Below are positions 1 through 38,703 of a DNA stretch of 38,703 nt, piece after piece. Positions within the stretch are counted from its first letter, which is position 1; every line of letters begins with the position of its first letter. The notes beneath the pieces are model-generated. The model saw nothing but the letters and a program-made list of their open reading frames with translations, searched no databases and was not told where the DNA came from. The translations under genes and the position numbers were made by a program. Source of the stretch: a virus; the IMG/VR virus record IMGVR_UViG_3300033148_003971, positions 1-38,703 of that record; one strand, given 5' to 3'.

Positions 1-114
1 AGTATCAGTATCAACCGTTAACCCCGCAAAGTTAGGACTTGCCGTAGTTCTTAAATCCTGATTAATCCAAGTATGATCCGCTCCTGTTTCCCCTCTATGT
101 GTATTATTCAAACC
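1..114. repeat. Left copy of 114-bp terminal direct repeat
   Basis: These 114 bases are identical to the last 114 bases of the window. The repeat lies inside the tail-fibre coding frame and the frame continues across it. An assembly overlap of a circular or circularly permuted genome explains this best. Confidence 0.97.
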
Positions 115-1683
115 AATATCAGTTGCTTGAGTCGGTGTAATTCCAACCTTTGCAGTATTAGCAACAACACTGGCATTGTTTGAAACTTCCGTGTCAAAAT
201 CGCTAATTTGAGTCGCTAGAACGCTGTGAGGGTTTCCAGTTGTTAATTGAGAATGATCGTAAGCAATTTTCCCCCTATCCCCACGATAAGCAGTAGCAGA
301 AGTTTCCCCTAAAGCTAATTGTGCAGAAATTACCGCATAAGTCGCACCAGTCCATCGGTACATAATCCCTGTATCTTGTGCGAGGTAGAATTTAGTTACC
401 GCTCCAGTTGCTGGAAAAGCGGCGAGGTTTGCGTATTGCTCGACTTCATCGTACACGGATAAATCAGGTTTATTTGATAAATCGTCATAATCCCCACTAG
501 TAGCTACTGCGTGTAACCCTGTAATAGTCCCTACGGCTTGCGTTCCTGTGTGATTTGCCCTATTTAGTACATCGGCAATAGTACTACCTCCATCTTGAAT
601 AAGTTTACCAGTGGTTGTGTCGAAGGTTGCTATTCTATCATCAACCGCACTTGCTGGTCCGACTACATCGCCAGAACCAGATCCTAAAAAATTACTAGCC
701 TGTACTTTCTTTTTATTATTAGAATCTTCACTATCCTCAATTATAATTAAATCCGCAGAAACTGGCGTTACTTTTTCAGTTATTGCGCTTATTTCGCCTG
801 CAATATTATCATGAATCGCGTCAGTATCTGTACCAGTTGATGAGGGTAAACTAGAGACAAGAACTTTCTTTTTATTAAAAGTGTCCGCACTATCTTCAAT
901 TAAAACGTAATCCGCACCTGCTGGCGTGACTTTTGCAGCTATTGCATTAATTTCGCCTGCTACATTATCATGTATCGCATCATCATCTGTTCCAGTTCCA
1001 CCAGTGCTATCAGGACGAGAAGAGGAAAAATTAATTTCCGTTATCATCTTCTTTTCCATCTTCTCTATGTCTTCGGTGTTTTGCTCAACTCTGTTTTTTA
1101 GAGCTGGCAATCCTCGAATGGTATTCATCCCAAGCTTCTCTTTCCCTCCTACTTTCTTTATTTTTTTTACAATATCCAAAGGCGTGTCAGGACTCCCTTT
1201 TAATTCATCTTTATATTTAACTATAACTTCATCAATATCTTTTTTTGTCACATTTTTACCGTCAATCCCATCTTTTCCGTTTTGAATACTTGCGACGGCG
1301 TTATTAAGTTGGGTTTGTGCGGTGTTAATTGAGGCCGTGAGTCGTTCAGCTAATCCAGCGCTTATATTCTCAACATTCTCCATAATAAAGGCCTCCAATC
1401 CCTCAATTTCTTGCTCAGTCATGTAATCCTCCCCAAATACAGGATTTTTACCATCCTCACCTTTTAAGGTTTTAAGAGTTGATAAATCTATTCCACCCAA
1501 ACTTTCCATATTCTCCCCTAACTCCTCAAGCAAATCTAAAGCAGTTTTTGGGTCGGTTTGGACGTAATCCTTTAAGAGCTTAATGAATGTATTAGAATTC
1601 TTAATCGCCTTTAGAGCGTCAATTTTAGTCTGGTCAACCACTACTGGTTGATTTTCCTCGTTTCCGTTTGTTTCTTCTGCCAT
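1..1683 (-). CDS. Tail fibre protein, N-terminal part (continues at right end)
   Basis: Starts with MAEETNGNEENQ at 1683 and is open through base 1. It continues in frame at 38589 to a stop at 37885, giving 795 residues in total. The N-terminal third is charged and helical with a short collagen-like stretch (GKDGIDGK). A coiled-coil motif RVEQNTEDIEKMEKK lies near residues 197-212. Two imperfect tandem repeats of about 46 residues follow (AIHDN, then IEDS, then NKKKV). Then come GDYDDLSNKP and YRGDRGKIAYDHS (about residue 465), a module known in many tail fibres. The likely role is host recognition. No Shine-Dalgarno precedes the start. Confidence 0.85.
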   Translation of the reverse strand, partial: MAEETNGNEENQPVVVDQTKIDALKAIKNSNTFIKLLKDYVQTDPKTALDLLEELGENMESLGGIDLSTLKTLKGEDGKNPVFGEDYMTEQEIEGLEAFIMENVENISAGLAERLTASINTAQTQLNNAVASIQNGKDGIDGKNVTKKDIDEVIVKYKDELKGSPDTPLDIVKKIKKVGGKEKLGMNTIRGLPALKNRVEQNTEDIEKMEKKMITEINFSSSRPDSTGGTGTDDDAIHDNVAGEINAIAAKVTPAGADYVLIEDSADTFNKKKVLVSSLPSSTGTDTDAIHDNIAGEISAITEKVTPVSADLIIIEDSEDSNNKKKVQASNFLGSGSGDVVGPASAVDDRIATFDTTTGKLIQDGGSTIADVLNRANHTGTQAVGTITGLHAVATSGDYDDLSNKPDLSVYDEVEQYANLAAFPATGAVTKFYLAQDTGIMYRWTGATYAVISAQLALGETSATAYRGDRGKIAYDHSQLTTGNPHSVLATQISDFDTEVSNNASVVANTAKVGITPTQATDIGLNNTHRGETGADHTWINQDLRTTASPNFAGLTVDTDT

Positions 1684-1707
1684 ATTTTGAGTTTATTAAA
1701 CTGATTA

Positions 1708-3837
1708 TTAATATCGAGCTTCTACTGCAAGTATTGCGCTTGAATATATTGCACTCGCCGTCCCTGTGGTATTTCGAACTTTTAAAACAAATTTATCATC
1801 TGATTCTATATTATCTAGCACGATTGGCACTGTTACACTCGATTCGACGCCATTATCAATGGTGAAGGATCTAACTGTTTTATCTAGTAATACTCCGTTT
1901 TTGAAAATTCCCATCTGCATAGTTTGTACTGATCCCACTGAGGATCTTTTTCCTGCTACTTTATAGATAAAATCAACTGGAATAGGAGTTGTGACAGCTC
2001 CTGTATATTGCATTTCGTCATCACCTATTTGTTTCGTTTGGACTGCTAAATTGTCGAAATCCCACGCAACACTATTAGTATTAATTGTTGTCCACTCATT
2101 AAGAACGTGTGTTGTTACCTCGGTATTCCCCGATAAGCTCATGACTCCCACGACATTTGCGGGAAAAATATCCCGACCAATAAATTGGTATAATCCATTA
2201 TTAGCCACGTCGTCCCAATCTAGAGTTGGATCAAACCCCTCTTTTATTGCTAAATAGACTGATTTATCCAGCGCGTCAAAAGAACCGTCCACCATGGGAA
2301 TAAATCGGTCATATGAGTTATACGGAGCCGCGTCCATCACGTGGAACGCAACTAATGCCTCGTTAATAGTGTCATATACACGATCGGACGGAAATAAAAT
2401 AATAATCCGAGACCCAGGGAAAACTTCAATTTTATACAAAGCCACTTTATCAGTCGGGACTTGTTTATATCCAGCGTCAACCCACGTATCAACGCCGTCC
2501 CACTTAAAAACGTCGCCCTCTAAAAAACTTTGTCCTGTATTTGTTTTCGTTGGGTCGTTATCTGTGACGTTTGCCATGAATTCATAACAATCATCTGCAT
2601 CAGGAGTTGTCGGAAAATCGCCAGCAACGGTAATTGATCCTTGATATGTAATAGCTTGCCCATCCTCTGGCTCATACCACGGCTTTTCGGATGTGAATAC
2701 TAATGCATCACTTCCAGTTGGTCGAATATTAAGTTGTCCACGATTTCCTATATTTGAACGTCCGCCCAAAGTGGAAGATTCAAAATCAGGCTCGGCACCC
2801 TGTTTGCCAGAATCCTCACTGTTATAAGCAGAGTAAAAATTAACTGAATCGTTCCGCCCCGCAGTTTTCGCTAACCCAGCACTAAGCCCTAAATATGCCC
2901 CCTCAACCGATCCATAATTAGACGTTTCCGCCCCAATAATATAACCATTTATTTTTTCACTCCCTTTTTTTAATAAATTAAACCTATTGGCTGGGTCTGG
3001 ACTTGCGTAAGTCGGGAAATGATAATCAATCGCCCAACGAATTATTTCGTTAGTAGAAGTGTTTCTTGTTATGACGGCATAAAATAGAATTCTCAATCCA
3101 ACCTCTGGCACAACGTCGTCATACCCTGCGTATTCTTTGATAACAATAGATTTCGTTGCAAAATCAAACGCTAAAAATAAATAAACATTTTGCGCGCCAG
3201 CCTCAAAACTAGGAAGATGAGCAGTTACTCCATCATAACTAAATCTTTGAACTTTTGGGGAACCATTATCATCTAAATATTGAAAAACTCCTTCTCCTGC
3301 AGTAATATCTACTTTTGTAATATCAACATTCCTGGAAACATCAAAAAAAGTAGTCGCACCGTTAATAACAGTGTTGATCTGTTTAATAGAAGGCACTGAT
3401 TCACTAAAAATCTTCCAGTTATTAGTCGAAAGATTCGCCTGTAGATGAAGAACTTCATGATCCACGAAAGTATAATCATCATTTCTATCTAAAGTGTCCG
3501 AAGCGTTCGGAGTTATTGTCACATTATTAGACTCAATATTAATCGCGCTTATGTGATAGGTTTTCCCATCGTTCACAGTTGTTATCTCTGGAAGAGTTAA
3601 CTCGACATCTCCACTTGTAGCGTCTCCCTCGATCACATTATCACTTGTCGCAATTGCGTAATCAATCGTTACTGTGGTAGTTGGGAGTAGGGGCATCTCT
3701 CCGTCTCCACTCACTGGTCGGCTAACAGCAATCGCCATCCCCTTTGTCTCGCCTTTTTTAAGCTCATCAATATCATCGGTGTTTTGCTCCACCCTATGTT
3801 TAATTGCCTGTAGAAGTCGGTCGTTATCTTTTGCCAT
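1708..3837 (-). CDS. Tail appendage / receptor-binding-type protein
   Basis: A protein of 709 residues. It opens with a charged segment containing RVEQNTDDIDELKK, the same motif found in the adjacent tail fibre. A beta-rich segment around residues 50-150 (FVDHEVLHLQA, NNWKIFSES) looks like the plug-in domain of phage appendage proteins. The rest is beta-rich, with an NGYIIGAE segment near 295 and a predicted C-terminal beta-sandwich ending in ILAVEARY. It lies between the ejection proteins and the fibre, so a virion tail protein is likely. No enzyme motif was recognised. Confidence 0.65.
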   Translation of the reverse strand: MAKDNDRLLQAIKHRVEQNTDDIDELKKGETKGMAIAVSRPVSGDGEMPLLPTTTVTIDYAIATSDNVIEGDATSGDVELTLPEITTVNDGKTYHISAINIESNNVTITPNASDTLDRNDDYTFVDHEVLHLQANLSTNNWKIFSESVPSIKQINTVINGATTFFDVSRNVDITKVDITAGEGVFQYLDDNGSPKVQRFSYDGVTAHLPSFEAGAQNVYLFLAFDFATKSIVIKEYAGYDDVVPEVGLRILFYAVITRNTSTNEIIRWAIDYHFPTYASPDPANRFNLLKKGSEKINGYIIGAETSNYGSVEGAYLGLSAGLAKTAGRNDSVNFYSAYNSEDSGKQGAEPDFESSTLGGRSNIGNRGQLNIRPTGSDALVFTSEKPWYEPEDGQAITYQGSITVAGDFPTTPDADDCYEFMANVTDNDPTKTNTGQSFLEGDVFKWDGVDTWVDAGYKQVPTDKVALYKIEVFPGSRIIILFPSDRVYDTINEALVAFHVMDAAPYNSYDRFIPMVDGSFDALDKSVYLAIKEGFDPTLDWDDVANNGLYQFIGRDIFPANVVGVMSLSGNTEVTTHVLNEWTTINTNSVAWDFDNLAVQTKQIGDDEMQYTGAVTTPIPVDFIYKVAGKRSSVGSVQTMQMGIFKNGVLLDKTVRSFTIDNGVESSVTVPIVLDNIESDDKFVLKVRNTTGTASAIYSSAILAVEARY

Positions 3838-3872
3838 GGTTTAATTATAAATGTTTTAATGGTTTTGTGAAA

Positions 3873-6059
3873 TTATTTGTTTGCTTTGTTCCAGATTTCT
3901 TTGAGCTGTTCCATATTTTTAATGTCGGCGGCGTTTATAGCGTTTAAAAGTTTTGTCATTTCTTTTCCGTAATTACTTGCTACATATGAATTAGGATTCC
4001 CCGCTACTTTTTGAATATCGCTTACAAATTCGTCAAAAGTTTTATACTCCTTTGCAAAATCAGTAATATTTTTTGACCTTGGGAAATCAATGTTTTTAAA
4101 TGGGTCTGTCTTTTTGACTACTGGCGTTTTTTCTGGTATAATTTCGGGCGATGGTTCTTGATTCACTGCTTTTGGTTGTGTTGCTGGTGGTTTTTTGGCC
4201 GTTGGCAATTCTTTGGATAATTTTGATGGCGTTCCACCGCTATTAGGCGTTATATTTATAAATTTTTCTAATTCCCTGAGTCGATCTTTCGCAAACGTTT
4301 TCTTTGCGATTCCGCCCGTAGCTTTAGAAATAAGACCTGCTGGATTTAAAGCACTCATGACAAAATCCGCCTCCCCTCCCATCATTTGTTTTAATAAACT
4401 TTGATCACTTTTTGAGGTGCTAGCCTGCAAGACTGAGGCTAAAACTTCTCCAATCCTATCAACTCGATTCCCACCCGTTACTCTTTGAATTTCTTTTGAA
4501 GCTTCTTTAAGCTCCCCCTTGAGTTGGCTACTGGCTCGTTTTAACATTAATTTAATCGCACTATCTTTATCCCTAAAGTTATCTAAAAAATACCTCATAT
4601 TAGCGTAGTTCTCGAACTCTTTAGCCTCTTCTTTTGTTAAATTTGCGTCTCGAATTTCTTTCAAACTACTTCTAACTTTTTTAAGTTGACGGTCTAAAGT
4701 TTGAGAAATTTTAGAAGTCTCTCCAAATTTAATACCACTGTTATCTATTTTTTCAATAAGATTTACTACATCTTTCAATGCTCCTGTTCCTGCCACCTCA
4801 TCCAATCCCTGCAATAAATCTTCTATCTCAACAACGTCTGATTTTGAAATTGGAGATGTTTTTGATAGGCTCAATTTTCCATCTTTAAGCGTCGCTCCTT
4901 TCTTTTTAAGATCGCTAAATAAAGAGCTTTTTAGTTCACTTAATGAACTAGTCCCTTGTTTCATTGTTTTCGTTAATAAGGAGTCTTTTATTCCCCCGAT
5001 ATTTTCACCTGTATCGCTCAAATGCTTCTTATAAGCTTTAACTTCTTTATCGGCAAAGCCAAAGGCCGTATCTAGTGCGTTTGGATTGTCAGGGTGTAAA
5101 TCCGCTTTTTTTGACGCGTTTAAAATCTCGTTTCCAACTTCACTTTTCAATTCTAATGCTGACACTTTTTCTCCTCTAGTCAAAAGTTCTGACTCGTCAG
5201 ACACAAGTTTTGTTAAAAATCCTTCGTCCGCTTTTTCTGCTATTTCCTCCGCCGTCCCCGCAACAGCTTTTGGAATCACCCCCTCCGCCGTGCCTGTAAC
5301 AGCTCTTCGCCCTCTAAATATATCTTTCAGGCCTTTTGTTTTTTGAAAAGCTTTACCTGCTACTTGCCCCGCAATCGGCAAAGCTAAACCAGCCGCCCCA
5401 CCGATTAAAGCGCCTTCTTTTATATCTTCAATATCGCCACCCTGTCTACCAGCTTCCAAGCCTCCGAAAGTTGCTCCTAAAGCCGTGCTTTGCGCAATGT
5501 CTGATTTACCAGCTCCTGCTATTTTTTTAGCAGTTGTTTTCAAAACACCTTCCCCAGTTTCTTTAGCCGCGGTCTTAATTCCTGCGGTAACAGCCTTTCC
5601 TTTTCCTAACGTCGCTAAGTCCAACCCTACCATTGCAGAATCAAATAAAACTTCTTGTGTTGAATGGTCTAAGTCTGGCGATAATGACTTCCACGCTCGC
5701 CTAACACCTTCTACGTATTCAGGATCATCTCTTAATTCTGGACGTTGTTCTAAACTTTGCTTAACACTTTTTGCGTAATCTTTACGACCTTTGGCGAGGT
5801 GCCCCCCTAGGATGAACTTATCCGTAAATGGCACCTGGATTCCTTCTTCAGCTATAGACTCTCCGACGGTTTCGCCAACAATCCGACCGCCAAACGCATC
5901 TCTCCCAAACTCTAAAGCTTTTTGTCCAAAAGACTTAACCTCTTTTGGTTTTGGGGAGTAGGCTCTGCTACTATCTATTAATTTCTTAACCCCTGCCATG
6001 GACATACCACCAGACAGGAGTCGTTCTGCTCGTTGCCGTTCGTTATCTGTTAAACTCAT
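3873..6059 (-). CDS. Putative internal virion / ejection protein
   Basis: A protein of 728 residues whose ATG overlaps the stop of the preceding gene (ATGA). The N-terminal 250 residues contain glycine- and alanine-rich hydrophobic segments (ALGATFGGLEAG, ALIGGAAGLALPIAG), like the membrane-active segments of podovirus ejection proteins. The middle is lysine- and glutamate-rich helix (residues 270-560). Another small hydrophobic segment (ALNPAGLISKATGGIA) precedes a Pro/Lys-rich linker. Position between the peptidase-tailed virion protein and the tail appendages supports DNA ejection. The role is inferred from composition and order. Confidence 0.5.
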   Translation of the reverse strand: MSLTDNERQRAERLLSGGMSMAGVKKLIDSSRAYSPKPKEVKSFGQKALEFGRDAFGGRIVGETVGESIAEEGIQVPFTDKFILGGHLAKGRKDYAKSVKQSLEQRPELRDDPEYVEGVRRAWKSLSPDLDHSTQEVLFDSAMVGLDLATLGKGKAVTAGIKTAAKETGEGVLKTTAKKIAGAGKSDIAQSTALGATFGGLEAGRQGGDIEDIKEGALIGGAAGLALPIAGQVAGKAFQKTKGLKDIFRGRRAVTGTAEGVIPKAVAGTAEEIAEKADEGFLTKLVSDESELLTRGEKVSALELKSEVGNEILNASKKADLHPDNPNALDTAFGFADKEVKAYKKHLSDTGENIGGIKDSLLTKTMKQGTSSLSELKSSLFSDLKKKGATLKDGKLSLSKTSPISKSDVVEIEDLLQGLDEVAGTGALKDVVNLIEKIDNSGIKFGETSKISQTLDRQLKKVRSSLKEIRDANLTKEEAKEFENYANMRYFLDNFRDKDSAIKLMLKRASSQLKGELKEASKEIQRVTGGNRVDRIGEVLASVLQASTSKSDQSLLKQMMGGEADFVMSALNPAGLISKATGGIAKKTFAKDRLRELEKFINITPNSGGTPSKLSKELPTAKKPPATQPKAVNQEPSPEIIPEKTPVVKKTDPFKNIDFPRSKNITDFAKEYKTFDEFVSDIQKVAGNPNSYVASNYGKEMTKLLNAINAADIKNMEQLKEIWNKANK

Positions 6060-8362
6060 GCTAAATTACGGTTAAATTCTCCTCGTGACCAGTGCCACCA
6101 CTCGCCTGGATGTTGCTGCAAGCCTGCTCTTCTTAGTGCGGCGAATACTTTTTGATTGTTCATATTGTCGCTTCCTGTTTGTGATAAATCAATCGCGTTC
6201 CCTGTTTCGTGAAAAGATGTCCCAGGCGGCGCAACTCCTGCTTTTCCGCTTTCATAGGCCTGTCTTTGAGTCTCTGTACTCCTCGCGCTGTCGGCAATCT
6301 TTAAATCAATTCCTAGCGCCTTTTCTGCTATATCCAGCGCGTCCGAAACCATCTGAGTAACCTTAACTTTTCCGCCGTACACGTTCGGTCGGTTGGTTGT
6401 TACTATTTCAGCGTTTTTTTTTTGCCCCCCGCTGTCAAAGAAACTTTCGAACTCTTCTATTGTCCCCCCTCCTGAGGATTCATCGATTGGCAAATTTAAC
6501 CCATTCAATCGATTAAGCTCTTCACTAAAAGAATTATTCCTAAACTCCCTAGCCTCCGATTCTTTAATTTTAGCCTCTTCAAGACTATCTTTCATTCTTA
6601 TTAGTTTCTTAACAAGTCTTGTCGGGTCGTCCACATTCCGATCAAATCCACCTCTTGCCATTTCCATCACAACCTCCATATCTTTATCAGATGGATTCCC
6701 CTTCATTTGCGCAAGGGTTTCTACTGTTTCGGTTGCAAAAATATGATCCAACGCTGATTTCATTTGCTTTTCGTCGTCTCCCCAAGTAAAAAGGAAGTCG
6801 TTTTGATCCCAAGCACCTAAAATATTATTGAGCCGTCCATTTGTCGCCTCTGGGTCATCTCCTAATAAGAAATTAATAGAATTTAGCATTTCATCAGATT
6901 GAAAATTAACCGCGTCCCCAGCGTCATTTGCAACGGTATTTTTTGCCCTCCGAACTTCTAGAGCCGCTCGGTCTGATTTATCAGTCTTCGCAGCATCCTG
7001 AAGTTGTTGCAGAGTGTCTTGACCTGTCTTTATTTTATCCAGTGAGTTATTTCTGGCAATTGCGAGGTAATCCTTAACGGATAATTCGCCGTTCATTAGT
7101 GCGCTTCTCGCTATATTATTTCTTTCATCTGGATCATCGGACGCAAAGAATGAATTAACAAGTGTCGGATCTGTCCCACCATTCAATAAACTGCTTGCTC
7201 CCGCCTTTTTCCCATCTAATCGCGCTTTTTCTCTTACTAATTCTAAAGCGTTTTGATGCTTCACGTCTTCTAAATCTGCTTTTCGTTGAGAACTTAAGAT
7301 ACTACCCTGAGTCTGAATAACTCGATCAAGAATATTGTTTTTTTGCTCAATATCAAACTCAAACTTAGCTCGCTCAGCGTCCGCTCTTTCGTTTAAAATT
7401 GAAATGTTATTGTTAATTGACGCTTGAACATTTCCCACCGCGTCACCAAGTCGTGAATAAGTCCGTGACAAAGCTAATTGACCTAAAGCATTTCGTCTAA
7501 ATTGTTCTCCTGTCGTTGCTCCGAAATCGCCAGCAGTCCCGCCAAATTGAGAAACTAAACTACGCCCACGTTCTCGGATTCCAACTTCTTCATCTTGAGC
7601 AGTTAGCAAATCATTCTTAACATTGCTCAAGTTTTCGCGCATAGCCTGTAATTGCCTTTGATCTTCATTGATTCCAAGTTTTTCTTGCGCGGCTAATGTC
7701 GCCGATGGGATATTTGCGATTCTTTCGCTTAAAGCTGTAATATCCGTTTCTAGTTTCTCTTTTTTGGTTTGAAGTTCGTCAACTACTGGGCTTGCTGGCT
7801 GTTCTGGTTGCCCTGTTTGAGGATCAGTTGGAGTCGCTGGTGGGGCTACTCGCCGTGTTGTTCCATCTGTTGGCGCATTCGGATTTACTCCTGTTTTTGA
7901 TGGATCTTGGCTTACTAATCCTGTTTGTGGTGCTGGGACATTTGGAGCCACTGGCGCGTTCGGATTTACCCCAACCCTTGAGGGATCTTGACTTTGAAAA
8001 TCTCTTAAAGCGTTTGGCTCTTGTGGTGGTAAAGGTTCTGGTACTAAAGGTTCAAACTCTCGAACCTCCTTAAACGGCGCTTGATCCACTTGATAATTAA
8101 TCGGACTCGCTGGCCTTACTTTGTCGATATTATAAGTATTGTTAGGCTCTTTTACTATTTGTTGATTAACCGTAGAAACTGGTTGATTGTTTATAGTTTT
8201 TTGCTGAGTCACGGTTGAGACTGGTTTTTTTGTTTGTTGCTCCACCGTAGGGACTGGCTTCGGGAGTGGTGTATTCACCGAAGAACTAAGTCCTGGTATA
8301 AGCCCCGCTCCTATTCCAAGGGGCTTTTTTTGTCGAACTGTTGCTTTTTTCCTTTTAGCCAT
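6056..8362 (-). CDS. Virion protein with C-terminal M15 peptidase domain
   Basis: A protein of 768 residues. The first 190 residues are Pro/Gln-rich with repeats (VSTVxQQ; QDPSxxGVNPNAP occurs twice). Residues 200-620 are mostly helical. The last about 110 residues form a peptidase M15 (VanY-type) domain: SARSTETQRQAYESG, then H718 and D725 in SFHETGNAIDLS, then EWWHW with E754 and H757. These match the family's zinc ligands and catalytic acid. The inferred role is local peptidoglycan cutting during DNA entry, because the gene lies in the virion cluster and the genome carries a separate M15 endolysin. Its start shares one base with the stop of the 42-residue gene upstream (TAATG). Confidence 0.75.
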   Translation of the reverse strand: MAKRKKATVRQKKPLGIGAGLIPGLSSSVNTPLPKPVPTVEQQTKKPVSTVTQQKTINNQPVSTVNQQIVKEPNNTYNIDKVRPASPINYQVDQAPFKEVREFEPLVPEPLPPQEPNALRDFQSQDPSRVGVNPNAPVAPNVPAPQTGLVSQDPSKTGVNPNAPTDGTTRRVAPPATPTDPQTGQPEQPASPVVDELQTKKEKLETDITALSERIANIPSATLAAQEKLGINEDQRQLQAMRENLSNVKNDLLTAQDEEVGIRERGRSLVSQFGGTAGDFGATTGEQFRRNALGQLALSRTYSRLGDAVGNVQASINNNISILNERADAERAKFEFDIEQKNNILDRVIQTQGSILSSQRKADLEDVKHQNALELVREKARLDGKKAGASSLLNGGTDPTLVNSFFASDDPDERNNIARSALMNGELSVKDYLAIARNNSLDKIKTGQDTLQQLQDAAKTDKSDRAALEVRRAKNTVANDAGDAVNFQSDEMLNSINFLLGDDPEATNGRLNNILGAWDQNDFLFTWGDDEKQMKSALDHIFATETVETLAQMKGNPSDKDMEVVMEMARGGFDRNVDDPTRLVKKLIRMKDSLEEAKIKESEAREFRNNSFSEELNRLNGLNLPIDESSGGGTIEEFESFFDSGGQKKNAEIVTTNRPNVYGGKVKVTQMVSDALDIAEKALGIDLKIADSARSTETQRQAYESGKAGVAPPGTSFHETGNAIDLSQTGSDNMNNQKVFAALRRAGLQQHPGEWWHWSRGEFNRNLA

Positions 8363-8490
8363 TATAGAATGTTGTTTTTAAAATATTCTCTAAGTTGAAC
8401 GTTTGATTTCCCTAAAATCTTAGGAAGTTCTTTTTTTATCGTTTCTTCTACGATTTTTTCAATTTGTTTTTTATCTTCTGCTGTTATCAT
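8362..8490 (-). CDS. Small helical protein of 42 residues
   Basis: MITAEDKKQIEKIVEETIKK begins a lysine- and glutamate-rich helix. The ATG overlaps the stop of the tail hub gene (ATGA) and the TAA overlaps the ATG of the M15 virion protein (TAATG). This two-sided coupling argues strongly that it is translated. Its function is unknown; a minor virion or assembly factor is possible. Confidence 0.65.
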   Translation of the reverse strand: MITAEDKKQIEKIVEETIKKELPKILGKSNVQLREYFKNNIL

Positions 8491-10052
8491 ACTGTATTTC
8501 TTTTTATATATTCGTAATTATACCACGCTTGAATAATAGAGAAACCTTTTGTCGTTCGAAATCTAAATTGAATTTCGTTAAATCTTGGTAACTCATCGCC
8601 ATTCGGCATTTTCTTAATTACGTAAGACTGGATAGTTTGTCCTGTCGTGTCGCTGTCGTATTCCGTCTGTCGCAAGTCTTCATTATACTCGTCCGCTGTA
8701 TAATTCTTGATCGTTTCCGTGTTCACCTCATGTAATAACGTCCAATCATCACGTTCAGACGCTCTGCAGTCAATGTAAAGCCTTTCGCCTCGTAATTCAG
8801 ATAATTGCTTAAATACTTTTTCATAAGCAACTCCAAAAGCTGTTAATTTGTGAACGTTTTTCGTGTTATTTAAGAAATTTGTCACATATTCCGCCATTGT
8901 GAACTTCTCATAATTCGCGTAAACATTATCTGATTGGTTAGTGTCATAATAAGAATATGTATAAGGGGCTGAGGGATTGTTTTTGATCGAAATCGCCAAA
9001 TAAGAATCTTTAATCAACACACAATTTGAATTTCTTTGATCAGAATCATCCTCAGTTGTAAAGAGTAATTCTATTTCACCATCTCTTTTGATCTTGTAAA
9101 TATATGAATTATAATCCGATTCACCACTAGCTATTTTTTTACGGATGGAAACTAACATTATACCGTTTCCTACACTTTGCGACTGACCAGCTGATTCAAG
9201 GATTCCGTAGCTATTCCCAGTTGAAATTGGTAAGCCATCTGTTCTGATTGCGTTCATTTCTTCAAATTTCTCTCCATCAAAAGCAGAAACGATCAGACCC
9301 CCCGAAAACTCTTTTCTATTGGAAACGTCCCCCACTAACTTAACAAAAATAAACCTTCCATAAATCACTCCTAACGCAAGATGCCTACAATTATCCTCAA
9401 AAACTCTCGTTGTGTATAAAGCAGCGTCCGCCTCTACAGTGTCCCAAAAATTAAATTGTATTCCGTTACCAAAAGTTATAGCAACGACTAAATAATTATT
9501 GAATATTTGCAAATTCTCAACAAATCCTCCAGCAACTGTTTTTGCAGTTGTCATTGTTCCTGTTGGGTCGAATTTATAAATAGAACTATCGCTAACTGCA
9601 ACGTAATGATAAAACCCATTGTATGCTATGTGTTGATTTTGGAACCCTCCAACTGTGTCATAATATGTAGCCGATGTGGCTATTTTGTACGTTTTACCGT
9701 TTGCAATAACAACTACGATTTCGTTATAAGTATTTGTTTTAGCGCCTGTCATGCCATTTGTATTTTCTGGCATATCATATTTGTAGTCAAATGCTCCTGT
9801 TGTAATATTTAGCATATAAACCTTCGTAGTACCTCCTTCATTCGTGAAAACAAAATCATCCAACATAAACAAGATTTCCGTCACCTCGCTAGATTCTCCT
9901 AAATTCTTTAAGCCAAAATCAACTGCTGGATAAACTCCCTCTTCCTTAGTATTAAGCAAGTTTTTCCGCAAATAAGCACCTGCTCCGCGTTTATTTGCGA
10001 CCATTGTTTTGTAAAATTGTATTTGTGCCTGTTGAGTTTCTTGTTTTGCCAT
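8487..10052 (-). CDS. Tail hub / nozzle-like beta-propeller protein
   Basis: A protein of 521 residues, almost entirely beta. It has repeating aromatic strands separated by polar turns (ILFMLDDFVF, EIVVVIANGKTYKIA, YHYVAVSDSSIYKF, NYLVVAITFGNGIQF), as expected for a propeller fold. The C-terminal part (EIQFRFRTTKGFSIIQAWYNYEY) resembles a closing beta-sandwich. It directly follows the head-tail adaptor gene, which is where podoviruses encode the tail tube or nozzle protein. Assigned from order and predicted fold, not from a named motif. Confidence 0.55.
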   Translation of the reverse strand: MAKQETQQAQIQFYKTMVANKRGAGAYLRKNLLNTKEEGVYPAVDFGLKNLGESSEVTEILFMLDDFVFTNEGGTTKVYMLNITTGAFDYKYDMPENTNGMTGAKTNTYNEIVVVIANGKTYKIATSATYYDTVGGFQNQHIAYNGFYHYVAVSDSSIYKFDPTGTMTTAKTVAGGFVENLQIFNNYLVVAITFGNGIQFNFWDTVEADAALYTTRVFEDNCRHLALGVIYGRFIFVKLVGDVSNRKEFSGGLIVSAFDGEKFEEMNAIRTDGLPISTGNSYGILESAGQSQSVGNGIMLVSIRKKIASGESDYNSYIYKIKRDGEIELLFTTEDDSDQRNSNCVLIKDSYLAISIKNNPSAPYTYSYYDTNQSDNVYANYEKFTMAEYVTNFLNNTKNVHKLTAFGVAYEKVFKQLSELRGERLYIDCRASERDDWTLLHEVNTETIKNYTADEYNEDLRQTEYDSDTTGQTIQSYVIKKMPNGDELPRFNEIQFRFRTTKGFSIIQAWYNYEYIKRNTV

Positions 10053-10690
10053 TATAATTGAGATTCAGGGTAAGCGTCGTCAGCCTTCATTACATTTTCC
10101 TCAAGAGTTTCGGTTCGTGAGTAATATTGACTACACGCAAGTAAATACTCTTGATATATTCGATCCATTTCATCCTTTCTAGTATCTGTATTCAAAAACG
10201 CTGGATAAGCCCAGAAAATAGGTGTGAAGTCGTCTTTTAGCCAATCAGGGGCTTCATCATCGTCATATAGAACTTGTGTAAGTTCAACGTGTTTCGGAGA
10301 CTCATAATACACTTTGTAGGTTCCGTTTGCTGACTGGTCAAATCTTATTTCGTCATCATCGTATTCAAAGGTCGTAAGACAACTTTCGCCGTAGCTGTTC
10401 AAAATCTTATCTGTTTTTTGCTTCAAAACATGGTATTCTTCAAATACAATCTTTTGAATAGGAGTTTTTTTAATAGTTCGAGTCTGTACGTGTTCTAAAT
10501 CATCCGTAACAGTAAAAGTCTCAGAACGCTCAATATTCGGTTTGTTTCCATCAACTCCCTGAAAAATCTTTGTCCAAATTCGGCGCGCCAAATCGTTTAC
10601 GTCGGCGATATATTCCCCTGTAGAATATTCATCTTTACGCAACTTCCCCTTCTTACAAGCTCGATCATACAAGTCTTTGAATGTTTGCAT
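10052..10690 (-). CDS. Putative head-tail adaptor (gp4 / tail-tubular-A-like)
   Basis: A protein of 212 residues, starting MQTFKDLYDRACKK. An N-terminal helix pair is followed by a beta-rich centre (TFEYDDDEIRF, YKVYYESP) and a C-terminal helix (MDRIYQEYLLACSQYYSR). This helix-sheet-helix plan, its length, and its place between the capsid and the tail hub fit podoviral portal-docking adaptors. The stop overlaps the next ATG (TAATG). Confidence 0.55.
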   Translation of the reverse strand: MQTFKDLYDRACKKGKLRKDEYSTGEYIADVNDLARRIWTKIFQGVDGNKPNIERSETFTVTDDLEHVQTRTIKKTPIQKIVFEEYHVLKQKTDKILNSYGESCLTTFEYDDDEIRFDQSANGTYKVYYESPKHVELTQVLYDDDEAPDWLKDDFTPIFWAYPAFLNTDTRKDEMDRIYQEYLLACSQYYSRTETLEENVMKADDAYPESQL

Positions 10691-10703
10691 TTTAATTTAC
10701 TTA

Positions 10704-10727
10704 ATAGAACCCCCGAAGAGGCTCTAT
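10704..10727 (-). terminator. UUCG hairpin after the capsid gene
   Basis: On the minus strand a 10-bp stem (two G-U pairs) closes on a TTCG tetraloop, a few bases after the capsid stop. No T-tract follows. It may partly terminate transcription or protect the capsid mRNA 3' end, raising capsid output over the tail genes. Confidence 0.6.
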
Positions 10728-10734
10728 AAGAAAA

Positions 10735-11661
10735 CTAAGTCATTTTTTGCTTAGTTACAAAAGCTTTAACTGGTGTCGGCACAGTTGCTGTGTTCCAGAT
10801 TTCCGCTCCCATATTACGTTTTACTTCAACTACTGCATCAGCAGTTAGTAAATCCCCGCTATCTTCTCCCGCTGTCGTGAAGCTTGAAATTTCACGATCA
10901 AACTCTTTGATTTTATCGTCTCGATACGCATGAATTGGCGCACCTGCGATCCCGAAGATCATTTGTTTTTGATCTGCAAAAGAAGTGTTTGAATTAATAA
11001 CCCAAACCCCTTCAGGAGATTTGAACATGTTGACCATGTCGTCTGCGTTTCCTGTCGCTGTTAATTTGTAAGTATCGTAAACAACACGAATTGCTTTAAA
11101 TGCTGTTGAATCGGCGATTACAAACGGTTGTCCGTTGTACTTAGCTCTAATAACAGATCCATGCTCAACACTTGGCTTCCATCGGAATTGATTATTAGCG
11201 GCGATTAATGCCACATCAGCCATGAAGGTGTGAACGTTTGCTGCAGTTCCCAAGGCAATTGTTCCTGATCCCACGGTTGCGCCTGCTAAAACACCTACTG
11301 TAAAGTTTGTGTTTAGCTTTAAAGTAATCCCAGCAAGAATGTCCTCCTTGATTAAGGCTTTAAATCCTACCTCGTCTCCCATAAATTCATCCTCGCAATA
11401 ATCAACAGACAGATCTGTTTTATTATTTAATGAGATTTGCACATTACCAGGCGTCGCCGTCCCAATAGATGTTTTGCATGATAAACTATGATTTTTCGCG
11501 ACCGATGTTGAAATGGTTGGGACATCAAGTGTCCATGCTTTCGCTCGAACTACTGTTGTAATTGGCGAGAACACCCGCATTTTTTCAAATACTGATGCTA
11601 TTTTCGTTTTCAGCGTGCTATTCTGAATTAATGCTGTTGGCACTGCTCCTACTGTACTCAT
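10735..11661 (-). CDS. Major capsid protein
   Basis: A protein of 308 residues, starting MSTVGAVPTALIQ. It follows an acidic scaffold-like gene and precedes the adaptor. The helical N-arm, the beta-rich middle (DLSVDYCEDEFMGDEVGF) and the late domain with SFADQKQMIFGIAGAPIHAYRDD are the layout of HK97-fold capsid proteins. No cleaved delta domain is obvious; the separate scaffold would make one unnecessary. The call rests on size, order and general pattern. Confidence 0.75.
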   Translation of the reverse strand: MSTVGAVPTALIQNSTLKTKIASVFEKMRVFSPITTVVRAKAWTLDVPTISTSVAKNHSLSCKTSIGTATPGNVQISLNNKTDLSVDYCEDEFMGDEVGFKALIKEDILAGITLKLNTNFTVGVLAGATVGSGTIALGTAANVHTFMADVALIAANNQFRWKPSVEHGSVIRAKYNGQPFVIADSTAFKAIRVVYDTYKLTATGNADDMVNMFKSPEGVWVINSNTSFADQKQMIFGIAGAPIHAYRDDKIKEFDREISSFTTAGEDSGDLLTADAVVEVKRNMGAEIWNTATVPTPVKAFVTKQKMT

Positions 11662-11667
11662 TGTAAA

Positions 11668-11703
11668 TTTGGTTAATGTTAAGAGTTTTTGACACTAACC
11701 AAA
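11668..11703 (-). promoter_or_regulatory. Hairpin directly before the capsid start
   Basis: Two 11-base arms (TTTGGTTAATG and CACTAACCAAA on the plus strand, one wobble) surround a 14-base loop, ending about six bases before the capsid ATG. It may tune capsid translation or act as a processing site. The downstream arm contains the TTAACCAAA element seen before several other genes. Confidence 0.5.
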
Positions 11704-11713
11704 CGTGAGAGTT

Positions 11714-12301
11714 TTAATGTTCTCTATAACCTTCCTCTGAGAGCTGTCTTTCAGCGACAATCTTCATTTCATAATCTGTCTTGGGTTCTTTCCCAGACTT
11801 CTTATATTTTTCAGAAATGTCGTTGTTAGTTGCTCGGAGTTGGCCTTCATTTGCGTTAGCGTCGATCTCAGCCTCTGCGTCAAGTCCTGCTTGGATTGCG
11901 TCCATTTCAGCTTTAACACCTACTGAGCTGTACATATCTTCGAAGGATTTACCCTCGTTGCCTGGTAGATCTTTGTATTTATTCAGAACATCAGTTTGTT
12001 CTTGTGAAAGGTTTTTAACCTTTGCAAATACTCTGTTATCTACGTCTAACTCGCTAAGAGTTACTTGATTGGTTGGCGCTGCTTCATTCCCAGAAGCTTC
12101 AGCTAGTCGCTTAGCTTTAGCGGCTTTAGCTTTTTCGAGCCTACCAAGTTGGTCATGCAACACCTTCTCTTCTTGAGTTGGTTCGGCTTTTGCTGCTTTA
12201 TTTTCAGCTTCCAAAGCCTCTGCTGCCGCTGTAACCTTTGCTGGATCTTTGAGGTCTTCTGCACTCAATTCCTGCACCGTTGCCGTTGTTTCTTCTGTCA
12301 T
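11714..12301 (-). CDS. Putative scaffolding protein
   Basis: A protein of 195 residues, rich in Glu, Ala and Lys (AEALEAENKAAKAEPTQEEK, LEKAKAAKAKRLAEA), predicted helical and without hydrophobic core motifs. It lies immediately upstream of the capsid gene, the usual place for a scaffold, and the C-terminus is charged (EGYREH). The role is inferred from position and composition. Confidence 0.6.
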   Translation of the reverse strand: MTEETTATVQELSAEDLKDPAKVTAAAEALEAENKAAKAEPTQEEKVLHDQLGRLEKAKAAKAKRLAEASGNEAAPTNQVTLSELDVDNRVFAKVKNLSQEQTDVLNKYKDLPGNEGKSFEDMYSSVGVKAEMDAIQAGLDAEAEIDANANEGQLRATNNDISEKYKKSGKEPKTDYEMKIVAERQLSEEGYREH

Positions 12302-12387
12302 TTTAATTACGGGATTTTTACATCTCCCCAGATGGTTCTAAAATGTACTAATTAAGAGGTTTATGCGGATTTCCAATTTCCGATTTC

Positions 12388-12396
12388 ATTATAACA
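12388..12396 (-). promoter_or_regulatory. Extended -10 promoter before scaffold and capsid
   Basis: On the minus strand this reads TGTTATAAT: a perfect TATAAT preceded by the TGN extension, with no good -35. Transcription would start about 70 bases before the scaffold ATG, which could lift scaffold and capsid expression above the rest of the operon. Confidence 0.5.
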
Positions 12397-12413
12397 CTTG
12401 TTTAATAAAATTA

Positions 12414-12776
12414 CTATTTTTTATCTGCTGGTTGAGGATCAGCCTGTACTTCGTTCGCCTTTGCTAATTCCTCCGTTAATTCAGCATTTGCCCCATTCAA
12501 TCGTTCAACTTCTTTTTTAAGCTTCCCATTCTGCATTTTTAAGACAGTGTTTTCTTTTTTAATGTCCTCAAGTTCTACTGATGGAGTTTCAACTTTCTCA
12601 AGTCCTTCTAATTCCGCTTTCAACTTTGCGTTCTCCTCTTCAAGGGTGATCTCTTCATCTGATTTGCCCTCGAACTCAACGGTAAATCCGTTAATTACAA
12701 CATTATCTAACTCAGTAGCTCCCACAAAGGCGAGCATCTCTTTTTGTGAACTGAAAACTTTTTTTTGTCGTGACAT
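12414..12776 (-). CDS. Coiled-coil protein of unknown function
   Basis: A protein of 120 residues. After a short N-terminal globular part (MLAFVGATELDNVVINGF), residues 45-110 are heptad-like coiled coil (EEENAKLKAELEGLEK, KLKKEVERLNGANAELTEEL). It sits upstream of the scaffold in the head gene cluster. A head assembly or decoration role is possible; nothing more specific is visible. Confidence 0.55.
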   Translation of the reverse strand: MSRQKKVFSSQKEMLAFVGATELDNVVINGFTVEFEGKSDEEITLEEENAKLKAELEGLEKVETPSVELEDIKKENTVLKMQNGKLKKEVERLNGANAELTEELAKANEVQADPQPADKK

Positions 12777-12812
12777 TTTATAGTGATTATAAATAAAAAA
12801 TTACCTTAGGGT

Positions 12813-13124
12813 CTATTCCGCCAAAGAATAACCCTTCTCGAAAGCTTCGGCAGGAGAAAATGACTCATAGCCTTCATCGTAAACAACATAATAACCTCCG
12901 TTATATGGGCTGTGCTTGTCCATGTATTCGCCTGAAACAGTCACTGGCGAAATATCTTTATCAAACGGTATTAATTGAGCGTCTGGCGTAGGATCTCCCT
13001 CTTCTTTAGATATTTGGTTAATTGCTTCAATTTTAAAAGCCCTCACTTGCTTATGGCAATTATAAAGAGGCGCTTCGTTAGGACTTAAAGGTTTTTCCTT
13101 CTCTATTTCTGCTTGATCGCTCAT
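12813..13124 (-). CDS. Small conserved-type head-cluster protein
   Basis: A protein of 103 residues. CHKQVRAFKIEAI near the start and GGYYVVYDEGYESFSPAEAF near the end are the pattern of a small protein often seen near phage structural genes, where the second motif closes the chain. Biochemical role unknown. No Shine-Dalgarno; an A-rich stretch precedes the ATG. Confidence 0.6.
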   Translation of the reverse strand: MSDQAEIEKEKPLSPNEAPLYNCHKQVRAFKIEAINQISKEEGDPTPDAQLIPFDKDISPVTVSGEYMDKHSPYNGGYYVVYDEGYESFSPAEAFEKGYSLAE

Positions 13125-13148
13125 TTTTATAATATTAATAATTAAAAA

Positions 13149-13601
13149 CTACATATCATCTGCTATTCCCTTTGCTTCTGCATCTTTTTCTTTTTGCTTT
13201 AGGGCTAATTCTTCTTTTTTATCAAGAGCTAGTTTCGTGGCTTCTGTTAACTTGTCATTCGCCTGTTTAGCGTAAGTATTACGTAAATTCTCCATTTTCC
13301 CGCGAGCAAACGTAGTTACGTTGTTTCTGAATCTAACTAAGTTCGCTACCTCCTGAGCAGAACAACTGCCATCCGTTGGAATATCCTCAATTGAATACGC
13401 CATCCTTGTACCTTTTTCCCCCTCAATTTGGCACATATAACGAAACAACGCTTGAAAAGATCCTTTAACTAAGAACATTTCCTTTAGCGTCGCAACTTCT
13501 TCTTTCGTCAATTCTGCCTCCTCTGGATAATAGAATTGTTTAAGTTCTTTTTCGATTTCTTTTAAACTTTTCAATTCCGTTTTGATTTCGTCTTTTTGCA
13601 T
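13149..13601 (-). CDS. Helical head-cluster protein of unknown function
   Basis: A protein of 150 residues, mostly helical and charged (MQKDEIKTELKSLKEIEKEL at the start; KEELALKQKEKDAEAKG at the end), with a small globular centre (FQALFRYMCQIEGEKG). It lies in a colinear block between the portal and the scaffold. Function not recognised. Confidence 0.55.
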   Translation of the reverse strand: MQKDEIKTELKSLKEIEKELKQFYYPEEAELTKEEVATLKEMFLVKGSFQALFRYMCQIEGEKGTRMAYSIEDIPTDGSCSAQEVANLVRFRNNVTTFARGKMENLRNTYAKQANDKLTEATKLALDKKEELALKQKEKDAEAKGIADDM

Positions 13602-13604
13602 TTT

Positions 13605-13787
13605 TTATACTTTATTAATTAACAAACTTTTTAAATACTCAAATTTATTAAACATCCCTTTAAGGGGATCTTTCTTTCCAACGTCTCCCATAGACTTTGA
13701 AAAACAATGTGTAAAGGGCTTTCGCCTTTGTCTCTTTGGGGTTACAATGCCCTGACTTCTTTTTGATTTAGTTCTATCGTATTTCAT
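13605..13787 (-). CDS. Small basic protein
   Basis: A strongly basic protein of 60 residues (MKYDRTKSKRSQGIVTPKRQ). Its ATG overlaps the portal stop by four bases, suggesting coupling to the portal. Its charge would suit nucleic-acid contact inside the head, but no family was recognised. Confidence 0.55.
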   Translation of the reverse strand: MKYDRTKSKRSQGIVTPKRQRRKPFTHCFSKSMGDVGKKDPLKGMFNKFEYLKSLLINKV

Positions 13788-15454
13788 CTTATATCATTAA
13801 TAAATTCAGTAATTTCCAATTCATCCAATCCTAGATTTTTTGCCTGCCTCTTCATAATACCAATGTATTTAGGATCGTCAAGGATCTGTGGGTTTGCCAT
13901 ATATCGTTCTTCAATCCCATTGAAAAATTCAGTCTTAACTTGTCGTGATACTTTTTCACCAGAAACGACAATCTGAATTGCCTTAACATCTTCACGTAAC
14001 GCTTCAAGCATTTCTTTTGAGATGATCTTTTTGTCATTCTTAAACTCTTTTCTTAGTTTGACTTCCTCATCTTGTAATTGTTTTTGAACCTCTCCTGGCT
14101 CCATCCCTTGACCGAGCAATTCAGCTTGTTTAACTGCTAGTTCAAAATCAATGATATTCTTTTTTACTACGTTCCATTCTGTAGGATTTAGATATTTCTT
14201 TACATTGTCCTCTGAACTAAACACCTTCAAGATATATGGCAAGATATAATTTGTATATTCATACTCAGAAACTCTGGCATAACGTTTTTTTACGTCTTTA
14301 TGCACACTTGAGGCGTTTTCTGCTAAAGATTGGATTGCTATTCCTGAAGTATTAGCCCCAAGAGTTTTAGCGTCTCCATTTAAAACCTCTGGAACATTTA
14401 ACATTGTCTGGTAAAGTTCTTTAGTTTGTCCTATTTTAGTCATAAGCTCATTTAATTGAGCCTGTCCATCAATCCTGACTGCTTGAGGGATATTCTCAAG
14501 ATCTGTAACAGGAATAATCAAACCTGTTTTTAAGTTTTGGATCTGTTTGTTTTGGACTTTATCATTTTTCCCATCTACTTTTTTTGCCAAAACCAATTTA
14601 GAAGCAATCGCTTCTACTTCATTATATCGCTCTCTAGCTACTTTATTTTGAACAACTACGTTCATAATCTTTTCAAATACCCCACGCCCTGGGGCTTCTG
14701 AAAACCCTCGTCTATATTCATGTGAATACATTGTGAAAGCCATTCCTTTTGGTCTATCTCCCTCTAAAAACACTAGATTATTAAGAATGTCCACAATATA
14801 CATATTCTCTTTGTCCACATATTGGAAGAGATCAATTCTTTTACCTGTTTTCTTCTCTAAATCATCTTGATAGATATTTTCTAAATCTGTCCTAGCTTCT
14901 TGTTTATATCTTTCATTATCCACGACTTCTTGAACAGTCCTATTTATTTTGATAATCTTTGGTGATTCCGTGAAATTGTGCAAATTCCAGATAAGCCTTT
15001 GAGGTGATAAATGTTTATGCTTTTGAACACCTTTAACCTGATAAATCATCTTATAACCCGAACCGTACCAGTTCGCGTCATCTGTCACACGTTCTTGAAC
15101 TTCAGTCCAATCATTATTAATCGTGAGAGCTTTTCTGTTCGCCGCTTTGGCTATATATTTAGCCAATTCAGAATGACCCTCGACAATAAATCCTAATTCT
15201 TTAAAATCAATTCTAGTTTGCTCATTAATTTTTGTAATAGTATCCAAGAAATCCGCAACAAAATTATGTGGATTCTTTTCATCCATCAAATCAGGGTTTT
15301 TCGCGTCCACTCCGTGCAGATACAAATAAGCAATATTGATAAACTTGTAATATTGAAACCTATAGCCAAGGTTTCCAACCTCAAGGCTCCCATTCTCCCA
15401 TTGGTTAACCAATGCTTTTGTTTCTTCGATTATCTTTTCGTCTTTTTCTGTCAT
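13784..15454 (-). CDS. Portal protein
   Basis: A protein of 556 residues, a normal size for a dodecameric portal. It has an N-terminal helical and beta-rich wing (NNDWTEVQERVTDDANWYGS, FTMYSHEYRRGFSEAPGRGV), central helices (ARERYNEVEAIASKLVLAKK, IGQTKELYQTMLNVPEVLNG) and a charged C-terminal tail. GANTSGIAIQSLAENASS resembles the stem and crown segments of SPP1-type portals. Placement near the terminase genes agrees. The two short plus-strand genes separate it from the large terminase. Confidence 0.7.
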   Translation of the reverse strand: MTEKDEKIIEETKALVNQWENGSLEVGNLGYRFQYYKFINIAYLYLHGVDAKNPDLMDEKNPHNFVADFLDTITKINEQTRIDFKELGFIVEGHSELAKYIAKAANRKALTINNDWTEVQERVTDDANWYGSGYKMIYQVKGVQKHKHLSPQRLIWNLHNFTESPKIIKINRTVQEVVDNERYKQEARTDLENIYQDDLEKKTGKRIDLFQYVDKENMYIVDILNNLVFLEGDRPKGMAFTMYSHEYRRGFSEAPGRGVFEKIMNVVVQNKVARERYNEVEAIASKLVLAKKVDGKNDKVQNKQIQNLKTGLIIPVTDLENIPQAVRIDGQAQLNELMTKIGQTKELYQTMLNVPEVLNGDAKTLGANTSGIAIQSLAENASSVHKDVKKRYARVSEYEYTNYILPYILKVFSSEDNVKKYLNPTEWNVVKKNIIDFELAVKQAELLGQGMEPGEVQKQLQDEEVKLRKEFKNDKKIISKEMLEALREDVKAIQIVVSGEKVSRQVKTEFFNGIEERYMANPQILDDPKYIGIMKRQAKNLGLDELEITEFINDIR

Positions 15455-15501
15455 TTGTTCTAATTTTACAACTTTTTAATAAAAACTACAAATAATAAGA
15501 T

Positions 15502-15554
15502 GAAATGTTGAAATGTTTGACAAAACATCACAGATAAGCATAGTATCTGTGATG
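15502..15554 (+). promoter_or_regulatory. Promoter with nested palindromes, near-leaderless
   Basis: GAAATGTT is repeated in tandem (15502-15517). A perfect -35 TTGACA (15517-15522) sits inside the palindrome ATGTTTgacaAAACAT (15513-15528). TAGTAT (15541-15546) can serve as -10. The perfect 11-bp inverted repeat CATCACAGATA / TATCTGTGATG (15526-15554, 7-base loop) covers the -10 and ends on the ATG of the next gene. Transcription would start at or beside that ATG. An autoregulated operator is the simplest reading. Confidence 0.6.
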
Positions 15555-15845
15555 ATTAAACTTACATATAAAGAAGTCGCAAAGCTAATTAACAGATCAG
15601 GCGACTACACCCGACAGCTTTTAGCAAAGGATTCAGTCTCGATGAATAATATGGAAGGGGTTATTGATTTCATTTGTCGCCATAGAACATCTAAAGGAGA
15701 ATGCTCGATCGTAGACCTAAGCACTGTAGAAGGTGTGAATGATTTTCTTGCAGACGTGAGAAAAATTGCTGACAATGACGCGGGAATCTCGTTTAGATTG
15801 CCTAAAAATATTAGGGATCTTAATTCCAGAGAATTACTCCTTTAG
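15552..15845 (+). CDS. Putative HTH regulator
   Basis: A protein of 97 residues if started at the ATG that closes the palindrome; an upstream ATG at 15513 would place the palindrome inside the gene. MIKLTYKEVAKLINRSGDY looks like a helix-turn-helix (helix KEVAKLI, turn NRSG, helix DYTRQLLA). The N-terminus resembles the tiny proteins at 22775 and 19340. Opposite in direction to the surrounding head genes, it is probably a separately controlled regulator. Repressor or activator activity is inference. Confidence 0.6.
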   Translation: MIKLTYKEVAKLINRSGDYTRQLLAKDSVSMNNMEGVIDFICRHRTSKGECSIVDLSTVEGVNDFLADVRKIADNDAGISFRLPKNIRDLNSRELLL

Positions 15846-15884
15846 ATTTGCGATTTATTTATAACTATATTAAAAACAATTAAA

Positions 15885-16079
15885 ATGAAATATAGACACT
15901 TAGAATATGTAATTGAAAAACGTGGTGCAGGCAGTCTTTACTATGGATCAATAAGAAAAGAAAATGGTCAATTTTACATGATAGCGAAGGGCTCTTCGTA
16001 TGAACTTTGCGAAAAAGCCGTTGAGAAAGCGATAAATAAGAGATTTAATGAATTATTAGGAATCGCAAACTACAAATAA
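15885..16079 (+). CDS. Small protein of unknown function
   Basis: A protein of 64 residues, starting MKYRHLEYVIEKRGAGSLYY. Alternating strand and helix patterns (GSIRKENGQFYMIAKGS, then CEKAVEKAINKRFNELL) suggest a small folded domain. It follows the regulator at 15552 in the same direction, and its 3' end overlaps the end of the large terminase on the other strand by ten bases. Confidence 0.5.
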   Translation: MKYRHLEYVIEKRGAGSLYYGSIRKENGQFYMIAKGSSYELCEKAVEKAINKRFNELLGIANYK

Positions 16080-17362
16080 CTTTGCCTCTCTTCTACGTCG
16101 TCCATTTGAACGCCAACTCTTTTGCTGAAAATTTCACCGTTAAACCCATAACGTATTGCGTCCATAGGGTTTGACCATTCATGAATTGAATCATCGGGAA
16201 CATTGAGCAATTCACCGCTACGCTGCTGTTTCCAAGTGAAATTGTCGTAAGCTTTGATAGTTTTCTTACTTCTTCTTGTAATACTTATCTTCTGGCTTTG
16301 CACAAATTGAATACCTTGATTAACACTACCAGCCCCTTTCGTTGCTCCAATGATGTTAATTCCATAATCAGATATTTCATCAATACTTTTTGGCTCGGCA
16401 CTGTCCGCTATAACAAGCGTTTCTGGTTCATCGAGTGATAATAAGAAATCTGCTATGGTTTTATTACTTGCTCCTTTTCGATAAAATCTCTCGTCTATTA
16501 TGTAGCCGCCATTGTATTCATATATATCCTCAATAACAGTTGGATCAGTTGTAAACCCAAAATCAAGCCCTCTCTTAACAAGTCGCGCCTCAAAAGGTGC
16601 ATCATCAATAACTCGCCAACCTTTAAAAATCTTTCCAAAAACAACATCTGGCACTAACCCTTCAATAACATTGTAAAAATAATGCTTATTGGTTTTTTCG
16701 TATCGTTCATAATTAGCTATGGTTGACGGTGCCATATTCTTAATATTGTTTTTGTAATTCGTATTAATAAATAGCGTATTTTCTTGATACTCTGGCTTTA
16801 ATATTGGCATATTATACCCATCAATTACTTCTTCTAAATCAAAAAACTCCTTAATTATCCAGTGTTCGGCTGGTGGAGGATTTAACACTAAAACAATTGT
16901 AATTGGGGCTTTCATTGTTCGCAAAGAATCATCTAGCTGCATAAAGTCCTCTTTACTTATCTCGTCAGCTTCTTCGATGATAATGTCGGTATAAGCCGCC
17001 AAAGATTTCAACTTTGATTTTTGGTCTCCACTACTTTTTTTAAACCCAACCGCATTAATAGAATTCTTTCCATAATCAAAAACCATTGTATTGCCTGTGA
17101 CATTTATTTGGGACTCAACATGTTGCTCCTCAATCCTATCTTCTATTTCGCGAAATATTGAATTTCGAATATCGCCAAATATCAACCTCATAATTGCGCA
17201 ACGGAAATACTTTGGGGATAATAAATTAGCTAGTGCGTATTGACTCGCCACGGTTGACCGCCCTCCACCACGTCCACCCATTAAAATTACGTACCTATGC
17301 TTTCCGTTATTTTCAAAAAACGGTTGATATTCAGCTAGGACACTTTGGTTAACTTTTGGCAT
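16070..17362 (-). CDS. terL: Terminase large subunit
   Basis: A protein of 430 residues. The ATPase domain has a Walker A-like GGRGGGRST at residues 29-37, with Arg where the family usually has Lys. A Walker B-like IIIEEAD follows at 127-133. The RNase H-like nuclease domain has candidate metal ligands D267 (GLDFGF), D320 (LVIADSAEP) and D401 (NPMDAIRYG). This is the Terminase_3/Terminase_6 type that pumps and cuts DNA at the portal. It overlaps the small terminase candidate by 14 bases. Confidence 0.9.
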   Translation of the reverse strand: MPKVNQSVLAEYQPFFENNGKHRYVILMGGRGGGRSTVASQYALANLLSPKYFRCAIMRLIFGDIRNSIFREIEDRIEEQHVESQINVTGNTMVFDYGKNSINAVGFKKSSGDQKSKLKSLAAYTDIIIEEADEISKEDFMQLDDSLRTMKAPITIVLVLNPPPAEHWIIKEFFDLEEVIDGYNMPILKPEYQENTLFINTNYKNNIKNMAPSTIANYERYEKTNKHYFYNVIEGLVPDVVFGKIFKGWRVIDDAPFEARLVKRGLDFGFTTDPTVIEDIYEYNGGYIIDERFYRKGASNKTIADFLLSLDEPETLVIADSAEPKSIDEISDYGINIIGATKGAGSVNQGIQFVQSQKISITRRSKKTIKAYDNFTWKQQRSGELLNVPDDSIHEWSNPMDAIRYGFNGEIFSKRVGVQMDDVEERQSYL

Positions 17363-17648
17363 CTATGAATGTAATTGAATTAGCCTTAATCCCTACGTCG
17401 GCATTCCCTTTTCCATCTTCGCGGGCGCGCATTGGTTTAATAAAATTTGTCCATTTCTCTATCTTCTCCATGTATTGCTCCTCTGGCTTTTTCAACTCTT
17501 CTCCATCGGCAAGCTTTCTCATCTTTTTCGCATATTCATCTATTCCGCCGTCAATAATATCTAGAAAGAAAGCGTCCATTTTATCTTGCTTTTCCTTTCT
17601 AGCTTTAATCCCTTCTTTCCATAAGTCATTCCCTTTTTCAAATCCCAT
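17349..17648 (-). CDS. Putative terminase small subunit
   Basis: A protein of 99 residues, helical and charged, starting MGFEKGNDLWKEGIKARKEK, with a central IDGGIDEYAKKMRKLADGEE. It is the first gene behind a strong promoter and overlaps terL, as small terminases often do. No clear DNA-binding motif was identified, so the call rests on size and position. Confidence 0.5.
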   Translation of the reverse strand: MGFEKGNDLWKEGIKARKEKQDKMDAFFLDIIDGGIDEYAKKMRKLADGEELKKPEEQYMEKIEKWTNFIKPMRAREDGKGNADVGIKANSITFIDAKS

Positions 17649-17656
17649 GAGTATTC

Positions 17657-17704
17657 ATTGACTAAATATTGACTTGATTATAATACATCTGGGTTTAATT
17701 GCAA
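17657..17704 (-). promoter_or_regulatory. Late promoter with paired ATTGACT repeats
   Basis: Minus strand TTGCAA (17704-17699), 16-base spacer, perfect TATAAT (17682-17677). Around the expected start site the plus strand carries two ATTGACT copies at 17657-17663 and 17668-17674, exactly 11 bases apart. The leader to the small terminase ATG is about 20 bases. This probably drives the packaging and head genes. Confidence 0.65.
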
Positions 17705-17708
17705 GTTT

Positions 17709-18287
17709 TTATTTATTAGTTACTTGATAAAAAGGCAACCAAACTATATTCCCTTCCTCGTCTGGGATTGAGGAGGCTATTTCGTATTTATCCACATCTA
17801 TAAAATTAACCTCGTTAAGATGTTCTGTATCGGCAAATGACACTCTAAGAAGTCCGTCGTGAACCCCTCTTATTGAGACATACGACTCTTTGTTACACCA
17901 TGACTTGCGTCTTATCCACACCATGTCACAAGGGAATGTTTCGGCGGTGAATGGGGTGCGAATTCGTGTTTTACTTTCAAATCTCTTTGCACAATTTATA
18001 GAACAAAATTTGCCAGAATTCCTTTCGTGACCACTGCAAGCACAACATCCTAATATGCAACCGCATTCATCACATTTATATTGTTTTTTACTCTCTTCCT
18101 TTGGCTCAGAGAATTCCATACCCACAACAAATCCATTCTTAACAGTTGTTTTGCATGACATGTCTCCATCTTTTGAGCCAAGATCAAGTCCTGTGAAAAC
18201 CTTTTCTTCCTTTGGTTGTTCTATTTCGTTTTCAATTTTATGAATAGCCTTTGCTAGTTCGAATGTGATGTATTTTTCAGTTTTCAT
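17709..18287 (-). CDS. Cysteine-rich putative zinc-binding protein
   Basis: A protein of 192 residues from ATG 18287; a GTG at 18311 is less likely because it lies in an inverted repeat. A cysteine cluster near residues 75-105 (CDECGCILGCCAC, then CSINCAKRF) looks like a zinc ribbon or treble clef. The C-terminal half is beta-rich (MVWIRRKSWCNKESYVSIRG). It lies at the end of the leftward early genes, just before the late promoter. Function unknown. Confidence 0.55.
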   Translation of the reverse strand: MKTEKYITFELAKAIHKIENEIEQPKEEKVFTGLDLGSKDGDMSCKTTVKNGFVVGMEFSEPKEESKKQYKCDECGCILGCCACSGHERNSGKFCSINCAKRFESKTRIRTPFTAETFPCDMVWIRRKSWCNKESYVSIRGVHDGLLRVSFADTEHLNEVNFIDVDKYEIASSIPDEEGNIVWLPFYQVTNK

Positions 18288-18306
18288 TTCTCTAATTATT
18301 AATTGT

Positions 18307-18365
18307 CTCACTCGACTTAGCCGATATGCTGGATAAGAACCACTTTATTCCTTGCTTCGAGTGAG
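18307..18365. repeat. Intergenic 9-bp inverted repeat
   Basis: CTCACTCGA (18307-18315) and TCGAGTGAG (18357-18365) are perfect complements around a 41-base loop, in the gap before the cysteine-rich gene. It could form an RNA hairpin on the minus-strand transcript or bind a protein. Confidence 0.5.
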
Positions 18366-18394
18366 GATTTGGGGCAAGGGGGATATAGGCTTTA

Positions 18395-18610
18395 TTAGGA
18401 TTTATTAAGTTCCCATAAAGAAGTTTTAGCGTCAATATCCTTTATTTTATTAGCGGTATAGCCGTTGGTTTCTCCAAATCGCTCTAGTGCTTTATTGTTC
18501 AATTGTCGCAAAATTGAAGGCGCAAGACTGCCAACAACAACCACTAATCCAATATTTTTATTTGATTGTTCTTTTTCTTTAATTATTTGTTTTAAAGTTT
18601 TTCCTTTCAT
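18395..18610 (-). CDS. Small protein of unknown function
   Basis: A protein of 71 residues with a lysine-rich N-terminus (MKGKTLKQIIKEKEQSNKN) and a short hydrophobic run (IGLVVVVGSLAPSIL) that may be a core strand-helix rather than a membrane span. Overlaps the upstream gene by four bases. Not recognised. Confidence 0.5.
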   Translation of the reverse strand: MKGKTLKQIIKEKEQSNKNIGLVVVVGSLAPSILRQLNNKALERFGETNGYTANKIKDIDAKTSLWELNKS

Positions 18611-19008
18611 TTCAATAATTCAGTTAGTTTTAAAATTGTTTCTTCTGATTGGTCTGTATGATCACATTCTTGTCCGTTTTCTTTAGTTAGTTTCCAATTT
18701 ATAACTTCCAACTCTCCATCATCACACATCACTTGAATTGCTCCGCTGGGGTTAAACCTAAGAAAAACTTGCTCATAACCTGCTAACTCAAAATCTATGT
18801 ACCCGCTATCATTAGATTTATTGTTCAAGGCCTGCATAACTCTGCCTATAGTAATCGGTAAATATTCATATGAATTATCATCTAAAGAATTCAACGCTAA
18901 CTTTTCTTCAATTTTCTTTGATTCCTCAAAAGGCAATCCATGAATCAATTCAATAATGCGCTTTTCGAAATCAGGGTCGTAAATATTTGTGTCGTAAGTA
19001 TTTGTCAT
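18607..19008 (-). CDS. Protein of unknown function
   Basis: A protein of 133 residues. Residues 10-50 are helical (FEKRIIELIHGLPFEESKKI), then TIGRVMQALNNKSNDSGYID, then a beta-rich part and a C-terminal helix (SEETILKLTELLK). The end resembles that of the rightward early gene at 33770 (RETLISLINLLR), suggesting distant relation. Function unknown. Confidence 0.5.
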   Translation of the reverse strand: MTNTYDTNIYDPDFEKRIIELIHGLPFEESKKIEEKLALNSLDDNSYEYLPITIGRVMQALNNKSNDSGYIDFELAGYEQVFLRFNPSGAIQVMCDDGELEVINWKLTKENGQECDHTDQSEETILKLTELLK

Positions 19009-19037
19009 GATTTTTTTGTTTTTTATAAAATAGTAAT

Positions 19038-19058
19038 CCCCTATACAATGCCTAGGGG
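19038..19058 (-). other. Intergenic GC hairpin
   Basis: CCCCTA (19038-19043) pairs with TAGGGG (19053-19058) between two leftward genes. An AT-rich tract follows on the minus strand but no clean T-run, so this is at best a weak terminator. Confidence 0.35.
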
Positions 19059-19069
19059 GTGGCGGTGTT

Positions 19070-19255
19070 TTAGTTCAAGATTTTTTCCGCCCATTTCTCA
19101 GCAGACTTTTCAGTTTTAAAAGTTTTTAATTCCAAAAGTTGCTCATTAATTTGATCCGCTTCTTTGTTATATTGGACGTAACATGCGTTGATTTGTCCGT
19201 TGTTATTAGACATTCTAACTGCTTTTTTCCCTGATTTTGATGTAATAGTTGTCAT
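19070..19255 (-). CDS. Small protein of unknown function
   Basis: A protein of 61 residues (MTTITSKSGKKAVRMSNNNG). The pattern of two N-terminal strands followed by a C-terminal helix (TEKSAEKWAEKIL) is typical of small phage accessory proteins. Not recognised further. Confidence 0.5.
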   Translation of the reverse strand: MTTITSKSGKKAVRMSNNNGQINACYVQYNKEADQINEQLLELKTFKTEKSAEKWAEKILN

Positions 19256-19339
19256 TTTAATAAGTGGTTAAAAAATAAAAGACACAGGGATTATAACAAA
19301 GGTGAAGATAAAAAGCAAGTGTTTTCGTAGGGTTTTCTC

Positions 19340-19510
19340 TTACTTTGGGTTTCTTAGCTTCTTAATTTGTTTTATTTTATACTTGTCATAACATTCGAAA
19401 ACATCGTTCTCATTCAGCATGCTTTTATCGTTAACCACGAACCACTTGTCTATGGCTGGATAACTTGCCCCGGTCTGCCTGCATATTGTTTCTTTTGTGA
19501 TTTTGATCAT
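19340..19510 (-). CDS. Tiny HTH protein (paralogue of 22775)
   Basis: A protein of 56 residues. MIKITKETICRQTGASYPAI resembles a helix-turn-helix, followed by DKWFVVND and NENDVFECYDKYK. It shares MIKxT, G, KxWF, N and NDVFEC with the 59-residue protein at 22775. Its ATG overlaps the stop of the HAD gene (ATGA). Probably a DNA-binding regulator on the leftward arm. Confidence 0.55.
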   Translation of the reverse strand: MIKITKETICRQTGASYPAIDKWFVVNDKSMLNENDVFECYDKYKIKQIKKLRNPK

Positions 19511-19890
19511 TTTTCTTTTACTATTAAATTAATTTTCCCCAAATCAAATGACTGAATATCATCTATGGCTATGTCTGGTGTGATGTTATTTGCAAAGTGC
19601 CAGCAATTCCGATCCCCTGCGTTAATATGTTGTTTATCGCAATTAGCCTCTTGGCAGCTTATCATATGCTTATCCGAGTAACTGTTAACGTATTTTGACA
19701 ATCCTAATTCATTAATACATTGTCTAGCGTACAATTCGCCACCACCAGACCATACATGAATTTTAACATTCTTAAATGATGAAAGGGTTATTAACAACGT
19801 TCTAATCCGCTCATTCGCAATAACTTTTTCTGTGTATTTGTTGTTGCGGATTGTGCCGTCAATATCGAAAGCAATTACTATTTTTTTCAT
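19507..19890 (-). CDS. HAD-superfamily phosphatase-like protein
   Basis: A protein of 127 residues. FDIDGTIRNN near the start holds the nucleophile pair D9 and D11 of HAD enzymes. VWSGGGELYARQ is motif II (serine), and PDIAIDD near the end is the acidic motif IV. The size suits a small polynucleotide-kinase-type or nucleotidase HAD protein with a minimal cap. A longer frame starts with GTG at 20058, but the extension has no homologous feel and holds a palindrome, so ATG 19890 is preferred. Confidence 0.65.
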   Translation of the reverse strand: MKKIVIAFDIDGTIRNNKYTEKVIANERIRTLLITLSSFKNVKIHVWSGGGELYARQCINELGLSKYVNSYSDKHMISCQEANCDKQHINAGDRNCWHFANNITPDIAIDDIQSFDLGKINLIVKEK

Positions 19891-20372
19891 TTTGTTTATA
19901 TTAAAGCATAATCGCCCCTGTTCATCCGTTATTACGGTAGTCAGGTAAGTAATGAGATTAATTCTCATAAATCTCAACACATCAAGCTTTTTTTGTTTTG
20001 AGAAATCATCATCTCTCCGTTTGGTGGACGAGGCAATGTCCTGCCAGAAGCTAACCACCCTCTTTTTTATGTGTTGAAGTTTAAAAGAACTTGTATTCTC
20101 TTATATCCACCCTCGCAATAGTCGACCTTCCGACGGGTCGTTCGTGATTTTATTGAAACAAGCTTTATGCTGAATGTCCAACTTAAGGCACGTATTGCGG
20201 GCATAATCCACGCATCCTCCTGCCGAGACTCGCAACTCGAACTACACGCTACCTACTATTTTAAGAATGGATATAAAAGAACAAAGAAAAATACCACAAC
20301 GCCCAAAGGGGAATCATGGCATGTGATATTTTTCACCGACATTAATTTATGACTCCCGTATAAATTAAAACC
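19891..20372 (-). promoter_or_regulatory. Long leader region between promoter and HAD gene
   Basis: About 480 bases without a convincing gene. The part near 20100-20250 is richer in G+C than its surroundings and holds short stems on the minus strand (CGACC / GGTCG, GGTGA / TCAC). The plus strand at 19948-19970 carries a palindromic element that recurs in the other orientation at 22370. A structured leader, a noncoding RNA or a remnant gene are all possible. Confidence 0.35.
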
Positions 20373-20406
20373 AACCACATCATACACCCCCTGCAATTGG
20401 TGTCAA
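20342..20406 (-). promoter_or_regulatory. Leftward sigma70-type promoter with downstream palindrome
   Basis: Minus strand TTGACA (20406-20401), 16-base spacer, TATGAT (20384-20379). A 9-bp inverted repeat TTAATTTAT / ATAAATTAA (20342-20368, 9-base loop) begins about four bases after the expected start. It could be an operator or a 5' mRNA hairpin. The promoter lies at the end of the gene at 20403, so it serves the leader and the HAD-HTH pair. Confidence 0.6.
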
Positions 20407-20594
20407 GTTAATATCTCATAGATCAAGTAAGAAGTGAGTAAATAGAAGAACCCCGCAGAACTAAAAATAATAAAGCGCCCAGTGTTTCCGTCTTTCCCAA
20501 AAATAGGAACTTTAGACAATGTTCCCAATATATATATTCCCACAAAAAATACTATCAAATATGGTGCGAGCTCATATATTTCATCAATATTCAT
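20403..20594 (-). CDS. Small two-span membrane protein
   Basis: A protein of 63 residues with hydrophobic spans at about 10-29 (APYLIVFFVGIYILGTL) and 41-61 (FIIFSSAGFFYLLTSYLIY), separated by a short charged loop. It overlaps the upstream gene by four bases. Function unknown; it lies in a group of early accessory genes. Confidence 0.55.
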   Translation of the reverse strand: MNIDEIYELAPYLIVFFVGIYILGTLSKVPIFGKDGNTGRFIIFSSAGFFYLLTSYLIYEILT

Positions 20595-20845
20595 TTCGTT
20601 AAATCAATGTTATAAAGTTCTTTTGCTTTTTGAGCCTCTTGTGTCATAAAATGATATAATGCCGCATCACCTTCGCTAACTCCATCTTGATAATTCTTAA
20701 AGAATTCATCATTATAACTACAAACACTCTTCAATACCTCTGGGATTATTTCTTTAGACATAAAATCAGCAAGATCTTCTACTTGCTTCTCAGAGAAAAA
20801 GAAATATCTTTCCTTTAACAGTTTTTCGATTCCTTGTTTATCCAT
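20591..20845 (-). CDS. Small helical protein of unknown function
   Basis: A protein of 84 residues, acidic and helical (MDKQGIEKLLKERYFFFSEK; LADFMSKEIIPEVLKSVCSY). Start and stop fit tightly with its neighbours. No family recognised. Confidence 0.5.
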   Translation of the reverse strand: MDKQGIEKLLKERYFFFSEKQVEDLADFMSKEIIPEVLKSVCSYNDEFFKNYQDGVSEGDAALYHFMTQEAQKAKELYNIDLTK

Positions 20846-20854
20846 TTTTATTAG

Positions 20855-21226
20855 TTAGTTGTTTTTTACTCCTTTTGGCATTTTAAAAATTCTTTTGGCG
20901 GGTAGCTTATCTATTCCCATAGACAAGGCTTTTGCTATTCGGTGATAGCCGTCCAGTATTTGCCCACACATGGCGATAATTATCGGGTGTTCTAAATCAG
21001 CAGTTTGGAGCCTTAAATAATGCTCGGCCATGCCTGAACAGTTTAATTCATCCCATCTGTTCTGCATTTTAATAGATTTCAAATCCAATTCAAACTCAAT
21101 CCCTTTTTGCTTTATTAAATCTTTCGAGGGGTAGAAGTATTCACCATCATCATAACCACTTTCGTCATGGTTAAATTTAAAATTAGGGTTTATGTTAAAG
21201 AATTTGAAGTGATCTTTTTTATTCAT
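20855..21226 (-). CDS. ParB-like domain protein
   Basis: A protein of 123 residues. IIIAMCGQILDGYHRIAKAL matches the ParB/Srx-type signature in which a strand is followed by a G-x-HR loop. Only the core and an N-terminal extension are present, with no DNA-binding half, so this is probably a stand-alone ParB/sulfiredoxin-fold protein and not a partition system. Phages use such proteins as small NTP-binding accessory factors. It overlaps the DUF3307-like gene by four bases. Confidence 0.6.
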   Translation of the reverse strand: MNKKDHFKFFNINPNFKFNHDESGYDDGEYFYPSKDLIKQKGIEFELDLKSIKMQNRWDELNCSGMAEHYLRLQTADLEHPIIIAMCGQILDGYHRIAKALSMGIDKLPAKRIFKMPKGVKNN

Positions 21227-21600
21227 TTTAAAATTAAATAGTTAATAAGTAGGTGCAAGGTGTTGTCTGTTATAATCATTAACCAAACTGCTAACCATGC
21301 GGGTGTTTCTTTTGGAAATCCTGTTTCTGTGAAGTAAGTTCTTTCCTTTTTAATGTCTCCACCCCCTAAAAAACAATTTTTAAAAATAATCACATACCTA
21401 ACCAATCTAAATTTATCTATCAAGAAATGAGTAAAAAATATCAAAAATAAATTTACAAAATTATGCGTCAAAAACATAAAAGGCAATGTGTATGTGAACG
21501 CGTGTAATAACGCCCAAAAGTATTCTTTTGTTTTTCTAGTTGCCATTGTATGGCTTTGCAGAATATAGTCCCCTACAAGATGTGCTAGTAATTGTTCCAT
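21223..21600 (-). CDS. DUF3307-like membrane protein
   Basis: A protein of 125 residues. MEQLLAHLVGDYILQSHTMA followed by several hydrophobic spans (FWALLHAFTYTLPFMFL, LFLIFFTHFLID, LAVWLMIITDNTLHLLINYL) with conserved-looking His and Asp is the DUF3307 pattern. It is the first gene behind the leftward promoter at 21626. Role unknown. Confidence 0.6.
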   Translation of the reverse strand: MEQLLAHLVGDYILQSHTMATRKTKEYFWALLHAFTYTLPFMFLTHNFVNLFLIFFTHFLIDKFRLVRYVIIFKNCFLGGGDIKKERTYFTETGFPKETPAWLAVWLMIITDNTLHLLINYLILK

Positions 21601-21625
21601 GTTTATTTATTAATTAAGCGCTCCT

Positions 21626-21703
21626 ATTATATCCAATCGCGGATCAAAGTCAACCCATTTTCCCAAAGAAAGGGGTTGACTTTGGAATTTGGCGTGCTAG
21701 AAT
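21626..21703. promoter_or_regulatory. Divergent early promoters sharing a 12-bp inverted repeat
   Basis: CAAAGTCAACCC (21645-21656) and GGGTTGACTTTG (21673-21684) are perfect complements. Each arm contains a TTGACT -35. Leftward: TTGACT (21653-21648), 16 bases, TATAAT (21631-21626). Rightward: TTGACT (21676-21681), 16 bases, TAGAAT (21698-21703) with a TGC extension. One repressor dimer could control both arms. The rightward start site falls at about 21710, the first base of the tRNA-like element. Confidence 0.7.
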
Positions 21704-21709
21704 GAGGGC

Positions 21710-21780
21710 GTGGAGGTAGCTAAATTAGCGTAGAGCTCATTGATCACGAGCGTGCAAGTTCGAATCTTGTTCTCCACACC
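21710..21780 (+). tRNA. tRNA-like element 1, abnormal anticodon arm
   Basis: The acceptor stem GTGGAGG pairs with TCTCCAC (one G-T). The T arm is GCAAG-TTCGAAT-CTTGT. The D region (TAGCT...GTAGAGC) is recognisable but imperfect. Only about 17 bases lie between the D and T arms, roughly six fewer than normal. A forced arm (GCTCA-TTGATCA-CGAGC) would give anticodon GAT but borrows D-stem bases and has an A-C mismatch. It may be a truncated tRNA, a decayed copy or a deliberate mimic. Confidence 0.5.
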
Positions 21781-21816
21781 TTTTATTTTTTAACGAAAAC
21801 AAGATGAAAAAATTCG
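21778..21816 (+). repeat. 39-bp direct repeat, copy 1
   Basis: Matches 22121-22159 with one mismatch. It spans the leader (TTTTTTAAC, then AAAACAAG) and the first codons (MKKF) of the gene at 21804. Confidence 0.85.
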
Positions 21817-22136
21817 ACAAATTTGGAGACTTGCCTTGTAACATAACAACTGCATGTATAACGCCTACTAGTTCCATAACTCAAGGCGTTCTCGATAAGG
21901 CCGTAAATCTGTTAAAGGAAAGTAATAAAACTCGATTCCCAACAAGGGTTTCATTCCACAGTAAAAGGGAAATTGAAAGATTGTCTCAAAAATTAAGCGA
22001 GAGCGATAATAGCTGCAGATCTCTTCTTGACAGTATTTATGGAATGAGGTGTGTCATTAATGAAAAAGTCTCTCCTGGATCTGCCGAATTTAGTGATAAA
22101 GATGGAATAATAAAAATAGTACCTTTTATTTTTTAA
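21804..22136 (+). CDS. Protein of unknown function between two tRNA-like elements
   Basis: A protein of 110 residues, starting MKKFDKFGDLPCNITTACIT. The middle is helical (QGVLDKAVNLLKESNKTRFP, KREIERLSQKLSESDNSC) and the end beta-like (DGIIKIVPFIF). No family recognised. Being first on the rightward transcript behind a strong promoter, it is probably expressed very early. The start region is duplicated downstream. Confidence 0.5.
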   Translation: MKKFDKFGDLPCNITTACITPTSSITQGVLDKAVNLLKESNKTRFPTRVSFHSKREIERLSQKLSESDNSCRSLLDSIYGMRCVINEKVSPGSAEFSDKDGIIKIVPFIF

Positions 22137-22159
22137 CCAAAACAAGATGAAAAAATTCG
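22121..22159 (+). repeat. 39-bp direct repeat, copy 2, with truncated reading frame
   Basis: A second copy of the leader and first codons of the gene at 21804. Here the frame runs only MKKFGKTWG before a TAG (22147-22176), so this is the scar of a partial duplication that brought or copied the second tRNA-like element. Confidence 0.8.
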
Positions 22160-22186
22160 GTAAAACATGGGGCTAGAGCATTGAAT

Positions 22187-22267
22187 GTAGAGGTAGCTCA
22201 AATGGCTAGAGCGTTGCACGCGCGATAAAATGAGAACAAAGATGCAGGTTCGAACCCTGCCCTCTAC
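22187..22267 (+). tRNA. tRNA-like element 2, abnormal anticodon region
   Basis: Acceptor GTAGAGG / CCTCTAC, D arm GCTC-loop-GAGC and T arm GCAGG-TTCGAAC-CCTGC are all perfect. The 30 bases between the D and T arms do not form a 5-bp anticodon stem with a 7-base loop in any register tried by eye. The acceptor helix extends five more base pairs outward (TGAAT / ATTCA), giving 12 continuous pairs from 22182 to 22272. GGCTAGAGC also occurs just upstream at 22170. It may be a degenerate tRNA or a tRNA mimic. Confidence 0.55.
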
Positions 22268-22280
22268 ATTCAGTTCTTTT

Positions 22281-22371
22281 AAATCTCTCTTAGTGTTAAT
22301 AATCCGAATTAAGGTTTGGCCAAAAGTAAAACAAAAGACCTTATAAGGCCAACAATAACTAAGAGAGTTTT
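22281..22371 (+). ncRNA. Structured RNA with closing stem and crossing inner stems
   Basis: CTCTCTTAGT (22285-22294) pairs with ACTAAGAGAG (22358-22367), extended by AAA/TTT past a T-T mismatch. Inside, TAAGGT (22310-22315) can pair with ACCTTA (22338-22343), and TTGGCC (22316-22321) with GGCCAA (22347-22352). These two cross each other, so they are a pseudoknot or alternative folds. A short TTTT follows. Terminator, attenuator or regulatory RNA are all possible. Confidence 0.5.
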
Positions 22372-22391
22372 ATGAGAATTATCTCATTACT
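22370..22391 (+). promoter_or_regulatory. Palindromic element shared with the leftward arm
   Basis: ATGAGA-ATTA-TCTCAT (22372-22387) is a perfect palindrome. The sequence TTATGAGAATTA(A)TCTCATTACTT recurs on the minus strand at 19970-19948 with one inserted base. A half copy (TATGAGAATTA) is at 22753-22763. A repressor site or mRNA hairpin is likely. Confidence 0.5.
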
Positions 22392-22408
22392 TTTTAACCA
22401 AATTGAAG

Positions 22409-22720
22409 ATGGTATCAAGCCTGAAAGAAGCAGAAAAGTTTTTTCTAAATAATAGTAGTGGAGAAATTTTATGCACAAAAAACGGAAAAGAGAAAGCTTG
22501 CGGAATTTATTCAGAGGCTAAGAGTTTTTTTGAAGAAGACGAGAACAGTGAAAAAGAAATAAGAACTTCTTATGATCTTACTGATAATGAGTGTCTTATT
22601 ATTAATAAAGCATTAATCAAGGCAAAGGAACGTGTAAGGCCTGGATGCATTCCTGATGCTTTAGACAGGAGATCAATAGAAGAGTTTGACGCAATTATTA
22701 CAAGACTTGAGAAATTTTAA
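22409..22720 (+). CDS. Protein of unknown function
   Basis: A protein of 103 residues from ATG 22409. The N-terminal part looks like a small strand-turn-helix (MVSSLKEAEKFFLNNSSGEI) with LCTKNGKEKACG, and the C-terminal half is helical (DNECLIINKALIKAKERV; FDAIITRLEKF). TTTTTAACCAAA lies just before the start. Not recognised. Confidence 0.5.
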   Translation: MVSSLKEAEKFFLNNSSGEILCTKNGKEKACGIYSEAKSFFEEDENSEKEIRTSYDLTDNECLIINKALIKAKERVRPGCIPDALDRRSIEEFDAIITRLEKF

Positions 22721-22729
22721 ATAGTTCCC

Positions 22730-22754
22730 ATCCTCTGCCCTACAGGGCAGGGAT
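22730..22754 (+). other. Strong intergenic hairpin
   Basis: ATCC(T)CTGCCC and GGGCAGGGAT form an about 10-bp stem with one bulge around TACA. No T-tract follows; TATGAGAATTA comes next. It could be an operator for the HTH gene 20 bases on, or a weak terminator of the gene before. Confidence 0.5.
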
Positions 22755-22774
22755 ATGAGAATTAACTAACTAAT

Positions 22775-22954
22775 ATGATAAAACTAACAAGACAAGGAAT
22801 CGCTGACTTTTTTGGAATTCCATTTGAAACGGTTAAAAGCTGGTTTCTTAGAAATGAAGGATCACCCAAAAATAGAAATGATGTTTTTGAGTGCATCTTT
22901 TATTACAAAGCCAAGAAAGACAAAAAGACCCATAAACTCAGGAAAAGGGGTTGA
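22775..22954 (+). CDS. Tiny HTH protein (paralogue of 19340)
   Basis: A protein of 59 residues. MIKLTRQGIADFFGIPFETV is a good helix-turn-helix (IADFFG, turn, FETVKSWF), followed by NRNDVFECIFYYK and a basic tail (KDKKTHKLRKRG). It pairs with the leftward 56-residue protein (KxWF, NDVFEC). Probably a small DNA-binding regulator. Confidence 0.6.
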   Translation: MIKLTRQGIADFFGIPFETVKSWFLRNEGSPKNRNDVFECIFYYKAKKDKKTHKLRKRG

Positions 22955-22959
22955 AATGC

Positions 22960-22988
22960 TTGCTTTTTCTTTTTATCCGTGATAGAAT
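22960..22988 (+). promoter_or_regulatory. Extended -10 promoter
   Basis: TTGCTT (22960-22965), 17 bases, TAGAAT (22983-22988) preceded by TGA. The weak -35 is offset by the TGN extension. About 80 bases of leader precede the secreted-protein gene at 23076. Confidence 0.45.
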
Positions 22989-23075
22989 TAATTCACAAGG
23001 TCAAAAAAAGCAACTCATCTATTACACAGATTAACCGCTTAGGCCATAATTCTTTAATTCATAACTAAAAAAAGA

Positions 23076-23426
23076 ATGAAAAAAAAAATGATCGGTGTCG
23101 GGTTTTTAGCAACAATTCTAGGAACATTTATGCTTACAAGTAACGCTATGTCTAATCGGTCTGTTAATCAGCAGAAATCTTACGACAAAGCGCAGCAAGA
23201 ACTTGAAGAGGGCATGAACAAAGAAAGTGCAGACTACGCTAATTATCAAAAATATCTAAATATTTGGGCAGAGTCAAAAGAAGCTCTTGGAGACAAAAAT
23301 CGAACAGAAAAAACAGAGTTTTGCGTTCTTTATAATGTTAAAAAACTTGACGGCGAGCAATTAAGCGCGGAAGGCAAGCAAAGGGGAGAAAAGGAATGTG
23401 ATCCAGTTTTTCCAAAGGAACAGTAA
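23076..23426 (+). CDS. Exported protein, likely 5' part of a muramidase gene
   Basis: A protein of 116 residues in this frame. MKKKMIGVGFLATILGTFML is a signal peptide or N-terminal anchor, with possible cleavage after SNA. The rest is helical (SYDKAQQELEEGMNKESADY) with a Cys pair (FCVLY, KECD). The frame ends just after a muramidase-like domain opens in the -1 frame, so the natural product may be a fusion of both. Confidence 0.6.
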   Translation: MKKKMIGVGFLATILGTFMLTSNAMSNRSVNQQKSYDKAQQELEEGMNKESADYANYQKYLNIWAESKEALGDKNRTEKTEFCVLYNVKKLDGEQLSAEGKQRGEKECDPVFPKEQ

Positions 23427-23731
23427 AAACCGCTACTGTTCCACTTGATTTAGATAAATTAGCGTTCGCAATTGCTAAATTTGAAACTGGCAATTGTACA
23501 ATAGGAAACTCAGCCGAGAGGAATAATTGTTTCGGGATTATGACGTGGAAGACTGGAAGTAGGCAATTTAAATCTTATGCCACAAAAGAAGATTCCTACA
23601 AGGATTTTAAAAGAATTTGGAAAAGCTATTATGTAATATTCCCAAATAAGAAATTAGCTGAAAAATGGACTGGTAAGGATAGGGCTGTCCATTGGCTACA
23701 AGGGGTTACTCAATTTTATAACGAAACTTAA
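23402..23731 (+). CDS. Muramidase / transglycosylase-like domain without a start codon
   Basis: The open frame runs 23402-23731, but the first ATG (23540) lies inside the domain and no ATG, GTG or TTG precedes it. It contains LAFAIAKFETGNCTIGN (probable catalytic Glu in FETGN), ERNNCFGIMTWKTG, FKRIWKSYY, AEKWTG and VHWLQGVTQFY, the order of a lysozyme-like glycosidase of phage origin. The frame is -1 relative to the secreted gene, which it overlaps by 25 bases. TTT-TTC or A-AAG near 23408-23417 could be a slip site. A simple indel or sequencing error is the alternative. Confidence 0.55.
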   Translation, partial: SSFSKGTVKTATVPLDLDKLAFAIAKFETGNCTIGNSAERNNCFGIMTWKTGSRQFKSYATKEDSYKDFKRIWKSYYVIFPNKKLAEKWTGKDRAVHWLQGVTQFYNET

Positions 23732-23735
23732 AACG

Positions 23736-23801
23736 ATGACAAAAAATGAACAAGTCGGCTACAGCTTCCTTTTTCTCGCCGTATTTGTAATATTTTCTTA
23801 A
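23736..23801 (+). CDS. Micro membrane peptide of 21 residues
   Basis: MTKNEQVGYSFLFLAVFVIF plus Ser forms one hydrophobic helix after a short polar start. Five bases after the muramidase stop. Such peptides occur in phage lysis and exclusion regions. Coding status is plausible, not proven. Confidence 0.4.
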   Translation: MTKNEQVGYSFLFLAVFVIFS

Positions 23802-23802
23802 A

Positions 23803-23913
23803 ATGAGTGACGAATTAGCCGAACAACACGATTTTGACTTATCAGATGAAGAAATCGAGGAGAAAGAGCAAGCGAAAGAAGATTATTTTTTAAACCAATT
23901 ATATTATGAGTGA
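23803..23913 (+). CDS. Small acidic protein of 36 residues
   Basis: MSDELAEQHDFDLSDEEIEE begins a strongly acidic helix. It follows the micropeptide by one base and overlaps the next gene by eight. Its acidity recalls DNA mimics, but it is too short to argue function. Confidence 0.45.
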   Translation: MSDELAEQHDFDLSDEEIEEKEQAKEDYFLNQLYYE

Positions 23914-24403
23914 AGCAAAAAAAACACACTGGCGAAAATGTGACAAATCAGATTATCTGGGCGCATGCGACCTAGAGAATGGTGATATTAATGTCACAAT
24001 TAAAAAAGTAGAGATCAAACAAGCGAAATTAAGAGGGAAATCACAAGAGGCGAGAGTCGCCACCTTCAAGGAAAATATCAAACCAATGATTGTGAACGTC
24101 GCTTGTGGAAAGGTTTTGCTTAAATTTACTAAGTCAAAATTCGTAGAGGACTGGTCAAACGTTCCTGTTACAATCTTTGTAGAAGAGAATGTGAGATTTG
24201 GAGCTGAGATTACGGAGGGCTTGAGGTTTCGAGGAACTCAGCCACGAACAAAAAAAGAAATTCTAAACGAGAAGCACCCAAAATGGAAAGGTGCTTGTGA
24301 GAATTTGAAAAATGGAATGTGTAAAGTTGAAACAATTTGCCAAGCTTACGAAGTTTCTGATGCGGATAAAAATATCTTAACCCTTATGCAAAAAGATGAT
24401 TAA
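23906..24403 (+). CDS. Putative ssDNA-binding or recombination accessory protein
   Basis: A protein of 165 residues. The pattern KKTHWRKCDKSDYLGACDLE, then a beta-rich core (NVTIKKVEIKQA, KPMIVNVACGKVLLKF, WSNVPVTIFVEEN, RFGAEITEGLRFRG), is common next to YqaJ exonucleases in phages and looks like an OB-type fold. It overlaps the exonuclease gene. Function inferred from partner and fold. Confidence 0.5.
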   Translation: MSEAKKTHWRKCDKSDYLGACDLENGDINVTIKKVEIKQAKLRGKSQEARVATFKENIKPMIVNVACGKVLLKFTKSKFVEDWSNVPVTIFVEENVRFGAEITEGLRFRGTQPRTKKEILNEKHPKWKGACENLKNGMCKVETICQAYEVSDADKNILTLMQKDD

Positions 24404-25013
24404 ATTTCACGACATGGAACAGCAAACGGATGAGTGGTTTGAGTTGAGATTAAGACACCCATTTTCCGCGAGTAACGGAACGGCGATTAGCGCAAATGGC
24501 ACAGGCTTGGAAACTCTTGTTTTGAAAAGCGTGGCGAAGCGTTGCCGAAAAAACCCCGAGACAAGCGAGGAAAGATATGAGAGTTATGACATGAGGAGGG
24601 GCAACTTGTTAGAGCCGTTGGCACGCGCTGAATACGAAAGGGAAATGATGGTTACGGTTCGAGAAGTTGGATTTATCACTAATTCTAAATATAAATTGGC
24701 AGGAATGAGTCCTGACGGCTTAATTGGTAACAAGGGTGGCGTGGAAATAAAGTGCCGTGGCGATGAAGTGCACTTCTCAAGAACTAAAGACTTTAAATCT
24801 TCTAGTGCTGAAGAGTGGCAATGTCAACATCAAATATTGATTGGCGAACTGGATTATGTAGATTTGGTTTTATATAATCCCAATTACGAAAAATCACTAT
24901 TGATAACAAGAATACTTCCAGATCCAGCGAAACAATTAAAACTAAAAATCGGCTTAAAAGCTGGCGCGGAAAAGTACAAAAAAATGTTAGAAGAGTATCA
25001 AAATATTTCATAA
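24396..25013 (+). CDS. YqaJ-type phage exonuclease
   Basis: A protein of 205 residues. WFELRLRHPFSASNGTAI near the start, RGNLLEPLARAEYE (E73), SPDGLIG (D107) and VEIKC (E117, K119) are the lambda-exonuclease/YqaJ nuclease residues (PD-ExK). It degrades one strand of duplex DNA ends to give 3' tails for annealing, and works with the neighbouring accessory proteins. Starting at ATG 24396 overlaps the previous gene by eight bases; ATG 24414 is an alternative. Confidence 0.85.
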   Translation: MIKFHDMEQQTDEWFELRLRHPFSASNGTAISANGTGLETLVLKSVAKRCRKNPETSEERYESYDMRRGNLLEPLARAEYEREMMVTVREVGFITNSKYKLAGMSPDGLIGNKGGVEIKCRGDEVHFSRTKDFKSSSAEEWQCQHQILIGELDYVDLVLYNPNYEKSLLITRILPDPAKQLKLKIGLKAGAEKYKKMLEEYQNIS

Positions 25014-25026
25014 TTTAATTTAAAAA

Positions 25027-26277
25027 ATGGTAGAAGAAAAAACGGTAACGGCGGTGGAATTAATTCCAGTGAAGAAACTTTTTATTCCTAAGAATTTGGA
25101 AAAACATTTGGAAAAAGTGGATGAAATCTTGATGGAGGCGAGCGGCGAAACTTTTGAGCAGAAACTAAAATTTTTAGCGGACTCAGCGCTAAAAATAGCG
25201 GTGGAAGATTCTGCTGATTACGATTTGGTTAAAAAGAAAAAACTAGCACTGGGCAAGTTGAGAACAGGTATAAAAAAGCTTGGAAAGGCATGGCGGGATA
25301 CTTTAACCGCTCAAAGTAGAGCAGAGAGTAAAGAGGAAAAAAGGCTTTTGGCTATTTTTTCAGGCGCAGAAGAGGATTTAGAAAATTTATTAGAAAAAAT
25401 TGATAAAGCAAACGAAAAAGCAAAGAGAGCAGAAAATTTAGAAATGTATAAAGAATCTTTATCAGAAATTAGTGCCAATCCATTAACGGATGATGAAATT
25501 TTAAGTATGGATAAAAAAGAATTTTTTGCTCATTTAGAAGCCGAAAAAATGAGAATAACAGCGCTTAAACAAGATTTCCAAGGTCGGATTTTAAACGCGA
25601 AAAATTTGGAAGAACTAGGACTTGTTGAAGAAAATATTACATTGTGTGGATATTCAGAATTTAACGACGCTCTTAAAAATCGAGCGGTTCAACTTCAAAA
25701 TGCTTTAGATTTAGAAGCCGTTCAGCAAAAAATCAAAGACGATCAAAAAAAGCTTGACGATGAGAAGTTAAAAATCGAGCAGGGAAAAGAAGTCGAGGAA
25801 GCTAAAAAAACAGCCAGAGAAGAAGCGGAATTAAAAGCTAAAAACGACGCAGAAACAGCGAGGTTGAAAGTAATTGAAGATGCTAAGATTGCAAAGCAAA
25901 AGGCGGATGATGAGAAAAAACACTTAGAACTTGAACATTTACATCACACAAGAGTGGCGGAGGCTGAAAATTTAGGCATTAGAGAATTTCTTAAAACTGA
26001 TCCTATTGATAGCTTAGGAGAACTTTCTATTGCAGAATGGACTAATGAGAGAGAAGAAGCCCTTAACCAAAAAAAGGAAAACGACGTTAAAATTGAACAA
26101 GATAAAAAAGACAAAGATCTGTCCGAAAAAACAGCCCTCGAAAAAAACGAAAAATATTCAGCATTTTTAGAAAAAAACGGACGAACTCTCGAGAACACAG
26201 AAGATTTTGATCCAGTTTGGAACGAAAAGAAAACAATTTGTGTGCTTTGGAAAAGAATTGCGACTTTAGAACTGTAG
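25027..26277 (+). CDS. Coiled-coil protein associated with the exonuclease
   Basis: A protein of 416 residues. The region near residues 60-140 (KLALGKLRTGIKKLGKAWRD, then EEDLENLLEKIDKANEKAKR) resembles DUF1351-type proteins found beside phage recombination genes. Residues 225-320 are a long Lys/Glu/Ala coiled coil, and the C-terminus ends in a small aromatic domain (KKTICVLWKRIATLEL). A scaffold or DNA-end-handling partner of the exonuclease is likely. Confidence 0.5.
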   Translation: MVEEKTVTAVELIPVKKLFIPKNLEKHLEKVDEILMEASGETFEQKLKFLADSALKIAVEDSADYDLVKKKKLALGKLRTGIKKLGKAWRDTLTAQSRAESKEEKRLLAIFSGAEEDLENLLEKIDKANEKAKRAENLEMYKESLSEISANPLTDDEILSMDKKEFFAHLEAEKMRITALKQDFQGRILNAKNLEELGLVEENITLCGYSEFNDALKNRAVQLQNALDLEAVQQKIKDDQKKLDDEKLKIEQGKEVEEAKKTAREEAELKAKNDAETARLKVIEDAKIAKQKADDEKKHLELEHLHHTRVAEAENLGIREFLKTDPIDSLGELSIAEWTNEREEALNQKKENDVKIEQDKKDKDLSEKTALEKNEKYSAFLEKNGRTLENTEDFDPVWNEKKTICVLWKRIATLEL

Positions 26278-26315
26278 GAGTGGTAGAGGACTTTTTAACA
26301 TTAACCAAAAATAAA

Positions 26316-26501
26316 ATGTCTAGATGTGTAAATTGCGGACGGCCGTATAGGAATAAGGAAACGTATAATCAGGGCATAATTAATACAACTATAGTGAAAT
26401 CATTTTGCTGTAGGAATCCTCAAAAAGATCCAGCACTAGGGGGATTAAGAGCTATGCACTCGTTTATGTTTATTGATCAGTTTAAGAGAGCAGTATTATA
26501 A
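26316..26501 (+). CDS. Small zinc-ribbon-like protein
   Basis: A protein of 61 residues from ATG 26316, preceded by ACATTAACCAAAAATAAA. MSRCVNCGRPYRNKETYNQG and SFCCRNPQ give CxxC plus CC, a probable zinc site. The rest is helical. An upstream in-frame ATG at 26217 would overlap the coiled-coil gene heavily and is less likely. Confidence 0.55.
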   Translation: MSRCVNCGRPYRNKETYNQGIINTTIVKSFCCRNPQKDPALGGLRAMHSFMFIDQFKRAVL

Positions 26502-26528
26502 AGTTTTTATTAACAACCAAATTATAAA

Positions 26529-26693
26529 ATGAACAACTTCGAAAAAACAGAACGAAACTTTAAATTCTTTTTTATTTTAGCAATAGCTTTTAAGGTAATA
26601 TTCTTTTTTACTATTGGATATTTGGGGATACAATTTATTCACGAAATTCAAGAAGTAGGATTAAAACAAATTTTACTAAATATTTGGGAATGA
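26529..26693 (+). CDS. Small single-pass membrane protein
   Basis: A protein of 54 residues with a polar N-terminus (MNNFEKTERNFK), a hydrophobic span at about 13-36 (FILAIAFKVIFFFTIGYLGI) and an amphipathic tail. TGA overlaps the next ATG. Function unknown. Confidence 0.55.
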   Translation: MNNFEKTERNFKFFFILAIAFKVIFFFTIGYLGIQFIHEIQEVGLKQILLNIWE

Positions 26694-27178
26694 CAACAAT
26701 TAAATTCGACAACACAAACGGAACAGATATAGACGCATACAATAAGTTTACGAAAGAGTTTCGTGAGTGGAAGGGGATGGGTGAAATTGTGGTTAGAAAG
26801 CCAACTCGAACGCCAAAGGAAAGCGGATCTATGTATAAGATGTTTGGCGAAATGGAGGGGGCGTTTGATGATAAACATATATACTACAATCAACAATTTA
26901 TTGATATGTGCCTAAAAAACACTTTTGAAATCAAGATCAGCAGTCAAATGATTAAATCAATGTTTTGGGATAATATCATGATGACTGTAACAGGTAAAAA
27001 GTCTACTACGGTATTAACTACAAGTGAATTCAGTGAGATTAGTAAAGTGTTTATTGATTTCTGGGCAACCAAAGGGGTTCACGTAACATTTCCGAACGAA
27101 CAAGATAAACAACTTGGAACTGTTATTGTGAGAATTGACGAGGCAATTTGGGGAGAATTTAAATCAAATAAACAGTGA
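26690..27178 (+). CDS. NinB-like recombination protein (putative)
   Basis: A protein of 162 residues from ATG 26690. The C-terminal half (SSQMIKSMFWDNIMMTVTGK, then TSEFSEISKVFIDFWATKGV) recalls NinB: a helix, a basic turn, a helix followed by a G-V-x-F end. It lies between the YqaJ block and an HNH-like gene, in line with recombination. Assignment is from pattern only. Confidence 0.4.
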   Translation: MTTIKFDNTNGTDIDAYNKFTKEFREWKGMGEIVVRKPTRTPKESGSMYKMFGEMEGAFDDKHIYYNQQFIDMCLKNTFEIKISSQMIKSMFWDNIMMTVTGKKSTTVLTTSEFSEISKVFIDFWATKGVHVTFPNEQDKQLGTVIVRIDEAIWGEFKSNKQ

Positions 27179-27204
27179 AGAACTTAAATCATTACTTAAT
27201 AAAA

Positions 27205-27474
27205 ATGAATCATAAAGAAAAACTTTTTGAAACAGCCTGTGACAAATTGTCACAAGCTGGAATATCGTTTAAAGTTGCGAATGGATCAACTTTTCATGTC
27301 AAATCTGGGAAATGGAATTTTTACGCTGGAACGGGCACGATTACACGTGATGGGAGTCGTGCTTTGCGTGGGAATGGAATTATTAAATTTATTAACTTAG
27401 TTCAAAATTCTAAAAAAGAGAGAGCATCAAAATACACGTCAAACGGCAGAATTAGATTATTAGTAAGAAAATAA
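27205..27474 (+). CDS. Small protein of unknown function
   Basis: A protein of 89 residues from ATG 27205, which is preceded by AATAAAA like its neighbours. A GTG at 27175 would overlap the previous stop. MNHKEKLFETACDKLSQAGI, then a beta-rich part (WNFYAGTGTITRDGSRALRG) and a short helix. Not recognised. Confidence 0.5.
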   Translation: MNHKEKLFETACDKLSQAGISFKVANGSTFHVKSGKWNFYAGTGTITRDGSRALRGNGIIKFINLVQNSKKERASKYTSNGRIRLLVRK

Positions 27475-27477
27475 AAA

Positions 27478-27810
27478 ATGATCCCCACCCCCTTAAAAAA
27501 GAAGCTGGAAGAAAAGAACTTTTGGGATCAACCGTGCGTGCATTCTGGTGAATGTAGGGGGTATGGTGGTGAAATTGAAGCAGAGCATTGTTTCTTCTAT
27601 GGTAAGCCAGCGATTCAGGAAGAGTGGAACATTGTACCTGTGGCGAAGAGATTTAATCGCAACCCCACGTCAGAAGTAAAGGCTAAAAGTCGCTACTATG
27701 CGCTAAAACAGGCTAAAGCGTGGGGATTGTGGGACGAAATAAAGGCGAAATACCCCAAAAAAGATTGGGATTTCGAGTGGGGGAAATTATCTAATAAATT
27801 TGAAAAATGA
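27478..27810 (+). CDS. HNH-like phage protein
   Basis: A protein of 110 residues. CVHSGECRGYGGEIEAEHCF followed by WNIVPVAKRFNRNP has the spacing of a small HNH-type zinc and metal site (His in EHCF, Asn in WNIVP). A helical C-terminus follows. Similar proteins occur in phage recombination and replication blocks. Nuclease activity is not certain because the final His is not clear. Confidence 0.5.
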   Translation: MIPTPLKKKLEEKNFWDQPCVHSGECRGYGGEIEAEHCFFYGKPAIQEEWNIVPVAKRFNRNPTSEVKAKSRYYALKQAKAWGLWDEIKAKYPKKDWDFEWGKLSNKFEK

Positions 27811-28034
27811 ATTACAAACAAATTTTCATCGCATTCATTAACGCTACTACCTATTTTTGTATTTTTATATTTATTTCAGTTTTTTTACTATCTTTTTTCG
27901 CTGAAAAATTTGAGATTTTCCCTGTTTCAGATTTGGACATAAGAAGTAAATTTATCGTGTTAATTACTAGTGCAAATTTGACGCATTTGTTTATGAAAGA
28001 ATTACGTTCCAAAGTTCCTGCAAAAAAATCATAA
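27807..28034 (+). CDS. Small membrane protein
   Basis: A protein of 75 residues with a strong hydrophobic span at about 6-30 (IFIAFINATTYFCIFIFISV) and a weaker one at 47-63. Overlaps the HNH-like gene by four bases. Function unknown. Confidence 0.5.
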   Translation: MNYKQIFIAFINATTYFCIFIFISVFLLSFFAEKFEIFPVSDLDIRSKFIVLITSANLTHLFMKELRSKVPAKKS

Positions 28035-28040
28035 AAAATA

Positions 28041-28103
28041 ATGGCTTACCTTAGCCAAAAAAACAGGGTAAAAATAGGGGTCAAAAAATTTTCCAAAATT
28101 TAA
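28041..28103 (+). pseudogene. Remnant of a MAYLSQ-type phage protein
   Basis: A 20-residue frame, MAYLSQKNRVKIGVKKFSKI. The first residues match the start of a larger phage protein family (MAYxSQ, then Lys-rich), of which only the N-terminus is left. Either a relic or a functional short form. Confidence 0.35.
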
Positions 28104-28111
28104 CACTAAAA

Positions 28112-28411
28112 ATGAAAGCTAAAATCAAACAGTTCGAAAAACTAAAACAAGAAATCTTTGAGGAGTTCGCGGCGAAACATGATTTACACGAACCTTTCGT
28201 TTGTGGCGATTTGCTTCACTTTGGCGATTGTGGATACTGCTTTTGTGTTGAAGATATTATTTTACTTGAAAAGAACAATACTAGTTACGACAAAATAAGG
28301 GAGTGGTGGGACTTTTGCTTTGAAAAGGATTTTGAGCCAGGTATTAATTTAAAAAACTGGTTGAAGCATGGAGATGTTGCTAAAACCAAATTGACGAACC
28401 CCAAAAAATAA
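28112..28411 (+). CDS. Small protein of unknown function
   Basis: A protein of 99 residues with Cys and His in the middle (CGDLLHFGDCGYCFC), aromatic residues (IREWWDFCFEKDFEPG) and helix at both ends. A metal site is possible. Not recognised. Confidence 0.5.
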   Translation: MKAKIKQFEKLKQEIFEEFAAKHDLHEPFVCGDLLHFGDCGYCFCVEDIILLEKNNTSYDKIREWWDFCFEKDFEPGINLKNWLKHGDVAKTKLTNPKK

Positions 28412-28428
28412 CTATTGTTAAAACAGAT

Positions 28429-28530
28429 GACACTACTCACTTATTCAATTCTAATTTGCCCACTTCTTTCGAGTAGTGTCCTTAGTGGTGGGCTATTTAG
28501 AGTTGAATAAATTTATTAACAGGACACTAC
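28429..28530 (+). promoter_or_regulatory. Candidate replication origin: large hairpin and GACACTAC repeats
   Basis: Arms 28441-28463 and 28488-28510 pair over 23 positions with three mismatches, around a 24-base loop. GACACTACTC (28429-28438), its exact inverse GAGTAGTGTC inside the loop (28471-28480), and AGGACACTAC ending at the initiator ATG (28521-28530) give three copies of one motif. The context, directly before a replication-type gene, suggests initiator binding sites or autoregulation. Confidence 0.55.
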
Positions 28531-29211
28531 ATGGCAAATATTGAAATTATACGGATACCATCTGGCTATCATAACCAGATAAAATTTTTACCAGATAAAG
28601 ACGTTGCTTATATTTTTAAGTCTCTTTTTGCCGTCGCTAATAACGAGAAAATTATTGCCGAGGAAAGCATGAGATTTGGCATACTTTCCTCTATTTTTAG
28701 GGAGACGAATCAGATGAATAACAAGGCTCGCGCGAAAAAGAAGCTAAAACCGCTTAAAATAGACCTTGCGACACTGTCGCGCGACGAAGGGGTGCGACCA
28801 AGTAACATAACATCAAGTAACATAACATCAGAGAAAGTAACTAAATGTGAGGGGAAAATTCACACACAAAAAAAATCTGAAATAATTTCTAATGAAGAAA
28901 TGAATAATTATGGAAAAGAAGTTTGTGGAGAATTTGTAAGATTAACTTTTAACGAAAAAAATAAATTAATTGCTGATTGTAAAAATTTAGATCTTTTTAA
29001 TGAAATTATTGAAGAATTAAACCTTGCGATTGGTTGTGCCGATGAAAGCACAATTAAACAGAAATATTCAAATCACTACTACGCTTTTCTAAAATTTTTA
29101 CGGACGAAGAAAAACTCAAAAGAGTTTAAAAATAAAGGGTCAACCGATGCAGAACTAGAAGCACAAATAAATCAACAGTACGACGAAGCTTTAAAAAATA
29201 GAAAATCTTAA
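28531..29211 (+). CDS. Putative replication initiator
   Basis: A protein of 226 residues. The N-terminal part (MANIEIIRIPSGYHNQIKFL; KDVAYIFKSLFAVANN) may bind DNA. A low-complexity linker (SNITSSNITSEK) follows. The C-terminal part (FVRLTFNEKNKLIADCKNL, IIEELNLAIG, KQKYSNHYYAFLKFLR) matches the closing domain of many phage replication-initiation proteins (LT-x-E...LN-x-YI...Y-x-SHY). AGGA lies ten bases before the start, one of few Shine-Dalgarno-like sites here. Confidence 0.6.
   Translation: MANIEIIRIPSGYHNQIKFLPDKDVAYIFKSLFAVANNEKIIAEESMRFGILSSIFRETNQMNNKARAKKKLKPLKIDLATLSRDEGVRPSNITSSNITSEKVTKCEGKIHTQKKSEIISNEEMNNYGKEVCGEFVRLTFNEKNKLIADCKNLDLFNEIIEELNLAIGCADESTIKQKYSNHYYAFLKFLRTKKNSKEFKNKGSTDAELEAQINQQYDEALKNRKS
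28767..28829 (+). repeat. In-gene iterons and hairpin
   Basis: AAGTAACATAACATC occurs twice in tandem (28800-28814, 28815-28829), with a partial third AAAGTAAC nearby, just after a GCGAC-ACT-GTCGC hairpin (28767-28779) and before a very AT-rich stretch. This is the layout of lambda-type origins inside the initiator gene. The repeats encode the flexible linker. Confidence 0.55.
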
Positions 29212-29221
29212 AATCTTAAAA

Positions 29222-29707
29222 ATGAAAAAATTCAAAATCGTCTACAGGGTCTCAAAAGATGAATTAGCCTATGTGGTTATTGATTACACTGGCTATATGG
29301 CATTTCTAAAGGAATATGACTCAAAACAACCTACTGACACCGTTTATATTTCAAAGTTGAACAAGAATATACAAAGAATGTATATCATCTCTCATGAGCC
29401 ATTTTTTGAGAAGAAAGAAAACTTTCAAAGTCAGCAATATTCTAAAACGACTTTTGACACAACTGTTTGGACTCCCGAAAAGAAAACTGAATGGAGAAAA
29501 ATACTATCGGGAATGATAACTTTCTATGGCGGAAGTATTAAATGTTTGGCGGCTAACACAATCATAAAAATGGCTAAAAGCGCGTTTAATCTTCCAGCGG
29601 ATTCTGAAAAAAGGAATGAATTTTTGGAACTTGGTGAAGATGATTTTAATTATCGGGCTTGGATGGAATACACTAAGAAAGAAGAGGGGTTTACGAAAGC
29701 CTTTTAA
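29222..29707 (+). CDS. Protein of unknown function
   Basis: A protein of 161 residues, starting MKKFKIVYRVSKDELAYVVI. Beta-rich first half, then WTPEKKTEWRKIL and a helical end (RNEFLELGEDDFNYRAWMEY). It lies between initiator and methyltransferase, in the replication group. No family recognised. Confidence 0.5.
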   Translation: MKKFKIVYRVSKDELAYVVIDYTGYMAFLKEYDSKQPTDTVYISKLNKNIQRMYIISHEPFFEKKENFQSQQYSKTTFDTTVWTPEKKTEWRKILSGMITFYGGSIKCLAANTIIKMAKSAFNLPADSEKRNEFLELGEDDFNYRAWMEYTKKEEGFTKAF

Positions 29708-29737
29708 ACAAATTTAATTACTAAAACAATCTTAAAA

Positions 29738-30118
29738 ATGATTCCAAAATACAAAATCGGCGACAAAGTTTATCGAGTAAATATAGAAAATTTCAGATCA
29801 AAAAGAAATGATTATTTAAGCACACATGGCTGTATTATTAGTTATCAAAGATTTGTCATAAACTCATGGAGGCAGACAAGGCTTCAATCTTCGTGGCTAA
29901 CTAATAAATCTATTAAATCAATTGATAATGGAGCTGGTATTTTTTTGCACGAAGACACTGAATATCTTGAGTATAGACTCGCGGATGATAATTGTGAAAA
30001 TGCTATAGATGACATTTCAGAAAAAGACTTAGATTTATTTTTTGGAAAAACTTTAAAAGAGGCTAAAGAAAAAATTTCGAAATTCATTAAAAAGGAAATG
30101 GCGACACTTAGCGAATAA
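29738..30118 (+). CDS. Protein of unknown function
   Basis: A protein of 126 residues. MIPKYKIGDKVYRV is the opening of a small SH3-like beta barrel, followed by a helical C-terminus (KTLKEAKEKISKFIKKEM). Known phage proteins with this start are of unknown role. Confidence 0.5.
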   Translation: MIPKYKIGDKVYRVNIENFRSKRNDYLSTHGCIISYQRFVINSWRQTRLQSSWLTNKSIKSIDNGAGIFLHEDTEYLEYRLADDNCENAIDDISEKDLDLFFGKTLKEAKEKISKFIKKEMATLSE

Positions 30119-30157
30119 TTAACCAAGAGGGGGATTTAATCAATTAACTTTTTAAAA

Positions 30158-30334
30158 ATGACAGACGAAAAAACGGCTTCGATAGATTCAGCAGGTAGAA
30201 TATTTGGAGATGAGAGTTTTGAAGATTTAGGATTAACAAGGGGGAAATTGTACATAACAATGTTCGATACGCCAGAAAATAGAAAACTTCAACAAGAATT
30301 ATTAAACAAATATTTTTACAATGAAAAAAATTGA
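30158..30334 (+). CDS. Small protein preceding the methyltransferase
   Basis: A protein of 58 residues (MTDEKTASIDSAGRIFGDES, then a helical end NRKLQQELLNKYFYNEKN). It overlaps the methyltransferase by 14 bases. Not recognised. Confidence 0.45.
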   Translation: MTDEKTASIDSAGRIFGDESFEDLGLTRGKLYITMFDTPENRKLQQELLNKYFYNEKN

Positions 30335-30959
30335 CGAAATAACAGATTGGCAAGAAATGATTGGCGAAGTTATGCACGCCGATTGTTTAGATGTTATGCG
30401 AAAAATGCCAGATAATTGTGTGGATTTAGTTTTGACTGATCCACCGTATGGGATAGGCATTAGTGGTGGAACAATTGGAAAATATGGAACTAAGCATAAA
30501 AAAACGAATTGGGACGAAGAAATCCCAAGCGGTGAAATTTTTGAAGAAATTCTTCGAGTGTCAAAAAATCAAATTATATGGGGAGGCAATCATTTTGATT
30601 TACCGCGCAGTAATAACTTCATTGTTTGGGATAAGGTGCAGCCAGCCCCTAATTTTGCACAATGCGAATACGCTTTCAACTCAGTAAAAGGTAAGCCTAA
30701 GATTTATAAGTTTGCTTTTAACAAAGAAAGAAATAAAAAACACCCCACTCAAAAACCCCTTGAACTAGGGCGTTGGTGTTTAGAGAATTACACCAAAAAA
30801 GAAGAACGTGAAAAAATGATAGTCTTTGATCCGTTCGGTGGAAGTTTTGCATTTGCGCGAGCGTGCCAAGGCATGGGGATTAAATTTATTTCTTGTGACA
30901 TGGAAAAAGAATACTGCGAAATAGGGGAAAACAGACTTAAACAGCAAAATTTATTTTGA
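30321..30959 (+). CDS. DNA methyltransferase (N6-adenine or N4-cytosine type)
   Basis: A protein of 212 residues. DPPYG at 40-44 (motif IV), NHFDLP in the middle, HPTQKP and then FDPFGGSFAFARA at 169-181 (motif I) in that order define the beta class. Motif I ends GSF where GSG is usual. SAM-dependent methylation of the phage DNA could protect against host restriction or mark replication. No partner nuclease was seen, so a solitary methyltransferase. Confidence 0.85.
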   Translation: MKKIDEITDWQEMIGEVMHADCLDVMRKMPDNCVDLVLTDPPYGIGISGGTIGKYGTKHKKTNWDEEIPSGEIFEEILRVSKNQIIWGGNHFDLPRSNNFIVWDKVQPAPNFAQCEYAFNSVKGKPKIYKFAFNKERNKKHPTQKPLELGRWCLENYTKKEEREKMIVFDPFGGSFAFARACQGMGIKFISCDMEKEYCEIGENRLKQQNLF

Positions 30960-30983
30960 CAAACCCCCCAAAATAAATATACT
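30956..30983 (+). promoter_or_regulatory. Promoter of the putative small RNA
   Basis: TTGACA (30956-30961), 16-base spacer, TATACT (30978-30983). The -35 overlaps the methyltransferase stop. Start expected near 30990, just before the first hairpin. Confidence 0.65.
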
Positions 30984-30989
30984 ATTTGT

Positions 30990-31074
30990 GTCGCTTGAGT
31001 GGAGTCAAGCAATTAATTGTACAAAGTAATTAGCCATTAGCGCACTCCACAGTAGCTAATGGTTGGTTTCTTTT
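30990..31074 (+). ncRNA. Putative small RNA with complementary hairpin loops
   Basis: Hairpin 1: GCTTGA-GTGGAG-TCAAGC (30993-31010). Hairpin 2: CCATTAGC (31034-31041) pairs with GCTAATGG (31055-31062), extended by wobble pairs, and its loop holds CTCCAC (31045-31050). The six-base loop of hairpin 1 is the exact complement of that segment, so the two can kiss. TTGGTTTCTTTTT follows, as in an intrinsic terminator. A discrete RNA of about 80 bases, or a leader attenuator for the gene at 31088. Confidence 0.6.
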
Positions 31075-31087
31075 TATTATATATCAA

Positions 31088-31324
31088 ATGAAAAAACTTA
31101 AAACCGTAAACGAAATACTAAGAATTAGGATTGAAAGGGCGAGGAGTGTTTATGTTTCTTTCTTTATTGGAATGTGCTTTTTTATAATTCTTTATGTACT
31201 AAGTATTTTTACAATAAAGAACTACAGAGGCATTATTAAGGACTATCAAGGACAACTTGAGAAACAACAAGTGTATTTCGACACTGTCCAAGAGATTGCA
31301 AAAACTTGTCTTAACGAAAAATAA
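31088..31324 (+). CDS. Membrane-anchored protein, spanin-like inner subunit (putative)
   Basis: A protein of 78 residues. A basic N-terminus (MKKLKTVNEILRIRIERARS), a span at about 22-43 (VYVSFFIGMCFFIILYVLSI) and a 35-residue charged helix outside. With the lipoprotein gene starting one base after its stop, the pair has the plan of an inner spanin and an outer-membrane lipoprotein, but small. Confidence 0.5.
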   Translation: MKKLKTVNEILRIRIERARSVYVSFFIGMCFFIILYVLSIFTIKNYRGIIKDYQGQLEKQQVYFDTVQEIAKTCLNEK

Positions 31325-31325
31325 A

Positions 31326-31529
31326 ATGAAAAAACTACTAATTATCGTTATCGGCTTGGGGTTGTGTGGGTGTGTTTGTCATCCTAATTCATATTCAGAC
31401 TGTCTAACAGTTTGTGATAGAGAACTGATTGGCGACCGTGCGATTGTAGAGTGCGCAGAGAGATGTCTCGAGTCAGGTTTTGAGAGATGTGATAAAATTG
31501 AAAATTATAAAAAACAAAATAAAAAATGA
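31326..31529 (+). CDS. Small lipoprotein with twin CX3C motifs
   Basis: A protein of 67 residues from ATG 31326. MKKLLIIVIGLGLCGCVC is a lipoprotein signal with a lipobox-like GLCGC. The mature part has CLTVC and CAERC separated by about 12 residues, a pattern that makes a disulfide-linked helical hairpin. It would sit in the outer membrane or periplasm. Spanin outer subunit is one option, superinfection exclusion another. Confidence 0.55.
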   Translation: MKKLLIIVIGLGLCGCVCHPNSYSDCLTVCDRELIGDRAIVECAERCLESGFERCDKIENYKKQNKK

Positions 31530-32035
31530 AAGAGAACCTATCGCTTACGGCAAAAAGAGCCCTTCTCTTTTTGCATTTGGCCAGTAAAGAGTGGGAATTT
31601 GGAGTGAAATATAAACTTCTAAAAGGAAATCGTGCTGGCACAGTTGGAATAGTAACGTCTTCTACAGAGCATGGATTAACTTCTAATGATTTCGCAAATG
31701 TAGACGGAGAAACCTTGGATAGATCAAGTTGGTACGAATTCATCGGAAAGCCAATCATGATTGGCGATGTTTTGGAAGAAATGTTTTTTGAAAAAGACGG
31801 CATTGAATTAATGAAAAAATGGGGGGCGATAAAGGAAAACGTAACTGACAAAATGTTTTCAAAAAGTTTGAACGAAATCCTAAATAGTGAAATCTGGGAT
31901 CATTATGAGACGCTAGATGATGATCGTACTGTTGTCGGAATGAAGGGAGAATATAAGAATAAAAACATCCAATTCCTCTGGACGTTTTTATGGGGGAGGT
32001 TTGAGGGGGAAATTTTAAAAACTAACAAACAATAA
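31526..32035 (+). CDS. Protein of unknown function
   Basis: A protein of 169 residues, starting MKENLSLTAKRALLFLHLAS. A beta-rich first half (YKLLKGNRAGTVGIVTSS) and a helical C-terminus (DGIELMKKWGAIKENVTDK). Overlaps the lipoprotein by four bases. Not recognised. Confidence 0.5.
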   Translation: MKENLSLTAKRALLFLHLASKEWEFGVKYKLLKGNRAGTVGIVTSSTEHGLTSNDFANVDGETLDRSSWYEFIGKPIMIGDVLEEMFFEKDGIELMKKWGAIKENVTDKMFSKSLNEILNSEIWDHYETLDDDRTVVGMKGEYKNKNIQFLWTFLWGRFEGEILKTNKQ

Positions 32036-32036
32036 A

Positions 32037-32216
32037 ATGATGAGCGATGAACAAGTAGAATGCCCATATTGTGGACAAACTCAGGATATGGATTGCGAAG
32101 ACGGAGAGAATTACCAAGATGGAGGTCGCTGTCGTACTAGTTGCGATAAATGTGATGAAACCTTCATGATTAATACTTCTGTTTTATACAATAGAGAAGG
32201 CGTAAAAATAGGTTAG
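32037..32216 (+). CDS. Small zinc-ribbon protein
   Basis: A protein of 59 residues. CPYCG and later CRTSCDKC form two Cys pairs as in a zinc ribbon, with acidic residues between. One of several tiny Cys-rich proteins on this arm. Function unknown. Confidence 0.55.
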   Translation: MMSDEQVECPYCGQTQDMDCEDGENYQDGGRCRTSCDKCDETFMINTSVLYNREGVKIG

Positions 32217-32230
32217 TTCCATTATGGAAC
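32216..32230. repeat. Short perfect palindrome
   Basis: GTTCCAT-T-ATGGAAC lies directly after the zinc-ribbon stop and about 30 bases before the next start. A candidate operator or mRNA hairpin. Confidence 0.4.
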
Positions 32231-32258
32231 ATACCACTATTTAATAATTTAAAAAACT

Positions 32259-32672
32259 ATGAATCACTATGAAAAATTACGGCAAAAAGTGAATGAGATT
32301 ATTCCTCAAAGGGTGGAGAAATTTAAATTTATGGATGAAGTGGAAACAGTCCCAGATCAAGGGGAAGTCTCACAAATATTCACTATCATGCGAATTAAGG
32401 ATTACAGAAAAGGAAAAATAGAAGTCTGTGGTTATGACATAGATGCTACATATTTCAATTATGATGTTAGAATTTTAAAAAACCTCGGAAAACCCATTAC
32501 TATTCTGGAGGTGATGGCGGCGTATAGGAGAGAGGATAATGGATATTTATTTTCTTTTGACAGGGATTTAAGAGTGGATTTAACAACTGTTTTAGACTAT
32601 GACTTTGACTATTTAGCCCCCCTATCCACCCAAGAAGGGTTGTGCGGGGAATTGTTAACACTTTTTAAATAA
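32259..32672 (+). CDS. Protein of unknown function
   Basis: A protein of 137 residues, starting MNHYEKLRQKVNEIIPQRVE. It has alternating helices and strands (QIFTIMRIKDYRKGKIEVCG; KPITILEVMAAYRREDNGYL). Similar short proteins that open with a charged helix are common on phage early arms. Not recognised. Confidence 0.5.
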   Translation: MNHYEKLRQKVNEIIPQRVEKFKFMDEVETVPDQGEVSQIFTIMRIKDYRKGKIEVCGYDIDATYFNYDVRILKNLGKPITILEVMAAYRREDNGYLFSFDRDLRVDLTTVLDYDFDYLAPLSTQEGLCGELLTLFK

Positions 32673-32673
32673 A

Positions 32674-32838
32674 ATGAGATATTTATTAATAAACACATCG
32701 GACATAGAGCTGGTCAAAAAGAAGCTACTCGAAATCTCTATGAGAGCCACCTTCAATAATAACACGCTAAAAGTTCATGAAAATAATATAGACTATGTAA
32801 CAGATATGCTTAGTGACAATAATATCGAATATCAATAA
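32674..32838 (+). CDS. Small protein of unknown function
   Basis: A protein of 54 residues (MRYLLINTSDIELVKKKLLE, ending in SDNNIEYQ). One base between the previous stop and its ATG. Not recognised. Confidence 0.45.
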   Translation: MRYLLINTSDIELVKKKLLEISMRATFNNNTLKVHENNIDYVTDMLSDNNIEYQ

Positions 32839-32843
32839 AAATG

Positions 32844-32876
32844 ACCCCTCAGGGTGCGCAAAGAGGCGTGAGGGGT
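32844..32876 (+). terminator. Intergenic hairpin
   Basis: ACCCCTCA (32844-32851) pairs perfectly with TGAGGGGT (32869-32876) around a 17-base loop. No T-tract follows, so termination is uncertain; mRNA stabilisation is an alternative. Confidence 0.45.
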
Positions 32877-32906
32877 ACTAACTAACTTATTATAACAAAC
32901 TATCAA

Positions 32907-33167
32907 ATGAAATACAGGATTAAAAAAGTCACAAATAAAAAGGGACAGTGTTTATATCAGATTGAGCGAAGAATGTTTTTTATAACATGGTGGCATATAT
33001 ATGACTATCAAATTGGCAAATATATTCAATCAGAATACACCAGTTTAAGTAATTGCCAACAAATAATTAAAACATTACTTTATCGCGAGGAAAATGAAAT
33101 CAAAGAGGTGCGGGAGGCGAAAACAGCTAAAACAGAAATAATCCCCTATAACCCAAAAGAAAAATGA
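32907..33167 (+). CDS. Small basic protein
   Basis: A protein of 86 residues, starting MKYRIKKVTNKKGQCLYQIE. Beta-rich and aromatic (MFFITWWHIYDYQIGKY), then helical. The start resembles the family of small MKYRI proteins on phage early arms. The TGA overlaps the next ATG. Confidence 0.5.
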   Translation: MKYRIKKVTNKKGQCLYQIERRMFFITWWHIYDYQIGKYIQSEYTSLSNCQQIIKTLLYREENEIKEVREAKTAKTEIIPYNPKEK

Positions 33168-33340
33168 AATACAGACTTAATAAAATTATTGCTAAATTTA
33201 TTGTTTTATTCGTTATCTGCGGCACATTGTGGCTTGCCTTAATGTTTTCCATAGCGAATAAGGAATTTCTTGTTAAAATTGAAGAAGGGAGGGGCAAGCC
33301 GCAGGAATGTATTTGTATAAATAACCCAAAAGAAAAATGA
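33164..33340 (+). CDS. Small membrane or exported protein
   Basis: A protein of 58 residues, starting MKYRLNKIIAKF, with a hydrophobic span at about 11-31 and a Cys pair near the end (ECICI). Overlaps its neighbours on both sides by four bases. It may be an anchored periplasmic peptide. Confidence 0.5.
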   Translation: MKYRLNKIIAKFIVLFVICGTLWLALMFSIANKEFLVKIEEGRGKPQECICINNPKEK

Positions 33341-33773
33341 AAACCAAGCTATCATTGGAAACGGCAAAACAACTTGATGAGTGGGGGTGTGACGTGGAGA
33401 GTAAATATTCCACGTGGAAGAGTGTGACGAAGGAAGCATGTCTTATGAGGTCAACCTTATTAATAATGTATCGGAATCGTCAGGCGACCTTGGTCACAGA
33501 AAGATCTTATTTCCAACCTACGACCTCCGAGACATAATATGTAACGGAGAAATGGCGAAGGCGTTTTTTGGCGAAGAAGAAACAAATGAGGATACGTATT
33601 TAATAAGAGATGTGGAATATGGAAATATACAAGAGCAGGATGTAACTTTATCGGAAGAGCCCGCATTTATTTTACATACAACAGTCATTAAAAATTTACT
33701 CCAACAAAACAAACAAAAAGAAGCAGAAGAGTATTTACTGCAACACACAATCTTTAACCCAAATAAAAAATGA
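33337..33773 (+). CDS. Phage protein interrupted by a -1 frameshift
   Basis: MKTKLSLETAKQLDEWGCDV (frame of 33337) has the opening of a known phage hypothetical family, and YDLRDIICNGEMAKAFFGEE, then LLQQNKQKEAEEYL (frame of 33414), has the middle and end of the same family. The two frames overlap at 33405-33537 and the second is -1 relative to the first. No classical slip heptamer is visible, so an indel (natural or technical) is more likely than programmed frameshifting. Confidence 0.55.
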
Positions 33774-34276
33774 AAACCCTAAAAAAACTATCGGCATCAA
33801 AAATTGAAGACCTAACAGATAGAGAGTTGGGGGAGTATATTCGGAGATTGAGGAATGAGGCGATTCCTCCGAAGTTCTGTAAATTTGAAGAAATACGATA
33901 TTTACCAGAAGATGCTAATCCATTTATTCACAACCATAAAACTGTATGGCTAATTAACGAAGTTATTAGTTCAGGATTTGGAGGAACGGTTGGTCTACAT
34001 TGTGTAGATTCTTTGGGATATTCTGTTTTTGTAAAAAAAGAGAACGGTGAAAACCTAGGACTCCCAACATCTTTACCTGATATACTTATGATGATAGGAT
34101 GTGATAATGGAGATGAGTATGTACACGTATTTTATGAAAAGAAGGCAGTTACACTTGAATTTCAGTCTGCGTGTAATGGAGAGACCGTTAAGCCAATCGT
34201 GATAGATGTGACAGAAAAAAACATAGAAAACCAAGACAGAGAAACTCTTATTTCTTTAATTAATTTATTACGATGA
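33770..34276 (+). CDS. Protein of unknown function
   Basis: A protein of 168 residues, starting MKTLKKLSASKIEDLTDREL. The helical start (LGEYIRRLRNEAIPP) is followed by a beta-rich core (HKTVWLINEVISSGFGGTVG) and a terminal helix (DRETLISLINLLR). The end recalls the leftward gene at 18607. Overlaps both neighbours by four bases. Confidence 0.5.
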   Translation: MKTLKKLSASKIEDLTDRELGEYIRRLRNEAIPPKFCKFEEIRYLPEDANPFIHNHKTVWLINEVISSGFGGTVGLHCVDSLGYSVFVKKENGENLGLPTSLPDILMMIGCDNGDEYVHVFYEKKAVTLEFQSACNGETVKPIVIDVTEKNIENQDRETLISLINLLR

Positions 34277-34485
34277 AAAAATGTAAATGTTGTGAACTAA
34301 AAACCTCTCTCACATTTTCAAGTTTTGACGGAGACGAACGAATCCCTATGTGCGTCTCATGTCGAGAGGAATATATCAATATGGAATTTGAAAGAATTGA
34401 GGCAGAATCCGTAGACACTAGAACTCCTTATCAGAAAAAGACAGATTATGATAAATATGTAACAAGAATCAAATCACTTAATTAA
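34273..34485 (+). CDS. Small zinc-ribbon protein
   Basis: A protein of 70 residues. MKKCKCCELKTSLTFSSFDG followed by CVSCREEYINMEFE: CxCC and CxxC form a zinc ribbon with a helical tail. Function unknown. Confidence 0.5.
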   Translation: MKKCKCCELKTSLTFSSFDGDERIPMCVSCREEYINMEFERIEAESVDTRTPYQKKTDYDKYVTRIKSLN

Positions 34486-34520
34486 CCCCCTTAAAGGGTT
34501 ACAATAACAATAACATCACA

Positions 34521-34607
34521 ATGAAAGACTTCATACGAACAATGACAATACCAACGATTGTGGGAGTGGTTATGGGAGTTGCGGTGGCATTATTTTTTAA
34601 CTTTTAA
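34521..34607 (+). CDS. Micro membrane protein of 28 residues
   Basis: MKDFIRTMTIPTIVGVVMGV continues with a hydrophobic helix to the end. A 3-base gap to the next gene supports coding. A small hairpin (AACCC / GGGTT) lies just upstream. Confidence 0.45.
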   Translation: MKDFIRTMTIPTIVGVVMGVAVALFFNF

Positions 34608-34610
34608 ACT

Positions 34611-34946
34611 ATGAACAAACTCGCAAAACAATTACAACAAGCATTCTACCTATCCCTTCATGGGGAGGGGTGGGAAGATAAAATTAGGGTGGTTGGAGAT
34701 CCCAACTGCCTGTATGGCAATTGTTGGCAGGTTTTTTTAGGATTCCCCGTAAACGCTGAAATGCTTCTTGAGGTGTTGGGGAATCAGTATGCATGTGGGA
34801 ACAATAGGATCGTAAGGGTCGTTGCAACTTGTGAAGAGTATCTTTGCGAGGTTTATAGTGTCTGTGACTGGATTTCCAACACTCCCCTCCATTTGCAGAG
34901 TGAGAAAACGCAAAAGATTATGCTTAAATTAATTTTGAAGAAATGA
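34611..34946 (+). CDS. Protein of unknown function
   Basis: A protein of 111 residues with six cysteines (PNCLYGNCWQVF; YACGNNRIVRVVATCEEYLC; SVCDW). Helices at both ends. The TGA overlaps the next ATG. Not recognised. Confidence 0.5.
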   Translation: MNKLAKQLQQAFYLSLHGEGWEDKIRVVGDPNCLYGNCWQVFLGFPVNAEMLLEVLGNQYACGNNRIVRVVATCEEYLCEVYSVCDWISNTPLHLQSEKTQKIMLKLILKK

Positions 34947-35104
34947 GCTATTACAGTAGAGGCACCTGGATAAATTGCAGAAAGTGTGGCGAATTGTATT
35001 TTTCTGAATTCTTAATGACTGATAGAATGTTAGAATTATGCCCAGAATGTAAAAAACAAGAATTTAAATACTCTAATAACACTAAAAATGAAAAAACTAT
35101 TTAA
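34943..35104 (+). CDS. Small zinc-ribbon protein
   Basis: A protein of 53 residues. WINCRKCGELYF and ELCPECKKQEF give CxxC twice with a typical spacing of about 20. Overlaps the next gene by 17 bases. Confidence 0.5.
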   Translation: MSYYSRGTWINCRKCGELYFSEFLMTDRMLELCPECKKQEFKYSNNTKNEKTI

Positions 35105-35231
35105 ATGGATTCGGCAGATACCTTGTAATCATGAAAAAGAGATGGGATATTATGGAAACGATAATGAGATATATCCTGTCTCATATTTTTGCAAGAAATG
35201 CGGAAAGGAATTCTGGAATTATAAACAATAA
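35088..35231 (+). CDS. Small Cys/His protein
   Basis: A protein of 47 residues. IPCNHEKE and YFCKKCGKEFW give a C-x-H and CxxC pair, a probable zinc site. Starts inside the previous gene. Confidence 0.45.
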   Translation: MKKLFKWIRQIPCNHEKEMGYYGNDNEIYPVSYFCKKCGKEFWNYKQ

Positions 35232-35232
35232 T

Positions 35233-35261
35233 TTGACTAAAGACTATATAGTCTTTATAAC
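35233..35261 (+). promoter_or_regulatory. Promoter containing a 20-bp perfect palindrome
   Basis: TTGACT (35233-35238), 17 bases, TATAAC (35256-35261). The palindrome TAAAGACTATATAGTCTTTA (35238-35257) fills the spacer and touches both boxes. Start expected near 35268, giving a leader of about six bases before the ATG at 35274. A dimeric repressor site is likely. Confidence 0.6.
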
Positions 35262-35273
35262 CTTAATATAAAT

Positions 35274-35429
35274 ATGAAATCAAAATGTTGTTCGGCTACG
35301 GTAATTGCTCGCGGTGGATGTGAAGATCAAAAATGCAACGAAAAATGCAGTACCAATCACACGTGGTACTATGAATGCACGAAATGCAATCAGCCCTGTG
35401 ACAGTAATTTAATGACAATCACAAAATGA
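35274..35429 (+). CDS. Cysteine-rich small protein
   Basis: A protein of 51 residues with nine Cys (KCCSATV; GCEDQKCNEKC; YECTKCNQPCD), close to a zinc ribbon. Expressed from a palindromic promoter with almost no leader. Overlaps the next gene by four bases. Confidence 0.5.
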   Translation: MKSKCCSATVIARGGCEDQKCNEKCSTNHTWYYECTKCNQPCDSNLMTITK

Positions 35430-35587
35430 AACTTAAAACACAACACCTTCTCGGATTTATAATTTTCACTATCGTGTCGGCCGTGTTTCTCTATTTAGGA
35501 AGATATGACGCTGGATGCTATGTCACATCTTATTTTGTAGGAATTGCAGCTTTAGTTAGTTTTGGGCTTTGGAGGCTTGAGTGCTAA
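35426..35587 (+). CDS. Small two-span membrane protein
   Basis: A protein of 53 residues with hydrophobic spans at about 8-26 and 33-49 (YVTSYFVGIAALVSFGLW). Last gene of the rightward arm, facing the nuclease gene tail to tail with a 15-base gap and no clear terminator. Confidence 0.5.
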   Translation: MKLKTQHLLGFIIFTIVSAVFLYLGRYDAGCYVTSYFVGIAALVSFGLWRLEC

Positions 35588-35602
35588 CGAAAAAATGAAA
35601 AA

Positions 35603-35989
35603 CTAAAGCAAGTCTAACGTTTTCAAATCTCTCTCAACTTCATCAACGCTAGAACAAAGAATAAACGCCCCCTCAGACTTATTTATTTGTCCTGCCTGCT
35701 CTTTTTGATTAAAAGTGCGGGCGTTATACTTTATTTTCTTTCCACTCAATCCTAGGGGGTATACTTGCCATTTCTCAACCTCTTTAGCATTCTTCTTTAC
35801 CTCTATTCCAACAAACTTACCTTTCACACACGCTAAAATGTCGGGCGTTCCAGCCGTGGCGAGTGTTATTTTATATGGCTTACCGCCTTTGCTCTTTTTG
35901 ATGATTGCTCCTGATTGTACCTTAGTCGCCCACGCGCCCAGTGCAAAGATATATTCAATTATTGATTTCTCGATTTCTTTTTCACTCAT
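35603..35989 (-). CDS. VRR-NUC domain nuclease
   Basis: A protein of 128 residues. ATAGTPDILACVKGKFVGIE with D50, E63 and K65 is the PD-ExK core of VRR-NUC/Holliday-resolvase-like phage nucleases; an N-terminal helix and Q-rich end (NQKEQAGQINKSEGAF) agree. It may resolve branched DNA before packaging. Last gene of the late operon; its ATG overlaps the endolysin stop. Confidence 0.8.
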   Translation of the reverse strand: MSEKEIEKSIIEYIFALGAWATKVQSGAIIKKSKGGKPYKITLATAGTPDILACVKGKFVGIEVKKNAKEVEKWQVYPLGLSGKKIKYNARTFNQKEQAGQINKSEGAFILCSSVDEVERDLKTLDLL

Positions 35990-36825
35990 TATTTTTGCCC
36001 CGCCTCTTTATTCTCGTCTCGGATTTCCAAAGTTCCAGTTGCAACCTGTTTCCCTTTTTTATAGATAAGGTTCGCAAGCGCTGTCATTTCTGGATTAGAT
36101 AGGTTGATTTTGTCGTTATCAACTCCAACTCTAATTGCTGGTAAGAATTGTGTCATCGTCTCAAGCCAACCCCATTCCTTAGCATTAATAAATCCTTTAT
36201 CTTTGTAGAATAATAAAGAAATAACTTGTGGAAAGAAAACCCCAAACGCTTTTATGTATTCCTTCATTCCTGGTGTTTTATCGATTTTATAGCTATCATT
36301 AAGGTCAATTTGCTGGTCGTTTTTTAAATCGGCTGTTTTAGGTGCAACTCGATCCATCAAGTAACGAGAAACGTTGTTAATAACTTGTTCATCATCACGA
36401 TTAAACGCCTTTGAGTTGAATTTGATTCCTGATTTGTTCATTTTATTTTTCTTTTTAGTAATAAGGATTTGTTTTTTTGAGCCGTCATCTTGAAAGTGAT
36501 TCCAATCCCAGCCCCACAACACGCCCCCACAATCTATTCCGTGTTTTTTGGCAATTCTCGCCGCTTGTTCCCAGCGTTCAATATTTTTAGGGAAGTATGG
36601 CGGAATTATAAAATGAAGGTCTGCAGCGTTACCATCTTGATGATTAGATCTTTTTACTTTAGATTTCCCAGACTTAATCAAATAAACCTGCCTCTCATCA
36701 CTTCTTAAAGTCTCATGTGCTGACATTGGGTCGATATTCTCCATCTCATGTAAAAACTCTTTCAGTTTAAACTGGAACATTGAATTTAAATCTATAATAC
36801 TTCGATTTGCTTTTGGTTCTCTCAT
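35989..36825 (-). CDS. Endolysin, M15 peptidase
   Basis: A protein of 278 residues. MSAHETLRSDERQVYLIKSG, then H62 and D69 in NHQDGNAADLHF, then D107 and H110 in WGWDWNHFQ give the zinc and catalytic residues of M15 L-Ala-D-Glu-type endopeptidases. Residues 125-278 form a separate mostly helical domain (AFGVFFPQVISLLFYK, EWGWLETMTQFLPAIR) of unknown role. No signal peptide; release depends on the overlapping holin gene. Confidence 0.85.
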   Translation of the reverse strand: MREPKANRSIIDLNSMFQFKLKEFLHEMENIDPMSAHETLRSDERQVYLIKSGKSKVKRSNHQDGNAADLHFIIPPYFPKNIERWEQAARIAKKHGIDCGGVLWGWDWNHFQDDGSKKQILITKKKNKMNKSGIKFNSKAFNRDDEQVINNVSRYLMDRVAPKTADLKNDQQIDLNDSYKIDKTPGMKEYIKAFGVFFPQVISLLFYKDKGFINAKEWGWLETMTQFLPAIRVGVDNDKINLSNPEMTALANLIYKKGKQVATGTLEIRDENKEAGQK

Positions 36826-37061
36826 TTTAATTGATGGGTTGCCCTAATACGACCGTAAAGACCTACTAGGTTTGTAACTAACATACTACCAGCAGTAACA
36901 ATTGTGATCACACCTAAAACAACGGATGATACCTCTTCTTCTGAAGCATTAACACCAAAAATAGTAAGCAATGCGACGATTGCTCCCACAATGCCTGCAG
37001 TGTTAGACTGAACCCCTAATGACGACGCAATCGGTTTTACTTTATTCATTACTGTCATCAT
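36822..37061 (-). CDS. Holin
   Basis: A protein of 79 residues from ATG 37061, chosen because AAGAGG lies at a good distance; the ATGs at 37058 and 37049 are alternatives. Two hydrophobic spans at about 20-38 (TAGIVGAIVALLTIFGV) and 46-68 (VVLGVITIVTAGSMLVTNLV), and a basic C-terminus. Overlaps the endolysin by four bases, the usual holin-endolysin order. Confidence 0.75.
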   Translation of the reverse strand: MMTVMNKVKPIASSLGVQSNTAGIVGAIVALLTIFGVNASEEEVSSVVLGVITIVTAGSMLVTNLVGLYGRIRATHQLK

Positions 37062-37209
37062 ACACCTCTTCTTGTTCCTGCGCAAGTTTTAACTGCCTCC
37101 TGTATTTTCGTCTTAGCTTGTTCTTGCCTTGGCGCTTATTTCTTAATTGACAATCTCTGATTTCTTGCTATTCCCAGTTGTCCAGTCCTGTTGAGGGCTT
37201 CATTGTCAT
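37042..37209 (-). pseudogene. Coupled small gene interrupted by an in-frame amber codon
   Basis: ATG 37209 overlaps the stop of the basic protein gene (ATGA). The frame reads MTMKPSTGLDNWE, TAG (37170-37168), then 41 charged codons (QEIRDCQLRNKRQ, then RRKYRRQLKLAQEQEEVYDD) to a TAA lying inside the holin start region. Both ends are coupled to neighbours, so the whole frame looks like one 55-codon gene with a nonsense codon: a mutation, readthrough or suppression. Confidence 0.45.
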
Positions 37210-37361
37210 ACTAAATTTCGCCGTTTTACCCCTTTAGGGACAGTAACCTTTGTTCCTTTTCTTTTTTTACGCGTAATTTTTGGTATTTTAGACCCGACTT
37301 TGATTTTCAAACGCCTACTTTTACGTGGCTTTACCCCGACTCTGATTTTTCTTCTTGTCAT
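37206..37361 (-). CDS. Small, very basic protein
   Basis: A protein of 51 residues with two related segments (KIRVGVKPRKSRR and KIKVGSKIPKITRKKRK). The high Lys/Arg content suggests nucleic-acid contact, for example with packaged DNA. It lies between the fibre cluster and the holin. Confidence 0.5.
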   Translation of the reverse strand: MTRRKIRVGVKPRKSRRLKIKVGSKIPKITRKKRKGTKVTVPKGVKRRNLV

Positions 37362-37368
37362 TTTTTAA

Positions 37369-37659
37369 TTAGTTAAATATTGCTCCTATATCATTTGGCT
37401 TTTCAATATCTGACGCTCCCAACAGAAACATAATAACTCTAATATCTGATTGCATGTTGTTAGAGTTGCTTTTGAGTTGGTCAATATCTTCTTCAAGTTT
37501 TGATGTGAGCTTATCAATGCTTTGCTTATTTTCAGCAATAGCAGTACTATTTATATTAACATCTTTTTCCAATCCCCCACTCCAAAAAGAGATAGCCCCA
37601 ACCGTTGTGACCAACTGCAATACTGCGGTTATTGATACATATTTAATTGTTTGATTCAT
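37369..37659 (-). CDS. Membrane-anchored coiled-coil protein, possible lysis accessory
   Basis: A protein of 96 residues. N-terminal span at about 8-27 (VSITAVLQLVTTVGAISFW), then a coiled coil (ENKQSIDKLTSKLEEDIDQL) and a short hydrophobic segment (IRVIMFLLGA). This plan fits an inner-membrane spanin or a holin partner. Overlaps its upstream neighbour by four bases. Confidence 0.5.
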   Translation of the reverse strand: MNQTIKYVSITAVLQLVTTVGAISFWSGGLEKDVNINSTAIAENKQSIDKLTSKLEEDIDQLKSNSNNMQSDIRVIMFLLGASDIEKPNDIGAIFN

Positions 37660-37850
37660 TGTTGTTTTTTAGTTTCTTTCTTTGCTTTTCGAGCTTCTAG
37701 CTCTTCCTCTGCATCTTCCATTTTCGCTTCTTCAATTTTCCCCAAAAAGAACTGCGCATTTTGGATTGCATCAATCCCATTAGCTTTCAGATAGATGTGT
37801 AAAACGTGCTCTAAAACTTTTGCTTCGTGATCGGTGATTTTTATATTCAT
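37656..37850 (-). CDS. Small helical protein of unknown function
   Basis: A protein of 64 residues, starting MNIKITDHEAKVLEHVLHIY, with a Glu/Lys-rich C-terminal helix (EEAKMEDAEEELEARKAKKE). It follows the tail fibre and precedes the lysis genes. Not recognised. Confidence 0.5.
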   Translation of the reverse strand: MNIKITDHEAKVLEHVLHIYLKANGIDAIQNAQFFLGKIEEAKMEDAEEELEARKAKKETKKQQ

Positions 37851-37884
37851 AGTTGTATATTACATACATTGTTTCAAGTTGCAA

Positions 37885-38703
37885 CTAAACTATATTCAGC
37901 ACTCCGCTATTATTCCAAATGTCGCCACTACTTAATCCAGAGGCTGATGTTGGTAGATTTGCCATGTTCACTTGTCCGCCACATTCAACCTTTAAGTGAA
38001 CGGTTCCTGCTGAATTCGCCACAACAAGAGCATCGTCCGCAGCAATTATTGAAACCCCTCTCACATATAATCTAGCAGCTGCCACCCCATCATGTCCAAC
38101 CGTTGTATTCCCGATTAACCTTGATGTTGTCGCAACTTTAAGCGTTGACGATAAATCAAGCGCATTAGTGACATTTAGAGTTGTAATATTTGCAGTTCCT
38201 AAGGTGGTTATTCCTGTAACTCCTAGCGTCCCACCAACCAAACTATTCCCAACCGCTCGGAATGTTCCGTTTACGTCTAGTTGATAAGATGGTGATGTGT
38301 CATTAATTCCAACTCTCCCTGTGGACTCCAAAATAGTCATAGCATCTAATCCATTTGCACCAGCACTCCCTCCTCCTGCGCTTTTAAATACGGATAAGTG
38401 CATACCAACTCCCCACGCACCGACAACCCCAGTATCATTACCAGACTTTCCAAACCTTAAAAGTGCCAAATCACCTGCACCATTCCATCCATCACTCCCT
38501 TGGATCTGAGCATCTCCAACGATGTCAACCTCAAAGTCTGGACTGTTTGTTTTAATTCCAATCCTATTATTCACCGAGTCTACATAAAAAGTATCAGTAT
38601 CAACCGTTAACCCCGCAAAGTTAGGACTTGCCGTAGTTCTTAAATCCTGATTAATCCAAGTATGATCCGCTCCTGTTTCCCCTCTATGTGTATTATTCAA
38701 ACC
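37885..38703 (-). CDS. Tail fibre protein, C-terminal part (continues at left end)
   Basis: The continuation of the fibre frame from base 1, ending with TAG at 37887-37885. Repeating beta motifs (TFYVDSVNNRIGIKTNSPDF; GRVGINDTSPSYQLDVNGTF) and a threonine/leucine-rich segment (TLGVTGITTLGTANITTLNV) look like the trimeric beta-helical shaft of fibres, ending in LSSGDIWNNSGVLNIV. No S74 chaperone domain follows. It carries the distal, receptor-facing end. Confidence 0.8.
   Translation of the reverse strand, partial: GLNNTHRGETGADHTWINQDLRTTASPNFAGLTVDTDTFYVDSVNNRIGIKTNSPDFEVDIVGDAQIQGSDGWNGAGDLALLRFGKSGNDTGVVGAWGVGMHLSVFKSAGGGSAGANGLDAMTILESTGRVGINDTSPSYQLDVNGTFRAVGNSLVGGTLGVTGITTLGTANITTLNVTNALDLSSTLKVATTSRLIGNTTVGHDGVAAARLYVRGVSIIAADDALVVANSAGTVHLKVECGGQVNMANLPTSASGLSSGDIWNNSGVLNIV
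38590..38703. repeat. Right copy of 114-bp terminal direct repeat
   Basis: Identical to bases 1-114. Removing one copy leaves a unique length of about 38,589 bp and restores a single 796-codon tail-fibre frame. Confidence 0.97.

Follow-up and report, generated by a model that had tools for sequence, protein, structure and literature searches.

In late leaders of the phage lambda type, one and the same unit serves as terminated RNA and as gate. The Q antitermination system of lambdoid phages, with its promoter pR' and terminator tR', has been described (PMC6606751), as have the interlocking loops of the phi29-type pRNA (PMC5340915), and small RNAs encoded by phages have been reviewed (PMC12197685).

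The element presented here was found in a viral sequence record 38,703 bases long, which was analyzed over its whole length (hereafter, the window). In its layout, compared from general knowledge, it resembles the lambdoid late leader (pR'-tR'): a strong promoter, here a predicted one, precedes a short terminated RNA and a co-directional gene block. The differences are that neither a Q homologue, in a non-exhaustive protein search, nor a site for Q binding or a pause element resembling a −10 box was identified here, and that the block on the 3' side of the element is not a late or structural operon. Loop-loop pairing, which is present in the element as complementarity, is not known to be part of the lambdoid system.

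Like the phi29-type pRNA, the element would be a phage-encoded RNA some 100 bases long whose two loops are mutually complementary (GTGGAG and CTCCAC). It is, however, built of two hairpins in series, one of them a terminator, rather than around a three-way junction, and the pRNA family was absent among the Rfam matches even at E-values of up to 10. The phage itself is not of the phi29 type, and its large terminase is an ordinary one. As for phage-encoded small RNAs, the element shares with them that it is short, structured, intergenic, and probably ended by an intrinsic terminator, but in sequence it is unrelated to those described.

A predicted transcription unit in the early-type gene row

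Structural genes in the window are encoded on the minus strand, while an early-type gene row, including genes for a YqaJ exonuclease and a DNA methyltransferase (both profile matches), lies on the plus strand, between about 22 and 35.6 kb. A putative capsid and portal (10735–11661 and 13784–15454, minus strand) were assigned by position only, and had no PHROGs match. The genes of the plus-strand row are co-directional and tightly packed, and the gap of 128 bases that holds the element (30960–31087), between the methyltransferase gene and a gene encoding a 78-aa protein, is among the largest in it. A co-directional block of small genes follows on the 3' side of the element (31088–35587, plus strand). 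The features of the element and the genes flanking it are listed in Table 1.

Table 1. Features of the element and its flanking genes, in window coordinates
Feature	Position	Strand	Basis or remark
N6/N4 DNA methyltransferase gene, 5' of the element	30321–30959	+	PF01555, E 5.8e-20; phrog_67, E 9.5e-47
Sigma-70-type promoter TTGACA-16-TATACT, predicted	30956–30983	+	consensus match, 11/12 bases
−35 box TTGACA	30956–30961	+	followed by a 16-nt spacer
−10 box TATACT	30978–30983	+	
Predicted transcript, about 85–90 nt	30988–31076	+	ends placed from the −10 box and the T-rich tail
Hairpin 1, GCTTGA-GTGGAG-TCAAGC, 6-bp stem	30993–31010	+	sequence, fold
Loop 1 pairing segment GTGGAG(T)	30999–31005	+	exact complement of 31044–31050
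A+T-rich linker between the hairpins	31011–31027	+	sequence
Hairpin 2, stem of the terminator-like site (14 bp, some pairs G-U), loop GCACTCCACAGTA	31028–31068	+	fold
Loop 2 pairing segment (A)CTCCAC	31044–31050	+	complement of loop 1
T-rich tail TCTTTTTATTA	31069–31079	+	with hairpin 2, an intrinsic-terminator-like site
78-aa protein gene, 3' of the element	31088–31324	+	one probable membrane span; ATG start 9 nt past the tail

The −35 box of the predicted promoter shares bases with the methyltransferase stop codon (30957–30959). An earlier note on this DNA had described a consensus promoter here; a near-consensus match was confirmed, and it is the top-scoring promoter match on the plus strand across 22–38.7 kb. 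Matches of 11/12 bases occurred 6 times in the whole window, counting both strands, versus 1.67 times per shuffled window, so that a promoter match by itself is weak evidence. On the plus strand 3' of the element, no promoter match of at least 10/12 was found; the downstream block would therefore depend on read-through from the element or from further upstream. The gap was said in the same note to have no room for a gene, and indeed the only frames in it, read by eye, are 12–13 codons long (starting from GTG at 30988 or TTG at 30996).

Downstream of the promoter match, we found both hairpins, their exactly complementary loops, and the T-rich tail as they had been proposed. The core of hairpin 2 consists of CCATTAGC/GCTAATGG (31034–31062), and a palindrome, CAATTAATTG, is located at the linker (31010–31019). 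The terminator-like site, a 14-pair stem followed by TCTTTTTATTA, sits between the promoter and the first gene of the block. On the minus strand, the same inverted repeats are present, but no T-run follows them. The predicted fold of 30988–31080 has an energy of −29.6 kcal/mol, versus a mean of −17 for shuffled sequences (z −4.2), and none of the 200 shuffles was as stable; an independent run gave a z-score of −5.2. In a scan of 1246 plus-strand stretches, only 4 had a z-score as low as that of the element. As a prediction from sequence and statistics, a compact promoter-structure-terminator unit at 30956–31080 is well supported. The earlier note had offered either a regulatory RNA or an attenuator as its role, and between these, position and orientation point somewhat to a leader.

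The 2 genes following the element had also been labeled a putative spanin pair, which our searches do not support. Neither the 78-aa protein nor the 67-aa protein matches a spanin family, and the endolysin candidate, an M15-type peptidase (35989–36825), is encoded on the other strand, 5 kb from the pair. The 78-aa protein had no convincing family match in profile searches (Pfam-type and PHROGs), and the 67-aa protein has a lipoprotein-like start.

Complementarity between the hairpin loops

Exact complementarity between the 2 loops extends over 6 bases, or over 7 if one stem base opens (GTGGAGT/ACTCCAC). As free duplexes, the 6-base and 7-base pairings have energies of −8.0 and −11.8 kcal/mol, respectively, values that exclude the penalty of a loop-loop complex. 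Loop 1 is open and loop 2 mostly so in the predicted fold, and the price of keeping both fully open is 1.4 kcal/mol. Replacing the hairpins by a nested helix of the two loop segments gives a much worse energy (−15.7 versus −29.6 kcal/mol), suggesting that the segments, if paired, form either a kissing contact or an intermolecular pairing. With 17–23 nt, the linker may be long enough to span stacked (coaxial) loop-loop helices. Kissing between the hairpin loops is energetically plausible.

The window was searched with a descriptor specifying two hairpins within 60 nt, each stem 6 bp or longer and the loops complementary over 6 bases, and the element was the sole match. Among dinucleotide shuffles of the window, a 6-base loop-loop match of any composition was present in 174 of 400, a match containing 4 or more G/C in 10 of 400 (2.5%), and such a G+C-rich match together with a stem of at least 8 bp in none of 400. 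In other viral contigs (about 0.53 Mb, both strands), 41 hairpin-hairpin-T-tail units had loop matches of at most 5 bases, versus 6 here, and a single G+C-rich 6-base loop match occurred in 1,066,412 strand-bases; the loop-match criteria and thresholds were set after the element had been seen, and these figures and those from the shuffles are to be read as guides. Taken together, the fold stability and the loop-match statistics argue for a real sequence structure rather than a chance reading. Among the very few other G+C-rich loop matches was a kissing candidate at chance level with similar geometry, AGGGGG/CCCCCT, at about 6150–6212 of L027 (minus strand).

The putative kissing contact would be the statistically unusual feature of a short terminated phage RNA that is itself of a known kind. 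In its strongest form, the terminator loop would be held by kissing with the upstream hairpin of the same nascent RNA, and loop-loop pairing, either within one RNA or between two copies, would decide termination or build RNA dimers in infected cells, which we consider rather unlikely. A literature search found nothing usable on kissing terminators or on put RNA. Should the kissing be real, the element would be a small natural case of a phage terminator that incorporates loop-loop pairing, easily testable in vitro with a 90-base template. Without it, the element would be an ordinary but useful map point, at which the early gene row is split into two transcription blocks.

Readings of the element

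We tentatively favor, at a little short of even chances, a reading of the element as a promoter followed by a short, terminated leader RNA, through which the downstream genes are gated. The promoter match, the two hairpins, the complementarity of their loops, the anatomy of the terminator, and the order of the genes are seen in the sequence, whereas transcription, termination, control of read-through, and kissing in the cell are inferred. Host RNA polymerase would start near 30988–30990 and make a two-hairpin RNA of about 85 nt, and most transcripts would end at hairpin 2 and the T-rich tail, 9 to 13 bases ahead of the next gene. Read-through, either spontaneous or aided by an antitermination factor of phage or host, would feed the block at 31088–35587, and the same terminator would insulate this block from the early genes upstream. 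Hairpin 1 may kiss the terminator loop with 6–7 pairs, thereby tuning the folding, the pausing, or the stability of the terminated RNA. The rank of the promoter match, the stability of the fold, the terminator-like hairpin 2, and the unusual loop match speak for this reading. Several points count against a leader: no homologue of the element was found in any collection searched, a non-exhaustive protein search identified no antiterminator protein, and no −10-like pause element was visible by eye in the first transcribed bases. In addition, the downstream genes could be transcribed from their own, weaker promoters. No competing antiterminator fold was present among the lowest suboptimal structures.

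The main rival, which we regard as a real but lesser possibility, is a small regulatory RNA in its own right. About 85 nt long and acting in trans, it would pair with targets through its loops or the A+T-rich linker, and would kiss itself or form a dimer. A promoter (predicted) and a terminator of its own, a compact size, and accessible loops all fit such an RNA. However, when the loops and linker were compared with the phage's own translation start regions, 30–35 of 60 shuffled segments paired equally well, and the element matched no Rfam family. A leader is preferred over a free small RNA because of the size of the gap within the gene row and the lack of a downstream plus-strand promoter match of at least 10/12, though the two are not mutually exclusive. 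The abundance of promoter-like sequences, at 1.67 matches of 11/12 per shuffled genome, and the occurrence of a G+C-rich 6-base loop match in 2.5% of shuffles leave some room for a plain terminator of the upstream genes, lying beside an unused promoter-like sequence and with coincidental loop complementarity. This would require the promoter, the second hairpin, and the loop match to be independent coincidences within one gap of 128 bases, and as the combination of loop match and a stem of at least 8 bp was seen in 0/400 shuffles, we consider it unlikely.

Hairpin 1 could also act at the level of DNA, as an operator palindrome just past the promoter that is bound by a phage repressor. It forms a perfect inverted repeat (6-6-6) spanning about +5 to +22, a common place for operators, but copies of the palindrome occur in the window at chance frequency (17 matches with at most 3 mismatches versus 16.7 expected), and hairpin 2 and the loop match would be left unexplained, making this quite improbable. 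Least probable of all, to the point of being barely credible, is an attenuator based on a leader peptide, in which ribosomes would translate a 13-codon frame (GTG at 30988, stop TAA at 31027–31029) across hairpin 1 and, when at its stop codon, mask the left arm of hairpin 2. The frame is present, and its stop lies at the base of hairpin 2. Its start codon, however, would lie at or beside the first transcribed base, with no visible ribosome site, and frames this short are common by chance.

Relatives and other structured sites in the window

The phage is nearly an orphan, sharing little beyond its terminase with the collections searched. Relatives of the terminase reach up to 62% identity among viral contigs, and the closest named one (47.7%) belongs to a phage sampled at Manatee Spring. 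When all proteins of the window were compared with the records of the terminase relatives, only the terminase and very few others matched, and the region of the element had no match in these records. No relatives were found for the neighboring genes, portal, capsid, and exonuclease in viral contigs, nor for the capsid in genome contigs, and a 169-aa downstream protein had no match in viral contigs or phages. Nucleotide searches with the element against phages and plasmids gave only short matches, none of which was above chance, and a search of viral and genome contigs for the loop pattern gave, among the matches listed, none with two good stems and a terminator. Across the whole window, a tRNA (22187–22268) was the only Rfam match above the curated threshold. 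A weak match to Ref1C (E 1.6, 18 bits versus a threshold of 90) was attributed to chance.

Several other structured sites were observed. A tRNA-like sequence at 21709–21781 (plus strand), with an acceptor stem GTGGAGG...TCTCCAC, a TTCGAAT loop, and a possible anticodon GAT, was not called by ARAGORN. It is located one gene before the called tRNA (22186–22269), and both adjoin a duplicated leader, TTTTATTTTTTAACSAAAACAAGATGAAAAAATTCG. The acceptor stem (at about 21710) contains the same 6-mers as the loops of the element, a link that was judged to be a coincidence. Where the two gene rows diverge, a long inverted repeat, AAAGTCAACCC...GGGGTTGACTTT, spans 21640–21690, with an 11/12 promoter match on the minus strand at 21653. 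The most structured stretch of the window is found at 28426–28530 (plus strand), before the gene at 28531, where a long hairpin carries the loop GAGTAGTGTCC. This loop complements both an upstream segment, GACACTACTC (10 bases), and a segment whose end lies immediately before the ATG, GGACACTAC (9 bases), so that two mutually exclusive pseudoknots are predicted; such a two-sided match was seen in none of 200 shuffles. The site is possibly a switch of translation or attenuation, or a triple DNA operator.
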